A stretch of DNA of 64,000 nucleotides from assembly GCA_027315205.1 (NCBI GenBank), contig DAHUYM010000007.1, positions 62,001 through 126,000 on the forward strand. The letters are read 5' to 3'. Position numbers and translations under genes: made by a program. This document shows, one piece after another, positions 1 to 64,000 of this stretch. Position 1 is the first letter of the stretch, and every line of letters starts with the position of its first letter. Source of the stretch: Leptospirillum sp. GTDB lineage: Bacteria; Nitrospirota; Leptospirillia; Leptospirillales; Leptospirillaceae. The notes beneath the pieces are model-generated. The model saw only the letters and a list, made by a program, of their open reading frames with translations, was not told the origin of the DNA and searched no databases.

Positions 1-246
1 CCGCTTTCGAACATAAACGTGCAGAGTGTCCTGGGAATGATGGATCTTTCCTATAGACCGGACGGCGGTGCGACACCGTTCCTCGCGCACGGGATCGACC
101 GGGGCATTCCTGTTGAGGACGGACTCCCGATGCTCCTTGAGCAAGGAGCGATGTCTTTTGAAGTCTGGACATCCCGTCCGGCACCCCGAAAGGCGATGTC
201 GGCTGCCATCGAGAAACGGCTTGGACGCCCGGTCCTCTGGCGATGA
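1..246 (+). CDS. aroE: Shikimate dehydrogenase, C-terminal part (cut by window edge)
   Basis: The frame is open from the first base and ends at TGA 244-246, giving about 81 residues. The text matches the C-terminal end of AroE, which reduces 3-dehydroshikimate to shikimate with NADPH in aromatic amino acid synthesis. The stretch VLGMMDLSYRP corresponds to the family segment for a conserved Asp and Tyr followed by a Pro, and DGLPMLLEQGAMSFEVW is the family C-terminal helix with the conserved Gln and Phe. The N-terminal substrate-binding half lies outside the window. It converges on ftsY, whose stop lies 8 bp away. The assignment rests on recalled family motifs only. Confidence 0.82.
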   Translation, partial: PLSNINVQSVLGMMDLSYRPDGGATPFLAHGIDRGIPVEDGLPMLLEQGAMSFEVWTSRPAPRKAMSAAIEKRLGRPVLWR

Positions 247-253
247 TGGGTCT

Positions 254-1177
254 TCAGTCGAGTTTTGTTCCCGGACGGACCAAGGCCCTGGCATAGAGTA
301 CAGGGTCGAAAGGGAGCAGGTCGTCGTTTCCCTCCCCGACGCCAACAAAACGTACAGGAAGTCGATATTTTCGAGCGAGGCTGACGGCGATTCCCCCCCG
401 TGATGTTCCGTCGAGTTTTGTGAGAATCATGCCCGTCAATGGGAGTGCTTTCTGGAAGTGTTCGAGTTGGCTCATGGCGTTCTGCCCAAGCGTCGAATCG
501 AGGACGATCAGTGTTTCAAAAGGTATATCCGGTAGTTCCCTTTTGACGAGGCCGTGGATTTTATGAAGTTCGGCCATGAGATTGTGTTTTGTTTGCAAGC
601 GACCTGCCGTGTCGATCAGGGCTACGTCAATCTTCCGAGCCAGTGCGGCCTTGACCGTATCGAAAGCCACAGCTCCCGGGTCCGCCCCTTCCTTTTGCCG
701 AATGACCGGAACGTCGAGCCGTTCTCCCCATAGGATGAGTTGCTGAACAGCGGCTGCACGAAATGTGTCGGCGGCTCCGAGAACGACCGATTTCCCCCGC
801 GCTTTGAAGTAATGGGCCATTTTCCCTACAGTTGTCGTTTTTCCGACTCCGTTCACACCGACAAAAAGTACCGTGACCGGAGAGATATGGGGCTTCTCTT
901 CCCAAAGCGGAGGATCGAGAGGGAAAAAACTGGCAATTCGTTCTTCGATAAAGACAAGAGGGTCTTTTTTGGGGTCGTTCTGTTGTTCTTCCCAGGTTTT
1001 GAGTTCCCTGACGAGAAGCGATGCCTGGGCCGGCCCCACATCGGTGGCAATCAACAGTTCCTCGATCTCTTCGTAAAATGCGGGTGATCTGGGTTTCTTT
1101 AATAAATTTGAGAGACCATCACCCAGTTGGGATCTCGTTTTTCGAAGCCCCTCGCCAATCCGTTGAAAAAGATTCAT
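254..1177 (-). CDS. ftsY: Signal recognition particle receptor FtsY
   Basis: A 307-residue GTPase that receives the SRP-ribosome complex at the inner membrane. It carries the SRP-GTPase motifs in order: G1 GVNGVGKTTT near residue 107, DTFRAAAVQQL near 137, DTAGRL near 189 and TKLDGTSRGG near 253. A short helical N domain precedes them. There is no long acidic A domain as in E. coli, so this is the compact form seen in many phyla. It is the last gene of a minus-strand operon; its ATG overlaps the ybeY stop by 4 bp (ATGA), which implies translational coupling. Its partner ffh lies near 53 kb in this window. Confidence 0.97.
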   Translation of the reverse strand: MNLFQRIGEGLRKTRSQLGDGLSNLLKKPRSPAFYEEIEELLIATDVGPAQASLLVRELKTWEEQQNDPKKDPLVFIEERIASFFPLDPPLWEEKPHISPVTVLFVGVNGVGKTTTVGKMAHYFKARGKSVVLGAADTFRAAAVQQLILWGERLDVPVIRQKEGADPGAVAFDTVKAALARKIDVALIDTAGRLQTKHNLMAELHKIHGLVKRELPDIPFETLIVLDSTLGQNAMSQLEHFQKALPLTGMILTKLDGTSRGGIAVSLARKYRLPVRFVGVGEGNDDLLPFDPVLYARALVRPGTKLD

Positions 1178-1740
1178 GATTCTCGCGTCTCCTTGGGATC
1201 TGGAATTTTTCCACGGACCGTATTCTCGGGAAGCCGCCCGACGCTCTGATCCAAGCTGAACATGTCGAGTGTCATTTCAAGTTCACTGAGCAATCTTCTG
1301 GCGATATGGCGTTCCATGTTCCTCATCCGATCCGCCTCTATTTTCCCTTTCTCGTGATCATACCCGAAGACATGGCAGAGTCCATGAATGATGAGGTTCA
1401 AGACTTCGCTCACAAGAGGGATTTTCAGTGCCTCTGCCTGCCTGGAAGCCGTTTCCACCGATATGAGGATCTCGCCTACCGGAACGTCTTCCAGGTCGGG
1501 CACAGGCTCAGGTGCGTACCTGAAAGAAAGGACATCTGTCGTTTTATCCTTGTTTCGGAACTTCTTGTTGACTTCCCGGATTGTTCGGTCATTCATGAAA
1601 ACAATGGAGATGAACTCCCGAGATCCTCCCAATTCCTTCAACGCCAGTTCCGCCGCTTTCGACAACTCTTTCAGTGGGAGAGGAAATTTGCGCTGGCGTG
1701 AGGCGAGTTCAATGGGCATTGGCGGATTTTTGAACGGCAT
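1174..1740 (-). CDS. ybeY: Endoribonuclease YbeY (16S rRNA maturation)
   Basis: A 188-residue member of the UPF0054/YbeY family, a zinc-dependent RNase used in 16S rRNA 3'-end maturation and ribosome quality control. The metal-binding motif HGLCHVFGYDH spans about residues 119-129, with the three histidines conserved. The preceding segment DVLSFRY is also typical. The start at ATG 1740 lies inside the 3' end of the upstream pgpH-like gene (32-bp overlap); an ATG seven codons in (MPIELASR) is also possible. The C-terminus extends some 30 residues past the motif and overlaps ftsY by 4 bp. The phoH-pgpH-ybeY order is a common bacterial cluster. Confidence 0.95.
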   Translation of the reverse strand: MPFKNPPMPIELASRQRKFPLPLKELSKAAELALKELGGSREFISIVFMNDRTIREVNKKFRNKDKTTDVLSFRYAPEPVPDLEDVPVGEILISVETASRQAEALKIPLVSEVLNLIIHGLCHVFGYDHEKGKIEADRMRNMERHIARRLLSELEMTLDMFSLDQSVGRLPENTVRGKIPDPKETRES

Positions 1741-2938
1741 GCGTCTTTGGAAATTCCGAATTTTTGGCCTGTGATTTCAGATAGGGAATTCTATGGTAAT
1801 GCGTGGATACGAGGGTTTGGACAAACGTTTTACGGAGCCTTGCCAGTTCGGTGAGATAGGAAAGGGCCATGCTGTGTTGGCAGGCTCCCGGAGCGTGCTG
1901 GAAAAATGCCCTTAGCAGCGGATGATCCACGTCAAGGAATTCAGTCAGGGCTACGTCGGACAGGGCACCGAGCCCCCGTTCGATCAGGCGCTGGCACCGT
2001 GAGACAATCATCGAGACCATCAGTCCGCCACAGATCGAGAAGGCGAGAGGGGTCAAAGGTTCGAACGGTAAAAGGGATCCCTTCCAGTAGTGAAATAAAA
2101 AAGAAAGGAAGAATGAAAAGAACCCGATCAATACGCCGGTTTCCATAAGCCCCAGAAGGCTTCTGCCGTATGGTGTAGAACCCGCAAGCACGGAAATAAG
2201 AAACGAATAGAAACCCGGCCATGGCGGATAAGCGAGTGTGATGGAAAGAATCACGCCGAAGGAAAGGGCTGTGACTGCCGCCAGGCGTTGTCCTGGAAAA
2301 ATCGAAACCAGGACAGACCCAATGACTGTAGAGAGCGAGAACACCAGAAGTTCCGATTCGCATGTGGACGGAAGATTTTCCATCCATGCCAATAGACCGT
2401 TTTGAAGATCCCTATCGATGATCAGTAACACCACGACGAGAAAAGAAAATATCGCAAAAGTCCGGGGTCGGTTGATCGTTTCGTATTTCGGTGGGGGAAG
2501 GACAATAGACTCGAAGACAAGCAAAAGACCGATGATCAGAAGGCTCCCGAGAATCAGAGAACGTCCTGAAGACGCAAAGATCTCCTTTGGGGTTTGATGG
2601 ATTTTGATCACCTTGAGAGCCTCGTCCCCTATTTTCGTGACGACGGTTCCCTTTTGGAGAATCGGTGTTCCTTCCGGGATGATTGTGACGGCATGAAACG
2701 GGGGATCGTTGCCTGGAGTGGGGATGGGGATCTCGAACGGAGCTCGATAATCGTCGGGGGAGATGTCCCCTGGATGGAGATCCAGCATGCGCGTCCCCGG
2801 TCCGTGCATCAGGAACGTCGATGCGACCAGGAGCATCCCAAGAAGAAGGATCCTGTTCCGATTGGTATCTTTGTGGAATTGGGACCGGAAGCTAAGATTT
2901 TCCGGAATCCCAGCGTTGCCCCAGATCGGGATTTTCAT
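1709..2938 (-). CDS. PgpH/YqfF-like membrane protein with truncated HD domain
   Basis: The protein looks like a short relative of the 7TM-HD family (YqfF/PgpH), whose intact members degrade cyclic di-AMP. After one N-terminal membrane helix comes the family signature GDISPDDYRAPFEI, then a short periplasmic part, then six or seven hydrophobic helices. The cytoplasmic HD region begins normally (HPLLRAFFQHAPGACQHS) but then diverges. Where the family has Tyr-His-Asp it reads HYHRIPYL, and the protein stops about 25 residues later, so the HD dyad and the rest of the domain are missing. The large extracellular 7TMR-HDED domain of PgpH is also absent. The start is uncertain: ATG 2938 is used here, ATG 2998 and 2836 are alternatives, and none has a clear ribosome site. 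It overlaps both phoH and ybeY. Confidence 0.7.
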   Translation of the reverse strand: MKIPIWGNAGIPENLSFRSQFHKDTNRNRILLLGMLLVASTFLMHGPGTRMLDLHPGDISPDDYRAPFEIPIPTPGNDPPFHAVTIIPEGTPILQKGTVVTKIGDEALKVIKIHQTPKEIFASSGRSLILGSLLIIGLLLVFESIVLPPPKYETINRPRTFAIFSFLVVVLLIIDRDLQNGLLAWMENLPSTCESELLVFSLSTVIGSVLVSIFPGQRLAAVTALSFGVILSITLAYPPWPGFYSFLISVLAGSTPYGRSLLGLMETGVLIGFFSFFLSFLFHYWKGSLLPFEPLTPLAFSICGGLMVSMIVSRCQRLIERGLGALSDVALTEFLDVDHPLLRAFFQHAPGACQHSMALSYLTELARLRKTFVQTLVSTHYHRIPYLKSQAKNSEFPKTHAVQKSANAH

Positions 2939-3887
2939 AGCGTTCGTAGGCCTTGATGATTTCCTGAACCAATCGATGGCGCACGACATCAACATCATTG
3001 AAATAAAGGAAACGGATTCCCTCGATGTTTCTCAGGATGTTCTGGACCTCGATCAAGCCACTCGAACGTCCCTGGGGAAGGTCGATCTGGGTCACATCCC
3101 CGGTGATGACCGCTTTGGAATTGAATCCGATCCGAGTGAGGAACATCTTCATTTGCTCGACGGTCGCATTTTGGGCTTCGTCGAGGATCACGAACGAATC
3201 GTTCAATGTCCTTCCCCGCATGAACGCCAAGGGAGCAATCTCGATTTCTCTCTTGTCGATCATGCGATTCACCTTGTCGACTTCGATCATATCAAAGAGA
3301 GCATCGTAAAGCGGCCTAAGGTAAGGATTGATTTTTTCAGTAATGTCTCCGGGAAGAAAACCCAGTTTTTCCCCGGCTTCCACGGCCGGCCGGACCAGGA
3401 TAATTCTTCGGAAGGAATGCTTCAGGAGATGAAAGACCGCCATGGCCATCGCGAGATATGTTTTGCCCGTACCGGCCGGACCGATGCCGAAAACGATATC
3501 GTTCGCCTTGATCGCCTGAATGTAATGAAGTTGGTTTGCCGATTTGGGAAAAATGACCCGTTTGCGGCTGTTGATCGGCACGAATTCCGAAAGGAGATCC
3601 TGCAGTGTGATATGCGGCGTTGTCCGAGTAAGAGTGATGGCCTGTCGGATCTCCTCTTCGCGAATGGAGTATCCCGCCGCCATTAATGACGCCAGCTCGC
3701 TGATGACCTTTTCGCTCTGCAGAACGTTGTCAGATGGGCCCGTTGCGATCAGTTGATAGCCGGAAGGGGTGAGTCGGATCCCGAACGCCTGCTCGAAAAG
3801 ACGCAGGTGATGGTTGAGTTCGCCAAAAAAAGAAACGGAATCAATGCCTTCGGGAAGGTCGAAGGTCTTTCGAATGGGGTCTGTCAG
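2892..3887 (-). CDS. phoH: PhoH family ATPase
   Basis: A PhoH-like P-loop ATPase (Walker A GPAGTGKTYLA, Walker B region FVILDEAQNAT), usually found beside ybeY and linked to RNA metabolism. The first ATG is at 3683, giving 263 residues. The in-frame sequence upstream is clearly the conserved PhoH N-terminal region (SFFGELNHHLRLFEQAFG, then an LIATG segment), so translation must begin earlier. No ATG, GTG or TTG exists in that extension. The best candidates are CTG 3887, whose bases overlap the usp stop, or ATT 3845 or 3875. CTG 3887 gives 331 residues, close to the family's usual length. The start is an inference; the family call is firm. Confidence 0.9.
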   Translation of the reverse strand: MTDPIRKTFDLPEGIDSVSFFGELNHHLRLFEQAFGIRLTPSGYQLIATGPSDNVLQSEKVISELASLMAAGYSIREEEIRQAITLTRTTPHITLQDLLSEFVPINSRKRVIFPKSANQLHYIQAIKANDIVFGIGPAGTGKTYLAMAMAVFHLLKHSFRRIILVRPAVEAGEKLGFLPGDITEKINPYLRPLYDALFDMIEVDKVNRMIDKREIEIAPLAFMRGRTLNDSFVILDEAQNATVEQMKMFLTRIGFNSKAVITGDVTQIDLPQGRSSGLIEVQNILRNIEGIRFLYFNDVDVVRHRLVQEIIKAYERYENPDLGQRWDSGKS

Positions 3888-4420
3888 GGCAAGGACTCTT
3901 TCTTTTCTGAAACCGCCAGTATGTCGTAGAAATTCTCCGGGGGTTTCGTTTCCTGAAGCTGGCGCCGAAATACCGAGTTGACCTTTTCGGGTTTGATGAG
4001 CAGGACGGGTATTGGAGAGTGGTGAATGACAGAGGTGGACGTCGACCCTACAAGAATTCTTCCGAAGAGACCTTTCCCGTGGGAAAGAAGAAGAATGAGG
4101 TCCGCGTTCTTGGACTGGGAGATTTCGAGGATGACTTGGTCCGGCCTTCCCCTGTACAAACCCAGCGATATTCGTTTTCCGAAATCCCTGAAGTGGTCGG
4201 CTTGTTTTTCAAGTTCTTTGCCCGCGGCAAGATCGACCTCCCGATAATAGACCGGAGGTATAGGAAAACCCATGGGAACCTCTTCGAACGAGTTCAGGAC
4301 GTGAAAAATGTGAAGTTTGGCATCGTTGTCGGTCAGTAGGGACCGGATCGACCTGACCGAAACCGGGTCAAGCGAGGTGAAGTCGACCGGAAAAAGTATG
4401 GAATGATAGGGCATAGACAT
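3884..4420 (-). CDS. Universal stress protein (UspA family)
   Basis: A single-domain Usp of 178 residues. The N-terminal strand ILFPVDFTS and the C-terminal nucleotide-binding motif are both visible: SHGKGLFGRILVGSTSTSV near residues 118-136 fits the G-2x-G-9x-G(S/T) pattern of ATP-binding Usp proteins, followed by PIPVLLIKP. A tail of about 35 residues past the domain has no known motif. It is the first gene of the phoH-pgpH-ybeY-ftsY run, and its stop overlaps the likely phoH start, so the two are probably co-translated. Usp proteins respond to stress or starvation; the specific role cannot be read from sequence. Confidence 0.9.
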   Translation of the reverse strand: MSMPYHSILFPVDFTSLDPVSVRSIRSLLTDNDAKLHIFHVLNSFEEVPMGFPIPPVYYREVDLAAGKELEKQADHFRDFGKRISLGLYRGRPDQVILEISQSKNADLILLLSHGKGLFGRILVGSTSTSVIHHSPIPVLLIKPEKVNSVFRRQLQETKPPENFYDILAVSEKKESLP

Positions 4421-4509
4421 GGCGAATTATTACCATATTCCAGACGCGAACACAATGGAAAGGGATTCATCCGGGTGGCCGTTGGAAAATATTCGGGGAC
4501 GGAGGCAAA

Positions 4510-5322
4510 TCAAAGAATGGCGATAAGAAACTTGGTGAGGGACGGGCCCCAGATGAGGGTTACGATTCCACCGAAACTTAAAAAAGGACCGAATGGGATC
4601 ACGATGTTATTGAGAGGACCGGTTTCGATTGAACGTTTTTTTGCAATCCAGTAAAGAACCGCGCTTCCAGTGGCCGATGCCGTGGACAGGAGAAGCGTTT
4701 CGAGGACACCGAAAGGTCCGACAAATGTTCCGATCGCTCCAAGCCAGAATGCATCCCCCATTCCCAAACCGCGTGGATGCAGCAGAGAAATGATGGCAAA
4801 GGGGAGAAAACCTGCCAGATAGCCAGCCGCTGGAAAGGCCAGGGCCGAAACATCCATGGAAAATCGGGAGAAAGCCCATTCGGAGAGAAGCCCCGTTATT
4901 GCCGCCAGAAGAGTTAATGCGTGGGGAAGCCGGCGATGTTCAAAGTCAATGATCGAAAGGGGGAGGGCGAAAGAGAAGAAAAGACCATACAAGGCCATCT
5001 CTTGCCAGGTTTTTCCTAGAAAGGGAATTGTCGCGAAGAACAGGCCGGTGAGAACCTCCGGAATCAGTATTTTAAGTGAAAGCGGGGAACGGCAAAAAAC
5101 ACACTTTCCACCCCCAATGATCCATGTCTTGAAGGGGACAAGTTCTTGCCATGGGAGCGTTCTTCGGCAAGAGTCGCAATGCGAACGGGGCACAAAGATC
5201 GATTCGCGTTTGGGGATCCTGTGAGCCACGACGCCAAGGAAGCTTCCCCAGAGCACACCTGCGAAAAAAAAAAGTAGCAAAAACCCGACAACGATCCATG
5301 GGGAGGAGCCATGGCCGATCAG
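4510..5322 (-). CDS. pilD: Type IV prepilin peptidase / N-methylase (A24 family)
   Basis: An integral membrane aspartic protease that cleaves and methylates type IV pilin-like leaders. The N-terminal GSFLGVVAHRIP signature, the zinc-type cysteine pairs CDSC and CVFC in the cytoplasmic loop, and both catalytic aspartates (SIIDFEHRRLP and the GMGDAFWLG motif) are present, with about eight hydrophobic segments. The first conventional start is TTG 5280, which cuts into the first membrane helix. An in-frame CTG at 5322, four bases after GGGGAG, gives the usual full first helix (PWIVVGFLLLFFFAGVLWGS), so I extend to there. No pilin genes are adjacent. A 10-base homopolymer (plus-strand A 5264-5273) sits in the first-helix coding region. 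Confidence 0.9.
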   Translation of the reverse strand: MIGHGSSPWIVVGFLLLFFFAGVLWGSFLGVVAHRIPKRESIFVPRSHCDSCRRTLPWQELVPFKTWIIGGGKCVFCRSPLSLKILIPEVLTGLFFATIPFLGKTWQEMALYGLFFSFALPLSIIDFEHRRLPHALTLLAAITGLLSEWAFSRFSMDVSALAFPAAGYLAGFLPFAIISLLHPRGLGMGDAFWLGAIGTFVGPFGVLETLLLSTASATGSAVLYWIAKKRSIETGPLNNIVIPFGPFLSFGGIVTLIWGPSLTKFLIAIL

Positions 5323-5359
5323 TAGGCTCCCCGTACCCTGGAAAGAAAAAACTGTTGGG

Positions 5360-5689
5360 TTAGGGATTTGCAGAAACCTCTTCTTTTTCTTTGGGCGTTT
5401 CCTTCGACGCTTTGGGAGGTTCAGATGTGAATGGAGTGCCTGGTTCCCTGAAATGGATCTGAAATCCCATCCGGATCAGGATATTGATGCGCTCTTTCGT
5501 CATCCGATCCCGTTTTTCCTTCGTTGTTTTTTGCTTGTCGATCAAGGTAAATGAATTCTTTATTGTGTAAAGGGCATCTTTAATGATTTCTTTGTTATCT
5601 TCAGTCGTAAAAGTCTCGGCCTGACGGGTCAAATCATCGAAATCGATCTCCGTCCAGCGATCGATATCACTCCACTTCAGAAGCGACAT
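5360..5689 (-). CDS. Hypothetical small charged protein
   Basis: A 109-residue protein with no family I recognise. It has a good ribosome site (AAGGAG eight bases before ATG 5689), which supports real expression. The body is strongly charged and predicted helical (DDLTRQAETFTTEDNKE), and the tail from about residue 85 is a low-complexity run rich in Pro, Lys and Glu. There is no signal peptide or membrane segment, so it is probably cytosolic. It lies 37 bp upstream of the prepilin peptidase and may share its transcript; no functional link is visible. Confidence 0.65.
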   Translation of the reverse strand: MSLLKWSDIDRWTEIDFDDLTRQAETFTTEDNKEIIKDALYTIKNSFTLIDKQKTTKEKRDRMTKERINILIRMGFQIHFREPGTPFTSEPPKASKETPKEKEEVSANP

Positions 5690-6059
5690 GAAAGGAACTC
5701 CTTGTAAAATTTTGAAAATGAGGATGGTTTGAATGTGGGGAAAAACTTCAAAGCCATTTGATTTTAGATTTTGGAAATTTTAGATCAAGTTTCTCCACTG
5801 TTTCAACGAGAATCGGGAAACGAAAAATTCCTGAACTGTTTCTTGTCCGCTGGTTAATGATATACGAATGCGAGCAGGGGGTGGAGCAAAGATTCAGAAT
5901 GTCTTCGCATGCGGACTGGTAGTCGTTCCAGTCTCTCCCTGATCCGTTTCAGTCGTTCATCCTGGGAGATCGATAGAAAGATTTCAGGACCAGGGTCCCG
6001 TTTTCGGAGAGCATGCGTTCAAACTGGTTGAACAGATCAAAATGCCTTTTCCACAGATC

Positions 6060-6301
6060 GTGCAATGGCTGAAGGGGATCAGCTCTCGAGGACTCCGGAA
6101 ATCCGTATCCGCATCTCCGAAAGACGTTCTGGGGCCGATACTTCTGGGCCAGAGGATATCTGGCCGTGAGTTCGGGAACGATCATCGATGACATGATCGA
6201 AGAATACATCGATGATCAGGAAGGGGAACAGATTGCCGATGGTAGTCGATTTCCAATCGACAGCCCCTGAATCCTTCGACTTATAGTCGAGGGTTGTTGA
6301 A
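6060..6301 (+). mobile_element. IS200/IS605-family remnant: truncated tnpA and right-end hairpin
   Basis: The plus strand encodes the C-terminal third of an IS200/IS605 Y1 transposase, in two frames: IVQWLKGISSRGLRK, then after a frameshift YPHLRKTFWGRYFWARGYL and VSSGTIIDDMIEEYIDDQ, ending at TGA 6268. The family motifs are LKG-x-S-S-R, FWG-R-F-WARGY and the late helix with tyrosine and EYIDDQ. Immediately downstream is a subterminal hairpin typical of these elements (6273-6293). The N-terminal half with the HUH histidines is absent and no tnpB is visible, so it cannot move. It sits inside the PPK2 pseudogene on the opposite strand; the left junction near 6045-6060 is approximate. Confidence 0.78.
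6273..6293 (+). repeat. Right-end hairpin of the IS200/IS605 remnant
   Basis: A 9-bp stem (6273-6281 with 6285-6293, one G-T pair) and a 3-base loop lie directly after the transposase remnant stop. The PPK2 sequence resumes at about 6301. This is where IS200/IS605 elements carry the hairpin recognised by TnpA; the element's end is inferred to be at TTGTTGA, about 6294-6300. Confidence 0.65.
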
Positions 6302-6856
6302 TGGACCAGTCATACTACGTCATGGAACGGTTCTTCCTCTGTGGGAACTTTTAAAGAGGAATCGGTGCAGCCTTGATGATTGATTACGGAAAAGACATGC
6401 TTGGTCACGCCACCTTTAGCCTTCCGCGTCGATCCCTATGGAATCAGATGAGAACGGCGAATGTTTGACTGGCATAAAGAAGACTCTGGAGTTTTTTCGA
6501 GGTTGCGGATATTCAAATTCAGGGTCGAGGAAACCTTCTCGTGATCGGTTTTTTCGGTGAGCGTTTCCGTATTGCCAGTGGGCCAATGGGACCGCTTCAC
6601 TGTTTCCCCGGTTCCACAAGATACCCTTTTGTGAGCCCGGGGTCGACGAGGTAGCTCGACCGGTCTTTAGACACGCAACCATCCTTCTTTCATCAAGACA
6701 TATCATTTATTTGAGTCCCAGGATCATGGTAGTTTCATGCACCCGAAAATTCAATCTGAGTGCCCGCGTAATCCGGGCTCGCATCGTCCAGAAAACAATT
6801 CTCGGCCTACTGACGAAAATGGCTTCTTTGCTTGATAACTGTTCGGGAGGTCCATC

Positions 6857-8152
6857 CTGAATCATTCCGCACTGTCACTTTTAATCTTTTTGGCGACGAT
6901 CCTTCTTGTCTTGTGGCAGCCCGGTCGTCTCAGCATCGGTATTTCCGCAATGATCGGAGCATTTGCCGATCTCGTGACAGGAGTCAATCCATTCTCAGAT
7001 GTCATAGCGGTCTGGGAGATCGTCTGGGATCCGACTTTAACGTTCGTAGGACTTATCTTAATTTCGCTGTCCCTTGAAAAGATCGGATTCTTCGAGTGGA
7101 TGGCGCTCAAGATGATTTTGCTTTCGGAGGGTTATGGAAAACGACTTTTTTTTAATATGGTGACCTTGGGGGCAGGGGTCTCAGCCATTTTTGCAAACGA
7201 TGGCGGAGTCCTGATCCTTACTCCCATTATTCTGGCGCAAATGGTCCGATTGGGAATGCCAAGGCACTCTCTCGTGGCGTTTGTCATGGGAGGAGGTTTT
7301 GTAGCGGACATAACGAGTCTCCCGATGCCGATCAGCAACCTCGTGAACATTCTTTCTGCAGATTATTTTCATCTTTCCTTCTGGACCTATTCCATCCGGA
7401 TGATCCCTGTCGATATCGTCGCTTTCCTCGTTTCTTCACTGGTTCTTTTTATCTATTACAAATCGGATATTCCGCACCGATTTTCGATCAATGGCATTGA
7501 AGCGGACAGCGCAATTCGCGACCGATTCCTTTTCCGCTTTGCCTGGGTACTTCTTCCTGTGATGGCGTCACTGGATTTCTTATTGCCATTTCGCGGGGTT
7601 CCAATCTCGGCGATCACGCTCGGAACAGCATTGATCTTGCTTTCTGCCGGTATGGTGAATGCTTTTCTGAATCCTTTGACTCTGGTCCTACAGGCTCCAT
7701 GGAGGATTGTCTTTTTTTCGATAGGGATGTATGTGGTCGTTTTCGGATTGGGAAGGACCGGTCTTTTGTCTGCCTTGACTCAATTCGTCCAGACAATGGC
7801 CCATCATGGTCTGGGGCTTGGAATTCTGGCCGTTGGCTTCACGACGGCGGGATTATCGGCGGTTATGAACAACCTGCCTGCGGTTATGATGGGTGCGATT
7901 GCCATTCATTCGGCAAACCTTCCGGTTCCTGTCGAAAGAGCTTTGGCGCTGGCGAATGTCATAGGATGCGACCTCGGTCCCAAGATGACGACAATCGGGT
8001 CCCTCGCGACTCTTTTGTGGCTCCATGTCCTCGAAGGAAAAGGTCTTAGGATCGGCTCGGGGTATTACATGAAGGTAGGGCTTGTCCTGACGATTCCCGT
8101 TCTTGGTACGACTCTTGTTGCCCTTTGGGTGGTCGAACGACTTTACGGATGA
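6857..8152 (+). CDS. arsB: Arsenite efflux permease ArsB
   Basis: An ArsB-family inner-membrane carrier that exports arsenite. Family motifs: FANDGGVLILTPI, SNLVNILSADYF, MNNLPAVMMGA and the C-terminal NVIGCDLGPKMTTIGSLAT with LLWLHVL. About 10-12 hydrophobic segments are visible. The first conventional start (TTG 6890) removes half of the first helix. The in-frame CTG 6857, six bases after GGGAGG, restores the normal ArsB N-terminus (SALSLLIFLATILLVLWQP), so I start there; this is inferred. No arsR, arsC or arsA gene lies nearby, so it is a lone permease. It sits beside the degenerate 5.7-6.6 kb region, consistent with but not proof of transfer. Confidence 0.93.
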   Translation: MNHSALSLLIFLATILLVLWQPGRLSIGISAMIGAFADLVTGVNPFSDVIAVWEIVWDPTLTFVGLILISLSLEKIGFFEWMALKMILLSEGYGKRLFFNMVTLGAGVSAIFANDGGVLILTPIILAQMVRLGMPRHSLVAFVMGGGFVADITSLPMPISNLVNILSADYFHLSFWTYSIRMIPVDIVAFLVSSLVLFIYYKSDIPHRFSINGIEADSAIRDRFLFRFAWVLLPVMASLDFLLPFRGVPISAITLGTALILLSAGMVNAFLNPLTLVLQAPWRIVFFSIGMYVVVFGLGRTGLLSALTQFVQTMAHHGLGLGILAVGFTTAGLSAVMNNLPAVMMGAIAIHSANLPVPVERALALANVIGCDLGPKMTTIGSLATLLWLHVLEGKGLRIGSGYYMKVGLVLTIPVLGTTLVALWVVERLYG

Positions 8153-8222
8153 ACGCTTTATCTTGATTGATTGAGCAAAAGTCTTTGGGGAGATTTACAA
8201 AGTTGCGAAGGCTGTTTGTGCA

Positions 8223-8248
8223 CCTTCGTTTCGAGAAGGAAACGAAGG
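8223..8248. terminator. Hairpin between convergent genes, possible bidirectional terminator
   Basis: A perfect 10-bp inverted repeat (8223-8232 with 8239-8248, 6-base loop) lies between the arsB stop and the stop of the convergent thiol-disulfide gene. No long T run follows on either strand, so intrinsic termination is uncertain; it could instead act as a 3' stabiliser. Confidence 0.45.
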
Positions 8249-8262
8249 GAACGGATGGAAAC

Positions 8263-9288
8263 CTAACGGGAAGTGGAATTTGGTCCAAGAATTTTTTTGA
8301 TTTCCTCGTAGGAAATGAAACCCGTGCGGACATGGCTTCCGATGATGAAAGTCGGCGTTGAGGGGATTCCTGTTCTCTGGGTCAGAATATCGTCGGCTTT
8401 CTGTATGTCGACCAATGGTTCCTGATCGAGAATGCACTGGTTCATCTTAGTGGCTGGAAGACCTTGGCTCGATATCAGCCCCGAAAGAACACCGTCCAGG
8501 TCTTTTTCGTCGACGCTTTCCAATTCGACTCGCCTGTTCAGAAGATCATGTACATTCCAGAACGCTTGGGGCTTGTTCCGGAAGACGCACATTTCAAATA
8601 CGGCGGCCTTGAGGGCATTGTGATGGATAGTGACAAGCGGAAGGGGGATATACGTAAATTGGATTGAAGGGTCCTTGCGAAGTTTGTCCTCTTCTTCCTG
8701 GTTCCATTTTCGGCATGTCGGGCACTGGTCGTCGCCAAACTCTATCACTCGCGAAGGAGAGGATGGGTTCCCGGTGGTCGGAAATCGATCCAGCGGAAAG
8801 AGAGAGGAGGAAAGATCCATCGCGATCGGGGAAGGAGGCGGAATGTCCGGGACTGGCTTGTAATTCTGGGAAACGTCCAGGAGGGGAGAAGTGACAAGGT
8901 AGCGTCCGTTTACGAGATAGACAACCGAAACGATTTTCCGGTTTCCGATCTCGAGGGAAAAAGGAAAAGCCGTGACGTTTGAGGCGATTTCTTTCGTCGC
9001 AAGCCATGAAAATTTTTTAAAAGGGACTTTCTGGGCCTGCAAAGATGAGATAATCACCTTTTGAAATTTTTCCTTCAATGCGGACAGATCAGACCCTGAA
9101 TCCATGGTTGAAGAATTCTTCCCCACGGTCTGGGACGCGGGAGAATTTTCCGAAGAATAAACTGTGTGCGGGAGACTACCGATGAGAAGGAATATCGCCG
9201 ATAAGAAGAATGTGAACCGAGTTTTTGGTGCATGGTTCCAAGCGTTCAACGGAGAACTCTTTCTATACGGGGTTTGCGTATTTTGCAC
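8263..9288 (-). CDS. Exported DsbA/DsbG-like thiol-disulfide protein
   Basis: A 341-residue secreted or membrane-anchored protein with a hydrophobic N-terminal segment (FFLSAIFLLIGSLP, about residues 28-41) preceded by basic residues. The C-terminal half is a thioredoxin fold of the DsbA/DsbC/DsbG type: redox motif CPTC in FGDDQCPTCRKWN, the mixed helical insertion, and the cis-proline loop GIPSTPTFIIG. The N-terminal half (about residues 60-150) resembles the dimerisation region of DsbC/DsbG, which would suit a disulfide isomerase in the periplasm, but this is inference. Two further cysteines (MCVF, QCIL) lie in the helical insertion. It converges on arsB, separated by a hairpin. Confidence 0.85.
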   Translation of the reverse strand: MQNTQTPYRKSSPLNAWNHAPKTRFTFFLSAIFLLIGSLPHTVYSSENSPASQTVGKNSSTMDSGSDLSALKEKFQKVIISSLQAQKVPFKKFSWLATKEIASNVTAFPFSLEIGNRKIVSVVYLVNGRYLVTSPLLDVSQNYKPVPDIPPPSPIAMDLSSSLFPLDRFPTTGNPSSPSRVIEFGDDQCPTCRKWNQEEEDKLRKDPSIQFTYIPLPLVTIHHNALKAAVFEMCVFRNKPQAFWNVHDLLNRRVELESVDEKDLDGVLSGLISSQGLPATKMNQCILDQEPLVDIQKADDILTQRTGIPSTPTFIIGSHVRTGFISYEEIKKILGPNSTSR

Positions 9289-9354
9289 GATTCGGACTCC
9301 TATTAATCGGAGCCAAAACCTTACCCTAACAGTGATTGCACGGTCAAGGACTCC

Positions 9355-9384
9355 TTGCGTTTGTTTCCTTCAACTGATTAAAAT
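9355..9384 (+). promoter_or_regulatory. Putative sigma-70-type promoter of tRNA-Thr
   Basis: TTGCGT (9355-9360), an 18-base spacer and TAAAAT (9379-9384) lie upstream of the tRNA, putting the expected transcription start roughly 15 bases before the mature 5' end. Recognised by pattern only. Confidence 0.5.
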
Positions 9385-9407
9385 GCACTTCGGTTTATTG
9401 GGTGATT

Positions 9408-9483
9408 GCTCCTGTAGCTTAATCGGCAGAGCACCCGCCTTGTAAGCGGAAGGTTCCCGGTTCGATTCCGGGCAGGAGCTCCA
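9408..9483 (+). tRNA. tRNA-Thr (anticodon TGT)
   Basis: A full cloverleaf is visible. The 7-bp acceptor stem pairs 9408-9414 with 9473-9479. There is a 4-bp D stem, an anticodon stem with loop CTTGTAA, and a T stem CCCGG/CCGGG around TTCGATT. The anticodon TGT reads ACA (Thr). Discriminator T is at 9480 and CCA is encoded at 9481-9483. The outermost anticodon-stem pair is a C-A mismatch. The gene stands alone; no integrase or attachment repeat was seen beside it. Confidence 0.97.
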
Positions 9484-9662
9484 AATAAACCATATGGATC
9501 GATGCACACGGTGAGCATGTCGGTGTCTTCTGATATCCATAATGTTTTTCCGATCGACGTATTCCGGTCAGGCATTTATCGAGCCCGGCATATCGAATCG
9601 TTCTATATGGTTTTGGAGAGTTCCCATTTTTCCCCTTTTTAATTAAGGGTTAGGAGATCCGA

Positions 9663-10646
9663 ATGAGCCAGTTGGATAGTCTGATCCTCCAGGTCGGGAC
9701 CAACCAGATGGAGCTTGTCGATTTCCGAATGTTTCAGGAAGAGGAAAACGGCGCGATCCGGGAGGGGATATACGGGGTAAATGTTTCCAAGGTCATCGAG
9801 ATCATTCGGATGCCAGAGCTGATCACTCCCGTGCCCGATGCCAACGAATTCCAGGAGGGCATCATCAATCTTCGGGGGCAGGTGATCCCGATTCTCAATC
9901 TCGCGCGCTGGATGAAAATCAAGGAACCTTCATCAGTGAACCAGAAACACAAGCAGATCATCGTGACGGAATTCAGTGCCGTGCGTTTGGGGTTCATTGT
10001 GCATAAGGCAGCGCAGATAAGAAGGATATCCTGGAAGGACATCATTCCCATCACGATGGCGACGAGCGGGAGAACGACGACCAGCAAGATTACCGGTACA
10101 GTGAGGCTCACCGAAACGGAAGTTCTCCTCATACTCGATTTCGAGTCAATCGTCGAGGAAATGGGGATTTATGGAAAACAGGAAGAAACTCTTGAACATA
10201 TGCCGGATACGAAGAGTTCCGAAAAGCGTTTCATCATTGCTGCAGATGACAGTCCGGTAGCATTGTCCATGGTGACAAAGGCTCTCAGGAAGAGAGGGTA
10301 CAACGTCATCGATACCAAGAACGGCTCCGAAGCTCTCGAAAGAATACGCAAGGAACGGGACAACGACCCCGACAAGAAGATTTCCAATCGCATCGCTCTC
10401 CTGATCACGGATGTTGAGATGCCAGTTATGGACGGATATACCCTTACCAAGGAAATCAAGTCGGATCCGACTCTGAAAATGTTGCCTATCTTGATGCATT
10501 CTTCTATGTCGGGGCGTGAGAATGTACGGAAGGGGGTAGAGGCTGGAGCGGACGAATATATCGTCAAGTTCGAGCCTGAAAATTTCGTAGAGGCCGTATC
10601 AAGAGTGCTTGAACGTCACAAGCCAAGCACCGTAGAAAAACCCTGA
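9663..10646 (+). CDS. cheV: Chemotaxis coupling protein CheV (CheW + receiver)
   Basis: A 327-residue CheV: an N-terminal CheW-like scaffold (about residues 15-175, with VIEIIRMPELITPVP and INLRGQVIPILNLARW) and a C-terminal response-regulator receiver domain (about 195-320, with ADDSPVALSMV, phosphoacceptor Asp in LLITDVEMPVMDGY, and the late Lys in YIVKFEPE). CheV docks the kinase CheA to chemoreceptors and damps signalling when phosphorylated. GGAGAT lies a few bases upstream of ATG 9663. No other chemotaxis or flagellar genes are in the window, so its partners are encoded elsewhere. Confidence 0.95.
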   Translation: MSQLDSLILQVGTNQMELVDFRMFQEEENGAIREGIYGVNVSKVIEIIRMPELITPVPDANEFQEGIINLRGQVIPILNLARWMKIKEPSSVNQKHKQIIVTEFSAVRLGFIVHKAAQIRRISWKDIIPITMATSGRTTTSKITGTVRLTETEVLLILDFESIVEEMGIYGKQEETLEHMPDTKSSEKRFIIAADDSPVALSMVTKALRKRGYNVIDTKNGSEALERIRKERDNDPDKKISNRIALLITDVEMPVMDGYTLTKEIKSDPTLKMLPILMHSSMSGRENVRKGVEAGADEYIVKFEPENFVEAVSRVLERHKPSTVEKP

Positions 10647-10658
10647 AGGCTGCACTCT

Positions 10659-11261
10659 ATGGGACAGGAATCTCTCGAAGCACATGATTTGATCGAATCT
10701 GTTACTGAAGGTCTGGAGGAGAGAGAGCACAAGCGGGATGAATGGAATATACGGGTTGCTCTCACGACATCCGTCCTTGCTGTTTTAGCCGCACTTTCGA
10801 ACCTCGAATCCGAGCAAAAGACATCTGAGGCGATCATCCTCAAAAATTCCGCAATCTTTTTCCAGGCAAAATCCTCTGATCAGTGGGCATTTTATCAGGC
10901 AAAAAAAATCAAGCTTCATATTTCTGAAAATCAATTGCAAACCGAGAAATTATTGAAGGCTCCCAAGGGGGAGAAGGATCGCCTGGGTTTGCTGATCACC
11001 AAATACAAGACACAATTGTCCGCGATACGTGAAGAAGCCCTGGGTTTTGAAAAGAAACGCGATATAATGAACTCGGACTCGGAAAAATCTCTTCGCCATC
11101 ACCATGGTTTTGCCTTGGGGGTGGTTTGCTTTCAGATAAGCATTGTCCTGTCTTCAATGGCGGTCATGCTAAGACGTTCTCTTCTGTGGTATGCGAGTAT
11201 CGGTCTTGGTGTTGTCGGTCTCTTGGCTTTCATGAACGGGTTTTTCCTTTTGTGGGGATAG
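10659..11261 (+). CDS. DUF4337-like membrane protein
   Basis: A 200-residue protein that looks like the DUF4337 family of unknown function. A first helix (VALTTSVLAVLAALSNL, about residues 33-49) is followed by the family segment SSDQWAFYQAKKIK, a helical region of about 70 residues, and two C-terminal helices (FALGVVCFQISIVLSSMAV and ASIGLGVVGLLAFMNGFFL). The topology suggests an inner-membrane protein with a helical domain between helices 1 and 2. It follows cheV by 12 bp and probably shares its transcript, but nothing in the sequence ties it to chemotaxis. Confidence 0.8.
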   Translation: MGQESLEAHDLIESVTEGLEEREHKRDEWNIRVALTTSVLAVLAALSNLESEQKTSEAIILKNSAIFFQAKSSDQWAFYQAKKIKLHISENQLQTEKLLKAPKGEKDRLGLLITKYKTQLSAIREEALGFEKKRDIMNSDSEKSLRHHHGFALGVVCFQISIVLSSMAVMLRRSLLWYASIGLGVVGLLAFMNGFFLLWG

Positions 11262-11267
11262 AGTACC

Positions 11268-11513
11268 TTGAGCATATCGAGAGTTTTCGGTCCGATTGGA
11301 GCGATCTCTATTTTTTTTAAGAATACCCATGTCGCAGTATTTCTTGCCGTGATTTTTCTCATTTTCGCCTCCTGCACGCATTCGACGACTTCGGATAAAA
11401 CCCAGGCATCGGGGACAAAACCCGGGGTGGAATCCACAAAAGAGCTTCCTTCGGGCGGTTTGGTGCCTTACGCAAACAGGCCTCCTGTCGGGCAGCCTGT
11501 CGAAACGCATTGA
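11268..11513 (+). CDS. Small putative lipoprotein
   Basis: An 81-residue ORF starting with TTG 11268, 6 bp after the previous stop. It has a hydrophobic stretch (VAVFLAVIFLIFASC) ending in a lipobox-like FASC, so Cys about residue 36 would be lipidated and the remaining 45 residues, rich in Ser, Thr, Pro and Gly, would lie in the periplasm. No family recognised. The start codon is weakly supported and the n-region before the hydrophobic core is long (about 20 residues). Confidence 0.55.
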   Translation: MSISRVFGPIGAISIFFKNTHVAVFLAVIFLIFASCTHSTTSDKTQASGTKPGVESTKELPSGGLVPYANRPPVGQPVETH

Positions 11514-11593
11514 GCTGTAGCTGTCCCCTCCAAAAAGGCCTTTAAATCCGGCAATTCCTTGATTTATAAGAGTGTGCATGCTACAAGTACAGG

Positions 11594-12094
11594 ATGGTAG
11601 AAAAAGGGTTGAATTTGCATCTGGAAGAAGAGTTGATCCCCCTTCTTCGCCCTTTGGGCGTGACCTTGTACGACTTGGTTGTGCCAGGAAAAAGCGGCGG
11701 CGTTCTGAAGATCTACGTCGACAGCCCAGGAGGGGTCACGCTCGATCAACTTGAATCCGTCAGCCGATGCATCAGTGATCGACTCGACGTCCTAGATCCT
11801 TTTTTGGGGCCTTACAGGCTTGAGGTAAGTTCCCCTGGGCTCGACCGTGTCCTTAGGATTCCCCGCGAACTGGAAGTGAATCTCGGAAGGCATGTCAAGG
11901 TTCGGACGCGCGAACCGGTTCGAGATCAGAAGGTTTTCCGGGGACGTATCGATTCCTTTGACGGGGAAAAGCTTGTTTTGGCATCGGTTATCGGGAAAAA
12001 AACGGTGTTTGAAACGATCCCGCTTGATATTATTTCGGAAGTTAGAGCGGAATTCTGGCGCAATCCGGACTCCCCCGCTAACGGGAGTTTTTAA
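11594..12094 (+). CDS. rimP: Ribosome maturation factor RimP
   Basis: A 166-residue RimP, needed for 30S subunit assembly. The N-terminal domain shows LKIYVDSPGGVTLDQLESVS and LEVSSPGLDRVL, the family's most conserved stretch. The C-terminal SH3-like domain contains VRTREPV and the IISEVRAEF end. It opens the classic rimP-nusA-infB-rbfA-truB-rpsO-pnp operon and is followed by nusA after 45 bp. Start ATG 11594 gives the normal length. Confidence 0.96.
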   Translation: MVEKGLNLHLEEELIPLLRPLGVTLYDLVVPGKSGGVLKIYVDSPGGVTLDQLESVSRCISDRLDVLDPFLGPYRLEVSSPGLDRVLRIPRELEVNLGRHVKVRTREPVRDQKVFRGRIDSFDGEKLVLASVIGKKTVFETIPLDIISEVRAEFWRNPDSPANGSF

Positions 12095-12139
12095 GTCAAT
12101 TATTAAGGAGAGACCACCGTATCGGGGTCTGAAAGGGTT

Positions 12140-13486
12140 ATGGTGAACCAGGAGCTTTTAACCGTCATTGATCAGTTGCACAGAGAGAAGGGCATCCCCC
12201 AGGAAACCCTGATTGGCGCTTTGGAAACCGCATTGGTTGCCGCGGCTCGAAAACGTTACGGGGGTGGGGAAAACTTTCAGGTTGAAATCAATCCTCGGAC
12301 TGGGGAAGTCCAGGTACTTCAGGTCCGAAGGATCGTGGACCATGTAGAAGTGCCTTCCGAGGAGATTTCCCTTGAAGAAGCCTTGATTTCTGATCCCGGA
12401 GCCGAAGTTGGGGACGAGATTGGATCTTTCCTTGAAATCGAAGACTTCGGCCGGATAGCGGCCCAAGCTGCCAAACAGGTTATCTTCCAGAAGGTTCGCG
12501 AGGCCGAATGGGATGTCGTGACGAAAGAATTCGGAGGCCGTCAGGGGGATATCGTCAACGGGGTGATTATCGGTCACGAACGGAAAAACTATATCGTCGA
12601 CCTTGGCAAGACCGAGTCGATTCTTCCCCTTAGGGAACAGATGCCTCGAGAGAGCTTTAGGAGAGGGGACCGTATAAAGGCGCTTCTCCTCGATATGAGG
12701 ACGACGAGCCGAGGTCCGCAGCTGGTACTTTCCCGAACGCATCCGGATTTCGTTTCCAGGCTTTTCGAGAAAGAGGTCCCGGAGATTTCCGAAGGGGTGA
12801 TCGAAATGCGGGGGGTCGTGAGGGAACCGGGGGAGCGAGCCAAGATCGCGGTATATTCTCGGGATCCCAATGTGGACCCTGTCGGCTCTTGTGTTGGTGT
12901 TAAGGGAGTTAGGGTGCAGGCGGTCGTCCGTGAGCTTCATGGTGAAAAAGTGGATATTATCGAATGGAGCCCCGACGCTGCCACCTTCATTGCACGAGCC
13001 TTGAGCCCGGCAAAAGCAGTTCGCGTCAATATTCGCGATATGGGAACGGAAAAAGTGGCTACGGTTATCGTACAGGATGCACAACTTTCCTTGGCGATCG
13101 GGAGACGCGGCCATAACGTAAGACTGGCTGCAAAGTTGACAGGCTGGAAGATCGATATATTCAGCGAAAGCCAGATGCAATCGGAAATGGTCACGAATGA
13201 GCGTGCGGAAAGAGTCGCTTCGCTTGCCGAATCTCTTGAGACCGCAGAGGGTGAACCTGTTCTTTTGCAGATCGAAGATCTTCCTGGCGTTGGCGGAAAT
13301 ATGGCTGAGATCCTGAGAGAGTCAGGTTTCGATACAGTGGAAAAAATCGCTCAGGGCTCGGTAGATGCTCTTGCTGCTTTGCCTAAATTCGGCCCCAAGA
13401 CGGCTGCGAAACTGATCCAGACGGCACAGGATTTTCTCGGAATATCCGTAAGTTCTGACACTCCGGAAGAATCCCAGAATTCCTGA
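12140..13486 (+). CDS. nusA: Transcription termination/antitermination protein NusA
   Basis: A 448-residue NusA that binds RNA polymerase and modulates pausing, termination and antitermination. An N-terminal RNAP-binding domain (about 1-125) is followed by an S1 domain (about 135-200, [19 protein letters not shown]), two KH domains ([16 protein letters not shown] and [20 protein letters not shown]) and a C-terminal helix-hairpin-helix segment ([15 protein letters not shown] and [13 protein letters not shown]). The HhH tail is shorter than the two acidic repeats of E. coli NusA. It lies between rimP and infB as in most bacteria. Confidence 0.97.
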
Positions 13487-13520
13487 GTGGCAATCACTAA
13501 AGAGGGAGTCTCTTGATCTG

Positions 13521-16157
13521 ATGAAAGTTTATGAACTGGCTCGGGAACTGAAAATTGAAAGCAAGGCCCTGTTGGCGAAGCTGAAGTTATGGGGCATTCA
13601 TGCTACCAACCATATGGCGTCTCTTGACGACAAGACGGTAGCCCAGATCCGGGTACGGATCAAGAAGGGCGATGAGCCACCACAGGAGAAGAAAAAATCG
13701 ATCCTGATCAAGAAAAAAACCCTTTCTGCTTTGCAGGAAACTTCGGCATTTGGGGAAGGTCAGGTCGATCTTGAACAGGGGCATGCCGCTTTTGGGGAAT
13801 TGCCTGAGCAAGGAGCTTCAGTCGAGGGAAAAGAAGCAGTCCATTCCCGTGATATAGGTGGCCAGCCTTCCCGGATAGGCGTCGGTGAGGGTGGGGCGGC
13901 ACCTTCGGAACGTCTTCCCGGAAATGGAAGTGGGCCTGCAGGTGCCGTAAAAGTATCAAAGGCGGGTGAAGAAACCCAGAAGATAGGGGCATTTTCTGCG
14001 ACGGCGGCCAAGGAAGAAAAGAAAGGCAGAGAAAAAGAACCAAAAGCCCTCGCAGACAAAAAGACCAAAATTTCGAAACTAGGTAAGGACAGGGCCAGAA
14101 AATCGGACAGGCTTCTCCTGTTGGGTCAAGAAGAGGCCATCGAAACCGAAGAACCTCTGGAAGGAGGAGAAGCTCCCATCGTCCCCGCGCCTGCCCCGTT
14201 GCGTCCAGTGCCGCCCGTGCCTCCCCCGACAGTCGTCAGGCCCGGTGTTCTTCCGGGCATGCCTCCCAAAGAATCTTCCCGTCCCCTTCCTGGAAAGGCG
14301 CCTGTTATCCGAAGGGGCAGTGCTGGCAGTCAGAGGCGTAAGGAACGAATCATGGAAACATCTTCAGTCAGTGTTGCCGAAGGGACCAAGACCCGGAAAA
14401 AAAGCATCAAGATCGCTGAAGGCATCAGCGTCAAGGAATACGCGGACAGGCTCGGTGTCAAGGTTCAGGAAGTGATCATGAAGCTCATGGGCATGGGCGT
14501 GATGGCAACGATCAATCAGCCAATCGACCCCGATGCCGCTGTTCTATTGGCAGAGTCCATGGGGATCACCGTCGAGGTTCAGGCGGAAGAATCCGAAGAT
14601 GAACTTTTGGGTCAGATCGAAGAAGCTGATGGGGAATTAGGTACGCGTCCTCCCGTCGTGACGATCATGGGGCATACGGATCACGGTAAGACGACCCTTC
14701 TCGACGCCATTAGAAAATCGAAGATCGCCGAGGCGGAAGCCGGTGGGATCACGCAACACATCGGGGCCTATACCGTGACTGAAAATGGCCGGGACATCAC
14801 TTTTCTGGATACTCCGGGTCATGAGGCTTTTACAGCCATGCGGGCCCGGGGAGCCCAGGTTACGGATGTTGTGGTCCTGGTTGTCGCTGCTGATGACGGG
14901 GTCATGCCCCAGACTACAGAAGCGATCAATCATGCCCGGGCCGCAAACGTCCCTATTGTGGTAGCTTTGAATAAGATAGACAAACCGGAAGCGAATCCCG
15001 ATCGCGTGATGCAGGAACTTTCCGCTTTGGGACTCCTTCCGGAATCCTGGGGAGGGGAGACGATCTACTGCCCTGTTTCCGCCAAAAAAAGAACTGGCCT
15101 CGATCATCTTCTGGAAATGATTCTGCTTCAGGCGGATGTCTTGGATCTCAAGGCGAACCCGAACCGGAGGGCACAGGGCGTTGTGATCGAATCCAAGCTC
15201 GATAGGGGACGCGGACCAGTCGCTACGATTCTGGTTCAGAAAGGAACCTTGAGAGTTGGGGATTTCATCGTCGTTGGCGGACACTTTGGACGTGTCAGAA
15301 GCCTGATCAATGATCGGGGACACCGGATCCAGAATGTAACGCCTTCTTTCCCGGCGGAAGTTATTGGGCTCGATGGCGTTCCCCAAGCCGGAGAAACCTT
15401 TGTTGTCGTAGAAGATGAAAAGAGTGGCCGGCAGGTTGCCCAGAGCCGTCTTCTGAAACAAAGGTCTGCCCAAATGCTTCGCCAGAAGAGAGTCTCTCTC
15501 GAGGAATTCTATTCCCAGATCCAAGAAGGAGAGACCAAAGAACTGAATCTCATCCTTAAGGTTGATGTTCAGGGGTCGCTGGAACCGATCCGTCACGCTT
15601 TAGGAAAGCTCGCAACTCCCCAGGTCCGCGTTCGATTTATTCACGAAGGAGTCGGTGGAATTCGTGAGACGGATGTCCTTCTTGCCAAGGCATCCAATGC
15701 CATCATTCTTGGTTTTAATGTGAGACCTGATACGAATGCCGCAGTTTTGGCCGAAAAAGAGAAGGTCGACATCAAGTTTTATTCGGTCATCTACGAGGCG
15801 ATCGACGATATTCGAAAAGCGATGGAAGGTCTCCTTGCTCCGACAATACGAGAAAAGGTTCTTGGTCGGGTTGAGGTCCGGCAGGTTTACAATATCTCAA
15901 AAGTGGGAACGGTTGCGGGTTGCTATGTCGTAGACGGACTCATCCAGAAATCCGGTTCTCATGTCCGCCTCCTTCGGGACTCCATTGTCGTCCATACAGG
16001 CAAGATTTCCCAGCTGAAGCGTTTCAAGGACGACGTAAAGGAAGTCACAGCCGGTTACGAATGTGGCATTTCCCTGGAAAACTACCAAGACATAAAGAAC
16101 GGTGACATTATCGAATGCTTTACTGAAGAAAAGATTGCGGCGAAACTGGAAGGATGA
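13521..16157 (+). CDS. infB: Translation initiation factor IF-2
   Basis: An 878-residue IF-2, the GTPase that positions fMet-tRNA on the 30S subunit. The N-terminal IF2N domain ([18 protein letters not shown]) is followed by a long low-complexity linker rich in Lys, Glu, Pro and Gly (about 55-270), a second IF2N-like region ([16 protein letters not shown]), the G domain (G1 [14 protein letters not shown] near 385, [25 protein letters not shown]) and domains II-IV. The third G1 residue is Thr where most IF-2 proteins have Val. Length and gene order are normal. Confidence 0.98.
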
Positions 16158-16191
16158 ACAATCCCGTTCCGGAGAGGGCGGGAAAGGTACC

Positions 16192-16467
16192 ATTGGCCAT
16201 CAGGTCCTGATTCTTCATTTCCCTTTTTCCCACTCCCTGAAAGATAAGCGATTCATTCTGTCCAGTGTTAAAAAAAAGATACAGGACCGCTTCCATGTAT
16301 CGATAGCCGAAACGGGAGATGCGGATTTTTGGCAGAAATCCGTTCTGGAAATGGTCATGGTTTCGTCCGATTATGTGCAGGTTGAAAAGACGCTGACGAT
16401 CATTGCGGAATTTGTCGCATCCCACCCAGAAATCCAAATACTGGACGAATTTAAAGAGTATATCTGA
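16192..16467 (+). CDS. DUF503 (YlxP-like) protein
   Basis: A member of the DUF503 family, small proteins commonly placed between infB and rbfA and suspected to help ribosome assembly. Signature SHSLKDKRFILSSVKKK, then FHVSIAETGDADFWQ and VVMVSSDY-like text, all at family positions. The frame is open back into infB and the first ATG is at 16102, which would add a non-conserved 30-residue tail overlapping infB by 56 bp. Family members start just before the VLILHF strand, where an in-frame ATT (16192) follows GGAAAGG; I use it as an inferred start. Its stop overlaps the rbfA ATG by one base (TGATG). Confidence 0.8.
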   Translation: MGHQVLILHFPFSHSLKDKRFILSSVKKKIQDRFHVSIAETGDADFWQKSVLEMVMVSSDYVQVEKTLTIIAEFVASHPEIQILDEFKEYI

Positions 16468-16853
16468 TGAAACCTGCTTTTCGCCGAGCCGACCGGGTAT
16501 CTTCCGAAATTCGGGAAGCCGTCGCCTCTGTTTTGGTTCGCATTACGCATGAACCACCGTTGAGCCGGGTCACGATAACGGGGGTTGTCGTGTCCGACGA
16601 CCTGAAGCATGCGCGTATTATATATTCCCTGTTTCCGGGCGAAGATCCCGAGCTTTATCGAAGAGCCCTTGGACGATTGCGAGGCCGTATTCGGTCCGAA
16701 CTTGGAAAAATGATCCGTTTGAAATCCGTCCCTGAAATCGATTTCTTGTATGCGGAAACCTCTGCGTCGTTGTCCGGTTCGTATCCGGCAAGTTCTCATG
16801 CGAATGAAAAGAAAAGTTCCGCCTTGTGGGACGAGCTTAATATAGAAGAATGA
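16467..16853 (+). CDS. rbfA: Ribosome-binding factor A
   Basis: A 128-residue RbfA, a KH-fold protein that binds 30S precursors and helps mature the 16S 5' end. It begins with FRRADRVSSEIREAVASVL, contains the TGVVVSDDLKHARIIYS strand-helix and ends with the conserved PEIDFLYAETS. It overlaps the upstream stop by one base and precedes truB by 10 bp, so it is translationally coupled. Confidence 0.95.
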   Translation: MKPAFRRADRVSSEIREAVASVLVRITHEPPLSRVTITGVVVSDDLKHARIIYSLFPGEDPELYRRALGRLRGRIRSELGKMIRLKSVPEIDFLYAETSASLSGSYPASSHANEKKSSALWDELNIEE

Positions 16854-16863
16854 AGGCACCGGT

Positions 16864-17817
16864 ATGGAATCGATGATCTCCGGCATGTTTCTTGTCGACA
16901 AGCCAAAAGGCATCACCTCTCACGATGTTGTGGCCCGTATCCGAAAAGCAGGGAACTTTTCCAGGGTAGGGCACGGTGGGACTTTGGATCCAATGGCGAC
17001 GGGAATCCTCCCTGTTTTTGTCGGAAAATCGACACGTCTCTCAGAAATGCTTCATGCCTGGAACAAGACCTACAAATTCGAGGTGACATTTGGTATCACG
17101 ACAGATACAGGCGATGCGGAAGGTGCCGTTCTCTCCCGAAGCGAGATTGTCGAAATCGATTCCGAGCGCATTGAAAACATACTTCCTTGTTTTCGTGGGA
17201 GGCTTCTGCAGAAGCCTCCCATGTATTCGGCTATCAAACGTGACGGTGTTCCGCTCCATATATTGGCGAGAAAAGGAATAGAGGTCGAGCGCCAGCCTCG
17301 GGAAATTGAAATTCTTGAGCTCAAGCTCCTCAAAGTCGAGGGGAGCAAGGCCTGGTTCAGCGCCCATTGTTCCAAGGGGACTTATATCCGTACCCTGGCA
17401 CAGGATATCGGAGAGGCCTTAGGGGTAGGAGGACACGTAAGCGTCCTTGGCCGTTCGGGCTATGGACGTTTTTCCTTGGAAGATAAAAAGACCGTCTCGC
17501 TCGAGACTTTGCTGGAAAGCCTTAGAAGCGGATCTTTTCACACATTTTTAATCACGCCGGATGAAATTTTTCGTGAGCTTCCCGAAATTCGGGTTTTTGA
17601 CGCGCATTTGGCGGGAGTCTTTCGCGGAGCGATTCTCGCAGGCTTCCAAGTGTACCATGCAGGTGGATTGTTTAATTTTTCAGAAACCGTTAGAATATGC
17701 GACCGGAAAGGGAAATTCTTAGCATTGGGGCAGGGACTTGTTTCGAGCTCAGACCTTGATGTTCAACCAAAGGGATTACCTGTCGCCCGGGTCGAGAAAG
17801 TTGTCGGGGCACAGTAA
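16864..17817 (+). CDS. truB: tRNA pseudouridine(55) synthase TruB
   Basis: A 317-residue TruB that makes pseudouridine 55 in the T loop of tRNAs. N-terminal [17 protein letters not shown], catalytic motif [16 protein letters not shown] (Asp near residue 43), [16 protein letters not shown] and the [14 protein letters not shown] segment are all present. A C-terminal extension of about 80 residues may be the PUA-like domain. Two ATG codons lie near the start (16864 and 16873); either is possible. It is in the standard place between rbfA and rpsO. Confidence 0.96.
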
Positions 17818-17863
17818 GGGAAGATCCATAAACAAAAGTGACATGTCGGAAAGGTTCATGCAC

Positions 17864-18133
17864 ATGGGTTTATCGAGAGACAAGAAACAGACGGTCATCA
17901 ACAGTTACCAGATGCACCCCGAGGATACAGGTTCCACGGAAGTTCAGATCGCCCTCCTGACCGAACGGATCAACCAGCTGGGGGAACATTTTCGGAAATT
18001 CCCGAAAGACAAGCATTCCCGAAGAGGTTTATTGCTGATGGTGAGCCGTCGAAGACGTCATTTGAACTACCTTCAAAAGGTCAATTTGGCTAAGTACCAG
18101 GAGATCATTACCCGGTTAGGCCTAAGAAAGTAA
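17864..18133 (+). CDS. rpsO: 30S ribosomal protein S15
   Basis: An 89-residue S15, the usual length, binding 16S rRNA and nucleating the platform. It reads [16 protein letters not shown], then [19 protein letters not shown] and [20 protein letters not shown], all standard. The frame is open further upstream into truB, but the conserved N-terminus fixes ATG 17864, nine bases after AAGG; ATG 17858 is possible. It lies upstream of pnp with a long hairpin in between. Confidence 0.97.
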
Positions 18134-18146
18134 TCGGTTGAGGAGG

Positions 18147-18216
18147 GGCGGTTTCAGACGGGCATGGAAGAGTTCCACATCGGAATGGACTCTTGCATGG
18201 CCATCTGACAACCGCC
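18147..18216 (+). promoter_or_regulatory. Long rpsO-pnp intergenic stem-loop (likely pnp leader)
   Basis: A nearly continuous hairpin: GGCGGTT (18147-18153) pairs with AACCGCC (18210-18216). Inner arms (about 18155-18178 and 18186-18208) pair CAGA/TCTG, GCATG/CATGG and AAGAGTTCCA with TGGACTCTT, with a small terminal loop. In E. coli a long hairpin at this place is cut by RNase III and lets PNPase repress its own mRNA. The same autoregulation here is inference. A T-rich stretch follows, so partial rpsO termination is also possible. Confidence 0.6.
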
Positions 18217-18265
18217 TTCTTGATTTTTGGAAAAGAGCTAATCAGATCGAAAGGAATGTTTATTC

Positions 18266-20401
18266 ATGAAACCTATTACTGTCGAAGTCTCTGTCGGAGG
18301 CAAACTTATCCGGCTCGAAACAGGAAGAATGGCAAAACAGGCGGATGGTTCGACCACTGTATGGGCGGACGGAACTGTCGTTCTTGCCACAGCAGTTGCA
18401 TCAAAGGTCGTCAAGCCCGGGATAGATTTTTTGCCCTTGACCGTCGACTATCAGGAAAGAGCCTATGCGGCAGGGAAGATACCGGGAGGTTTTTTCAAGC
18501 GCGAAGGGAAGCCGTCGGAGCGTGAGGTTTTGAATAGCCGGCTTATCGACCGGCCTCTCCGGCCACTTTTCCCAGACGGGTTCTTTTATGAGACCCAGTT
18601 GATCGCAAGTGTGATCTCGATCGACAGGGGTGGAATTTCGGATGTGATGGCTATCTTGGCAGCCTCTACGGCTCTTTATCTTTCGGACATTCCTTTCACC
18701 ACCCCTATTGCCGCCGTGAAGATCGGGCTCGTAGACGGAAAGTTCATCATAAACCCGAATCTTGAAGAGCAAGAAATGTCCCAATTGGATCTGGTCGTCG
18801 CAGGTACGCGCGATGCCATCATGATGGTCGAAGGCGAAGGCGACGAGGTCTCTGAAGAGGATTTTATAGAAGCCATCGACTTGGCACACAAGTCTCTCAT
18901 CCCCCTGATCGATGCCCAGGAACGGCTTAGGGCCGATGTCGGCAAGGAAAAGAGGCCGATGCCACCCAATCCGGTTCCTTCGGAACTCTTGGCCCGGGTG
19001 AACCAGCGTATCCATAGGGATCTTCAAGAGGCCCTCATGATACCGATGAAACAGGAACGCCAGGAAAAAGTAACCAGCATTTTCCAGGCCGTTCTGGAGG
19101 AGACCTCGTCCCAGTCGGGCGGTACGATTACACCGGAGGCGACCCGCGAACTTTACAATGTCTTCCATGAGATCGAACGGCGGATCATGCGCGAAATGAT
19201 TCTCGAGAAGAAAGTCCGTGCGGACGGACGAGGTCCGTCTGATATTCGTCAGGTCACGGTCGAAGTCGGTTTTCTTCCCCGGACCCATGGTTCATCCCTG
19301 TTTACGAGAGGGGAAACCCAGAGCCTTTCCGTGGCAACCCTTGGCACATCGGATGACGAACAGAGGATCGATGCCCTTGAGGGCGAAACGACAAAGCGGT
19401 TCATGCTGCATTACAACTTTCCGCCATTTTCGGTAGGGGAAGCCAAGCCACTTAGGGGACCCGGAAGACGGGAGATTGGACATGGAAATCTTGCCGAGCG
19501 GGCACTTCGTCCCGTTCTCCCGCCAAGGGAATCTTTCCCTTATGCCATTCGTCTTGTCTCCGATATCCTTGAATCGAATGGTTCCTCGTCCATGGCGACG
19601 GTGTGTGGTGGAACCATGGCCATGATGGATGCCGGGATCCCGATAAAGGCACCCGTTGCCGGCATCGCGATGGGGCTGATCAAGGAAGGCGATAAAGTAG
19701 CAATTCTTTCCGATATCCTTGGTGTCGAGGACCATCTTGGAGATATGGATTTCAAGGTGACCGGTACCGAAAAAGGAATCACTGCGGTTCAAATGGATAT
19801 CAAGATCGGGGGCATCACGACCCAATTGATGCGGGATGCCCTGGAGCAAGCTCGCCAAGGACGCATGTTCATCATGGGAAAAATGATGGATGCCCTTCCT
19901 TCGGTTCGGCATACTATGTCTCCGTTTGCACCAAGAATCTTGACGCTTAAGATAAAACAAGACAAAATTAGGGAAGTCATTGGCCCCGGTGGAAAAGTCA
20001 TCCGTGGCATTACCGAAAAGACCGGTGTCAAGATAGAGATTGACGATTCGGGCCTTATACAGATCGCTTCCACCGACGAAACAGCGGCACAGGCGGCGAT
20101 CGCAATGATCAACCAGATCATTGAGGAGGTCGAGGTCGGGAAGATCTATCTTGGAAAAGTAAAAACCGTTGCGGACTACGGTGCATTTGTGGAGCTTTTT
20201 CCTGGAACGACGGGGCTGTGTCACATTTCCCAGCTTGCTGACCGTAGGGTCGAGAAAGTTAGCGATGTCGTCTCCGAAGGTGACATGATTCTTGTCAAGG
20301 CACTGGAAGTGGACCGTCAAGGGAAAATCCGGCTTTCCCGCAAAGAGGCCATCGCTGAAGTTGGGGCGGAGCGGGAAGTTCGGGTCGGGAGCGGACGCTA
20401 A
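18266..20401 (+). CDS. pnp: Polyribonucleotide nucleotidyltransferase (PNPase)
   Basis: A 711-residue PNPase, the phosphorolytic 3'-5' exoribonuclease of mRNA decay. Two RNase PH domains flank a helical linker. The first contains FFKREGKPSEREVLNSRLID; the second, the catalytic one, has RADGRGPSDIRQVTVEVG and IKAPVAGIAMGLIKEGDK with DHLGDMDFKVTGT. A KH domain (EVIGPGGKVIRGITEKTG) and an S1 domain (GKVKTVADYGAFVELFPG) close the protein. ATG 18266 follows AAAGGA. Preceded by a long leader hairpin. Confidence 0.98.
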   Translation: MKPITVEVSVGGKLIRLETGRMAKQADGSTTVWADGTVVLATAVASKVVKPGIDFLPLTVDYQERAYAAGKIPGGFFKREGKPSEREVLNSRLIDRPLRPLFPDGFFYETQLIASVISIDRGGISDVMAILAASTALYLSDIPFTTPIAAVKIGLVDGKFIINPNLEEQEMSQLDLVVAGTRDAIMMVEGEGDEVSEEDFIEAIDLAHKSLIPLIDAQERLRADVGKEKRPMPPNPVPSELLARVNQRIHRDLQEALMIPMKQERQEKVTSIFQAVLEETSSQSGGTITPEATRELYNVFHEIERRIMREMILEKKVRADGRGPSDIRQVTVEVGFLPRTHGSSLFTRGETQSLSVATLGTSDDEQRIDALEGETTKRFMLHYNFPPFSVGEAKPLRGPGRREIGHGNLAERALRPVLPPRESFPYAIRLVSDILESNGSSSMATVCGGTMAMMDAGIPIKAPVAGIAMGLIKEGDKVAILSDILGVEDHLGDMDFKVTGTEKGITAVQMDIKIGGITTQLMRDALEQARQGRMFIMGKMMDALPSVRHTMSPFAPRILTLKIKQDKIREVIGPGGKVIRGITEKTGVKIEIDDSGLIQIASTDETAAQAAIAMINQIIEEVEVGKIYLGKVKTVADYGAFVELFPGTTGLCHISQLADRRVEKVSDVVSEGDMILVKALEVDRQGKIRLSRKEAIAEVGAEREVRVGSGR

Positions 20402-20439
20402 ATGTTCGCTGACATTACAAATGGAAAGGGGGGAACGCC

Positions 20440-20559
20440 ATGGATGCAAACAAGGGGGCGAACGGTCTGATTGTTGTGGCTGTAGTCCTTGGTCTCTTGT
20501 GGACCTGGTTGGTCAGCTATGTGGGTGTGGATCCTTTCTACCTTCCCAAGGGTGGATAA
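20440..20559 (+). CDS. 39-residue single-pass membrane protein
   Basis: A short frame begins at ATG 20440 after a strong ribosome site (AAAGGGGGGAA) and ends at TAA 20557-20559. It encodes 39 residues: a short polar N-terminus (MDANKGANG), one clear membrane helix (LIVVAVVLGLLWTWLVSYV) and a tail ending FYLPKGG. It is 38 bp after pnp and directly before a strong terminator, so it is the last gene of the operon. No family recognised. The ribosome site, membrane-like composition and position all argue that it is real. Confidence 0.7.
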   Translation: MDANKGANGLIVVAVVLGLLWTWLVSYVGVDPFYLPKGG

Positions 20560-20610
20560 ACCACCCCGGAGTTTTCGTTTGTCCTTATCTCTACCATTCT
20601 ACCTGCCCTG

Positions 20611-20646
20611 AAAAAGGCCCAGCGGAAGCTGGGCCTTTTTATTTTC
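20611..20646 (+). terminator. Strong intrinsic terminator of the rimP-pnp operon
   Basis: AAAAAGGCCCAGC (20611-20623) pairs with GCTGGGCCTTTTT (20628-20640) around a 4-base loop, giving a GC-rich stem flanked by A and T runs, followed by more T. The A run makes it potentially bidirectional. Confidence 0.92.
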
Positions 20647-20797
20647 CACTAAGTCGTTAAAAAACAATTCGTTTTATCCGGTTTTCAGCCCCCTCCCTTC
20701 GTGTGATATGATCCTTTAAAGTAAAGCCGTGACAGAGCCTTAATTTGTCGAGCGTAAGAAGGCTTAACGACCGGCGGTCATATAATAGAGGTCCGAA

Positions 20798-22033
20798 ATG
20801 CCAAACAAAGTTCATCAATTGTCGAATGGGATCACCGTGTATTGGGATCCGATGCCTGAAAGCCGTGCGGCTTCGATTGGTGTCTGGATTCGGGCGGGAA
20901 GCCGTTTTGAAGAACTCTCCGAAAGTGGTGTCACCCACTTTCTGGAGCATATGTGTTTCAAGGGAACGAAATTGCGGACGGCAGAAGAAATCGCCAACGA
21001 GATGGACTTCCTCGGCGGTGAGATGAATGCCTTCACCGGCCAGGAAATGACGTCGTTTTACGCAACGGTTCTTTCCGAAAATGCCAGGCGGGCGATCTCC
21101 CTTTTGGGTGATCTGATGTCCAATCCCATCTTCGATGCAGAAGAGCTTGAACGGGAACGAGGGGTCGTCCTCGAAGAACTGGCCGAATCGAGGGATGACC
21201 CGGAAGACCTTGCTGCGGAAACCTTGTTTGGCGCGTATTTCGAAGGCCATCCGTTCGGACGACCGATCCTGGGAACGGAAACAACGATCGGAAGTTTCAC
21301 ACCCGAATCCGTAGGCCAATATTTTCGGACGCATTATCATCCGGGAAACCTTTTTATCACAATTGCCGGAAACATCGATTGGCCGACTCTTTCTGATGAG
21401 CTGGAAAATGCGTTTCGGGAAATCGCACCGAAGGTCAAGACAAAGATCGAGACAACCCGGCCGGAACCGCATTTTTCCATCCGTGAACTCGAACAGGATT
21501 TTGAGCAGACACATCTCTGCCTTGGGGTGAGGGGTGTATCGCAAACGGATCAAAGACAATCGGCATTGCGGTTACTGACAACACACCTGGGCGGAGGAAT
21601 GAGTTCCCGATTGTTTCAGGAAGTCCGTGAGAAGCGTGGATTGGCATATTCCGTTTATGCCACACCGTTGTCGTTTACCGATGGGGGAATAGTCCGGATA
21701 TCGGCTTCAACGCGTCCTTCAAGAAGAAAGGAACTTCAGGAAGTCCTCATCTCGGAACTTCAGCGCCTTGAGTCGGTGCCCCTGACCTGTGACGAACTGA
21801 CCCGCGCCCGGAACCAACTGAAGTCCTCTTTACTGATCGGCCTCGAATCGGTTAGTGGTCGCATGGGAAAGATGGGAAAAGACATTCTCCTCTGGGGCAA
21901 GGAGATTCCGGTTATGGAGATCGAACACTGGATCGACAAAGTGACCCCGGATGAGATTCTGGAATTGGCGAAAACCCTGAAATGGGGAAATAACCAGGCG
22001 ATTTCCATCGTAGGTCCCTTGAAAGGCGAATAA
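20798..22033 (+). CDS. M16 family zinc peptidase (processing-peptidase-like)
   Basis: A 411-residue M16B peptidase. The inverted zinc motif HFLEH (THFLEHMCFKGT, about residues 47-58) and the downstream glutamate ligand helix (ERERGVVLEELAESRDDP) are intact, so it should be active. The C-terminal half has the family's GGGMSSRLFQEVREKRGLAY motif, which helps bind substrate. Many bacteria encode one such gene near dut or pnp; the natural substrates are unclear. It starts at ATG 20798 and is followed by pdxJ after 5 bp, opening a pdxJ-acpS-nnr run. Confidence 0.94.
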   Translation: MPNKVHQLSNGITVYWDPMPESRAASIGVWIRAGSRFEELSESGVTHFLEHMCFKGTKLRTAEEIANEMDFLGGEMNAFTGQEMTSFYATVLSENARRAISLLGDLMSNPIFDAEELERERGVVLEELAESRDDPEDLAAETLFGAYFEGHPFGRPILGTETTIGSFTPESVGQYFRTHYHPGNLFITIAGNIDWPTLSDELENAFREIAPKVKTKIETTRPEPHFSIRELEQDFEQTHLCLGVRGVSQTDQRQSALRLLTTHLGGGMSSRLFQEVREKRGLAYSVYATPLSFTDGGIVRISASTRPSRRKELQEVLISELQRLESVPLTCDELTRARNQLKSSLLIGLESVSGRMGKMGKDILLWGKEIPVMEIEHWIDKVTPDEILELAKTLKWGNNQAISIVGPLKGE

Positions 22034-22038
22034 GGGCG

Positions 22039-22788
22039 ATGATCGGGCTTGGGGTGAATATCGATCATGTGGCCACCCTTCGAAATGCCCGGGGAGGTGA
22101 TGAACCGGATCCTCTTTCGGCAGCGGTCGCGGTATATCAGGCTGGTGCGGAACAGCTGGTTTGCCATTTGAGGGAAGATCGACGGCATATTCAGGACAAG
22201 GATCTGTATCTTCTGAAACAATGGGGGCGACTCCCTCTCAATCTCGAAATGGCTCTTACGGACGAAATGGAACGTATCGCCCTCGATGTGCGTCCCGCTC
22301 TCATCACCCTTGTACCGGAACGACGCGAAGAGAGAACGACCGAAGGTGGTCTTCGGATAACTCCGGAGTACGCTGGGCGTACCAAAAAATTCCTGGCGGC
22401 ATGCCGGAAACACAAAATTCGGCTTTCTCTTTTTTTGGCGCCCGATCCGCCGGCCGTCGAAAGTGCCATTCAACTCGGAGTAGACCAGGTGGAACTCCAT
22501 ACAGGTGAGTATGCCAATCTCTTTCCATCCGGTTCGTACCAAGACGAGCTGAATCGCCTAATCGACGCTTCGGAACGACTGGCCCGTTCGCGAATCCGGC
22601 TTGCCGCGGGACACGGCCTGTCGACCCGGAACCTGCGACCCGTTCTTCGTCTCCCCAAACTCACGGAAGTCAATATTGGGCATTCCGTACTGTCCAATGC
22701 CGTATTTGTCGGTCTCGACCGATCGGTCCGAGAGATTCGGGAGATTTTGAACGCCCATCTATCCGAAACGGAAAGGACCTCGTTTTGA
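22039..22788 (+). CDS. pdxJ: Pyridoxine 5'-phosphate synthase
   Basis: A 249-residue PdxJ TIM barrel that condenses 3-amino-2-oxopropyl phosphate with deoxyxylulose 5-phosphate to make pyridoxine 5'-phosphate. Motifs: GVNIDHVATLRNARGG at the N-terminus, CHLREDRRHIQDKDL, and EVNIGHSVLSNAVFVGL near the C-terminus. Its stop overlaps the acpS start by 4 bp (ATGA). The pdxJ-acpS pair is conserved in many bacteria. Confidence 0.97.
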   Translation: MIGLGVNIDHVATLRNARGGDEPDPLSAAVAVYQAGAEQLVCHLREDRRHIQDKDLYLLKQWGRLPLNLEMALTDEMERIALDVRPALITLVPERREERTTEGGLRITPEYAGRTKKFLAACRKHKIRLSLFLAPDPPAVESAIQLGVDQVELHTGEYANLFPSGSYQDELNRLIDASERLARSRIRLAAGHGLSTRNLRPVLRLPKLTEVNIGHSVLSNAVFVGLDRSVREIREILNAHLSETERTSF

Positions 22789-23198
22789 TGAGTCCGCCGG
22801 GAGCCAGGGCGCCTGGGGAGATCGTGGGGATCGGGGTCGATCTTGTCTCCATTTCACGAGTGCGGGATTTGGCAGTGCGGTTCGGAGACAGATTCCTTAC
22901 CAGAATCTTCACTCAGGATGAAATCCTCGAATCCCGGGGTCGCCCGGTTTACCTTGCAGGGCGGTTCGGTGTCAAGGAGTCTTTGTTGAAAGCCTTGGGA
23001 ACGGGACTTTCCGGGGGGGTCAAATGGACCGAGATCGGAACCAGGTCCATGGATACCGGCGCCCCTATCGTGTCGTGCGAAGGTGGTGTATCACGGATAT
23101 TGAAGGAAAAAGGTGTCAGGGACATCTGGGTTTCAATATCTCATGAACGGGAGTCAGTCGTATCTATGGTCATTCTGACGGGCGGATCGGAAGCATGA
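22785..23198 (+). CDS. acpS: Holo-[acyl-carrier-protein] synthase
   Basis: A 137-residue AcpS that transfers 4'-phosphopantetheine from CoA to acyl carrier protein. Magnesium-binding motif GIGVDLVSISRV and the second motif GRFGVKESLLKALGTG are intact, and the C-terminal ISHERESVVSMVIL is typical. The N-terminus has about ten extra residues before the conserved strand, so a later start is possible. It overlaps pdxJ and the next gene by 4 bp each. Confidence 0.95.
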   Translation: MMSPPGARAPGEIVGIGVDLVSISRVRDLAVRFGDRFLTRIFTQDEILESRGRPVYLAGRFGVKESLLKALGTGLSGGVKWTEIGTRSMDTGAPIVSCEGGVSRILKEKGVRDIWVSISHERESVVSMVILTGGSEA

Positions 23199-24784
23199 GG
23201 GCGGTACTTCCTGAGGAAATGCGGCGGATCGAACAAGAGACAATGGATACATTGCTGTTGTCGGAAGAAATCCTGATGGAACGTGCCGGTATCGGAGTGG
23301 CGAGAGTTCTCCTCCGTTCTTTTCGGAATGTTTCGAAGGTTGTCGCCCTGGTGGGGAAGGGGAACAACGGCGGTGACGCTCTCACGGCCCTTCGGGAACT
23401 TCATTGCCGGGGCATACGCGTGTCTGCAGGTCTCCAATATCCCCTATCCATGTGTGGTCCATCGGTGGCGAGGGAAGCCGACCGATTGATTCATCTCGGA
23501 ATCCAGATCGAGGAACTGTCAAGCCCCAAGGCCTGGCACCGGATCCGTCATGCGGATGTGGTCATCGACGGACTTCTTGGAACCGGATTCAAGGGAATGC
23601 CCAAAGAGGAGCTGAGACAGACTTTTGAACGGGTTAACGGTCTCGGTGCCCGTATCGTCTCCATCGATATTCCGTCCGGAGTCGACGGGGAGACGGGGAA
23701 GATCCTGGGTTCCGCTATCCGGGCGACCTTGACAGTCACTCTGGGTTTTCCTAAATGGGGAATTCTCGTCGATCCGGGACTTCGAATGTCGGGTTCCGTC
23801 GTTGTTTCCGATATCGGGATCCCTCCGGGGTTTGGCATGGGGGGAACCCTATGGGCTTCGGATGATCGGGATGCGATTGGGTGGCTTCCAAAGCGGGCAT
23901 TGTCGATCCACAAGGGACAATCCGGTCATGTGGCCGTATGGGGTGGAAGTCCCGGAAAACGGGGTGCACCCGAACTGGTTGCATTGGGTGCCTTGCGCTC
24001 GGGATCGGGGTTAGCGACGGTTTTTTTTGCCGACGGGGACAAGGGAGTCCTCCCCCGTTTCCCTGAAATCATGGTGGATGGATGGCCAAAAGAGCCTGGA
24101 AGTGGTTTCCTCCCGGCATTACTTGACCGGATGGATGTCCTTGCCTTCGGACCCGGGATTGATCCTGACCCCGGATTTCGGAAAAACCTGGACGGTATCC
24201 TTGACGAGTTTCAGGGACCGATTGTTGGAGATGCCGGGTTTTTCGCCCTCAACTGGAAAAAACCGGATGACGTACGCCGCAAAAACGGACGCCCTCTGGT
24301 CTTGACCCCGCATCCTGGTGAGTTTTCCCGTTTTTCCGGGATTCCGGTCCATGAAGTTCTTGAAAACGCGACGGCTCTTGCAAAAGAATTTGCCGGAAAA
24401 TGTGATGCCGTTCTTCTCCTGAAAGGATGGAGGACAATCATCGCCTCTCCCGACGGACGATGTGCGGTCAATATGTCGGGAGCCCCAAATATGGCGACTG
24501 CCGGCATGGGAGATGTTTTAACCGGCATTATCTCCGGACTTCTGGGCCAGGGTCTAGAACCCTTTCTCGCTGCCACACTTGGAGCGTACATCCATGGCAA
24601 AGCCGGAGAGATGGCCTATGAAGAAGGAACGACGCGCGGGCTTCTTGCTCATGAACTGGCGGAGAGGATCCCCAAGGTCCTTTCCAAACTCGAAAATCGA
24701 ACCTTCTTGTTCTCCGAAGAGGACCGTACATTGTACGAACCCCTGCATTCCGCGGCCGGGGTGATCGATGGACCGGAAAGTTAA
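23195..24784 (+). CDS. nnr: Bifunctional NAD(P)HX epimerase / ADP-dependent dehydratase
   Basis: A 529-residue fusion that repairs hydrated NADH and NADPH. The N-terminal YjeF_N epimerase domain (about 1-215) shows LVGKGNNGGDALTALREL and VSIDIPSGVDGETG. The C-terminal ribokinase-like dehydratase domain (about 235-510) shows LTPHPGEFSRF and the signature NMATAGMGDVLTGIISGLL. Both active domains look complete. It overlaps acpS by 4 bp, a conserved arrangement in many genomes. Confidence 0.96.
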   Translation: MRAVLPEEMRRIEQETMDTLLLSEEILMERAGIGVARVLLRSFRNVSKVVALVGKGNNGGDALTALRELHCRGIRVSAGLQYPLSMCGPSVAREADRLIHLGIQIEELSSPKAWHRIRHADVVIDGLLGTGFKGMPKEELRQTFERVNGLGARIVSIDIPSGVDGETGKILGSAIRATLTVTLGFPKWGILVDPGLRMSGSVVVSDIGIPPGFGMGGTLWASDDRDAIGWLPKRALSIHKGQSGHVAVWGGSPGKRGAPELVALGALRSGSGLATVFFADGDKGVLPRFPEIMVDGWPKEPGSGFLPALLDRMDVLAFGPGIDPDPGFRKNLDGILDEFQGPIVGDAGFFALNWKKPDDVRRKNGRPLVLTPHPGEFSRFSGIPVHEVLENATALAKEFAGKCDAVLLLKGWRTIIASPDGRCAVNMSGAPNMATAGMGDVLTGIISGLLGQGLEPFLAATLGAYIHGKAGEMAYEEGTTRGLLAHELAERIPKVLSKLENRTFLFSEEDRTLYEPLHSAAGVIDGPES

Positions 24785-24802
24785 GCGGAGAGGACCGGGA
24801 GC

Positions 24803-25528
24803 ATGAGTGAGGATCTACCGCTGAACGATCTTGCCGTGTACCTCGAGTATCTTTCGAGGCATGTTCCGACCTTCGCTCTGCCAAAACCGCCTTCAGGACG
24901 CGGAAAATCGGGGGACCGGGAACCCCTCTACGAGGAAGAAGGCACCGATCCGTTGATTGCTCTTCGGGTGAAGGCCGAGGCGTGCCAAGCCTGTCCCCTG
25001 TCGGAAACGCGGAATAAAGTCGTCTTCGGGGAAGGTTCGGGACGCACCGGGCTCATGTTCGTCGGAGAGGGGCCCGGAGCGGACGAAGATCGCACGGGTC
25101 GCCCTTTTGTCGGCCGGGCCGGGGACCTTCTGACACGAATGATCGTTGCAATGGGACTCAAGAGAGAGGATGTCTATATCGCCAACACGGTCAAATGCCG
25201 CCCTCCCGGGAACCGTGTCCCCACCCCGGCCGAACGAGCCGCTTGTTTCCCCTATCTCCGGGAGCAGATCCGTGCCCTGAAGCCACGTTTCATGATCCTA
25301 TTGGGACAGACGGCGGCTCAGGCCCTTCTCCCGGATTCCGAGAGCATTTCCCGGCTTCGCGGGACGGAATGCCGCATCGTGGACTTTCCGGATATCAGGG
25401 TGATTCCGACCTACCATCCGGCATATCTTCTCCGAAATCCCGAGGCCAAGAAAGTGGTATGGAAGGATCTCCAGACCGTGATGGGCTGGATGAACCTTCC
25501 TGTGGATCATGGAGACCGCAAAGAATGA
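24803..25528 (+). CDS. Family 4 uracil-DNA glycosylase (4Fe-4S)
   Basis: A 241-residue UDG of the thermostable iron-sulfur class that removes uracil from DNA. The four cluster cysteines are visible: C-x2-C in ACQACPLSE, then KCRPPGNR and AACFPYL. The catalytic motif GEGPGADED and the late HPAYLLRNP motif are also present. The first 60 residues form a non-conserved extension. Its stop overlaps the next ATG, so it is coupled to the LapA-like gene. Confidence 0.94.
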   Translation: MSEDLPLNDLAVYLEYLSRHVPTFALPKPPSGRGKSGDREPLYEEEGTDPLIALRVKAEACQACPLSETRNKVVFGEGSGRTGLMFVGEGPGADEDRTGRPFVGRAGDLLTRMIVAMGLKREDVYIANTVKCRPPGNRVPTPAERAACFPYLREQIRALKPRFMILLGQTAAQALLPDSESISRLRGTECRIVDFPDIRVIPTYHPAYLLRNPEAKKVVWKDLQTVMGWMNLPVDHGDRKE

Positions 25529-25791
25529 GAATCCTTCTGGGAATCATCATCGTAGGTTTTGGCTATCTCTTCCAGGTGGAAAATGACCAGCAAGCCGTCA
25601 GCGTCAACATACCGTTCTGGGGAAAAACCGGCCCTCTTTCGATCGGGACCATCGCGATCGTTTCCGCATTTTCCGGCATTCTTCTGTGCGGGGTTTTCTC
25701 GTTATTGAAGAAAGTGAGGAATCGTATCACCTATATCCGGAGTCTGAGCGGCTCCCCTTCTTCGAACACTGACCTCGGCCATCATGGATAA
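25525..25791 (+). CDS. LapA-domain small membrane protein
   Basis: An 88-residue protein with two membrane helices (RILLGIIIVGFGYLF and IGTIAIVSAFSGILLCGVF) separated by a short loop containing EVENDQ-like and VNIPFWG text. This fits the LapA (DUF1049) pattern of Asn-x-Gln followed by a Phe-Trp strand. LapA in E. coli acts in lipopolysaccharide assembly; here the role is only inferred. ATG 25525 overlaps the UDG stop, and the gene overlaps mutS by 8 bp. Confidence 0.78.
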   Translation: MRILLGIIIVGFGYLFQVENDQQAVSVNIPFWGKTGPLSIGTIAIVSAFSGILLCGVFSLLKKVRNRITYIRSLSGSPSSNTDLGHHG

Positions 25792-28288
25792 TCCTGTCGT
25801 TCCCGATCACGTTTTTCCTGATACACCTCTTTTCCGGCAATACCTGAATCTGAGGGGTCAAATCGGAAATGCCCTTCTTCTTTTCCGACTGGGGGATTTC
25901 TACGAACTGTTCGGGGACCAGGCCGAACGCGCGTCGAAAATACTGGGACTGACGCTGACCACCCGGGATCGGAACCGACCGAATCCGCTGCCGATGTGCG
26001 GGATACCGGCCAGATCCCTGGATCTTTATCTTCCCAGGCTCATTTACCAGGGTCATGCGGTTGCCATTGCAGAGCAAATCTCTCCGGATTCGGAGGAAGA
26101 AGGGCTCTTTTCGAGAGAAATCGTCCGTATCGTGACCCGATCCACCCTTATCGAAGATCCGGCTCTTGCGGGAGGAAATACAAAAAACGGGATTTCCATC
26201 GTGAGAAAAGGCGCGTTGTGGTACGGAGCCTGCCTTGACCTTTCCGATGGTCATTTGAGTGTTTTCGATCCGAAAGACGGGGCCGGACGGGAAGAAGTCC
26301 TCGATTGGGTCGCCCGGAAGAACCCCGAGGAAATTTTGATCGGGGAAGAGGCCCTTCGGGAAGAGATCGATGGATGGGATGTTACGGTCTATTCGAACGA
26401 CAACAAGACAGACTGGAAGGAGGCCCTTTCTTCGTCGTTTCTCTTTCCGACCCTCTCCGAAGGAGCCGAAGAAGCGTTGGGACGGCTCATCAGGTATGTC
26501 TCCTGGCACCAGAAGTCGATCCTGTTTCATCTGACCGGCGCGGTCGTCGAGAGCCCAAAAGAAATTCTGATTCTTGACAGGTCCACCCTTCGCCACGTGG
26601 ATCTCCTCCCCAACCCGGATGAAAAAAAACGATACGGGTCCCTGATCGAGGTTCTCGACAGGGCCAAGACACCGATTGGGAGTCGCACGATCCGGAGCTG
26701 GCTCCTGGAGCCCGATACGCGGTTTTCGGAAATCGAACGAAAACACCGCGTCATAACATTCCTCTCGTCCCATCCTCGATTTCCGGACCAGATTGTCGCC
26801 ATCCTGAAATCGATCGGGGATTTCGAACGAATGCTCGGGAGGATCGGCTTGAAAGGCCGTTCTCCAAGGGACATGTCCGGCCTTAGGGAAAGCCTGTCGG
26901 CGGCCATTGTGCTGACGGAACTGCCCCAATGGAACGTCTTGCTTCCCGATCCTGAACGGACAGTTCTTCTGCCGGAACTCGGAAGCCTTTACGACTTGCT
27001 TGATCGTGCGTTGGTCGACGAACCGGCCGTGATGCTGGGTGAGGGACCAGTCATCCGGGATTCCTTCGATTCCGCGCTGTCAGGGTATCGTGCCATCGAA
27101 CGGGAAGGCGACAGGGCCCTACTCGAGATTGAAGGGAAAGAACGGGAAGAGACTGGGATCGAAACGCTCCGCATCCGATATAACCAGGTGACCGGATATT
27201 TCATCGAAGTCTCAAAGGGACAGGTGAAGAACGTTCCTTCCCATTACTTCCGAAAGCAGATCCTGACGAACGTCGAACGATTCACGATCCCCGAACTGAT
27301 CGATTTCGAGACCCGTATTAACGAATCCCGGAACTTGGTTGCAAAACGGGAAATCGAACTGGTCGATCTTTTAAGGGCGGAGATCCTAAAACACGCGGGA
27401 CGCCTTCAGGCCCTGGCCCGATTCGTCGGAACGGTAGACGCCCTCTGTTCGTTCTATCTGGTCGGGCAGGAACGGGGATATGTCCTCCCGGAATTTCAGG
27501 ATTCCGGGCCGATCGAAATCCAGAACGGCCGTCATCCTGTCCTGGAATTGAGGTTGCCTCCCGGACGCTTCGTTCCCAACGATACACGCCTGGATCCCGG
27601 CTCCTTCATCGTGCTGACCGGCCCCAATATGGCCGGGAAATCGACATACATGAGACAAGTGGCTTTGATCCAGATCATGGGACAAGCCGGTTGTCCGGTT
27701 CCCGCGGATCGCGCGAGAATGCCCCTTGTAGACCGGATCCTGACCCGCGTTGGAGCTTCCGACCACATACTCGAAGGAGAATCGACGTTTATGGTCGAGA
27801 TGAAGGAAATGTCCCGGATCTTGAACGAGGCGACTGCCCGTAGTCTCGTTCTGCTGGACGAGGTCGGGAGGGGAACGTCCACGTTCGACGGGATGGCCCT
27901 GGCTTGGGCCATATCCGAATTCCTTTACGATAAGATCCATTGCCGAACCCTTTTCGCGACTCATTACCATGAACTTCACAGGCTGTCTTCCCGTCGGCCC
28001 TACATTCGAAATCAGTCGGTCGCCGTCACGGTGAAAGAACGGGAAATCACCTTCCACCATAGGATTGTCGAGGGACATTCTTCCCGTTCTTACGGGGTCG
28101 ATGTGGCTCGGTTGGCGGGATTGCCCGATAAGGTCGTCGACCGGGCGTTCGAAATCCTTCGTTTCTGGAACCAGCAGAGACTCTTGAAGTCCGTTCCGGA
28201 CTCGAATGATTGGGCCCCTCCCGAAAACAAACTGGACATGCCCCTTTTCGGATGGAAGAAGGAAGAAAATTTGGACGCAATGGAATAG
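25784..28288 (+). CDS. mutS: DNA mismatch repair protein MutS
   Basis: An 834-residue MutS that recognises mismatches and starts repair. The mismatch-reading motif Phe-x-Glu is in RLGDFYELFGDQA (about residues 36-48). The C-terminal ATPase has Walker A GPNMAGKSTYMRQ, signature STFMVEMKEMSRIL, Walker B LVLLDEVGRGTSTFDG and the His loop FATHYHEL. Domain order and length are normal. It overlaps the LapA-like gene by 8 bp. No mutL is in the window. Confidence 0.98.
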   Translation: MDNPVVPDHVFPDTPLFRQYLNLRGQIGNALLLFRLGDFYELFGDQAERASKILGLTLTTRDRNRPNPLPMCGIPARSLDLYLPRLIYQGHAVAIAEQISPDSEEEGLFSREIVRIVTRSTLIEDPALAGGNTKNGISIVRKGALWYGACLDLSDGHLSVFDPKDGAGREEVLDWVARKNPEEILIGEEALREEIDGWDVTVYSNDNKTDWKEALSSSFLFPTLSEGAEEALGRLIRYVSWHQKSILFHLTGAVVESPKEILILDRSTLRHVDLLPNPDEKKRYGSLIEVLDRAKTPIGSRTIRSWLLEPDTRFSEIERKHRVITFLSSHPRFPDQIVAILKSIGDFERMLGRIGLKGRSPRDMSGLRESLSAAIVLTELPQWNVLLPDPERTVLLPELGSLYDLLDRALVDEPAVMLGEGPVIRDSFDSALSGYRAIEREGDRALLEIEGKEREETGIETLRIRYNQVTGYFIEVSKGQVKNVPSHYFRKQILTNVERFTIPELIDFETRINESRNLVAKREIELVDLLRAEILKHAGRLQALARFVGTVDALCSFYLVGQERGYVLPEFQDSGPIEIQNGRHPVLELRLPPGRFVPNDTRLDPGSFIVLTGPNMAGKSTYMRQVALIQIMGQAGCPVPADRARMPLVDRILTRVGASDHILEGESTFMVEMKEMSRILNEATARSLVLLDEVGRGTSTFDGMALAWAISEFLYDKIHCRTLFATHYHELHRLSSRRPYIRNQSVAVTVKEREITFHHRIVEGHSSRSYGVDVARLAGLPDKVVDRAFEILRFWNQQRLLKSVPDSNDWAPPENKLDMPLFGWKKEENLDAME

Positions 28289-28427
28289 GCATCGTCCAAT
28301 AAACGAACATCGCCTGATTTCCCTTGAAAAGCCCGGGGAATCCGCATAAGATGATGGCGTTTCCATCGGTTTATACGTTCTCACCGAGGATTTGCGATAG
28401 GACCGTTTTGACTTCCAAAGAGAACGC

Positions 28428-29588
28428 ATGATGATCCATGACGAGGAACCTGAAATCCCCAATCTGACACCCGCCGAGGCCTTGTCCCAGCTTGAGGGCG
28501 TTTTTCAAAAAGGGGATCCCGCCCAGGTTCTTGAAAATCCCGCCGAAGATCTTAACGTATCCGAGTCCCTGATCGTCCTTTTCGAGGAAGAAGAACTTCC
28601 ACTCCTGCATGAAACCCGTTTCATGACGCCAGACTGGTCCCTCTATGTCCGAAGATTTCTTGAGAGTTATTCGGAGGAGGTGGAGAAGACATCGAATCTT
28701 GTCTCTCCGATGGACACCGGAGGCCCATTTCTCTATGGTTTCGGACTTCTCGTGGACGGTGTCCCTGAAGAGATTCCCGCTATGGAGGAAGACCGTCTCA
28801 AACGGGCGCGTTCGATCATCTCGGACATGCTGGCGTCGATGGGTGACCGGCCGAATGTGCAGCTCCATCCGAACTGGGGGGGCATTTCGGACCTCTATCT
28901 TTTTTCTTTTGAGGAACGTCGGAACTTTTTCGAATCTTTCTTCGCGGAAGGGCCTGGGGAAGAGCCGGCGTACCTCCGTGAATCCGGGTATTTCAGCGAA
29001 GAAGGGTTCTGGGGATGGCAACCGGAAGCCATCCTCGGTCCCGACAATCCCATCCTAAGCCACTATCCTTTCATCTCCCCGGAAGGTGAGGGAGTTGGAC
29101 CTATCACCCTGGTAGGGGCGTTTTCTTCCAGTTTGTCTCCGGGGGAAGGGGGTGTTCAGGACCGCCTCGAGCGAATGCAGGACGACGTGTCGTTCCAGGG
29201 CGGCATCAGGAGACTTTCCGAGCTCTTTGTCTCTGAAAACGGATCGGGATCCGAAGGAATTTCGGTGTCTCTCGTTCCTTGGTCCTACCTCCTTCCTATG
29301 GCCATTTCGCTCAGTCTTGTCCAAAAGATTATTGAATTTCTCGAAACCATCCAGCTTTCCGGCCGGGAAACATTCGAACTGGTTCCATTCTGGGAAAAAG
29401 GATTTTTGTGGTTGCATGGGTCCATAAAAGGTCGCACCGAAACGCGGGAGTTCCTTCTCATCGATGAATATGTCTGGGAGTTTGTTGAAAATATGCTTCC
29501 GGCGCTTCTGGAAAACCATTTGCCCCTCAAGGCTCAATGGCATCCCCTACCTGGAGAAGATCGGGAAAACTCACTTGGTTTGCTTTAG
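28428..29588 (+). CDS. Hypothetical protein, acidic, no recognised family
   Basis: A 386-residue protein rich in Glu and Asp. I recognise no domain. It has no signal peptide. A moderately hydrophobic stretch (LVPWSYLLPMAISLSLVQK, about residues 283-301) may be buried rather than membrane-spanning. Several blocks end in Trp or Tyr (DWSLYVRRFLESY, FWGWQPEAIL, WEKGFLWLHGSIKG). The downstream propeller gene probably starts inside its 3' end, so the two are likely co-expressed. It could be a secretion or surface-assembly accessory, but nothing proves that. Confidence 0.75.
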   Translation: MMIHDEEPEIPNLTPAEALSQLEGVFQKGDPAQVLENPAEDLNVSESLIVLFEEEELPLLHETRFMTPDWSLYVRRFLESYSEEVEKTSNLVSPMDTGGPFLYGFGLLVDGVPEEIPAMEEDRLKRARSIISDMLASMGDRPNVQLHPNWGGISDLYLFSFEERRNFFESFFAEGPGEEPAYLRESGYFSEEGFWGWQPEAILGPDNPILSHYPFISPEGEGVGPITLVGAFSSSLSPGEGGVQDRLERMQDDVSFQGGIRRLSELFVSENGSGSEGISVSLVPWSYLLPMAISLSLVQKIIEFLETIQLSGRETFELVPFWEKGFLWLHGSIKGRTETREFLLIDEYVWEFVENMLPALLENHLPLKAQWHPLPGEDRENSLGLL

Positions 29589-30738
29589 ACGCAGTACGTG
29601 GATCGGTTTTGTTTTTTATTTTCTCCAGGGTATCGTTCCTTCGATTGCCGTGTCTCTTCCCGTCGCGGCTCCGGCCGGAAATACCCCTGGACCCCAGGAG
29701 ACTCGGAATCAAATAGGAAAGTCCGTTCTCCCGCTGTCGTTTGGGCTTGAAACACAGTTCGAACGGGTTTTCTCGTTCCAGTACGCCCGGGCAACGATCG
29801 ATGAAAGGAATGGCCGGATTTTCCTGGCTCTTTTCCGAGACAATCAGGTCCAGGTACTGGATATGAAAACGGGTGCGACAAGGCAAACATTGCGAAACCT
29901 CGATCGACCGGAATGGGTCTCGTTCGACCACGGCCATAACGTCCTTCTTGTCGCGCTCGGGAACTCACGGCAGTTCGAGATCATCCCGGATCTTGATCCG
30001 AGCAAGGAGTATCGGCAACCGACGGGACTCAACCCCGTCTGGGTCGGCGGATCTTCGAAGAACGGATATTTTCTCCTGGCAGGCGGTGTACATATTTTGT
30101 ACCGGCTGGACCGGGGTTCTTACGCTTCGACGGATTGGATCGCATTGGGGGACAAAGTCCATGACGTTGCCCTGGACGCCTCCGGCAAGCAGATCTATCT
30201 TCCGCTCATGAGAAAGGGAAAAGTATGGATCGTCGATCTTGCGACCCTTCGGCTCCTTCGTGAACTGGATCTGGAGACGTGCGACGGTCCACGGAACGTG
30301 GTTCCCGTGTCCCTCGAGAAGAAGGAACGCTTGGCAGTCCTTTGTAAAAACGGACTGTACTTCGTCCATCCGGACGTTTCCACCCCGCACAGATCATGGA
30401 AATTCCACCACCGTCCGGGTTCGATGGCATCCCTGGTTCGCGGAAACCTTCTCATCGTTTCCTTTCCGGAAAAGAACGAACTCGATATCTGGGATATCGC
30501 GGGAAAACGCGTCGTCAAACGGATTGCCCTCGATTCCCGTCCCATATTCCTCACATCGACGGCCGATGGTACGGGATTCCTCGTCATTACAAACTCGGCT
30601 AGAAGACAGGAGACCCGGCTGATATTCTACCGGATCTCGGGGCCCGTCCCGCATTTGAAGAAGGCTTCGAATCCACCGTCTACGGTTCTCCCGGAAGGCC
30701 CGTCAAACGGCAAGGTAAAAACTCCAGTCAAGCGGTGA
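29575..30738 (+). CDS. Exported beta-propeller protein (YVTN/WD-like)
   Basis: A protein of about 387 residues with an N-terminal signal-like helix (IGFVFYFLQGIVPSIAVSLP) and then repeated four-stranded blade motifs such as ARATIDERNGRIFLALFRD, EWVSFDHGHNVLLVALG, HDVALDASGKQIYLPL and IFLTSTADGTGFLVIT. These resemble the YVTN-type blades of bacterial surface propellers. The frame is open back to 29464, but the signal peptide fits TTG 29575, which overlaps the upstream stop by 14 bp. A C-terminal tail rich in Pro and Ser follows. Probable periplasmic binding scaffold; ligand unknown. Confidence 0.75.
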   Translation: MVCFRRSTWIGFVFYFLQGIVPSIAVSLPVAAPAGNTPGPQETRNQIGKSVLPLSFGLETQFERVFSFQYARATIDERNGRIFLALFRDNQVQVLDMKTGATRQTLRNLDRPEWVSFDHGHNVLLVALGNSRQFEIIPDLDPSKEYRQPTGLNPVWVGGSSKNGYFLLAGGVHILYRLDRGSYASTDWIALGDKVHDVALDASGKQIYLPLMRKGKVWIVDLATLRLLRELDLETCDGPRNVVPVSLEKKERLAVLCKNGLYFVHPDVSTPHRSWKFHHRPGSMASLVRGNLLIVSFPEKNELDIWDIAGKRVVKRIALDSRPIFLTSTADGTGFLVITNSARRQETRLIFYRISGPVPHLKKASNPPSTVLPEGPSNGKVKTPVKR

Positions 30739-30764
30739 TGTCGGATTTGAGGAGAGGAGGCGAA

Positions 30765-31577
30765 ATGGGGGTCTTGAAAGACAAGAACATCTTCGTGACA
30801 GGTGTCGCCAACCGTTGGTCCATCGCATGGGCGGTGTCCGAAGCGATCATGCGGGAGGGTGGGAGGGTGGCATTTTCCTACCAGGGAGAAACGCAGAAAA
30901 CCAACATCCAGAAGCTCCTGGAAGGAATCCCTTCAGTAAAGGATGCTGTACTTGTGCCACTCGATGTCCGGGACGACGCCCAGGTTTCCAAGACGGCACA
31001 GGATTTTCTCCGGGAGGGTGTCCGTTTCGACGGATTGGTCCATAGCATCGCCTTTGCCAAGCGTGAAGAGCTCGATGGACTTTTTCTCGATACCTCCCGG
31101 GAGGGGTTCCTCCTGGCCCAGGAAGTGAGTGCATACTCCCTCGTCCAGTTGTGCCGTGAGTTTTGCCCCGTCATGAACGAAGGGGCGTCCGTTGTGGCGA
31201 TGACCTATCTTGGATCGGAACGTGTCGTTCCCCACTATAACGTCATGGGGGCGGCAAAAGCGGCCCTGGAAGCGTCGGTCCGGTATCTGTCCTTCGATCT
31301 GGGCAATCGGGGTATCAGGGTCAACGCTTTGTCCGCGGGACCGGTCAAGACGGCTTCCGGAAGAGCAATCAAGGGATTTGGGGATATGCAACGCATAGTG
31401 GGGGATCAGGCACCCCTCAAGACGCCCTTGACGGCAGATGAGGTTGCGGATGTGACGGTCTGCATTCTTTCGCATCTTTTTCGGGGAGTGACCGGTGAAT
31501 TGATCCATGTCGACATGGGATATCATGCTTTGGGCATGGTCCTCCCCTCATCGCAGGGAGGTGCAGAAGACTCTTGA
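30765..31577 (+). CDS. fabI: Enoyl-[acyl-carrier-protein] reductase FabI
   Basis: A FabI-type short-chain reductase (270 residues from this start) that performs the last step of each fatty-acid elongation cycle with NAD(P)H. N-terminal DKNIFVTGVANRWSIAWAV is the FabI version of the nucleotide loop. The catalytic Tyr-x6-Lys appears as HYNVMGAAKAALEASVRY, preceded by MTYLGSERVVP, and SAGPVKTASGRAI follows. An ATG at 30735 also exists, but ATG 30765 has a perfect ribosome site (GGAGAGGAGG) and fits the family N-terminus. Confidence 0.95.
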   Translation: MGVLKDKNIFVTGVANRWSIAWAVSEAIMREGGRVAFSYQGETQKTNIQKLLEGIPSVKDAVLVPLDVRDDAQVSKTAQDFLREGVRFDGLVHSIAFAKREELDGLFLDTSREGFLLAQEVSAYSLVQLCREFCPVMNEGASVVAMTYLGSERVVPHYNVMGAAKAALEASVRYLSFDLGNRGIRVNALSAGPVKTASGRAIKGFGDMQRIVGDQAPLKTPLTADEVADVTVCILSHLFRGVTGELIHVDMGYHALGMVLPSSQGGAEDS

Positions 31578-31643
31578 GGTCCACCAGACCATGATTTCCC
31601 CGTGTTCCCGTTCTGGCAGTTTGCAATACGGAAAGGAATTCTA

Positions 31644-32573
31644 ATGGCACAAGAAGTCATTTTTCGAATGGGCATTCCGGTCCTGGACGAAACTCGCCGG
31701 GAGATCGGGAGGCTCGAAAAACTCGTTTTTTTTGAAACGGAAAAGAAAATCACGGAAATCGTGATTCGCGAACTTTCCTGCCTCAGACGGATTCCCGTAG
31801 AACGGATCCGGTCCATAGAGACACATGAGCTCCTCTTGACGGGTCAGGTCAATCCCGACGAGTTTCCCGTCTTCGATCCTGATCAATTCGAAGAACTCCC
31901 AACGTGGTTTTTCCCCTCGGGATACCGCATCGAAGTCGGTTCCGTCGTGACATTAAAACCATCGGACATCCGCATTTTCGGGGAAACCGAAGCGTATACC
32001 CGAAGAGAATTTATGGCGAAATCGACCGCGGTTGTCGCGACCTTGATCGGAATCAGTCTTGTCGTGCCCATCGGCGGGTACATCCTTGCGGCTGTGAAGA
32101 CAAAGGTCTCGGATCACTGGATCAATTTGCCGATGCGACTCGATCAGCTCCCCCTCGACTCTCCCGTTACCCAGACATTTTCGACGGTATCGGTCAGCGG
32201 ATGGATGCGGGTGCCGATCGAAAAAACGGTCTGGCTCATAAGGCATTCCGGGGACACGGATCCGGATTCCGTGGCCGCCGATGTGTCGATCGGACTTGAC
32301 TCCGCCCTGGAAAAAAAATTCGTCGATCCAAGGCTTACCGCGTTTTCTCCGATATGTCCCCATTTGGGTTGTGCCCCCCAGTGGTTCAGGGACCAGAAAC
32401 AGTTCATCTGCCCATGCCATCATTCCGTTTACGAAATCACCGGAAAAGTCGTTTCCGGACCGGCTCCCAGACCCTTGGATACCTTTCCCGTCCGTATTGC
32501 CCCGGATGGAATTATTTCCATCATCTACGAACAGTTCTCGATCGGGATTCCCAAGAAGGTACGTCTGGCCTGA
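31644..32573 (+). CDS. petA: Rieske iron-sulfur protein with N-terminal PRC-barrel-like domain
   Basis: A 309-residue Rieske subunit of a cytochrome bc1-type complex. The 2Fe-2S ligands are in CPHLGC and CPCHHSVYE (about residues 237-270). A membrane anchor with a twin-arginine-like lead (YTRREFMAKST, then VVATLIGISLVVPIGGYIL, about 117-150) precedes it. Unusually, about 110 residues come first and resemble a PRC barrel (VLDETRREIGRLEKLVF, ITEIVIRELS, IPVERIRSIE). Start ATG 31644 follows AAAGGAATT. It is next to the cytochrome b-c fusion gene, so the two form one complex. Confidence 0.92.
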   Translation: MAQEVIFRMGIPVLDETRREIGRLEKLVFFETEKKITEIVIRELSCLRRIPVERIRSIETHELLLTGQVNPDEFPVFDPDQFEELPTWFFPSGYRIEVGSVVTLKPSDIRIFGETEAYTRREFMAKSTAVVATLIGISLVVPIGGYILAAVKTKVSDHWINLPMRLDQLPLDSPVTQTFSTVSVSGWMRVPIEKTVWLIRHSGDTDPDSVAADVSIGLDSALEKKFVDPRLTAFSPICPHLGCAPQWFRDQKQFICPCHHSVYEITGKVVSGPAPRPLDTFPVRIAPDGIISIIYEQFSIGIPKKVRLA

Positions 32574-32596
32574 ACGTCTTATGCGGAGGGATCCGG

Positions 32597-33988
32597 ATGG
32601 AGCCCGAAAAAGAAGGCAGGATCGTTCGGTACCTGGACGAGCGGATCCGTTTGAAGGCCCTCATGAGCTTTCTGTTGAACGAGCCGATGCCCGGAGGAGC
32701 CCGTTGGGCCTACGTATTCGGAAGCATGGTCATGTTCAGCCTCATTCTTCAGTTCCTGACCGGTATGATGCTGGCATTCTACTATGGAGGTACGCCCGAT
32801 CATGCTTGGGACAGCGTCAATTATATCGATCATCTGACGTATGAAAATATTCCCGTCGGTCGTATGATCCGTGGGCTTCATTATTGGGGCGCTTCGATCA
32901 TGGTCATTCTCGTCGGGCTCCACCTCCTTCAGGTTTTTTTGTGGGGCGCCTACAAGAGGCCCCGGGAAATCATGTGGCTCGTGGGAGTCCTTCTCCTTGC
33001 AATGACGATGGTCGCCGCTTTTACGGGCTATCTTCTTCCGTGGGACGAACGGGCGTACTGGGGAACGATCGTCGGAACGAACATGATAGGCCTTATTCCG
33101 ATCGTCGGACCGGTCATCAAGAGTGCTATACGGGGAGGTGTCGGACTCGGAGCCTTGACCCTTTCACATTTTTTTACGATACACACGATGGTCCTGCCGA
33201 CCCTGTTCATTCTCTTTGTCGGACTGCATATGGTGATTTTCCGCCGTGTCGGTCCCGCGGGCCCGTTCGGGGGCGATCCCCTGACGCTTGAGTCGCAGAA
33301 GGAATTTTTCTATCCACGGCAAGTGTTGATGGACTCGCTGGGGATGTTTGGGGTTTTTCTCCTGATCGCAATGTTGGCCATCATGGTCCCTCCCGGGCTC
33401 GAAGCAATGGCGAACCCGTCGAACGGCGCCTACAATCCCGTGCCCGCATGGTACTTCGATTGGATTTTCCAGCTCCTCAAAGTGATCCGGCCGGAAATTC
33501 TGGGTGTGGTGGGTTTGCCGGCACTGATCGGGATGATCCTGATTTTTCTTCCGTTCGCAGACCGGAATCCCGAGCGTTCGCCATTGCGAAGGCCATTTTC
33601 CGTCCTGGCGACTTTGTTTGTTCTGGCAAGCATGATCGTTCTTTCGATTCTGGCGGAAAAAGGATATAAAAAGCTGGTGCCCTTGGACCGGGATGCCATG
33701 GCCCGGGGCAAGGTGGTGTTCGACCATTCCGGATGTCTTGGATGCCATCGTTTACAGGACAGGGGAGGACGGATGGGGCCGGATCTGTCCGAGGAGGGGC
33801 TGATCGGACATCCCCAACATTGGCTTGTTACACAATTCGTCAATTCCAAAACCAATTTCCCGAATTCACCGATGCCCAACTTTACGTTTTTGAAGCCGGA
33901 TCAATTGCACGATCTGGCCCAGTATGTTTCATCGCTCGGAAGAGCCGGATGGCCGGATCCTACCAAAGAAGGGAACGGGGAAAAGTAA
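32597..33988 (+). CDS. Cytochrome b fused to cytochrome c (bc1-type complex)
   Basis: A 463-residue fusion. The N-terminal part is cytochrome b with paired heme histidines in GLHYWGASIMVILVGLH and HFFTIHTMVLPTLFILFVGLH, followed by the QO-site region with PVPAWYFDW. About eight hydrophobic helices are present. The C-terminal 90 residues are a single-heme cytochrome c: CLGCH (about residue 382) with a later Met candidate in NSPMPNF. ATG 32597 lies seven bases after GGAGGG. With the Rieske gene upstream it makes a compact bc1-type quinol oxidoreductase. In acidophilic iron oxidisers such complexes can run uphill to reduce quinone; that role here is inference. Confidence 0.93.
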   Translation: MEPEKEGRIVRYLDERIRLKALMSFLLNEPMPGGARWAYVFGSMVMFSLILQFLTGMMLAFYYGGTPDHAWDSVNYIDHLTYENIPVGRMIRGLHYWGASIMVILVGLHLLQVFLWGAYKRPREIMWLVGVLLLAMTMVAAFTGYLLPWDERAYWGTIVGTNMIGLIPIVGPVIKSAIRGGVGLGALTLSHFFTIHTMVLPTLFILFVGLHMVIFRRVGPAGPFGGDPLTLESQKEFFYPRQVLMDSLGMFGVFLLIAMLAIMVPPGLEAMANPSNGAYNPVPAWYFDWIFQLLKVIRPEILGVVGLPALIGMILIFLPFADRNPERSPLRRPFSVLATLFVLASMIVLSILAEKGYKKLVPLDRDAMARGKVVFDHSGCLGCHRLQDRGGRMGPDLSEEGLIGHPQHWLVTQFVNSKTNFPNSPMPNFTFLKPDQLHDLAQYVSSLGRAGWPDPTKEGNGEK

Positions 33989-34001
33989 GGAGCCAAGAAG
34001 G

Positions 34002-34253
34002 TCATTCGAGGGATTTGAGGATCGTGATGGCCCGTTCCTTTTCAGGTGTCCCGACAAAATAGGCTCGTCCGTTGATGAGGGTCGTCGGAACGGACGTGAG
34101 GTTCTGGCTTTTTGCAATTTCCCTCCCACGGGGCGTGTCTATATCGATTTCCTCATACTCGAACGACACTTCTTCCATGAGTCGTTTCCAGAACGATTTG
34201 GCAGAAGGGCAACTGGGGCACCATTGGGCATAAAGGACTGTAACGTTTGCCAT
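34002..34253 (-). CDS. Glutaredoxin-like thiol protein
   Basis: An 83-residue glutaredoxin/thioredoxin-fold protein. The N-terminal strand VTVLYAQWCPSCPSAK carries the redox motif CPSC, the SVPTTLI segment holds the cis-proline, and the end is normal for mini-glutaredoxins. An upstream in-frame ATG (34403) would add 50 non-homologous residues, so I use ATG 34253. It converges on the cytochrome b-c gene (13 bp apart) and diverges from the Cys-containing small membrane gene. Redox partner unknown. Confidence 0.9.
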   Translation of the reverse strand: MANVTVLYAQWCPSCPSAKSFWKRLMEEVSFEYEEIDIDTPRGREIAKSQNLTSVPTTLINGRAYFVGTPEKERAITILKSLE

Positions 34254-34415
34254 TGTCTTCCGTCTCCGATTCGCGTGTCGAACGGTTTCGCTCGCGTGCA
34301 AGTCCGGCAAATTTTTCGTGGACCTATGATACAATCCAACGGGTTGCGCGAACAAGGAGAGGGCCGTCCGCCCGACCTCCAGGAATGTCACACGTGTCTT
34401 CATAGGAAATTGTCC

Positions 34416-34598
34416 ATGAATGTTTATGCCATGTTTGTCGGGGCAGCAGGAGGGGTTTTCTTCGGTTTTTTCGTGAGCTGGTGGAACCGGAAGAGATCCT
34501 GTCCAGGCACGGTGTGCCAGATAAACGGTGACCCCCGCACGGCCATGATTTCATACGGAGCGGTCGGAGCGTTGCTCGGTCTGACATTCCATGTCTGA
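34416..34598 (+). CDS. Small Cys-containing membrane protein (DUF6132-like)
   Basis: A 60-residue protein with two short helices (NVYAMFVGAAGGVFFGFFVSW and ISYGAVGALLGLTFHV) around a loop RKRSCPGTVCQINGDPRT. The Cys-Pro-Gly-Thr-x-Cys spacing and following Pro resemble the DUF6132 family of unknown function. A modest ribosome site (AGGAA) precedes ATG 34416. It overlaps ridA by 8 bp. The divergent neighbour is a glutaredoxin-like gene, so a shared thiol or metal-handling role is possible but unproven. Confidence 0.7.
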   Translation: MNVYAMFVGAAGGVFFGFFVSWWNRKRSCPGTVCQINGDPRTAMISYGAVGALLGLTFHV

Positions 34599-35001
34599 AA
34601 TAAAGGCCGGAGCGAAGGTGCCCAACCCGGTGGGACCTTATTCTCCTGTTCGGGAAACCGGGGGGTGGGTCTTTCTCTCCGGGCAGATTGCGCTGGATCC
34701 GGAAACGGGACAACTGGTCCATGGAGGAATCACGGAAGAAACCCGGCGGGTTCTTGAAAACATCCGCAATCTATTGGAAAGCTGCGGGTTAGGCTGGCAA
34801 TCGTGTGTCAAGACGACGATTTACCTGGTTGAGATGAAGGATTTTTCTGTGGTCAATGAAATCTACGGGCAGGTCCTATCGAGACCCTACCCTGCACGCT
34901 CAACGGTCGGGGTCAAGGAACTTCCCAAGGGAGCGCGGATCGAAGTTGAGGTGATCGCGAAGAGGATTGACGGTAAAGAATCTGAAAAAATGGTTCTCTA
35001 A
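34591..35001 (+). CDS. ridA: RidA family enamine/imine deaminase
   Basis: A 136-residue RidA (YjgF/YER057c/UK114) protein that hydrolyses reactive enamines and imines from pyridoxal-phosphate enzymes. The sequence shows AKVPNPVGPYSPVRE, FLSGQIALDPETG, ETRRVLENIRNLLE, and YPARSTVGVKELPKGARIEVEVIA with the active-site Arg. It overlaps the upstream small membrane gene by 8 bp and converges on rpmB with a 4-bp overlap. Confidence 0.96.
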   Translation: MSEIKAGAKVPNPVGPYSPVRETGGWVFLSGQIALDPETGQLVHGGITEETRRVLENIRNLLESCGLGWQSCVKTTIYLVEMKDFSVVNEIYGQVLSRPYPARSTVGVKELPKGARIEVEVIAKRIDGKESEKMVL

Positions 35002-35201
35002 AGCGCTTTCTGGACCCATCCGCTCCGGATGCAGCGGGTGCAAACCCGGAGTTTCTTCGCCTGTCCACCAACCACTGCCCGAACATTCTGGAGATTCGGC
35101 TTGAACGCACGTTTTGAAACCCGGTGTGAATGGCTTATCTGATTTCCGATGACTTTTGTTTTGCCACAGACGGCGCAGGAATCTGCCACAACATCCTCCA
35201 T
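34998..35201 (-). CDS. rpmB: 50S ribosomal protein L28
   Basis: A 67-residue L28 of the zinc-ribbon type: CAVCGK near the N-terminus and CTRC near the C-terminus, with the conserved HRVSKRAFKPNLQNVR between. The first six residues before the first Cys are not typical, so the exact start is uncertain. It stands alone, converging on ridA with a 4-bp overlap, and is separated from recG by a 113-bp divergent intergenic region. Confidence 0.93.
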   Translation of the reverse strand: MEDVVADSCAVCGKTKVIGNQISHSHRVSKRAFKPNLQNVRAVVGGQAKKLRVCTRCIRSGWVQKAL

Positions 35202-35314
35202 AATCGGTGATAATTTCGTTAAAACATGACAATTCTAAAGATATTCGCTGACAAAATCAATCCGTCCCCGAAGGCCCAAACCGAAGGAAACCGGGACGAG
35301 GGCCGTCTCCGGCC

Positions 35315-37456
35315 ATGAACCGGACACCTATTTCACTGGCCTCTCCCCTCACTTCGATCGCCGACGTGGGTCCCAAAAGGGTCGAAAAGCTCTCCCGCAT
35401 GGGAATACATTCGATCCTGGATCTTCTGTATTATTTCCCCTTCCGTTACGAGGACCGGAGATCCGGGGCCAAGATCGCTCACCTTGCTCCGGAGACATCC
35501 CGGGGATTCATTGCCCGCGTGCGCTCTATCCGAAAGAGGTCGCTCCGGAATCTCAGGGTTCCCCTGATCGAAGCCGATCTCGAGGACGAGACCGGGACCG
35601 TCCGGGCTGTCTGGTTCGGACAGGAATACCTGTTGAAAACCCTGCCTGAAAACGCGTCGGCATTTTTTTTCGGAAAAGCCGAAGTGTCCTCGTTCGATGG
35701 GAGGCTCTCCGTCCGGTCGCCTGTCGTCGAACGGATTGATCCGGAAAAAAAAGGACAGAAAAGTTTCCATATCAACAGGATTGTCCCGGTTTACCATGAG
35801 GCCGAAGGGCTGGGGTCGACCTTTTTCCGTAAGACGATAGGGACAGTATTGGCCACTCTCTGGGGCACAGACTTCGATCCCGTTCCGCGTTCTGTCCTGG
35901 AACCTCTGGGGTTGCCGACCTGGTTCTTGTCTCTTGTCGAAATCCACTTTCCGAAAGACCTGAACGGTTCAGGGGATACCCAATCGCTTCTCGAGACCGA
36001 TTATCCCCCGAGAAAAAGGTTCATTTTCGAAGAGTTCTTTTTCCTTGAATTTCTCATGGGACATAAGAAGAGGGAGGTACAGTGCACCCCCCGGTCAACT
36101 CCTTACCAAATAGCGAGGGATGCACGAAGACGTTTCCTGGAATCCCTCCCTTTCCTCCCGACTAAGGCGCAGGAGCGCGCGTTTGAAGAGGTCCAGAACG
36201 ATCTGGAAACTCCCCAGCCGATGAATCGTCTCCTTATGGGAGATGTCGGGTCGGGAAAGACGCTTGTTGCGGCATGGGGCATTTATCTTGCGACCTCCTC
36301 CGGTTTCCAGGCGGCTTTCATGGCTCCCACAGAAATTCTGGCCCAGCAACATTTTCGAACCCTCGGATCCCTTCTCGGTCCCCACGGAATCCGGACAGCC
36401 CTCCTGACACATGCGATAAAGGGGAGCGAACGGCGGGCTCTGATGGAAGATTCCTACATGGGGAATATCGAACTTGTGATCGGAACGCACGCCCTGATTC
36501 AGGAGGCATTGTCCTTCAAGCGCCTGGGATTTATTGTCGTCGACGAACAGCATAAGTTCGGCGTCGAGCAAAGGAAGATCCTGATAGGAAAAGGGGAGAC
36601 ACCGGATGTGCTCGTGATGACAGCAACTCCGATCCCCCGTTCCCTGGCCTTGTCCTATTTCGGAGATCTCGATATATCGATCCTCGACGAAAAACCCCCG
36701 GGAAGACGCCCGGTCGAAACCCGGTTGCTCGCGTCCACTGAAGAAGGGGATTTCTGGGACACCGAGATTCGTCCGTCCGTTGACCGCGGCGAACAGGTCT
36801 ACGTCGTCTATCCCGTGATCGATAGCTCTGCCGTTAAGGAGTTGAAGGATGCCACGACCATGTGGGGTGCGCTTTCTCAAAAGTGGCCGGACATCGCTGT
36901 CGGACTCCTGACCGGACGCATGACATCCGATGAAAAAGAAGAGATGATGAACAGGGTCGAGGCAGGCCTTGTGAAAGTCCTTGTTGCGACCACGGTGATC
37001 GAAGTCGGAGTCGATGTTCCGAATGCGACGGTCATGGTCGTCGAGAATGCCGAACGCTTCGGTCTGGCCCAACTCCACCAGTTGAGGGGACGTGTCGGGA
37101 GAGGGGATCTTCCCGGCCGATTCTTTCTGATTCCCGGAAACGGGGTTTCAGGGGAGGGGATTGACCGTCTTCGCGTTTTGACCCGTTCGGACGACGGGTT
37201 CCGCATTGCCGAAGAAGATTTGAGAACGCGGGGACCGGGAGAGTTTCTCGGGACCCGACAATCGGGCCTGCCTCCCTTCAAGGTTGCGGATCTCGTGAGG
37301 GATGCCCCACTTCTTGAAGAGGCGAGACGATCGTCCCACGCCTTTCTGGAAATGGCTTCGGAAGGAGGGAGCGAAAAAACATGGGAATGGACGACACTCA
37401 TGAATTTCATACGGAATCGATTCCCGGACGTGGCAGAATGGCTTCTGGTGAGATAA
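35315..37456 (+). CDS. recG: ATP-dependent DNA helicase RecG
   Basis: A 713-residue RecG that remodels stalled forks and Holliday junctions. The N-terminal wedge domain includes LTSIADVGPKRVEKL and LLYYFPFRYEDR. The superfamily 2 motor has Walker A GDVGSGKTLVA, DEQHKFGVEQR, MTATPIPRSLALSYFGDL, TTVIEVGVDVPNATVMVVE and LRGRVGRG. The family C-terminus (RTRGPGEFLGTRQSGLP) is intact. The start ATG 35315 gives a normal-length protein. The next gene starts inside its last 19 bp. Confidence 0.96.
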   Translation: MNRTPISLASPLTSIADVGPKRVEKLSRMGIHSILDLLYYFPFRYEDRRSGAKIAHLAPETSRGFIARVRSIRKRSLRNLRVPLIEADLEDETGTVRAVWFGQEYLLKTLPENASAFFFGKAEVSSFDGRLSVRSPVVERIDPEKKGQKSFHINRIVPVYHEAEGLGSTFFRKTIGTVLATLWGTDFDPVPRSVLEPLGLPTWFLSLVEIHFPKDLNGSGDTQSLLETDYPPRKRFIFEEFFFLEFLMGHKKREVQCTPRSTPYQIARDARRRFLESLPFLPTKAQERAFEEVQNDLETPQPMNRLLMGDVGSGKTLVAAWGIYLATSSGFQAAFMAPTEILAQQHFRTLGSLLGPHGIRTALLTHAIKGSERRALMEDSYMGNIELVIGTHALIQEALSFKRLGFIVVDEQHKFGVEQRKILIGKGETPDVLVMTATPIPRSLALSYFGDLDISILDEKPPGRRPVETRLLASTEEGDFWDTEIRPSVDRGEQVYVVYPVIDSSAVKELKDATTMWGALSQKWPDIAVGLLTGRMTSDEKEEMMNRVEAGLVKVLVATTVIEVGVDVPNATVMVVENAERFGLAQLHQLRGRVGRGDLPGRFFLIPGNGVSGEGIDRLRVLTRSDDGFRIAEEDLRTRGPGEFLGTRQSGLPPFKVADLVRDAPLLEEARRSSHAFLEMASEGGSEKTWEWTTLMNFIRNRFPDVAEWLLVR

Positions 37457-37800
37457 GTGCAATAGAGGAGAAATCCGTCCAGGAAACAGTGCGCCTCGGG
37501 CAGGTGCGCACAGGTTGGGTCAGGACGATCGGGGTATTTAAGGAAACCGTTCTCTGGATCTTTAAAGTGGGCGATCTCGTCCAGTCATCATTGGCCAAGC
37601 TCCGGAATGAATCCCGGTTAAGGAAGGCTTATCGGGATTTGGGAGAATTCCTCTTCCAGAGGATGCATGACCCCGAACTCGACGAAGCCGATCAGGTGGA
37701 ATTCGATCTTTTGATGGGGAGAATTGCCGAGATTCGCGTAGAGCGGGATCGCCTGATAGGAGATTCGGAGAATTCGGATCGAACGGGATTGTCGTCTTAA
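37438..37800 (+). CDS. Hypothetical helical protein between recG and ppx
   Basis: A 120-residue protein from ATG 37438, which overlaps the recG stop by 19 bp (an ATG at 37381 would overlap more). It has one moderately hydrophobic segment (VGDLVQSSLA preceded by FKETVLWIF) and a long amphipathic, charged C-terminal helix region (LRKAYRDLGEFLFQRM and IAEIRVERDRL). No family recognised; it could be a small membrane-associated coiled-coil protein. It is followed by ppx after 9 bp with a strong ribosome site, so the three are one operon. Confidence 0.6.
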   Translation: MASGEISAIEEKSVQETVRLGQVRTGWVRTIGVFKETVLWIFKVGDLVQSSLAKLRNESRLRKAYRDLGEFLFQRMHDPELDEADQVEFDLLMGRIAEIRVERDRLIGDSENSDRTGLSS

Positions 37801-37809
37801 GGAGGAATC

Positions 37810-38772
37810 GTGTCTTTTCGTAAGGTCTGCGTTATCGATGTTGGCACGAATTCCGTGCGGATGATTTTGGCAAAGGCCACAGGACAGAAGATAGGGGAAG
37901 TATTGTTTACTCAGGGACGCATTACACGCCTGGGGGAAGGATTGAGAGATTCGGGTTCGATCCAGGGCAAGGCTCTCGAAAGGACAGTCCAGGCTCTACT
38001 TGATTTTCTGGAAAGAGCCAGGGCGTTTTCACCCGAAAAGATACGGATCGTGGGCACGTCGGCGATTCGGCAAGCCTTGAACCAGGAAGATGTACTTCGA
38101 GAAATTCTTGAACGCACCGGTTTTGCCCTGGAAGTCATATCGGGAGAGCAGGAAGCCCGCATGACCTATACCGGAGCCCTCCAGAACATGGAAGGATTGA
38201 CTCCGCCGTACCTTGTCGTGGATATCGGGGGCGGGTCGACTGAACTGATATATGGCGAAACGTCACAGGATAGCCTGAAAGCATTTTCGATCGAAGTGGG
38301 GGTCGTGACATTGACGGAAGGGTGGTTGAAAAAAGATCCGCCTGGGTCGGAAGAGATCAAAAAAGCCCGCCAATTCGTTTCGAATTCGTTCCATGCGATG
38401 TTTTCACAGCTGATTCCCTATCTGACCTCCAGTGTCACGACGGTCGGAACGGCCGGTTCCGTTACCACTTTGCTGGCGATGGCATTGGGCATGAAGATTT
38501 ACAATCCCGCCCTTATCCACGGCAAGGGGCTTTCAAGAACGACCGTTCAGGAGATTTTCGAAAAACTTTCCCGGAAAACGCTCGCAGAACGGTTGAAAAT
38601 CCCCGGAATCGAAAGAGGTAGGGAAGATCTGATCTTTTCCGGAGCCCTGATCCTTCTTGAAATTATGGAATCACTTTCTCAGGCCGGTCTGGTTGTTTCA
38701 GATTCCGGACTGAGGGAAGGGGTCCTGCTCCATGCTGCCGGGGAATTCGGAGCTTCTTACCGGAAGAATTAG
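37810..38772 (+). CDS. ppx: Exopolyphosphatase / guanosine pentaphosphate phosphatase (Ppx/GppA)
   Basis: A 320-residue Ppx/GppA-family phosphatase with an actin-like ATPase fold. N-terminal VIDVGTNSVRMILAK, the catalytic Glu region IVGTSAIRQALNQE and ISGEQEARMTYTGAL, and the phosphate loop VVDIGGGSTELIYG are all present, as is TVGTAGSVTTLLAM. It starts with GTG 37810 after AAGGAGGAATC. Short members like this lack the C-terminal HD-like domain. The window also holds a dead PPK2 gene, so polyphosphate turnover here may have changed. Confidence 0.94.
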   Translation: MSFRKVCVIDVGTNSVRMILAKATGQKIGEVLFTQGRITRLGEGLRDSGSIQGKALERTVQALLDFLERARAFSPEKIRIVGTSAIRQALNQEDVLREILERTGFALEVISGEQEARMTYTGALQNMEGLTPPYLVVDIGGGSTELIYGETSQDSLKAFSIEVGVVTLTEGWLKKDPPGSEEIKKARQFVSNSFHAMFSQLIPYLTSSVTTVGTAGSVTTLLAMALGMKIYNPALIHGKGLSRTTVQEIFEKLSRKTLAERLKIPGIERGREDLIFSGALILLEIMESLSQAGLVVSDSGLREGVLLHAAGEFGASYRKN

Positions 38773-40496
38773 CCGGACCGGCTGTCCCGGTATTTAAGTG
38801 TGTCCACATAGAGTCCGTAAAGGGAGGGTTCCGAGGGGTGCCTTTCCATACCATCCTGAAGAATCCGCAAGGCCTTTTCGATTTCCCCGCGACGCATGGT
38901 CCATTCGTGAATGACGCGGAAAAAACCTGGGCGGCTTGGATAAAAATCCAGAAACTCGTCCAGAACGACGGGAAGGCGTTCGGAAGGCTCACCCTTCAGG
39001 AACATTGCGCGTGCTATGGAATGGAACAATGTAACCGGCTCCCGGGTGCTGGGAAGGATTCTTTTGTACCAGAGGATCGCGGAATCCGGATTCCCGAGCT
39101 TTTCGTCCGTCAGAGCGAGGATCCAGTAAGGAACTTCGCTCAGGGGGTCGCCGATGACGGCCTGTTCGAGATAAGGTTTTGACTCTGTTGAAGAATTCGA
39201 AAAGTAAAGGGAAAGGCCTTGCATGATCAATTGTTCGGGCCGGGTAAAGGATGAACCTGGTTCTTTTTCCCAATGGTGCAACACTTTCGAGCTTCTGAAT
39301 TTTTTCGGAAGGCGGCCCGGGAAGAGAATCTCCATCCATGCCATTGTTTCGAAAAAGGCAAACCAGTCGTTACGTTCCAGCGAAAGTTTCAGAAGGATTT
39401 CCCCTGTATAGGGGTCCGGTTCCTTTTCAAAGGCTGTCGAATAGGCGAGAATGGCTCTTTCTGGAGCCTTTTCCCGCAGAAACACTTCACCGAGGGACCG
39501 ATAGGGATGGGCTTCGTTAGTGGTCTGAAGGGTTTGGATGGCTTTATCCATTTCTTTCATGTCGATCTGGAGGAGTCCCATCAGAACGTGGAATTCACTA
39601 TTGTCGGGCTCAAGGGAAAGGGCTTTCCTGATGGGGTCAAGGCCTGCGAGGGGCTTCCCGTTCATCTTGTATGCCATGGCGATCAGTCCGTAAAGTCTGG
39701 CGGTTTCCTCGCCGGCCTCCATCGCGAGTCTCAGGGAGTCCACGGCCCGGGTATATTCGTTCATATTAAGCAGAAGACGCCCGGCTTCCTCCAGTAGGAA
39801 TGGATTCTTGGGTTGTGTCCTGAGAAGCGTCCGTACGTATTTGAGGGCTTGGCGGGTTTGGTTGTTCCGTTCCAGGGCCCTGATATAAAGAATCTGGCAT
39901 TCGTGATTACTGGGATCTTCGTTCAGAAGGTTTCTGCACAACGTCAAAAGTTTGGGGTACTGTTCAAGGAGTTCGAGGCGTTCGATAAGGGCAATGTAAG
40001 CGAGGGCATTTTGTTTGCTGGAGGGGTTTAGGGAGTAAGCTTCCGTGATCCTCGAGTCGGCAATCCACCAGCGCCCCTTCAGCCCATTCTGGATGCCGGA
40101 TTCCCTAAGAAGTTCCGTATTACCTGGAAATTGCGACAAACCTTCCTCAAGAAACCACAAGGCTTTGTCAGGCTCTCCAGTGAGATTTTTGAGTTGCGCG
40201 AGCCCCAGGAAGGATTCCGGGGTAGGTTTGAACGGAGGCTGGACGGATTTCCAGAAACAGTCCTCCGCCTTTTCCCATTCTTCTTTCCCTTCGTGGACAC
40301 GTCCACGCTCCACCAGAAGGAGGCCGGATTCTGGGAACCGGGAAGAGGCGTCGTCGAGAAGGGACAGGCATGCTTCCCAATTCCGTGCTTGAAGGAACGC
40401 GTGAAGGCGTTCCAGAATGTCGTGCAGTTCGCCGGACGGGGTGTTGCCGGAGGTCGTCGATGAAAGTTCCGAGCCGTCACTGGCGGATTGTGTCAT
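38769..40496 (-). CDS. TPR-repeat protein
   Basis: A 575-residue protein built from many tetratricopeptide-type helical repeats. Examples are WEKAEDCFWKSVQPPFKP, PDKALWFLEEGLSQFPGN, TRQALKYVRTLLRTQP, YTRAVDSLRLAMEAG and PDSAILWYKRILPSTREP. There is no signal peptide or membrane segment, so it is probably a cytosolic scaffold. ATG 40496 has a good ribosome site (AGGGAGATACC); an upstream ATG at 40538 does not. It converges on ppx (4-bp overlap) and diverges from the CCA-family gene. Partner unknown. Confidence 0.88.
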   Translation of the reverse strand: MTQSASDGSELSSTTSGNTPSGELHDILERLHAFLQARNWEACLSLLDDASSRFPESGLLLVERGRVHEGKEEWEKAEDCFWKSVQPPFKPTPESFLGLAQLKNLTGEPDKALWFLEEGLSQFPGNTELLRESGIQNGLKGRWWIADSRITEAYSLNPSSKQNALAYIALIERLELLEQYPKLLTLCRNLLNEDPSNHECQILYIRALERNNQTRQALKYVRTLLRTQPKNPFLLEEAGRLLLNMNEYTRAVDSLRLAMEAGEETARLYGLIAMAYKMNGKPLAGLDPIRKALSLEPDNSEFHVLMGLLQIDMKEMDKAIQTLQTTNEAHPYRSLGEVFLREKAPERAILAYSTAFEKEPDPYTGEILLKLSLERNDWFAFFETMAWMEILFPGRLPKKFRSSKVLHHWEKEPGSSFTRPEQLIMQGLSLYFSNSSTESKPYLEQAVIGDPLSEVPYWILALTDEKLGNPDSAILWYKRILPSTREPVTLFHSIARAMFLKGEPSERLPVVLDEFLDFYPSRPGFFRVIHEWTMRRGEIEKALRILQDGMERHPSEPSLYGLYVDTLKYRDSRSG

Positions 40497-40579
40497 GTGG
40501 TATCTCCCTATGAAGGAATTCATATTAACGGATTTCATCGGATCTGGGAACGTGACATCGCGAAAAGGAATCGATTCTC

Positions 40580-41896
40580 ATGCGTTCCATGCAACCTGAA
40601 ACCGTCCATTTTCAGGGATGGCCGTTCTGGAAGACCCTTCTTGAACGGGTGCCCCCTCCCGATACCGGAAAGGCCTACATTGTAGGGGGATGGGTACGGG
40701 ATATCTTCATGTACGGGCAACCCGTAGGGCCGGTTGAAATGGATTGGGCCCTCGAAGGGGATGCCGTCCAGTGGGCCCGCGCGATTTCCCTGAAAACGGG
40801 TGCCATTCTTCGGATGGAGTCCAGTCTTGGGACAGCCCGCATCGATATCGAACATCAGGGGATCACCGTCCGGTTCGATTTCGCCACATGCCGAAAAGAT
40901 CGATACCCGAAACCAGGTGGACTGCCCCTGACATCTGTCGCAACAATCGATGAAGACTTGGGACGTAGAGACTTTTCCATAAATGCGATGGCTATCGAGG
41001 TCGCATTTCCGTTTCGGGGATTCGGCCGGATCCTCGATCCTTGGGGCGGGAGGAAAGATCTTGGTCGAAGGAAACTCCGCATTTTGTACGAGAATTCGTT
41101 TGTCGACGATCCGACCCGTATTTTCCGTCTCGTACGATTCAGTTGCCGACTGGGATTTTCCTCGGATACGGGAACGTTCAAAGCTCTGAGCCGGAGTCTC
41201 GATGATAAATGTCTGCGGTCGGTTTCGCGGAGCCGGGTCTGGGATGAAATGGCGAAAATCCTTTCCGAACCGGAACCTATGGAAATCCTCTATGGTTGGT
41301 TAACGGCAGGAATTCTCTCATCGGTTTCAAAAAAGCTTTTGGCCACGGGTCCGAGGAAGGCTCGACTTCAACGGTGGAATCAGATCTTTTACAATTTGCC
41401 AAGGACGTCGAACGAACCCAAATTCATTCGGGAAACCGAATTTCTTTTGGCTCTGTTTTTCGGTTTGCCGAGGAGAGAATTCGAAGCCATTTCCGCTGTT
41501 CTTGGGGTGCCGGGACGACTCCGGAAGACGTTGTCCGATGTGCTCTTCGAAAAGGGCTACCGTGGGAACGTTTTCCGTTTTTGGGAAAAAACAGGCGGAA
41601 ATACCGGACAGATGCAGTACGAATGTGACCGGATGGGATACGCGTCCGCCTGTCTCTTGGCGTTGAGGTCACCCTCCGAACTCGTTGTGTTCTGGAGAAA
41701 TTATTTTTCTTCCGACAGACATCTCGCACCCTTTGTGACAGGTAAAGACCTTGTCCAGGCAGGTGTGCCGGCTTCAGCGGAGAGGGAAAGGATCTTGGAT
41801 GAAATTCGGCTTCTCCAGAGACTGGGACGGGTCAGGAACAAGTCGGAAGCGCTGGTTTGGATAAGTAAGAATCTCGTTCGCAAACTGGGGGAGTAA
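40580..41896 (+). CDS. CCA-adding enzyme / poly(A) polymerase family protein
   Basis: A 438-residue class II nucleotidyltransferase. Visible motifs are the phosphate-binding AYIVGGWVRDIFMYG, the metal-binding strand VEMDWALEGDAVQWA, template-side IDEDLGRRDFSINAMAI, and FVDDPTRIFRLVRFSCRLGF. The metal motif normally reads Asp-x-Asp; here the first acidic residue is Glu (Glu-Met-Asp), which is unusual. Members add CCA or A to tRNA, or A tails to RNA; which of these applies cannot be told from motifs alone. It has its own promoter region, being divergent from the TPR gene. Confidence 0.88.
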   Translation: MRSMQPETVHFQGWPFWKTLLERVPPPDTGKAYIVGGWVRDIFMYGQPVGPVEMDWALEGDAVQWARAISLKTGAILRMESSLGTARIDIEHQGITVRFDFATCRKDRYPKPGGLPLTSVATIDEDLGRRDFSINAMAIEVAFPFRGFGRILDPWGGRKDLGRRKLRILYENSFVDDPTRIFRLVRFSCRLGFSSDTGTFKALSRSLDDKCLRSVSRSRVWDEMAKILSEPEPMEILYGWLTAGILSSVSKKLLATGPRKARLQRWNQIFYNLPRTSNEPKFIRETEFLLALFFGLPRREFEAISAVLGVPGRLRKTLSDVLFEKGYRGNVFRFWEKTGGNTGQMQYECDRMGYASACLLALRSPSELVVFWRNYFSSDRHLAPFVTGKDLVQAGVPASAERERILDEIRLLQRLGRVRNKSEALVWISKNLVRKLGE

Positions 41897-41911
41897 AGAC
41901 GTATCTTACGA

Positions 41912-42421
41912 TTATCGGATGATTTTCCGGATCGTACGATTCAGGGAATCATAGCTGGCATCACCGGGTATGACGCGGGTAATGACTCCGGATTGGTCGA
42001 TGAGGGCGACCCAAGGCTCACCGTGGACCCTCCAGTCATTGACGGTTCTCTGTTCGGAATCTTCATAGTCGTCGATATGGATAAAGGCCATTTGCCGGTA
42101 GTATAGTTCCCTCAATCCCTGGATAAGTCGATCTTCGTGCACGCACGGCGTGCAGTGGACCGGAGCCCCGAAAAAAATCAGAAACGGACGATGGTGGTAA
42201 AGGGCATGGCTGATGCTTTCGTTATGGAGATGATCGGGCACGTTCATCGTGCACAGATCGGTATATCGTTCCCCGACCTTCAGGACCGGGTTATGACTGA
42301 TCGGAGCACGTGTCCCTTCCTTCGGGAAGCTTAAGAACCAGTTGCACGAAGCCGTAGTCAAAAAAGATCCCATCAGAACAAGTCCGATAAAGATTCCTCG
42401 ATTCCATTTTGAAGCCCCCAT
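41912..42421 (-). CDS. Thioredoxin-like lipoprotein
   Basis: A 169-residue protein with a lipoprotein signal: a hydrophobic core (GIFIGLVLMGSFLTTASC) ending in TASC, so Cys about residue 26 is the likely lipidation site. The mature part has a thioredoxin-like fold with redox motif CTPC in GAPVHCTPCVHED and a later GEPWVALIDQSGVI that holds the cis-proline position. ATG 42421 follows GGAGG nine bases upstream; an upstream in-frame ATG at 42526 would add an unlikely N-terminus. It may handle disulfides or copper in the periplasm. It diverges from the RND gene. Confidence 0.75.
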   Translation of the reverse strand: MGASKWNRGIFIGLVLMGSFLTTASCNWFLSFPKEGTRAPISHNPVLKVGERYTDLCTMNVPDHLHNESISHALYHHRPFLIFFGAPVHCTPCVHEDRLIQGLRELYYRQMAFIHIDDYEDSEQRTVNDWRVHGEPWVALIDQSGVITRVIPGDASYDSLNRTIRKIIR

Positions 42422-42469
42422 CGCGTCGGATCCTCCGTTGCGGCATCTATAGTACACTACGGACACAGT

Positions 42470-42499
42470 TTGTTCGTCTACCGATCCCTCTGCTATATT
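42470..42499 (+). promoter_or_regulatory. Putative promoter of the RND permease gene
   Basis: TTGTTC (42470-42475), an 18-base spacer and TATATT (42494-42499) lie about 70 bases upstream of ATG 42571, in the divergent intergenic region. Pattern match only. Confidence 0.45.
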
Positions 42500-42570
42500 A
42501 TGCGCCCGTAAGCTCCCCCGTTTCAAAGATTCCCTTAAGACATTTTTCCAATCGAGGAGTTGCTGCGTCT

Positions 42571-45500
42571 ATGTTTCTTTCGAATCTTGCTCTGCGAAGG
42601 CCGGTTTTCATCACGATGATCGTGCTCGCCCTTGTGATATCCGGGGGGGTATCCTACACGAAGCTTGGGGAAAATCTTTTTCCCAGCGTTTCTTTCCCTA
42701 TCATTTCGGTAACCCTCTTCGACCCCGGGTCTTCGGCACGGATCGTAGAAGAACGTTTGACCCTCCCGGCCGAAGAAGCCCTTTCAGCACTTCCAGGAAT
42801 CCAGCATGTTCATTCTGTCACGGTTCCCGGAGCGGCAACGGTCACAATGACCTTTCCGGATAACGAAAAGCCCGAAAAACTTTTTTCGGAGGTCCAGGAA
42901 AAACTCCAGAAAATTCGCCACGAATTGCCGAGAGGACTCCCTTCCCCCATCATCTCGCGTGTCACTCCCACGGAAATGCCGCTTCTTTGGATTGTGTTTC
43001 CATTTGATGGAGGGGAGATCGGCAATCGTGACCTTACCTGGTTGAAAGAAAATGTCGTTCCTCCTTTGAGGGCATTGGACGGTGTGGCTGTTATAAGCCC
43101 AATATGGCCTCCATCCCGTGTTCTACATATATGGGTTCGATCTCGATCTCTCATCCGTTATTCACTTTCGATGGAGACGCTGGCCGGCCTGATCCGGCAA
43201 AATTCCCTCGTCCTGCCGTCCGGGCGTGTTTCCCAGGGGGACCGCGAAATCATGGTCGAGACTTCCGGCCAGGCGCTGACGCCCGAATCCCTGAAACAGA
43301 TGGCTGTTCCGGTCTCCGGAGGGAAAAAAGTGATTTTGGGCGATTTGGCTACGATCCGGGAAGGCTGGGAAACGGCCCGTTCGATCTTTAGGCTGGATGG
43401 AAATCCTGCGGTAGGAATTCAGGTCTTTAAGAAAAATGAGGCCGACGGACGGAAGGTCTCCCGTTCGGTCAGAACGATGCTGAACACCATGGTGTGGCCC
43501 AAAGAGTGGAAGGAAAAGCCCATCATCCGTATGGACCGCTCCCAACTCGTGAAGAAGAATAACAGGGAACTGCTGGAGACGTTGCTTCTTGGGGGTGCAC
43601 TTACGGTTGTGGTCATCTTTTTGTTTCTGGAAAGCCTGGTTCCTACGATCATAGCCTCCCTCTCGATTCCGGCTTCGGTAATCTCCACCTTTGCGGTGAT
43701 GAAATTTTTTCACTTTACATTGAATACACTGACGATGCTGGGACTTTCTTTAGTCGTTGGCATCCTTGTGGATGATGCCATTGTCGTATTGGAAAATATT
43801 GTTCGGCATCGCCAGGAAGGTTTGAGCGCTTCCGACGCGGCCCGTCAGGGGGTCGGGGAAATCGGACTGGCCGTTTTGGCGACGACATTTTCCATCATCG
43901 CCGTGTTTGCACCAGTGGCTTTCATGCAGGGGATTTTCGGAAAGTTTTTTTATGAATTCGGTTTGACAGTCTCCTTTGCTGTCGGAATGTCCATGTTCGT
44001 TTCACTCACTTTGACTCCAGTCCTTGCATCCCGTTTTTTGAAAAATGAACCGGCCCTGAAGAAGGTCAAAGTTGTATCCCGCTGGCTTGAAAAATTAAGG
44101 GTTTGGTACAGAAATCTCCTCGAATGGTCCCTTGGTCACCCGGGGACTGTTGTCATGTCAACTATTGGCGTTTTGGCCCTCATCGGTCTTATGGTCCCGA
44201 GAATCGGATGGGATCTTGTACCGAGAACCGATCAGGGGGCATATGTCGTCCAAATGACTGCGGGTTCTTCGGCATCCCTGAATTATGCCGATCGTAAGTT
44301 TAAGGCGGCCTCGGAAGAGCTTTCTCAATTGCCAGGAGTTTCTTCGGTGTTTTATCAGATCGGGGGAGGTCCGGAAATCCCCCTGAACCAAGGGTATCTA
44401 TATGTATCACTCAAACCGCTGGAACATCGCGTGATAACCCAGGAACAATCCATGGCCATGGCACGGACCCTTTTTGCCAAGGACCTTTCCGACCACGTAT
44501 CCGTCGATCGTATCTCCCTAGTCGGGGGTAGCGGGCGGGAAATTCCACTCCAGGTCATTCTCATGGGTCCTTCAAGGCAAAAGCTGGAACTCCTGTCGCA
44601 AGAGCTTGCCGACCGGATGAAAGGAATCAGGGGATTGGTCGATATCGAGACCCCTGACCGGTTCGGGCAGAGAATCATGACGGTACGTCCCAAGAAAAAC
44701 CTTCCGGATACCTTCGCTGTCACACCGGAATCTCTTGGGCAATCGCTCAGAATGTTGCTGGACATGACGGATGTGGGGATTTTGAAGCAGAAGGAAAGCG
44801 GAGAGAAGGTTCTGCTTTCGATCGATCCGGAGGAAAAAAACGATCCGGAACGATTTTCCAGGCTTCCCGTGCTGCTGGGTAATGGAAAGTCTCTTCCGCT
44901 GCGCCAAGTTGCAATCGTATCGGAGAAATCCGAGACCCAGGAACGGGTCAGGGATGATCGACTGCCTTCTCTTGAGGTCAATGCGAACATCGTTGGGAAA
45001 CAAACGCTCGGAAAGGCGATGGAATCTATCACGTCTTGGGCTTCGATCCACGTTCCCGTGGAATATCGTTTTCGGTTCGGAGGTTCAGGTGATGTGCTAA
45101 ATCAGGCGATTGGACAATTCACTATCGCTCTCTTGCTTGCGATTCTCGCCGTTTATATGGTCCTTGCTTCGCAGTTCGAGAATTTTCTGATGCCATTTGT
45201 CATCATGGTATCCATCCCTGTAAGTGTCGTCGGGGCGATATTCGCACTTTGGGTTACCGGGAACTCGTTCAATCTGATGAGTGCCATGGGACTCATTATC
45301 CTGTTTGGGCTTGTGGCAAAAAATGCCATTCTCCTCGTCGATTACACCAATACTCTGAGACGGAGGGGAATGGAAAGGCGCGCGGCCCTGATGGAAGCAT
45401 GTCCGGTTCGTTTGAGGCCGGTTTTGATGACGACCGTCGCAATGGTGGCGGGTATGCTTCCGATGGCGTTCGGATGGGGCGCGGGAGGGGCATTGCGCAC

Positions 45501-45618
45501 TCCGATGGCTCTCGTTGTGGTGGGGGGGCTACTTTCTTCGATGGCTTTGACGCTGATTGTCGTTCCTGTTGTTTATGATCAGCTTAATTCTTGGTATGAT
45601 GCCATGTCTTCTCATTGA
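42571..45618 (+). CDS. RND-family efflux permease (AcrB/HAE1 type)
   Basis: A 1015-residue inner-membrane pump with the RND layout: one helix (LRRPVFITMIVLALVISGG), a large periplasmic loop, six helices, a second periplasmic loop and five or six helices. The proton-relay signature GILVDDAIVVLENIVRHRQEG is present, as are FAPVAFMQGIFGKFF and LFGLVAKNAILLVDYTN, so it is probably of the HAE (drug/hydrophobe) rather than the heavy-metal class. The start is ATG 42571 after GAGGAG. No periplasmic adaptor or outer-membrane channel gene is adjacent; partners must be elsewhere if it forms a tripartite pump. Confidence 0.92.
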   Translation: MFLSNLALRRPVFITMIVLALVISGGVSYTKLGENLFPSVSFPIISVTLFDPGSSARIVEERLTLPAEEALSALPGIQHVHSVTVPGAATVTMTFPDNEKPEKLFSEVQEKLQKIRHELPRGLPSPIISRVTPTEMPLLWIVFPFDGGEIGNRDLTWLKENVVPPLRALDGVAVISPIWPPSRVLHIWVRSRSLIRYSLSMETLAGLIRQNSLVLPSGRVSQGDREIMVETSGQALTPESLKQMAVPVSGGKKVILGDLATIREGWETARSIFRLDGNPAVGIQVFKKNEADGRKVSRSVRTMLNTMVWPKEWKEKPIIRMDRSQLVKKNNRELLETLLLGGALTVVVIFLFLESLVPTIIASLSIPASVISTFAVMKFFHFTLNTLTMLGLSLVVGILVDDAIVVLENIVRHRQEGLSASDAARQGVGEIGLAVLATTFSIIAVFAPVAFMQGIFGKFFYEFGLTVSFAVGMSMFVSLTLTPVLASRFLKNEPALKKVKVVSRWLEKLRVWYRNLLEWSLGHPGTVVMSTIGVLALIGLMVPRIGWDLVPRTDQGAYVVQMTAGSSASLNYADRKFKAASEELSQLPGVSSVFYQIGGGPEIPLNQGYLYVSLKPLEHRVITQEQSMAMARTLFAKDLSDHVSVDRISLVGGSGREIPLQVILMGPSRQKLELLSQELADRMKGIRGLVDIETPDRFGQRIMTVRPKKNLPDTFAVTPESLGQSLRMLLDMTDVGILKQKESGEKVLLSIDPEEKNDPERFSRLPVLLGNGKSLPLRQVAIVSEKSETQERVRDDRLPSLEVNANIVGKQTLGKAMESITSWASIHVPVEYRFRFGGSGDVLNQAIGQFTIALLLAILAVYMVLASQFENFLMPFVIMVSIPVSVVGAIFALWVTGNSFNLMSAMGLIILFGLVAKNAILLVDYTNTLRRRGMERRAALMEACPVRLRPVLMTTVAMVAGMLPMAFGWGAGGALRTPMALVVVGGLLSSMALTLIVVPVVYDQLNSWYDAMSSH

Positions 45619-45688
45619 CCTGCCCTGTGAGAGTAGGCCGTCATCGGTTCCCGGCCGGGAGCCTCTAAGACCAACGGAGAAAATGCAT

Positions 45689-46309
45689 ATGAGCTCATGG
45701 AAACGCTTGGGGCTTCTTTCGATTGGAGCCGTTTTCCTTCTCCTGGGTGTTGGATCCGGATGCTCTTCCGCTCCGAAAACCACCTCGCTTTCGAGTATCG
45801 GTCTAACTCCCGACGCGAGCCCAAGCGGAATCAATGTCCGGATCATCAACTCGTACTTTAATCCCAAGACATTACCCTACGAGCTTCCCTACACAATAGA
45901 AATTGATCCATCCCATCCGTTCGTTATCAGGTGCGAGCACAACAGGGTTGTCAAGGTTCCCGAACAATATAAGAAAGTCATCGTACGATTCATCGGACGA
46001 AGCAATGGGTATATCCAGGCTATCGAACTGAAATGGGTGGATTGGGAAAATCATGTGGTTCGCAAGTTTTTCTTCCATGACGATCTGGACAGGTTCCTGC
46101 GAATCCTTTCCCCCGTCCCGGTAGATACCAGTAAGGGAATCGGGCTTGGAAACTACATCAACGGGTGTACCGACCCGCTCCTGATCGTATCGGTTACGAC
46201 CCATCCAGGGGTGGTCAATGAATTCACTTTTCTGGGTGATTTCCTCCAGAAGGTGCTTTATCCCCAAAGCCCATTAAAGGCGTTTTCCTTCCTTTACATC
46301 TCCGGCTGA
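45689..46309 (+). CDS. Putative lipoprotein, unknown function
   Basis: About 206 residues with a lipoprotein-type signal: basic start (SSWKRLGLL), hydrophobic core and GVGSGC, so the Cys near residue 24 would be lipidated. The mature part is beta-rich (VRIINSYFNPKTLPYELPY, KKVIVRFIGRSNGYIQAIEL, YINGCTDPLLIVSVTTHPG) and I recognise no family. The start is ATG 45689 or 45683; GGAG lies nine bases before the former. It follows the RND gene by 70 bp and may share its transcript, but a functional link is only a guess. Confidence 0.72.
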   Translation: MSSWKRLGLLSIGAVFLLLGVGSGCSSAPKTTSLSSIGLTPDASPSGINVRIINSYFNPKTLPYELPYTIEIDPSHPFVIRCEHNRVVKVPEQYKKVIVRFIGRSNGYIQAIELKWVDWENHVVRKFFFHDDLDRFLRILSPVPVDTSKGIGLGNYINGCTDPLLIVSVTTHPGVVNEFTFLGDFLQKVLYPQSPLKAFSFLYISG

Positions 46310-46366
46310 TTTGATGACGGGATAATAAAGTGGAATGTCTTCAAACCCTCCAGAATAGGATTGTTT

Positions 46367-46810
46367 ATGTATTCGTACCAGGAAATGGTTTCCATGCTGA
46401 ACTCCGGCGGGTACAGGCTGACTGGACAGAGACTTCTTATTCTCGAAACCTTACAGTCGTTTCATGGAAGCTTTTCAGCCCTCGAACTCGAAAAAAAAGT
46501 GATGAAGAAAGATCAGTCAGTAGGTCGGGCAACCCTATTCAGGGCACTAGACCTTTTTCTCGAAAAGGGAATTCTTGAAAAAATCCACCGGGAATCGGGA
46601 GACGACGTGTATATCGTTGGCTCGAGCGGTCACCATCATCACCTGATTTGCAGGGTTTGTGGACTGATCCGCGACATCGAGGCCTGTCCTTTTGGGGAAG
46701 ATCTTAGAGCGATCGTCCAGCAGGAAGGATTTTCGGATACTCTGCACCGGGTGGAAATCGAGGGAGTGTGCCGGGCCTGTCAGAAAAAACAGAAAGGGCG
46801 TATCGCCTAA
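46367..46810 (+). CDS. Fur-family metalloregulator
   Basis: A 147-residue Fur-family repressor. The N-terminal winged helix contains GGYRLTGQRLLILETLQ, and VGRATLFRALDLFLEKGILEKI is the recognition helix-wing. The dimer domain carries the metal motif SSGHHHHLICRVCGLIRD, and the C-terminal CRAC supplies the second Cys pair of a structural zinc site. ATG 46367 is six bases after AGGA. Which metal (Fe, Zn or peroxide type) cannot be told from sequence. It is followed by a small lipoprotein gene and may overlap a minus-strand micro-ORF at its stop. Confidence 0.94.
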   Translation: MYSYQEMVSMLNSGGYRLTGQRLLILETLQSFHGSFSALELEKKVMKKDQSVGRATLFRALDLFLEKGILEKIHRESGDDVYIVGSSGHHHHLICRVCGLIRDIEACPFGEDLRAIVQQEGFSDTLHRVEIEGVCRACQKKQKGRIA

Positions 46811-46935
46811 GGCCCCATGGCATGAAAACGGGGGAGTTGGGATGAGACGTAATAGAGACCCGCAAAAAGGAGCAGCAACAAAGTGATGATCAGGAGAATG
46901 GGATTACGAAAGGATTTTTTCGGCGTGTCCGACAT
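46807..46935 (-). CDS. Possible 42-residue membrane micro-protein
   Basis: The minus strand has a short frame (ATG 46935 to TAG 46807-46809). Its sequence looks like a real single-pass membrane protein: a basic start (MSDTPKKSFRNP), one helix (ILLIITLLLLLFAGLYYV) and an SSQLPRFHAMGP end. Against it, no ribosome site is visible, its start overlaps the divergent lipoprotein start, and its stop abuts the fur stop. The hydrophobicity could be coincidental. Weak call. Confidence 0.35.
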   Translation of the reverse strand: MSDTPKKSFRNPILLIITLLLLLFAGLYYVSSQLPRFHAMGP

Positions 46936-47341
46936 GGGGAGGATTCTAGGAGCTGAAGGCGCGAGAGTCAAGAAAAATATCGAATGGATTTATTCTATCC
47001 TGGCTTTATTTCTGCTTCTTGCTGCTTGTCAGCCATCGCAACCCCTCCATTCCGCTGATCTTTCCGACATTCCGCCTCCTCCTCCTATCCGGTTCGACGC
47101 AACCCCTGTACCGACACTTCTTCCGCGAACAAATCTCTATCTTTTCCTTTCTTCCGATCGTCCGGTTTATTACAGAAAAGGAAGTTATTATCAGAACTGG
47201 AAAGGAAACTGGTTTGCATCGGACGATCTTCGCGGTCCGTGGAGAGCCATAGAAAAAGAAGAGCTTCCGGATCTCCTGGTCAATGTTCCTCCCGATTATT
47301 TCTACGAAAATTTTCCCTACAAGTTGCGCAAGGATCGATAA
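46934..47341 (+). CDS. Small putative lipoprotein
   Basis: A protein of about 135 residues. A basic, hydrophobic segment ends in a lipobox (SILALFLLLAACQPS), so it is probably a lipoprotein with a Pro-rich linker (DIPPPPPIRFDATPVP) and a compact C-terminal part rich in aromatics (YYRKGSYYQNWKGNWFASDD and DYFYENFPYKLRKD). No family recognised. The start is ambiguous: ATG 46934 is used, but GTG 46883, ATG 46886 or ATG 46898 are possible and would give a long n-region. Confidence 0.68.
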   Translation: MGRILGAEGARVKKNIEWIYSILALFLLLAACQPSQPLHSADLSDIPPPPPIRFDATPVPTLLPRTNLYLFLSSDRPVYYRKGSYYQNWKGNWFASDDLRGPWRAIEKEELPDLLVNVPPDYFYENFPYKLRKDR

Positions 47342-47371
47342 AGACTTGCCGGATTCGTTTTTCCCAAATCC

Positions 47372-48273
47372 ATGATTCGGTGGAAACTGGCGATCGTCCT
47401 GACTCTCTTGGGAATTTTTTTCTTTTCCCTCAAGGGAATTCTTGTCAAATTGCCACACGAGGCCGGTGCAACCCCCTTAATCCTTCCTATATTTCAGAAT
47501 GGTTTTTGTGGGGTTTCTATATCTATCTTCTGATTTTCTTTTGGGTCATTAGGAAGAAAAGACCGTTCATTTCGAAGTGGATTTTCCCCGAGCCACTTTA
47601 ACAGGATCTTGAAAAGGTCTCCATGCCGATGGTTGAAGCGAAATTCGGTCTCCTTCAGGTGCCAGCAGAACGTCTTCCGGGAGATCCCATTGATGTGATT
47701 CGGACTCCGGGCGTATTCATTCTGACCGTGATGGACCGGAAATGCCTGTCGAATCCCAGGTCGACCCGGCCGTCATACCCTCTCCATCCGTCGACGTGAA
47801 TCAGGCTCACAGGAAAGGACTTGCCCCGAATCACCGCCTGGAGAACCGCCTGGCTCGCATTGGGGACGATATCCGTGTCCACCCCGCCTCGTTTCAGAAG
47901 CCTGAAGACGATCTTTTCCACCGGCGCCACGGCCTCTCTTTCCCCGGATCCGGTGCGGACCGAAAGCCCGGTGAGGGCTGACGTTTCGGTCGCAGTCAGG
48001 TCCCGTGCGAAGCTTCGCACAAGCAGTAAGTTTTATGTGTATGCAGTGTTGTCGCCATTTTTACTACTGTTCTTCAAGCGATCTGATTTCGCATGGAATG
48101 ACCTGGCTGGGTGTTCAGAAGACGTCACTTTTGGGAGCACTGGGGCCGGTCAGCACAATGCTTGTGAGTTACATCGCACTTGGAGAACGGCTGCCATGGC
48201 TCGATGGGTTGGTACCTCTGTGATCCTCGTGGGGGTCTTGTGGCCCCAGGGAAACCTTTCTCCCTGTTTTTAA
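47372..48273 (+). pseudogene. EamA-family (DMT) transporter pseudogene, split by a transposase remnant
   Basis: The two ends of an EamA/DMT transporter are visible on the plus strand with a foreign block in between. The 5' part starts at ATG 47372 with LTLLGIFFFSLKGILVKL, then after a frameshift near 47475 continues as FLWGFYIYLLIFFWVIRKK (to about 47600). The 3' part runs from about 48020: FYVYAVLSPFLLLFF, then in a second frame MTWLGVQKTSLLGALGPVST with YIALGERLPWLD, then in a third frame VGTSVILVGVLWP, ending at TAA 48271-48273. The ALGP-x-ST-x5-LGERL pattern is the classic EamA tail. At least three frame changes and the insertion make it dead. Confidence 0.75.
47602..48020 (-). mobile_element. 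IS1595-family transposase remnant
   Basis: The minus strand reads as a decayed ISXO2-like (IS1595) transposase: FARDLTATETSALTGLSVRT (N-terminal helix-turn-helix end), then VFRLLKRGGVDTDIVPNAS, VHVDGWRGYDGRVDLGFDRHF-like text near residues 75-100, and in a second frame HINGISRKTF, FCWHLKETEFRFNHRHGDLF and ILLKWL. The central catalytic DDE-type block is only partly present: the ESFW-type segment is deleted between HINGI and SRKTF, and the region between RT and the LLKRGG block is also missing. No inverted repeats were identified. It sits antisense inside the EamA pseudogene and is certainly inactive. Confidence 0.8.
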
Positions 48274-49055
48274 AAAAATCGCCCCTTGCCTCCGATGATG
48301 TGAACCTGGAGGATCATTCCCCTTGATATTGAAAAACGGTCGGCTGCGGATCCTTCCCGGCAAAAGAGTTCGAGCCACCTGGAGCTATTGATCAAGAGAC
48401 CTGTTTCCCCGTAAGGGACATCCTGATACCGTTTTACGAAAGGAATCTCGATGTCTTCAAGCAAGAGCGCGATGGAATCCGGTGTTGACGAGGAGTGATA
48501 TCCGAAGAGGACATTTCCGAAGCGGTCGACATTCCACACCCTGAGAAAACCCGAAGGTGGAATCGCCAGGCCGGGAACCAGATCGGAAGCGGGGAGCCTT
48601 TCCCCAATTGAGTCGAGAGGCGCTCCGAGAACCACGGAAGCGACAAGGTGTGCGAACAGATCCCTGGCCTGGAATGTAGGGGATGCGAATCCTTCAGGCG
48701 CAGCCGCTATTTCAACTTTGCGGTACCTGATATCCATCCAATCGTGAAGCAGAGCGGGCAATCCGTTATCCGGGAGGAAGATTTTTCCAAACAGGCTTTC
48801 TCCGAGCAGGGCTTTCCGGGATGATCCGACTCCGGGGTCGATGACGACAAGGTGATGGCTGTCGGCAGGGAAACATGGAAGCACGTCTATCAGTACAGGT
48901 AATGCGTAGGCAGGCTCGAACGGCGGGATCTCGTGCGTGATGTCCACAACGACCGCATCCGGAAGCCGTGAGTATAGAACCCCCTTGATGGCTGCCACAT
49001 AGGGGTCTTTTGTCCCGAAATCGGTAGTCAGTGTGATGAGTGGGCGGCGCATCAT
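48270..49055 (-). CDS. SAM hydrolase / SAM hydroxide adenosyltransferase family protein
   Basis: A protein of about 261 residues of the DUF62/SAM hydroxide adenosyltransferase family (relatives of fluorinase/chlorinase), whose characterised members split S-adenosylmethionine into adenosine and methionine with water. Motifs: ITLTTDFGTKDPYVAAIKGV with the active Asp, FEPAYALPVLIDVLPCFP, LVVIDPGVGSSRKAL and FLPDNGLPALL. Met 49055 overlaps the upstream stop (ATGA); ATG 49052 is equally possible. It lies downstream of the methyltransferase-like gene, so the two are co-transcribed; a shared role in SAM-linked metabolism is a guess. Confidence 0.9.
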   Translation of the reverse strand: MMRRPLITLTTDFGTKDPYVAAIKGVLYSRLPDAVVVDITHEIPPFEPAYALPVLIDVLPCFPADSHHLVVIDPGVGSSRKALLGESLFGKIFLPDNGLPALLHDWMDIRYRKVEIAAAPEGFASPTFQARDLFAHLVASVVLGAPLDSIGERLPASDLVPGLAIPPSGFLRVWNVDRFGNVLFGYHSSSTPDSIALLLEDIEIPFVKRYQDVPYGETGLLINSSRWLELFCREGSAADRFSISRGMILQVHIIGGKGRFF

Positions 49056-49810
49056 CCCTCCTTCGGGGAAGAATCGTCGGGTTGGGTCGTTCGGGATCTT
49101 AGCCCTTGTACGCTCAATAGACCGGTTAAGGTCATTATGAAGAACACCCAAAAATATAACGTCCGAAAAGTTGCGGCAAAAGCGAAAAACCCTGCAACAA
49201 AAGCAAGGTTGAAAGATTCAGACCGTATGGCTTCCGACCATTTTTCAATGATTTTTCTGACGCCCTCGGTGACGAGGAACCGAATGTAGCTTTTCCGGAA
49301 CGTAAAACGGGGAACCCGTTTCATATCGGATTCATAGGTTGGATAACTCTCCGAAAGGGATTTCTCTTCGAAAACGGCAAGAAAAAAAGTGATACCTCCT
49401 CCGGCTACCAAGAGAAATGTTCCTCCGGAAGCCGAACACATTGGTACGAGGGAAATCAGCATCAAAAAGGATCCCTGATAGATCGGATGTCGCAAGAACC
49501 GGTAAGGGCCTTGAGAAGTATAGCCGGAACTGATTTTGCCGCCCCATACCGAATCCTTCCCTATATATGCCGTCCCTACCATTCTTAAAAAAATGCCGAA
49601 TAAGTAAAGGAATCCGCATGTTAACGCACACACTTTCGAAAAAAACGAACCGTACCCTTTAAAAACCAGATAGGCGATCAGAGGAACGCCGCTTTTTCTG
49701 TTCAGGATCCAGACTGGAATGAGAATGCTCAGGTAGAGAAAGACACGAATCCGATAAAGGAACAATATCAGCCGGGAAAGGAGGTTGGTTGGCGGCAGCT
49801 GGAGGCTCAT
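49052..49810 (-). CDS. Isoprenylcysteine methyltransferase-like membrane protein
   Basis: A 252-residue membrane protein with about six hydrophobic helices. The cofactor-side motif GPYRFLRHPIYQGSFLMLI and later EEKSLSESYPTYESDMKRVP match the ICMT/PEMT-like (phospholipid or isoprenylcysteine methyltransferase) family, in which the RHP-x-Y motif and the late Glu-Glu bind SAM. Substrate in bacteria is uncertain. The C-terminal third (about 170-250) adds two more helices (AFVAGFFAFAATFRTLYFW) not seen in the shortest members. It overlaps the SAM hydrolase gene by 4 bp. Confidence 0.8.
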   Translation of the reverse strand: MSLQLPPTNLLSRLILFLYRIRVFLYLSILIPVWILNRKSGVPLIAYLVFKGYGSFFSKVCALTCGFLYLFGIFLRMVGTAYIGKDSVWGGKISSGYTSQGPYRFLRHPIYQGSFLMLISLVPMCSASGGTFLLVAGGGITFFLAVFEEKSLSESYPTYESDMKRVPRFTFRKSYIRFLVTEGVRKIIEKWSEAIRSESFNLAFVAGFFAFAATFRTLYFWVFFIMTLTGLLSVQGLRSRTTQPDDSSPKEG

Positions 49811-50049
49811 TGATTATCTCCGTTTCCCCCGGGCTGACTTGAAGGGTTCGACAGGTTTCGTGTGTTCGATCGTCGGACAATCATGTTACCTGCATAAAAA
49901 TAAATTTATTCATATTATTTAAAATCTTAAATGGTGCAATCCTACCCTTATCCAAGACAGAACGAGCCCTTCCTTTTTTTCTTTCTCCTTGTTAATATAA
50001 AAAGATTCTAGGCCGTGAGAACCGGCTATGTTGAGGAGGAACGTTTCGT

Positions 50050-51822
50050 ATGCCAAATGAACACAGTGTAGCAGAGGCTGGCTCAGGTTCGGTAAGCCAG
50101 GGGACGGGAATCGCCGACGAAATGATGTTGGCACCGGAGGAGATGGATCGTCTTTACGCGGAAACGCTTCACAACCTTGATGAGGGTTCCGTCGTCGAAG
50201 GTAGGGTCATCGAAGTCTATCCGAACGAGGTTGTAGTCGATATCGGCTACAAGTCGGAAGGTCACATCCCGAAATCCGAATTTTCAGAGGAAGAGATCAA
50301 GGGCCTCAAGGTAAACGATGTCATTCATGTGTACCTTGAGGAACGCGAGGACCTTCATGGAAATTTGATCCTTTCGAAAGAAAAAGCGGATCGGATGAAG
50401 GTATGGGATGCCATTGAAGAGAAGTTTGACCAGAGCGAAGTCATCGAAGGCCGTATCATTTCCCGGATTAAAGGGGGGATGACCGTCGATGTCGGTCTCA
50501 AGGCATTTCTGCCTGGTTCCCAGATCGACCTCAGACCTGTGAGGGATATGGACCGCCTGATCGGGCAGACCATCCAGGTCCGAATTATCAAGATGAACAA
50601 GAAGCGAGGCAACATCATTGTTTCGCGGCGTGTTCTCCTTGAGGAATGGCGCGATCGACGAAAGAAAGTCACGATGGATGCCCTGAAGGAAGGCGAGGTT
50701 CTTGAAGGGATTGTCAAGAACATCACCGACTATGGTGCATTTATCGATTTGGGCGGGATCGACGGCCTTCTGCACATTACCGACATGTCGTGGGGAAGGG
50801 TTACGAATCCCCAGGAATTCATGAATGTCGGGGATAAGGTGAATGTCATGGTTTTGAAGCATGACAAGGAGACGGGAAGAGTGTCTCTCGGCCTGAAGCA
50901 ACTGACCCCTGATCCTTGGACAACGGTTGGAGAGCGATATCCGGAGGGTTCCAGGGTGAATGCCCGGGTTGTATCGATCACCGATTACGGAGCGTTCCTG
51001 GAGATTGAGCCTGGCGTCGAAGGGTTGATGCATGTGACGGAAATGAGCTGGAATCACGAGATAAAGCACCCCAGCAAGATCATGAGTGTGGGGGATACTG
51101 TCGAAGTTCAGGTGCTCAAGATCGACGAGAAGAACCGGAAAATCTCCCTGGGTCTGAAGCAGCTTGGTCCCAATCCCTGGGATACAGTTGATGAAAGATA
51201 CCCCATCGGGACAGTTGTTTCGGGAAAGGTCAAAAGCCTTACGGATTTTGGAGCTTTCGTCGGATTGGATGAAGGAATCGATGGTCTGATCCATATTTCT
51301 GACATGTCATGGACGAAGCATGTTCGCCACCCGTCCGAGATCTTTAAGAAAGGTCAGAAAGTGGACGTTGTCGTTCTGAAGATCGAGAAAGAGCGTCAAA
51401 GGTTGTCTCTCGGTTTCAAGCAGATCACCCAGGACCCATGGGAGTCGGATATACCGGGGCGTTTCCCGGTTGGTACGGTGGTGGACGGGGCGGTGACGAA
51501 AGTGATGGATTTTGGGTTTTTTGTCGAATTGGCTGAGGGCATAGAGGGTTTGGTTCATGTTAGCGAGGTGGACCTGGAGCCCGGATTGAGGATCGACCAG
51601 GTTTACCAGTCCGGATCGGTTGTTCCGGTTCGTGTGATCAAGCTGGACCCTTCTGAGAGAAAAATCGGGCTTTCGGTAAAAGCGGCTCCCATTTCGGAAT
51701 CGGTGGCCGAGCCAGCAACCGTCACCAGTCCTTCGCCATCAAACAACGCCATGGAAGAGGCTCTGAAATCCGCTCGAAAGAAGGGAAAGAAATCTTCAGA
51801 CTCATCGGAAGCGAACGACTAG
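50050..51822 (+). CDS. rpsA: 30S ribosomal protein S1
   Basis: A 590-residue S1 with six S1 (OB-fold) repeats, beginning at about residues 37, 122, 208, 294, 380 and 466: VVEGRVIEVYPNEVVVDIG, VIEGRIISRIKGGMTVDVG, VLEGIVKNITDYGAFIDLG, VNARVVSITDYGAFLEI, VSGKVKSLTDFGAFVGL and VDGAVTKVMDFGFFVEL. The C-terminal 60 residues are low-complexity (Ser, Ala, Pro, Lys). ATG 50050 follows GAGGAGG. S1 unwinds mRNA on the 30S subunit. The upstream 240 bp are AT-rich and hold its promoter, but I see no clear -35/-10 pair. Confidence 0.97.
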   Translation: MPNEHSVAEAGSGSVSQGTGIADEMMLAPEEMDRLYAETLHNLDEGSVVEGRVIEVYPNEVVVDIGYKSEGHIPKSEFSEEEIKGLKVNDVIHVYLEEREDLHGNLILSKEKADRMKVWDAIEEKFDQSEVIEGRIISRIKGGMTVDVGLKAFLPGSQIDLRPVRDMDRLIGQTIQVRIIKMNKKRGNIIVSRRVLLEEWRDRRKKVTMDALKEGEVLEGIVKNITDYGAFIDLGGIDGLLHITDMSWGRVTNPQEFMNVGDKVNVMVLKHDKETGRVSLGLKQLTPDPWTTVGERYPEGSRVNARVVSITDYGAFLEIEPGVEGLMHVTEMSWNHEIKHPSKIMSVGDTVEVQVLKIDEKNRKISLGLKQLGPNPWDTVDERYPIGTVVSGKVKSLTDFGAFVGLDEGIDGLIHISDMSWTKHVRHPSEIFKKGQKVDVVVLKIEKERQRLSLGFKQITQDPWESDIPGRFPVGTVVDGAVTKVMDFGFFVELAEGIEGLVHVSEVDLEPGLRIDQVYQSGSVVPVRVIKLDPSERKIGLSVKAAPISESVAEPATVTSPSPSNNAMEEALKSARKKGKKSSDSSEAND

Positions 51823-51883
51823 TCCTTCTGGGACGGGGGCGCATGTGAAGAATTATCCCTCGTCCCTTTTTTGAAATGACAAA

Positions 51884-52777
51884 ATGATGATCCGATTCAA
51901 AAAAATCCTTCGCTACGCCGGAATTTTGATCGCCGTGACTGCCATTGTATATCTCCTTGGCCGCAGCGCGACCCATTTTGGCCATCCAATTCCCTTTGTC
52001 GGCGGGGAGCAAATCGGTGTTGTGAGGATCGATGGTGTCATTCTCGAGTCTGAGGACGTCATTAGAAAGGTTCGTGTTTTATCGCATGATCCGGATATCA
52101 AGGCGATTGTTCTTCGTATCAATAGTCCGGGAGGTGCCGTAGTTCCTTCGCAGGATATTTGGGAAGAGATCCAGAAAGCTCGGAAGAGGGGAAAGATTAT
52201 AGTCACCTCTATCGGAACGGTCGGAGCTTCGGGCGCGTACTACATCGCGTCGGCTTCGGATTACATCATGGCAAGCCAGGGCTCTTTGACGGGCTCCATA
52301 GGTGTAATCATGGAGATGGCAGAGATAAAGGATCTCCTGGAAAAACTTGGCATTCACAGCGAAGTCATCAAAAGCGGTGCGATGAAGGATGCCGGATCCC
52401 CATTTCGTCCCATGACTCCTGATGAGAAAGAGTATGTCCAGAGTCTTCTGGAGAACATTCATCAACAATTCATTCAGGCTGTCGCCACGGGACGCCATAT
52501 GGATACCAATACCGTAAAATTGTTGTCCGATGGTCGTGTATTTACCGGTGATATGGCACTTCAGAACCATCTGATCGACGGGACCGGAGATTTCCATGAC
52601 GCAATACTCCAGGCCGCCAAAATGGCACACATCAAGGGAACCCCTTCCATACGCGATTTTCCCAAAAAAACGTTTGTGCGTTCCCTGTTGGATTCAAAGG
52701 TATCGACCTGGTTGGGTGATGCTATTGGATCCACCGCGGGATTTTGGTCCGTTTTGCCTGAAATGAGATTGCGCTGA
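51884..52777 (+). CDS. sppA: Signal peptide peptidase SppA (S49 family)
   Basis: A 297-residue single-domain SppA that degrades cleaved signal peptides in the membrane. An N-terminal anchor (YAGILIAVTAIVYLLG) is followed by the S49 fold: VVRIDGVILES, VLRINSPGGAVVPSQDIW, catalytic Ser in GTVGASGAYYIASASD and the base Lys region EVIKSGAMKDAGSPFRPMT. The late LIDGTGDFHDAI is typical. It starts at ATG 51884 (an ATG one codon later is possible). Confidence 0.95.
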   Translation: MMIRFKKILRYAGILIAVTAIVYLLGRSATHFGHPIPFVGGEQIGVVRIDGVILESEDVIRKVRVLSHDPDIKAIVLRINSPGGAVVPSQDIWEEIQKARKRGKIIVTSIGTVGASGAYYIASASDYIMASQGSLTGSIGVIMEMAEIKDLLEKLGIHSEVIKSGAMKDAGSPFRPMTPDEKEYVQSLLENIHQQFIQAVATGRHMDTNTVKLLSDGRVFTGDMALQNHLIDGTGDFHDAILQAAKMAHIKGTPSIRDFPKKTFVRSLLDSKVSTWLGDAIGSTAGFWSVLPEMRLR

Positions 52778-52801
52778 TTCGGGATTTCCGGGAGGACACT
52801 C

Positions 52802-53098
52802 ATGACCAGAGATGATCTCATTAGAAGAATTTCGGAGAGGTATCCGGGAATTTCGCTTGCGGAAGCCCGTTCCCTGATACTGGACTTTATCGAAGCCATG
52901 AAGTATTCGATCATTCAGTCGGAAAATTTGGAATTGAGACGATTCGGAGTCTTCGAGGTGCATCATCGGGATTCCCGCGTTGCCCGAAATCCCAAAACAG
53001 GTGAAAAGGTTCAGGTGGGGCCGCGTAAAAGCCTGATCTTCAGACCCGGAAAAATCTTGAAAACTCGGATGAAGAATCTCACGAAAAGGTCTGGGTGA
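52802..53098 (+). CDS. HU/IHF-family DNA-binding protein
   Basis: A 98-residue nucleoid protein. The HU/IHF fold is clear: an N-terminal helical part (TRDDLIRRISERYPGISL), the LELRRFGVFEV strand and the DNA-minor-groove arm RVARNPKTGEKVQVGPRKS with the intercalating Pro, then IFRPGKILKTRM. The RRFG version and length suggest an IHF-like (beta-type) member rather than classic HU. It overlaps ffh by 4 bp and comes 24 bp after sppA, the order seen in other bacteria for ihfB or a paralog. Confidence 0.93.
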   Translation: MTRDDLIRRISERYPGISLAEARSLILDFIEAMKYSIIQSENLELRRFGVFEVHHRDSRVARNPKTGEKVQVGPRKSLIFRPGKILKTRMKNLTKRSG

Positions 53099-54432
53099 TG
53101 TTCGAAAGCCTCACTGAACGCTTCGATCGAATCTTCCGGAAGATTACCGGAAGAGGTCTCGTGGGCGAAGCTCAGGTCGACGAAACATTGCGCGAAATGC
53201 GTGTGGCCCTTCTTGAAGCCGATGTCAATATCGATGTCGTGAAAACATTTGTAGCGAATATTCGAGGACGCCTCATCGGCGCTGAAATCGGAGTTGGGTT
53301 GACGGGCGGGCAGACGGTCCTGAAAGAAGTATTCCAGGAAGTGGTCCATATCTTGGGCGATCAGCGTGCGAGTCTTCAACTTTCCCCAAAACCGCCGACA
53401 TTGATCATGATGATGGGGCTGCAAGGATCGGGGAAGACAACAACAGCGGCGAAATTGGCTTTTCATTTTCGCCAGGCGAACAGAAGGGTCTTGTTGGTCG
53501 CGTCGGATTTTGTTCGGTTGGCCGCTATAGAGCAGCTGGAAGTTCTTGGAAATCAGGTCGGGGTACCCGTGCTCACCCCCAAGGAAGGTGTACAACGTCC
53601 TCAGGATATGTATCAAGATGTTCGTCGCCGTTGGATTGAAGGGATGCATGAAATCGTCATTATCGATACATCAGGCCGGCTTGCGATCGATCAGGAAATG
53701 ATGGAGGAACTGAAGAATCTCCGCGACCTTTACAAGCCGAAAGAAGCCCTTCTTGTTCTGGATGCTATGACTGGCCAGGAAGCTGTCAATGTCGCTTCTG
53801 AGTTTGACCGCCAGATTGGTGTTGACGGAGTTATCTTTACCAAACTCGATGGCGATGCCAGGGGTGGTGCGATACTTTCCATCCGGAGCGTTTTGGGGAA
53901 ACCGATCAAGTTTGTCGGAACCGGGGAAAAGATTGATCGCCTCGAACCTTTTTATCCAGATCGCATTGCATCCCGTATAATTGGCATGGGTGATGTCCAG
54001 ACGCTTTTGGAAAAGGCGCAGTCGGTTGTTACGCAGGATAAGGCCCGACAAATGGTTTCGAAGGCGGCTTCGAACCAAATCACCTTTGACGATTTTCTTG
54101 ATCAGATCCGTAGCATGAGAAAAATGGGCTCTATGGACGACCTCATTTCGATGGTTCCAGGGGCTTCAACTGTAAAAGCTCAACTGGACTTCGACCGGGT
54201 CGAAGGTGAAATCAAGAAAACCGAGGCCGTGATTCTTTCGATGACAAATCAAGAAAGGCGGCATCCGGAAAAGCTTGATGGCAGTCGAAGACGTCGAATT
54301 GCTGTAGGAGCCGGGACGACAGTACAGCATGTCAACCAGGTCTTGAAACAATTTGATCAAATAAGGAAGATGATGAAGACCGCCCTAAAACCGAACGGAA
54401 TGAGGGCTTTGAAGTCGCTCCTCCCTTTCTGA
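53095..54432 (+). CDS. ffh: Signal recognition particle protein Ffh
   Basis: A 445-residue Ffh with N, G and methionine-rich M domains; it binds 4.5S RNA and signal sequences and pairs with FtsY. The G domain shows GLQGSGKTTTAAKLAFHF, TSGRLAID, TKLDGDARGGA and FVGTGEKIDRL. The C-terminal M domain includes RRRRIAVGAGTTVQHVNQVL and ends with LLPF. Two usually strict G-domain residues differ: the DTxGR motif reads DTSGRL rather than DTAGRL, and the loop normally starting DTYRPAA reads SDFVRLAA. GTG 53095 or ATG 53098 may be the start; the gene overlaps the HU gene. Confidence 0.96.
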   Translation: MMFESLTERFDRIFRKITGRGLVGEAQVDETLREMRVALLEADVNIDVVKTFVANIRGRLIGAEIGVGLTGGQTVLKEVFQEVVHILGDQRASLQLSPKPPTLIMMMGLQGSGKTTTAAKLAFHFRQANRRVLLVASDFVRLAAIEQLEVLGNQVGVPVLTPKEGVQRPQDMYQDVRRRWIEGMHEIVIIDTSGRLAIDQEMMEELKNLRDLYKPKEALLVLDAMTGQEAVNVASEFDRQIGVDGVIFTKLDGDARGGAILSIRSVLGKPIKFVGTGEKIDRLEPFYPDRIASRIIGMGDVQTLLEKAQSVVTQDKARQMVSKAASNQITFDDFLDQIRSMRKMGSMDDLISMVPGASTVKAQLDFDRVEGEIKKTEAVILSMTNQERRHPEKLDGSRRRRIAVGAGTTVQHVNQVLKQFDQIRKMMKTALKPNGMRALKSLLPF

Positions 54433-54487
54433 ATCTGAAAGAGGGGCAATTGCCAAGCATTGCACATCAAAAAATAAGGAGTACAGT

Positions 54488-54724
54488 TTGTCAGTCAGGA
54501 TCCGTTTAGCGCGTCATGGTCGAAGGAAACATCCAATTTACCGCATTGTTGTGGCGGACTCCCGCTCCCCCAGAGACGGTCGCTTTCTGGAAGTGATCGG
54601 TTCATACAACCCCCAGAACAATGACGAGGTCCGGCTCGATGCTGAAAAACTGAAAGCATGGATGCAAAAGGGCGCATTGCCTTCGGAAACGGTAGGACGT
54701 CTCATCCGAAAGGTCGCGCACTAG
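54488..54724 (+). CDS. rpsP: 30S ribosomal protein S16
   Basis: A 78-residue S16: VRIRLARHGRRKHPIYRIVVAD and DGRFLEVIGSYNPQN are the standard N-terminal text, and KAWMQKGALPSETV the conserved middle. It uses TTG 54488 as start, after AAGGAG. Order rpsP-khpA-rimM-trmD-rplS is the usual one. Confidence 0.97.
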   Translation: MSVRIRLARHGRRKHPIYRIVVADSRSPRDGRFLEVIGSYNPQNNDEVRLDAEKLKAWMQKGALPSETVGRLIRKVAH

Positions 54725-54778
54725 CTATTCGCATCGGGGCCCCTGATCACCCAATCCTTTGCAGGGAGGATCCCGTTC

Positions 54779-55009
54779 ATGAAATCCCTTATCGAAATGA
54801 TTGCCAAGTCCTTGGTGGATTCTCCAGATCAGGTCGTGGTCAAGGAAACGGATGCGGAACGAACGGTTGTCATAGAGCTAAAAGTGGCACCGGGGGATCT
54901 AGGAAAAGTTATTGGGCGGGGAGGGAAGACGGCATCTGCGATGAGGACGATACTCAATGCAGCCGGTACCCGCGTGGGGAAGCGTTATGTATTGGAAATT
55001 CTTGAATGA
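54779..55009 (+). CDS. khpA: KH-domain RNA-binding protein KhpA
   Basis: A 76-residue protein that is one KH domain. The GxxG loop is [17 protein letters not shown], and the fold edges [13 protein letters not shown] and YVLEILE are typical. It sits between rpsP and rimM as in most Gram-positive and several Gram-negative lineages. KhpA often forms a complex with KhpB to bind small RNAs; KhpB is not in this window. Its stop overlaps the rimM ATG by 4 bp. Confidence 0.93.
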
Positions 55010-55544
55010 ACCCACTATCTAGCCCGCATGTTCTCGTCGGACAGGTAGGCCGGTCTCACGGGGTCAATGGTTTTTTTTTGTCCGGAGTTTTTCGGATAAT
55101 CTTTCGCGCTTTCGGGAAGACATAGACCGTTCATTTGGTCTTTCTCCGGAAGGGGAACCCGTTGAACGGCGAGTCCTCGAAGGTATCCTGGACCGGGGGG
55201 ACATGGGGCTTCTCCTGAAATTTGAGGGCCTCGAAACTCCGGAGGATGTCCGAAGTCGTTCCCGCTGGCTGATTTATTTAGAGGAGAAAGATTCCTGGAG
55301 ACCCGATGATCCGGGAGTTTTCCTGATTTCTGAGTTGATCGGCATGGCTGTGTTTGATGTAGATACCGGCGCTAAGGTCGGGGATGTTTCCTGTTTTTAT
55401 GAACGACCCGGCCAGGATATCATCGGGATTCTATCGGGTGGGCACGAAGTGCTCTGTCCCTTCGTGGATCCGTTGGTACCGAAAGTCGACCGTAGTCGAC
55501 GGGAAATGTTCGTGCGATGGTCCGTTCTCGAACCTTTGTCCTGA
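55006..55544 (+). pseudogene. rimM: Ribosome maturation factor RimM, frameshifted in a T9 run
   Basis: RimM helps fold the 16S head. The ATG at 55006 overlaps the khpA stop and the first 25 codons are perfect RimM (HVLVGQVGRSHGVNGFF). A run of nine T (55071-55079) then leads the frame to a TAG about 20 codons later. If the run is read as ten T, the frame continues as FVRSFSDNLSRFREDIDRSF, then RVLEGILDRGDMGLLLKF and the C-terminal PRC-barrel half, to TGA 55542-55544. So the whole protein (about 179 residues) is encoded across a +1/-2 shift. Cause: sequencing error, slippage or true mutation; see findings. Confidence 0.85.
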
Positions 55545-56290
55545 TCACTCTTTTCCCCGAGCCTGTCCTGGGAATGCTGCAATACAGCATTCTTCGCAGA
55601 GCCCGGGAAAAAGGGATCGTCCAATACCAAGTTCTGAATCTGAGGGATTTCGGTAATGGACGATATCGATCGACGGATGATTATCCGTATGGAGGGGGCG
55701 CGGGAATGGTTCTGCGTCCGGAACCCTTGTTTCGGGCGATTCGCCAAGCTGTCGACGTGTTTGTACAGGAACGCGCCGGAGAAGATCAATCGGGCGAATT
55801 CGAGCCCAGGCTGGTTTATCCGTCGCCTCAGGGCCGTTTGTTCACACAGAAGGTCGCACGTGAATGGGCGACGGATCCTCGTCCGATCATTTTTGTGGCA
55901 GGTCATTACGAAGGTGTGGACCAAAGGGTTTTGGATGCCCATCCGATTGAAGAATGGTCCGTGGGTGATTTCATCATGACCGGGGGAGAGCTTCCCGCCC
56001 TTTCCATGGTCGATTCTGTGGTGAGACTGATTCCCGGTGTTGTTTCGGACCCGAGTTCTGTACTGGAGGAAACCTTCTCGGGGGATCGATTTGATTTTCC
56101 ACAATATACCCGTCCATCCGTTTATGACGGGTATTCCGTACCCGAGGTTCTCCGCTCCGGGGATCATCGAAAGATAAAGGCGTTCCGAGAAGAAAAGGCT
56201 TTGGAAAAAATGAGGATCATGCGTCCGGATATGATCGCAGGTCATAATTCGGAAGAAGGCGAAACAGAGAGTAAAAGAGAGAAAGGGTAA
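55517..56290 (+). CDS. trmD: tRNA (guanine-N1)-methyltransferase TrmD
   Basis: A 257-residue TrmD that methylates G37 of tRNAs to prevent frameshifting. Motifs: [20 protein letters not shown] at the N-terminus, [17 protein letters not shown] with the trefoil-knot SAM site, and [17 protein letters not shown] and [19 protein letters not shown], all standard. ATG 55517 lies inside the end of rimM (28-bp overlap). It is followed by rplS after 4 bp. Confidence 0.97.
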
Positions 56291-56294
56291 TCCC

Positions 56295-56657
56295 ATGAAT
56301 GTTCTGGATCAGGTCGAACAACTTTACATGAAAGAGAACCCCACGGACGTCCGGATCGGAGAAACGGTACGGGTTCATCTTAAAATTGTAGAAGGTGAAA
56401 AAGAGCGCATTCAGGTTTTCGAAGGTGTCGTGATTGCCCTGAGGGGCGGTGGAACACGCGCCATGATGACGGTTCGGAAGGTGTCCTTCGGTATCGGGGT
56501 GGAACGTATTTTCCCCTTGCACTCTCCTCAGATCGTAAAAATTGAACGTATACGTGCCGGAAAAGTTCGCCGGGCGAAACTTTATTATTTGAGAGGCAAA
56601 AAAGGCAAAGCGGCCCGTCTCCAGGAAATCGAAGGTCGGAAAGAAAAAGAATCCTGA
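56295..56657 (+). CDS. rplS: 50S ribosomal protein L19
   Basis: A 120-residue L19. Family text: [54 protein letters not shown] and [18 protein letters not shown]. It follows trmD after 4 bp and precedes rnhB. L19 sits at the subunit interface. Confidence 0.97.
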
Positions 56658-56697
56658 TCGAATGACTCTGCCACCCCGTTTGGGGGAAGAACCGGAC

Positions 56698-57363
56698 ATG
56701 TCCTACGAAATCGAGATATTTTCGGAAGGACGAAAATGGCTGGCGGGTGTGGATGAAGTCGGCCGAGGAGCTCTGGCAGGTCCTGTTGTGGCGGCTGCAG
56801 CCGTATTGACCCTACCGTTGGTCGCATATGAGTGCAGGGGGGTGAAGGATTCCAAGATTTTGTCTCGAATCCAGCGAGAACATTTTGATGAAATCCTGCG
56901 TTCCAGCCTTCCCTGTTGGTCTATTGGGGAAGCCTCTGTCGAAGAGATCGAACGCTTGAATATCCGGGTTGCCACCCTTCTGGCGATGAAAAGAGCCATT
57001 TCAAGTTTGCCGGTCGTTCCGGATTTTGTTCTTGTCGACGGGAGAGATTTGATCCCTGACATCGGTACAGAGCAAAGAGCAATCCCTTCCGGAGACAAAT
57101 CGATATTCTCGATTGCGGCGGCATCCATCCTTGCAAAAGTGTACCGTGACCGTCTCATGGTTTCTCTCGATGAGAAATATCGTGGTTATTCTTTTTCAAA
57201 AAACAAGGGGTATGGAACCCAGGACCATCGTAAAGGTCTTATAGAAAAAGGGTTGTCCCCTATTCACAGGATCCAGTTTTGCAAAACGTTCCTATCTTCG
57301 ACCAGAGAACGTTCTCTTTTTCCTGAAGACAATGCCTGGACCGGTACGTCAACGATTTCATGA
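56698..57363 (+). CDS. rnhB: Ribonuclease HII
   Basis: A protein of about 221 residues, RNase HII, which removes ribonucleotides from DNA-RNA hybrids. Catalytic acids are visible in AGVDEVGRGALAGPVVAAA (Asp, Glu), RGVKDSKIL (Asp) and FVLVDGRDLIPD, with SIFSIAAASILAKVYRD near the end. ATG 56698 follows GGGGGAAG; an in-frame ATG at 56662 would add 12 residues. Its last 32 bp overlap the next ORF. Confidence 0.95.
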   Translation: MSYEIEIFSEGRKWLAGVDEVGRGALAGPVVAAAAVLTLPLVAYECRGVKDSKILSRIQREHFDEILRSSLPCWSIGEASVEEIERLNIRVATLLAMKRAISSLPVVPDFVLVDGRDLIPDIGTEQRAIPSGDKSIFSIAAASILAKVYRDRLMVSLDEKYRGYSFSKNKGYGTQDHRKGLIEKGLSPIHRIQFCKTFLSSTRERSLFPEDNAWTGTSTIS

Positions 57364-58315
57364 GACCAATGTTATCATGAGTTCCTTTATTCGGATCCCG
57401 CTCTTTCCCTTCTTGATCCTTTCTTCTTTTTTGTTTTCTTTCCTTTATTTCCTCGTATCTATGTACATAGCCATCGAGTCCGAAAGAATGACCAGTTACT
57501 CCGTCATCCATATGACTGTCGTTTTTCGTGAAAGAATGCCGCAGGAGAAGTCCAATGCTTTGATGGGGCGGATTATTCAGATTTCGGGTCCGAATGCCGG
57601 GAGCTTCCTGGATGCAAAGGACATTCTTGCGAAATTCGAGAGTTTTCCTGATCCGAATCTGGTCAAAATGGTCTGGGGGGAAAGGAAAGTCCTCTTGCTG
57701 AATATAGCGTTAGGGAGGGATCCCAAAGGGCAACGTGTCTTTCTTGCACCTCAAGTGGAGGCAATCCGAACAATCTTGAAGGGTGACCCAGACGTTCTTC
57801 TGATCGAAGCGAATGATGTTTGGGCAGAGCGGCTAGATCAGCTGGATCAGTTCATGCGGCGTTTAAAACGGGTCGGATTTTTTTTCATTGGCGCAGGGAT
57901 ACTCGCTTTTACATACTTTTGGGCAATCTTTCTAAAGGCATATGAAACCGGAGGCCATGCAACGGAAAAAAAAGAACGGGATTTAGAGGAGTCAGAAAAA
58001 GATCAACGAAAGGTGTTTTGGGGTGTGTCGGATACCAAAATCCAAAACGATATCCCGGAAAATGCAATCCCGGTATCCATGAAGTCTATGCTGGTCAATG
58101 GATCTTTGATGGGGTTCGTTGTGGGCATTCTGTCCATCGCGACGATTTGGTCCGGACATGCGTTTTTATATCCAGGAAACCTGGACCCGATCCTCGTTGG
58201 AAAAGGATGGCTCGGGGGTGACACGAATCGTATCATGCTTCTTTCTCTTCCAGTCATAACCGGAGTGATGGGATGGCTTTCAGGGGTTGTTTCCAGACTC
58301 CTTCCTTCTTCTTAA
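57332..58315 (+). CDS. ftsX: FtsX-like cell-division membrane protein
   Basis: About 327 residues with the FtsX plan: one helix (LFPFLILSSFLFSFLYFLVS), a soluble domain of about 120 residues, two helices around a cytoplasmic loop (VGFFFIGAGILAFTYFWAIFLKAYE) and one or two C-terminal helices (GSLMGFVVGILSIATIW and LLSLPVITGVMGWLSGVVS). The match to FtsX is topological plus local; I rate it probable, not certain. The next gene encodes an EnvC-like activator, the usual FtsX partner, which supports the call, but no ftsE ATPase gene is adjacent. The start is unclear: ATG 57332 overlaps rnhB; ATG 57377 is possible. Neither has a strong ribosome site. Confidence 0.7.
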   Translation: MPGPVRQRFHETNVIMSSFIRIPLFPFLILSSFLFSFLYFLVSMYIAIESERMTSYSVIHMTVVFRERMPQEKSNALMGRIIQISGPNAGSFLDAKDILAKFESFPDPNLVKMVWGERKVLLLNIALGRDPKGQRVFLAPQVEAIRTILKGDPDVLLIEANDVWAERLDQLDQFMRRLKRVGFFFIGAGILAFTYFWAIFLKAYETGGHATEKKERDLEESEKDQRKVFWGVSDTKIQNDIPENAIPVSMKSMLVNGSLMGFVVGILSIATIWSGHAFLYPGNLDPILVGKGWLGGDTNRIMLLSLPVITGVMGWLSGVVSRLLPSS

Positions 58316-59457
58316 GGATAATCCTCTCGATTGTTTGCGTTTTTTTCCCATTAACAATCGCCAAGGCCGATTCTCCGCGTTCTCTCAAAAAGCTTGAATC
58401 CCAAATCCGGCAACACCGTACGGAGTATGAACGCCTCCATCGTCTCTGGCTCAAGAATCAAAAGCTTGAGAAAAAATATCAAACAAAAGGATATGACTTA
58501 ACGTTTCAAGTTTTAGAACTTAAGATGGATAAGGAGAAACTGCACGTTCAACTCGAGCAGAGCCATCTTCGGGAAATTCGATTTGCGAGAGAGCTTGAAC
58601 GATTGAATCTCGGAATCCGTGACGAAAAAAAAATATTAAAGACACACGCCAAGACGGCAGAGAATCTCAGGGAAACCCTCATATCAGCAATCCTCGCCCG
58701 ATATCTCGAAAAAGTGGATGGAACCCCCCAATCTCGGGAAACTGCAATCCGGTTGTTCGTGACCAGCAAATCCTACGGTCATGTCAGAGAGACGATCGAA
58801 GCGGATCGGTTCAATGAAGAGTCCACGCGACTCGAAGTCGACGAACTTGATGCAAAAAGGCACAAAATTCTTCTTTTGGAATCTCGCAGACGCAGAGAAG
58901 AAGGTCTGGAAGAACAAAAGATGTCGGGGATTCGGGACCAGCTCAAACAGCTTGAAGCGAAAGAACAAGGAATCAAAGAAAAAGACAAGGTAATTCTCGC
59001 GAAGACCCGACATTTATCGAATCTGATAGAACGTCTGGAACGGGAATCTTTGAAAAAGAAAGCCGGCCGCTCGGTTGTTTCCCCGATCCATTTGCGACTA
59101 AAGGTATTGAAATGGCCGATTCGGGGCCCTATCGTCGAAAGGTTCGGGACTTTTCACGATGGGATCGATATCCAGACAAAAAGTAATGCAGCGGTCCGGA
59201 GTGCCGCTGCGGGAAAGGTCCTGTTCGCAAGGCATTTCTCAGGATATGGAAATCTGGTGATCATCAATCACGGAAACCATGTATATTCCCTGTATGGGCA
59301 CCTTAAACGGATTATCGTTCATGAAGGTCAGGTCGTCGTAAAAGGAAGGGAAATCGGGCTCACGGGTGGAGGGGGAACTCTCGGGCATCCAACCGTCTTT
59401 TTCGGTTTGACGCATGGCGGAACACCCGTGAATCCTGTCCCTTACCTTGAGCGATAG
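58273..59457 (+). CDS. EnvC-like murein hydrolase activator (degenerate M23 domain)
   Basis: A 394-residue exported protein: signal peptide (FFLRIILSIVCVFFPLTI, cut near ADS), long coiled coil (about 35-270) and a C-terminal LytM/M23-like fold (RGPIVERFGTFHDGIDI to GGTPVNPVPYL). The N-terminal metal His-Asp pair is kept (FHDGID), but the late HLHF motif is replaced by PTVFFGLT, so the catalytic His-x-His is lost. Such degenerate LytM proteins (EnvC type) activate amidases rather than cleave murein. ATG 58273 overlaps the FtsX-like gene by 43 bp and follows GGAG. Confidence 0.88.
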   Translation: MAFRGCFQTPSFFLRIILSIVCVFFPLTIAKADSPRSLKKLESQIRQHRTEYERLHRLWLKNQKLEKKYQTKGYDLTFQVLELKMDKEKLHVQLEQSHLREIRFARELERLNLGIRDEKKILKTHAKTAENLRETLISAILARYLEKVDGTPQSRETAIRLFVTSKSYGHVRETIEADRFNEESTRLEVDELDAKRHKILLLESRRRREEGLEEQKMSGIRDQLKQLEAKEQGIKEKDKVILAKTRHLSNLIERLERESLKKKAGRSVVSPIHLRLKVLKWPIRGPIVERFGTFHDGIDIQTKSNAAVRSAAAGKVLFARHFSGYGNLVIINHGNHVYSLYGHLKRIIVHEGQVVVKGREIGLTGGGGTLGHPTVFFGLTHGGTPVNPVPYLER

Positions 59458-59548
59458 AATGTGCCCGATTCGATCACTCCATAGGACTTCGACCTTTTAT
59501 GTATTCAATCTTTTTTGCTTGAATACTATTGAAATACATGGTTTTTTA

Positions 59549-59577
59549 TTGCGGAACAATTGTTTGCGTGATAGTAT
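59549..59577 (+). promoter_or_regulatory. Putative sigma-70-type promoter of ctpA
   Basis: TTGCGG (59549-59554), a 17-base spacer and TAGTAT (59572-59577) sit about 100 bases before the ctpA ATG, in a 200-bp AT-rich gap. Good match by pattern; not measured. Confidence 0.55.
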
Positions 59578-59673
59578 TTGATCAATCGTTAATAGGCATG
59601 ATTTCCGTTCTTATATGACGGGGGAGGAAATCTGTGCCAATGGCACCAGTAAAAAAAGGGGATTTTGCTCGTT

Positions 59674-60969
59674 ATGTGGAAAATGATGATGAAGACCGGT
59701 AACGTGATCCTGATTCTTGCAATCGGAATCTTCGTGGGAGGGGTCGGGCATGCGGTATTTGCCGACGGAGGTACCGACAAGAGTCTGAAAGTGTTTTCCA
59801 TGGTGTACGCTTTGATCCAGAAAGACTACGTTGACCCCCTTTCCTCGAAGCCGGTCTTGACAGGTGCCATAAAGGGAATGGTCGCATCGCTTGACCCGCA
59901 TTCCGAATACATGACCCCTCAGGAATACCACGAGCTTGAAATCGATACCAAAGGGAAGTTTGGCGGTGTCGGTATCAAAATCACTACGAACGGTGACGCG
60001 ATTCTGGTCCAGGCTCCGATACCCGGATCGCCTGCAGACCGGGCCGGGATCAAGTCCGGCGACGAAATCATCCAGGTTGACGGGCAAAGCACATCCAAAC
60101 TAGGTCTCGAGAAGTCTGTCCACATGATGCGCGGGCGGGCAGGATCCCCCGTTACTTTGACGATCCGACGCAAAGGAGCATTTGAAAAGCGGGATTTCGT
60201 TCTGGTCCGTGAAATCATCCGGATACACACGGTTCATGTCCGGATGCTGGACGAAAAAATCGGATACATGATTGTCCATGAATTTTCGGAGGACACGGCA
60301 AAAGAAATGAGGAAAGGGATTACCAAGCTTCTGTCGGACGGAATGAAGGGTCTGGTCATTGATCTGAGAAATAATCCAGGGGGTTTGTTGAATGATGCGG
60401 TAGATGCATCCTCACTTTTTATCCCGAGCCAGAAGGTTGTTGTCTCCATGAAAGGGCGAAGGCAATATCATGCATTTCATTCGCGCGACGATTCGCCCTA
60501 TCTTCATTTTCCGATCGTTGTTCTCGTAAATACGGAAACGGCATCAGCAGCCGAAATTCTTTCTGGTGCTCTTCAGGATTACCACCGGGCTACGATCCTT
60601 GGGACCCAGACGTTTGGAAAGGGTTCGGTCCAGACGATTCTTCCGTTGTTTGACGGTTCTGCACTTCGTTTGACAACGGCTCGTTATTTTACTCCCTCCG
60701 GACGTTCGATCCAGGATTACGGTATCACCCCGGACGTGATCGTCAAGCAGATCATTCCCAAAAATATCAAGAGCATCAAGGTTCCCAGGGAAGTCAATCT
60801 TAAGCATCATTTCTTGAATCCGGACGGCGCGGAATCGAAGGTCATGATTCCAGCAAAGAATATCCAGTACCATTTACCATTGGGACGGATTCCGTTCAAG
60901 GAAGACAATCAGATCCAGTCGGCACTCCGTATTTTGAACCGCAAGATCGCTGAAGTTGCTTCCTTATAA
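59674..60969 (+). CDS. ctpA: Carboxyl-terminal processing protease (S41, PDZ)
   Basis: A protein of about 431 residues, a periplasmic protease with a PDZ domain. An N-terminal anchor (NVILILAIGIFVGGVGHAV) and LDPHSEYMTPQEYHEL precede the PDZ region (GGVGIKITTNGDAILVQAP). The catalytic Ser is in TASAAEILSGALQDY and the Lys in QTFGKGSVQT. Several ATG or TTG starts lie close (TTG 59665, ATG 59674, ATG 59686). The ftsX-envC-ctpA order occurs in many bacteria and suits division or envelope maturation. Confidence 0.95.
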   Translation: MWKMMMKTGNVILILAIGIFVGGVGHAVFADGGTDKSLKVFSMVYALIQKDYVDPLSSKPVLTGAIKGMVASLDPHSEYMTPQEYHELEIDTKGKFGGVGIKITTNGDAILVQAPIPGSPADRAGIKSGDEIIQVDGQSTSKLGLEKSVHMMRGRAGSPVTLTIRRKGAFEKRDFVLVREIIRIHTVHVRMLDEKIGYMIVHEFSEDTAKEMRKGITKLLSDGMKGLVIDLRNNPGGLLNDAVDASSLFIPSQKVVVSMKGRRQYHAFHSRDDSPYLHFPIVVLVNTETASAAEILSGALQDYHRATILGTQTFGKGSVQTILPLFDGSALRLTTARYFTPSGRSIQDYGITPDVIVKQIIPKNIKSIKVPREVNLKHHFLNPDGAESKVMIPAKNIQYHLPLGRIPFKEDNQIQSALRILNRKIAEVASL

Positions 60970-61047
60970 CTTTTTAACGGTCTGATCGCCGAGAAACATT
61001 TTTTGGATTTGCGGTCATGAACTTGAAAACGTTCTTTGGAGCGCTTT

Positions 61048-61070
61048 AAGGGGTTGCCAAACCCCTTTTT
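61048..61070 (+). terminator. Intrinsic terminator after ctpA
   Basis: AAGGGGTT (61048-61055) pairs with AACCCCTT (61060-61067) around a 4-base loop and runs into five T. It ends the ctpA transcript just before the groES promoter region. Confidence 0.85.
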
Positions 61071-61083
61071 GTCTGTTAGTCTA

Positions 61084-61110
61084 TTATCACTCTTATCCGG
61101 TGAGTGCTAA
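61084..61110 (+). promoter_or_regulatory. CIRCE operator (HrcA binding site) upstream of groES
   Basis: TTATCACTC (61084-61092), nine bases, then GAGTGCTAA (61102-61110): eight of nine arm bases match the CIRCE consensus inverted repeat. The HrcA repressor binds it and is released on heat shock. A possible promoter (TTGCCA 61054-61059, 18 bases, TAGTCT 61078-61083) lies just upstream and partly overlaps the terminator. hrcA itself is not in the window. Confidence 0.93.
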
Positions 61111-61156
61111 GGCACTTCATATCGAACCCAAATTTTGGACGAGGAGGTTTAAATCG

Positions 61157-63120
<1,964 letters not shown>

Positions 63121-63146
63121 ATCCCGTCCCTGCCCACAGATGGTTG

Positions 63147-63177
63147 AAGGGGGGCCGATTTTTGGCTCCCCTTTTTT
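63147..63177 (+). terminator. Intrinsic terminator after groEL
   Basis: A 10-bp stem (63147-63156 with 63164-63173, one G-T pair) and a 7-base loop are followed by T residues to 63177. Closes the groESL operon. Confidence 0.9.
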
Positions 63178-63211
63178 ATTGTCGAACCCGCCGTTTCTAT
63201 CTCCGGTTTGT

Positions 63212-63239
63212 TTGACAGCATTCGGAACGTGCTTATATC
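63212..63239 (+). promoter_or_regulatory. Putative sigma-70-type promoter of trxA
   Basis: Consensus TTGACA (63212-63217), a 16-base spacer and TATATC (63234-63239) lie about 60 bases before the trxA ATG. Pattern match only, but the -35 is perfect. Confidence 0.6.
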
Positions 63240-63298
63240 ATGTAAAATTCAATACATTGGCAGGATGGTGCAATCAGAAGAATGAAGAGGAGAAAGAG

Positions 63299-63631
63299 AT
63301 GGCAGGTGGCGTTATCGAAGTCAGCAGTTCGGAGTGGGATAAGAATGTCCTTGGTGCCTCGGGTCTTGTGATGGTCGATTTCTGGGCTCCTTGGTGCGGG
63401 CCTTGTCGAACGGTGGCGCCCATTGTTGAAGAGCTGTCCGAGGAATACAAAGGCCGTGTGACCTTCCTGAAGCTGAACACGGATGATAATCAGGATATCG
63501 CTGTCCGTTATCAGGTCATGGGCATTCCCACGCTGATGTTTTTCAAGGATGGCAAGACGGTCGATAAAATCGTCGGTGCCCAGGGCAAAAAGAATTTTAA
63601 AGATAAGATTGACGCCCTGTTAAAAGCATGA
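63299..63631 (+). CDS. trxA: Thioredoxin
   Basis: A 110-residue thioredoxin: [20 protein letters not shown] carries the classic WCGPC site, followed by [20 protein letters not shown] and the cis-proline motif [16 protein letters not shown] 63299 follows GAAGAGGAG. The frame is open upstream into the groEL region without meaning. It reduces cytosolic disulfides. Confidence 0.97.
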
Positions 63632-63650
63632 ACGACTCCTTGTGTTACCG

Positions 63651-63684
63651 CCATGGCGGACGGACAGGCCGCCATGGTTCTTTC
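63651..63684 (+). terminator. Terminator-like hairpin after trxA
   Basis: CCATGGCGG (63651-63659) pairs with CCGCCATGG (63669-63677), a 9-bp perfect stem, followed by TTCTTTCC. The T tract is short, so termination strength is uncertain. The left arm also belongs to a 12-bp palindrome (CCGCCATGGCGG, 63648-63659). Confidence 0.65.
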
Positions 63685-63755
63685 CAGCCGGAACACCCTT
63701 GGGAAACATTCCGGCCAAACAATGCCCTTCCTGATAGACCGGCCAAGGGTCTCTT

Positions 63756-64000
63756 ATGCTCCTTCATCTCAAGATCATAGATCTCGCCACCATTGAAAGT
63801 ATTGCAATCGATTTCCAGGATGGTTTCAGCTGCCTGACGGGAGAAACCGGAGCGGGAAAATCCCTGTTTGTCGATGCCCTCGCGTTTGTGACCGGCCATC
63901 GTCCCCGTGTTCTGTCCGTGCGTCCTGGAGCCCCCGAAGGTTGCGTCGAAGCGATATTTTCTCCAGTCGATCCGACTCCCGAAGAATTTTCGACCTTGCT
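63756..64000 (+). CDS. recN: DNA repair protein RecN, N-terminal part (cut by window edge)
   Basis: The first 81 residues of a RecN-type SMC-like ATPase: MLLHLKIIDLATIESIAIDF and the Walker A region LTGETGAGKSLFVDALAFVT. This GETGAGKS form with the preceding strand is typical of RecN, which protects and joins broken DNA ends. The rest lies beyond the window. ATG 63756 has AAGG upstream. Confidence 0.9.
   Translation, partial: MLLHLKIIDLATIESIAIDFQDGFSCLTGETGAGKSLFVDALAFVTGHRPRVLSVRPGAPEGCVEAIFSPVDPTPEEFSTL

Follow-up and report, generated by a model that had tools for sequence, protein, structure and literature searches.

A predicted PRC-barrel domain fused to the Rieske subunit of complex III in Nitrospirota

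The PRC-Rieske gene and its neighbourhood

The window analyzed here is a stretch of 64,000 nucleotides from a Leptospirillum sp. genome (contig DAHUYM010000007.1), and all features described below lie on its + strand. At 31644..32573 it contains a gene for a Rieske protein of 309 aa, called PRC-Rieske in the following, which is identified by PF00355 (E=4e-10, above the curated cut-off) and by full-length relatives. A likely ribosome-binding site, GGAAAGGA (31630..31637), lies upstream of the ATG and is separated from it by 6 bases. There is an alternative in-frame GTG further upstream at 31602; nonetheless, the proteins of family relatives align from the start given by the ATG at 31644. After a gap of 23 bases behind the Rieske stop codon, the next gene (32597..33988) encodes cytochrome b fused at its C-terminus to a monohaem cytochrome c (463 aa in total; PF00033 at 1.2e-43, PF00032 at 2.7e-12 and PF00034 at 1.1e-7). 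This protein contains one CxxCH, and its cytochrome b part has the paired haem histidines with 13 and 14 residues between. The layout in the window's family is a fabI-like gene (named by eye), PRC-Rieske and cytochrome b/c, and the order is identical in genome G003.

PRC-Rieske is built, from the N-terminus, of about 117 residues, an RR.F motif, one hydrophobic helix and a [2Fe-2S] Rieske head. The N-terminal part consists of a predicted PRC-type beta barrel of about 66 residues (residues ~3–68; 31650..31847), delimited by the AF2 model of residues 1–116 and its match to MTH1859, and a conserved post-barrel stretch of about 49 residues (residues ~69–117; 31848..31994), which contains FDPDQFEELPTWFFPSGYRIEVG and is marked by its conservation and by alignments with reaction-centre H subunits (RC-H) that reach into it. 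It is followed by the Tat-type motif TRREFMAK (residues 119–126; 31998..32021), whose R120, R121 and F123 are invariant in 23 of 23 aligned proteins, and by a single membrane helix (residues ~130–152; 32031..32099; peak hydropathy window 130–148). The [2Fe-2S] ligand motifs CPHLGC (238–243) and CPCHH (256–260) are located at 32355..32423 and, except for H260, are also invariant across the 23 proteins. In the model of the whole protein, helices span residues 120–135 and 137–152 with a pLDDT below 50 at residues 146–156, and a Foldseek search with this model returned Rieske-type proteins in all 50 matches listed. We are nearly certain of this anatomy, a fused N-terminal PRC module followed by a helix and a Rieske head.

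Judging from the ligand motifs, the PF00355 match and the cytochrome b partner, PRC-Rieske is the Rieske subunit of a bc-type complex III. The NCBIfam equivalog Rieske_proteo (TIGR01416) is not reached (61.1 bits, cut-off 97.4), so that the protein belongs to the Rieske domain family and to this type of complex, and not to that equivalog. An RR motif in front of a hydrophobic helix is what defines a Tat-dependent signal anchor, and export is predicted on this sequence basis; the Tat profile TIGR01409 scores 14.0 bits, below its threshold of 16.7.

The N-terminal part as coding sequence

According to the initial annotation, about 110 residues precede the membrane anchor, and the idea of a domain there would fall if the region proved to be non-coding. 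About 117 such residues were found, and in 5 of 5 pairs tested the dN/dS of this part is 0.044–0.093, about equal to that of the remaining protein (0.036–0.129). The N-terminal profile matches 21 of 21 genomes in the window's family, where the match in G020 is a fragment at a contig end. Within the N-terminal part, the post-barrel stretch is better conserved than the barrel, with mean pairwise identities of 0.70 vs 0.54 in one group and 0.55 vs 0.47 in the other.

Because the start is conserved, dN/dS is low and the domain occurs in 168 genomes, the N-terminal part is protein under purifying selection. The upstream in-frame GTG and the silence of the Pfam PRC family on the window copy might speak for an artefact, that is, a wrong start codon or non-coding DNA taken for protein, but these same three observations rule it out, and its probability is practically negligible. 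The possible refutation raised in the initial annotation is thus overturned by the aligned starts and by dN/dS.

PRC-type fold of the N-terminal domain

The fold was searched by profiles and by structure, as the initial annotation had suggested, and the two approaches differ in what they say of the window copy itself. A Pfam scan of window residues 1–127 gave no PRC match, and the search of the own genome with PF05239 had no match at the PRC-Rieske gene. The relatives gave a different picture: with PF05239, 18 of 26 N-terminal domains give a match at E<=1 (best 4.6e-5), the domains being drawn from nine families, of which the window's is one. In scans of single relatives, the curated cut-off of 21.2 bits was reached in 2 of 9 (eight distinct genes), namely by L024 and by the Nitrospira moscoviensis protein with 21.6 bits each, while a protein of the window's own family (L007) stays at 19.9 bits and that of N. 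defluvii at 16.6 bits. The N. moscoviensis protein exceeds both the PRC and the Rieske cut-offs.

Against the PDB, a profile of 22 domains matched PRC-barrel chains at E 0.0059–0.014 and one RC-H chain at 0.016, and the first unrelated chains (antibody) appeared only from E 0.21. With the wider profile A4, built from 26 N-terminal domains, the PRC chains are weaker (E 0.017–0.11), and ubiquitin-like, unrelated chains are close behind at E 0.26.

The AlphaFold model of residues 1–116 is a beta barrel with a mean pLDDT of 80.5. Per block, pLDDT is 85–92 over residues 11–80, and it is modest in the post-barrel part (66–78 per block of ten, residues 81–110). When this model was compared with known structures by VIA-align, all 50 matches listed were PRC-barrel proteins, mostly RC-H subunits, the types among them being RC-H, MTH1859, CdpB and RimM. 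For example, MTH1859 aligns with Z 8.6 and rmsd 1.7 over 64 residues, Blastochloris RC-H (2wjm_H) with Z 8.2 and rmsd 3.2 over 84 residues, and RimM (2f1l) with Z 7.1 and rmsd 2.2 over 64 residues. The RC-H alignments extend past the barrel into the post-barrel stretch (model 2..107). Identity in these matches is 8–16% and most Z scores are below 8, a range in which a match may reflect a common arrangement alone. Foldseek with the same model gave a best E of 1.2e-3 at probability 1.00, and none at E<=0.001. The sole Pfam hint for the window's N-terminal part was CorA (E 0.089 and 0.071, far below the cut-off), which is contradicted by the model.

From the above, the PRC-type fold is established as a good prediction. 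As Pfam finds no PRC domain in the window copy, the assignment rests on the relatives, on the matches between profiles and PDB chains and on the predicted fold. The PRC barrel proposed initially is therefore upheld by these three lines; the expected profile match came from the relatives and not from the window copy.

Distribution in Nitrospirota

Profile A4 (E<=1e-6) matches 168 of 395 Nitrospirota genomes with a single match apiece, all confined to ten families (f1, f7, f10, f14, f18, f28, f29, f39, f42 and f43), which leaves 227 of 395 genomes without a match to the N-terminal profile. The whole-protein profile A1 (E<=1e-50) also matches 168 of 395 genomes, one each and in the same ten families. 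Both profiles match in 167 genomes (lists compared by eye); the exceptions are G020, which has the N-terminal fragment only, and G365, which has the A1 match only. The A1 matches listed span the profile from position 16 or earlier to 309–310, and in these the module and the Rieske protein are therefore one fused chain. Some genomes within the matching families lack PRC-Rieske, such as G035 (f7) and G375 (f39). Among 30 genomes chosen by hand, 26 contain exactly one full-length PRC-Rieske, many of them with short Rieskes too, and the remaining four (G375, G119, G369 and G130) contain short Rieskes only. A scan of named-species genomes with profile A3 found 141 relatives, of which 80 were kept; their titles are all of Nitrospirota type, with N. 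moscoviensis and N. defluvii among them. In the same scan with the window protein as lone query, no relative was confirmed.

In summary, PRC-Rieske is conserved and is the single-copy rule in ten Nitrospirota families, and it is not private to one genome. The survey bears out the domain as a recurrent one, and it divides the claim that such a part does not belong to a standard bc1 Rieske subunit: to our knowledge the Rieske subunits of solved bc1 complexes have no such PRC part, and 227 genomes have no match, but within the ten families the domain is the rule.

Partner cytochrome b and other genes of the genome

Among the partners examined, the cytochrome b next to PRC-Rieske has a C-terminal CxxCH in f1, f7 and f14, and it has none in f10, f18, f28, f29, f39, f42 and f43. 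The Qo motif in the window's family is PAWY, in which Ala replaces the Glu of PEWY (window 33443–33454; residues 283–286). PAWY was found in 9 of 9 extracted cytochrome b sequences of this family, and a pattern scan of 11 further loci of the family gave 5 matches, all PAWY, and 6 loci without a match. In the other cytochrome b sequences retrieved, where some loci were fetched twice, the motif is PEWY in 58 of 61, with no motif in 3 of 61. The second position of PEWY correlates with redox potential and quinone species, as described in part of the text of PMC9162462.

Contig C37 of the own genome (G000) carries a second Rieske/cytochrome b cluster (L053:5327-10889), which differs from that of the window. 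It includes a 618-aa Pyr_redox/4Fe-4S protein, a short Rieske, a 253-aa cytochrome b, a separate 276-aa protein with APWYF, interpreted as the C-terminal portion of cytochrome b, and a cytochrome of 321 aa with 4 CxxCH.

The only PF05239 match in the own genome (E<=0.001) lies at window positions 55313–55510, flanked by the end of an SRP54-like gene and a ribosomal L19-like gene (by eye), a RimM-like setting. The N-terminal profile has no second match in this genome at E<=1. A duplicate PRC gene as donor of the module was rejected, the sole PF05239 match being RimM-like and the N-terminal profile giving no second match.

Ancestry of the fusion

The N-termini of the window's family and of the other families match each other at 97.3% (E 1.6e-11) along 87 columns, the post-barrel part included, while column-shuffled controls reach at most 2.4% (n=20) and the comparison with short Rieske heads 0.5%. 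By this profile comparison, the N-terminal modules of Leptospirillum-type and Nitrospira-type proteins are homologous.

In the Rieske tree the two PRC groups are separate. Placing all PRC-Rieskes in one clade costs 0.17 log units and is not rejected (p-AU 0.476), and a clade of the window family with the short Rieskes of five families is likewise not rejected (p 0.379); as both constraints survive the AU test, the Rieske tree cannot decide. In the cytochrome b tree, the window family joins short-Rieske partners (support 93/56), and both trees carry long-branch warnings. Cytochrome b identity of the window family is 47–52% to short-Rieske partners vs 41–47% to other PRC partners, and 18 columns unite it with the former vs 12 with the latter.

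A single ancestral fusion would be the simplest reading of the module, within an overall ancestry signal that is mixed. Two fusions, in which related PRC modules were gained independently or a module was passed between Leptospirillum-type and Nitrospira-type Rieskes, would account for the separation of the PRC groups in the Rieske tree and for the placement, the higher identity and the larger number of shared columns that tie the window's cytochrome b to short-Rieske partners. We consider two fusions a minority possibility of real weight, given that one PRC-Rieske clade is not rejected, that long-branch warnings attach to both trees and that the modules match along 87 columns including the post-barrel part.

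Comparison with known systems

In N. moscoviensis (locus L120), a gene for a bd-like oxidase subunit I (PF01654, E 4e-22) lies upstream of PRC-Rieske, which adjoins a cytochrome b without cytochrome c. In L120, L057 and L058 the order is bd-like oxidase subunit I, cytochrome c, PRC-Rieske and cytochrome b, and a similar layout is found in further Nitrospira-type and f18 loci. In L058 a second bd-like gene (PF01654) follows, and in L057 an ORF of similar size. The available text of PMC6606698 describes CIII_1 as one of two complex III copies in N. moscoviensis and the more strongly expressed one, with a putative terminal oxidase and several cytochromes c in its cluster, and expression of the oxidase/CIII_1 region as consistently high. 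L120 fits CIII_1 by gene context, as far as the cluster is described there. Like the window, it has a Rieske protein with an N-terminal PRC domain adjoining cytochrome b; unlike the window, where PAWY and a b/c fusion are found, its cytochrome b has PEWY without a fused cytochrome c.

RC-H is a separate subunit with a helix N-terminal to its barrel, bound to the L and M subunits. It shares with the PRC-Rieske module, as predicted, a PRC-type fold, the cytoplasmic side and a quinone-handling membrane complex, with up to 85 residues aligned among the matches listed. The differences are that in PRC-Rieske the barrel lies N-terminal to the helix, in one chain with a Rieske head, and that identity is 8–16%. 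The likeness is thus one of fold only, and the module does not have the features of an RC-H subunit. In part of the text of PMC8239185, RC-H is described as capping the cytoplasmic (N) side of the reaction centre and lengthening the proton path to the quinone site.

Compared with the canonical bc1/b6f Rieske protein (PF00355; TIGR01416), the ligand motifs, the single RR-led helix and the head fold are shared, and the difference is the approximately 117 additional N-terminal residues. Actinobacterial QcrA also has an extra N-terminal part before the Tat-motif helix, which consists of membrane helices. PRC-Rieske has a weak match to PF19297 (11.3 bits, cut-off 27; residues 114–153), and differs in that its N-terminal extra is, by the model, a soluble barrel.

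Topology and possible role

With a Rieske head that has to be periplasmic and only one helix, running N-in, the PRC module very probably lies on the cytoplasmic side, where the initial annotation had placed it. In the mechanism we propose, the module would fold in the cytoplasm and stay there, while the RR-led helix would be inserted N-in and the [2Fe-2S] head would become periplasmic. The module and the post-barrel stretch would then be held against cytochrome b from the cytoplasm, close to the site of quinone reduction (Qi), and could cap the Qi side as RC-H caps the QB side of the reaction centre. Such a cap might shape proton entry at Qi and steady complex III, and the Qi site would be of most weight in organisms thought to reverse complex III, such as Leptospirillum. 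The available text of PMC5772234 proposes that electrons in L. ferriphilum are transported in reverse through b/c1.

Two observations bear on a contact with cytochrome b. The post-barrel stretch lies next to the membrane and its conservation exceeds that of the barrel, as would be expected of a contact surface. In cytochrome b, 12 columns are at least 90% alike in 33 PRC partners, with the same residue in at most 1 of 14 short-Rieske partners. They include R36, A38, W116, F224 and G226, which were assigned to the cytoplasmic side, and the R36 position is S in 14 of 14 short-Rieske partners. R36 is presumably at the beginning of helix A, close to residues that in other complexes line the Qi pocket. 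The cytoplasmic-side enrichment of the 12 columns is not significant (7 of 12 vs 11 of 32, p=0.14); this test was picked post hoc with a cytochrome b topology assigned by hand, and the pattern may be plain ancestry. The residue pattern is only suggestive, both of contact with the PRC module and of the roles raised in the initial annotation, tuning of electron flow or docking of a cytoplasmic partner, and the likeness to RC-H may be no more than a shared PRC fold.

As the best explanation of the whole, we lean towards a module that caps complex III, or serves it for docking, on the cytoplasmic side and is held against cytochrome b near Qi. The narrower claim, a cap over cytochrome b instead of another role, is tentative; it is favoured ahead of docking and assembly because of the conserved post-barrel stretch, the cytochrome b columns and the RC-H analogy. 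Docking would mean that the barrel links complex III to something other than its own cytochrome b, be it a cytoplasmic or a membrane partner, for example the bd-like oxidase in a Nitrospira supercomplex, or another enzyme. The Nitrospira-type gene does sit between cytochrome b and the genes of bd-like oxidase subunit I and cytochrome c, in the consistently highly expressed region (PMC6606698, available text), but the direct neighbours in the window's family are the fabI-like gene (by eye) and cytochrome b/c, so a common docking partner would be encoded elsewhere, and docking seems unlikely, if well conceivable.

A role in assembly would leave the domain without a part in turnover: it would aid insertion or quality control of the Tat-dependent Rieske protein, by retaining it until cluster loading is complete or by setting the N-in topology. 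That the domain directly precedes the invariant RR motif, with the motif-adjacent stretch as its better-conserved part, would suit this. Against it, 18 of 19 short Rieskes, all from genomes with PRC-Rieske, keep RR.F without such a domain, from which it follows that the domain is not needed for insertion in general, and we regard assembly as improbable. To return to the cap over cytochrome b, its furthest form, in which an RC-H-like cap built into Nitrospirota complex III governs proton and quinone traffic at Qi and aids reverse running, with electrons passing from high-potential donors into the quinone pool, is speculative and rather unlikely to hold in full.

Significance

The Rieske protein, the PRC fold and complex III are already known, and the fusion is undiscussed as far as found. 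In a literature search of open-licence papers, none was found naming a PRC-barrel/Rieske fusion, and "PRC" is absent from the main texts, as available, of the Nitrospira and Leptospirillum papers checked (e.g. PMC6606698 and PMC5772234). A Pfam scan of the N. moscoviensis protein already shows both domains, so this architecture can be seen by anyone who runs one.

The core of complex III, consisting of cytochrome b, Rieske and cytochrome c, is treated as invariable. In 167 of 395 genomes surveyed, from a phylum that is a driver of nitrite and iron oxidation, one of these core subunits carries an additional domain, and the PRC-Rieske group spans Leptospirillum-type iron oxidisers and Nitrospira nitrite oxidisers. 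Its role is open to experiment, since the domain boundary is clear and there are cultures of both N. moscoviensis and L. ferriphilum (PMC6606698 and PMC5772234, in the text available). Such autotrophs are thought to depend on reverse electron flow for reducing power, and the domain would offer a handle on that flow, provided that it acts at the Qi side.
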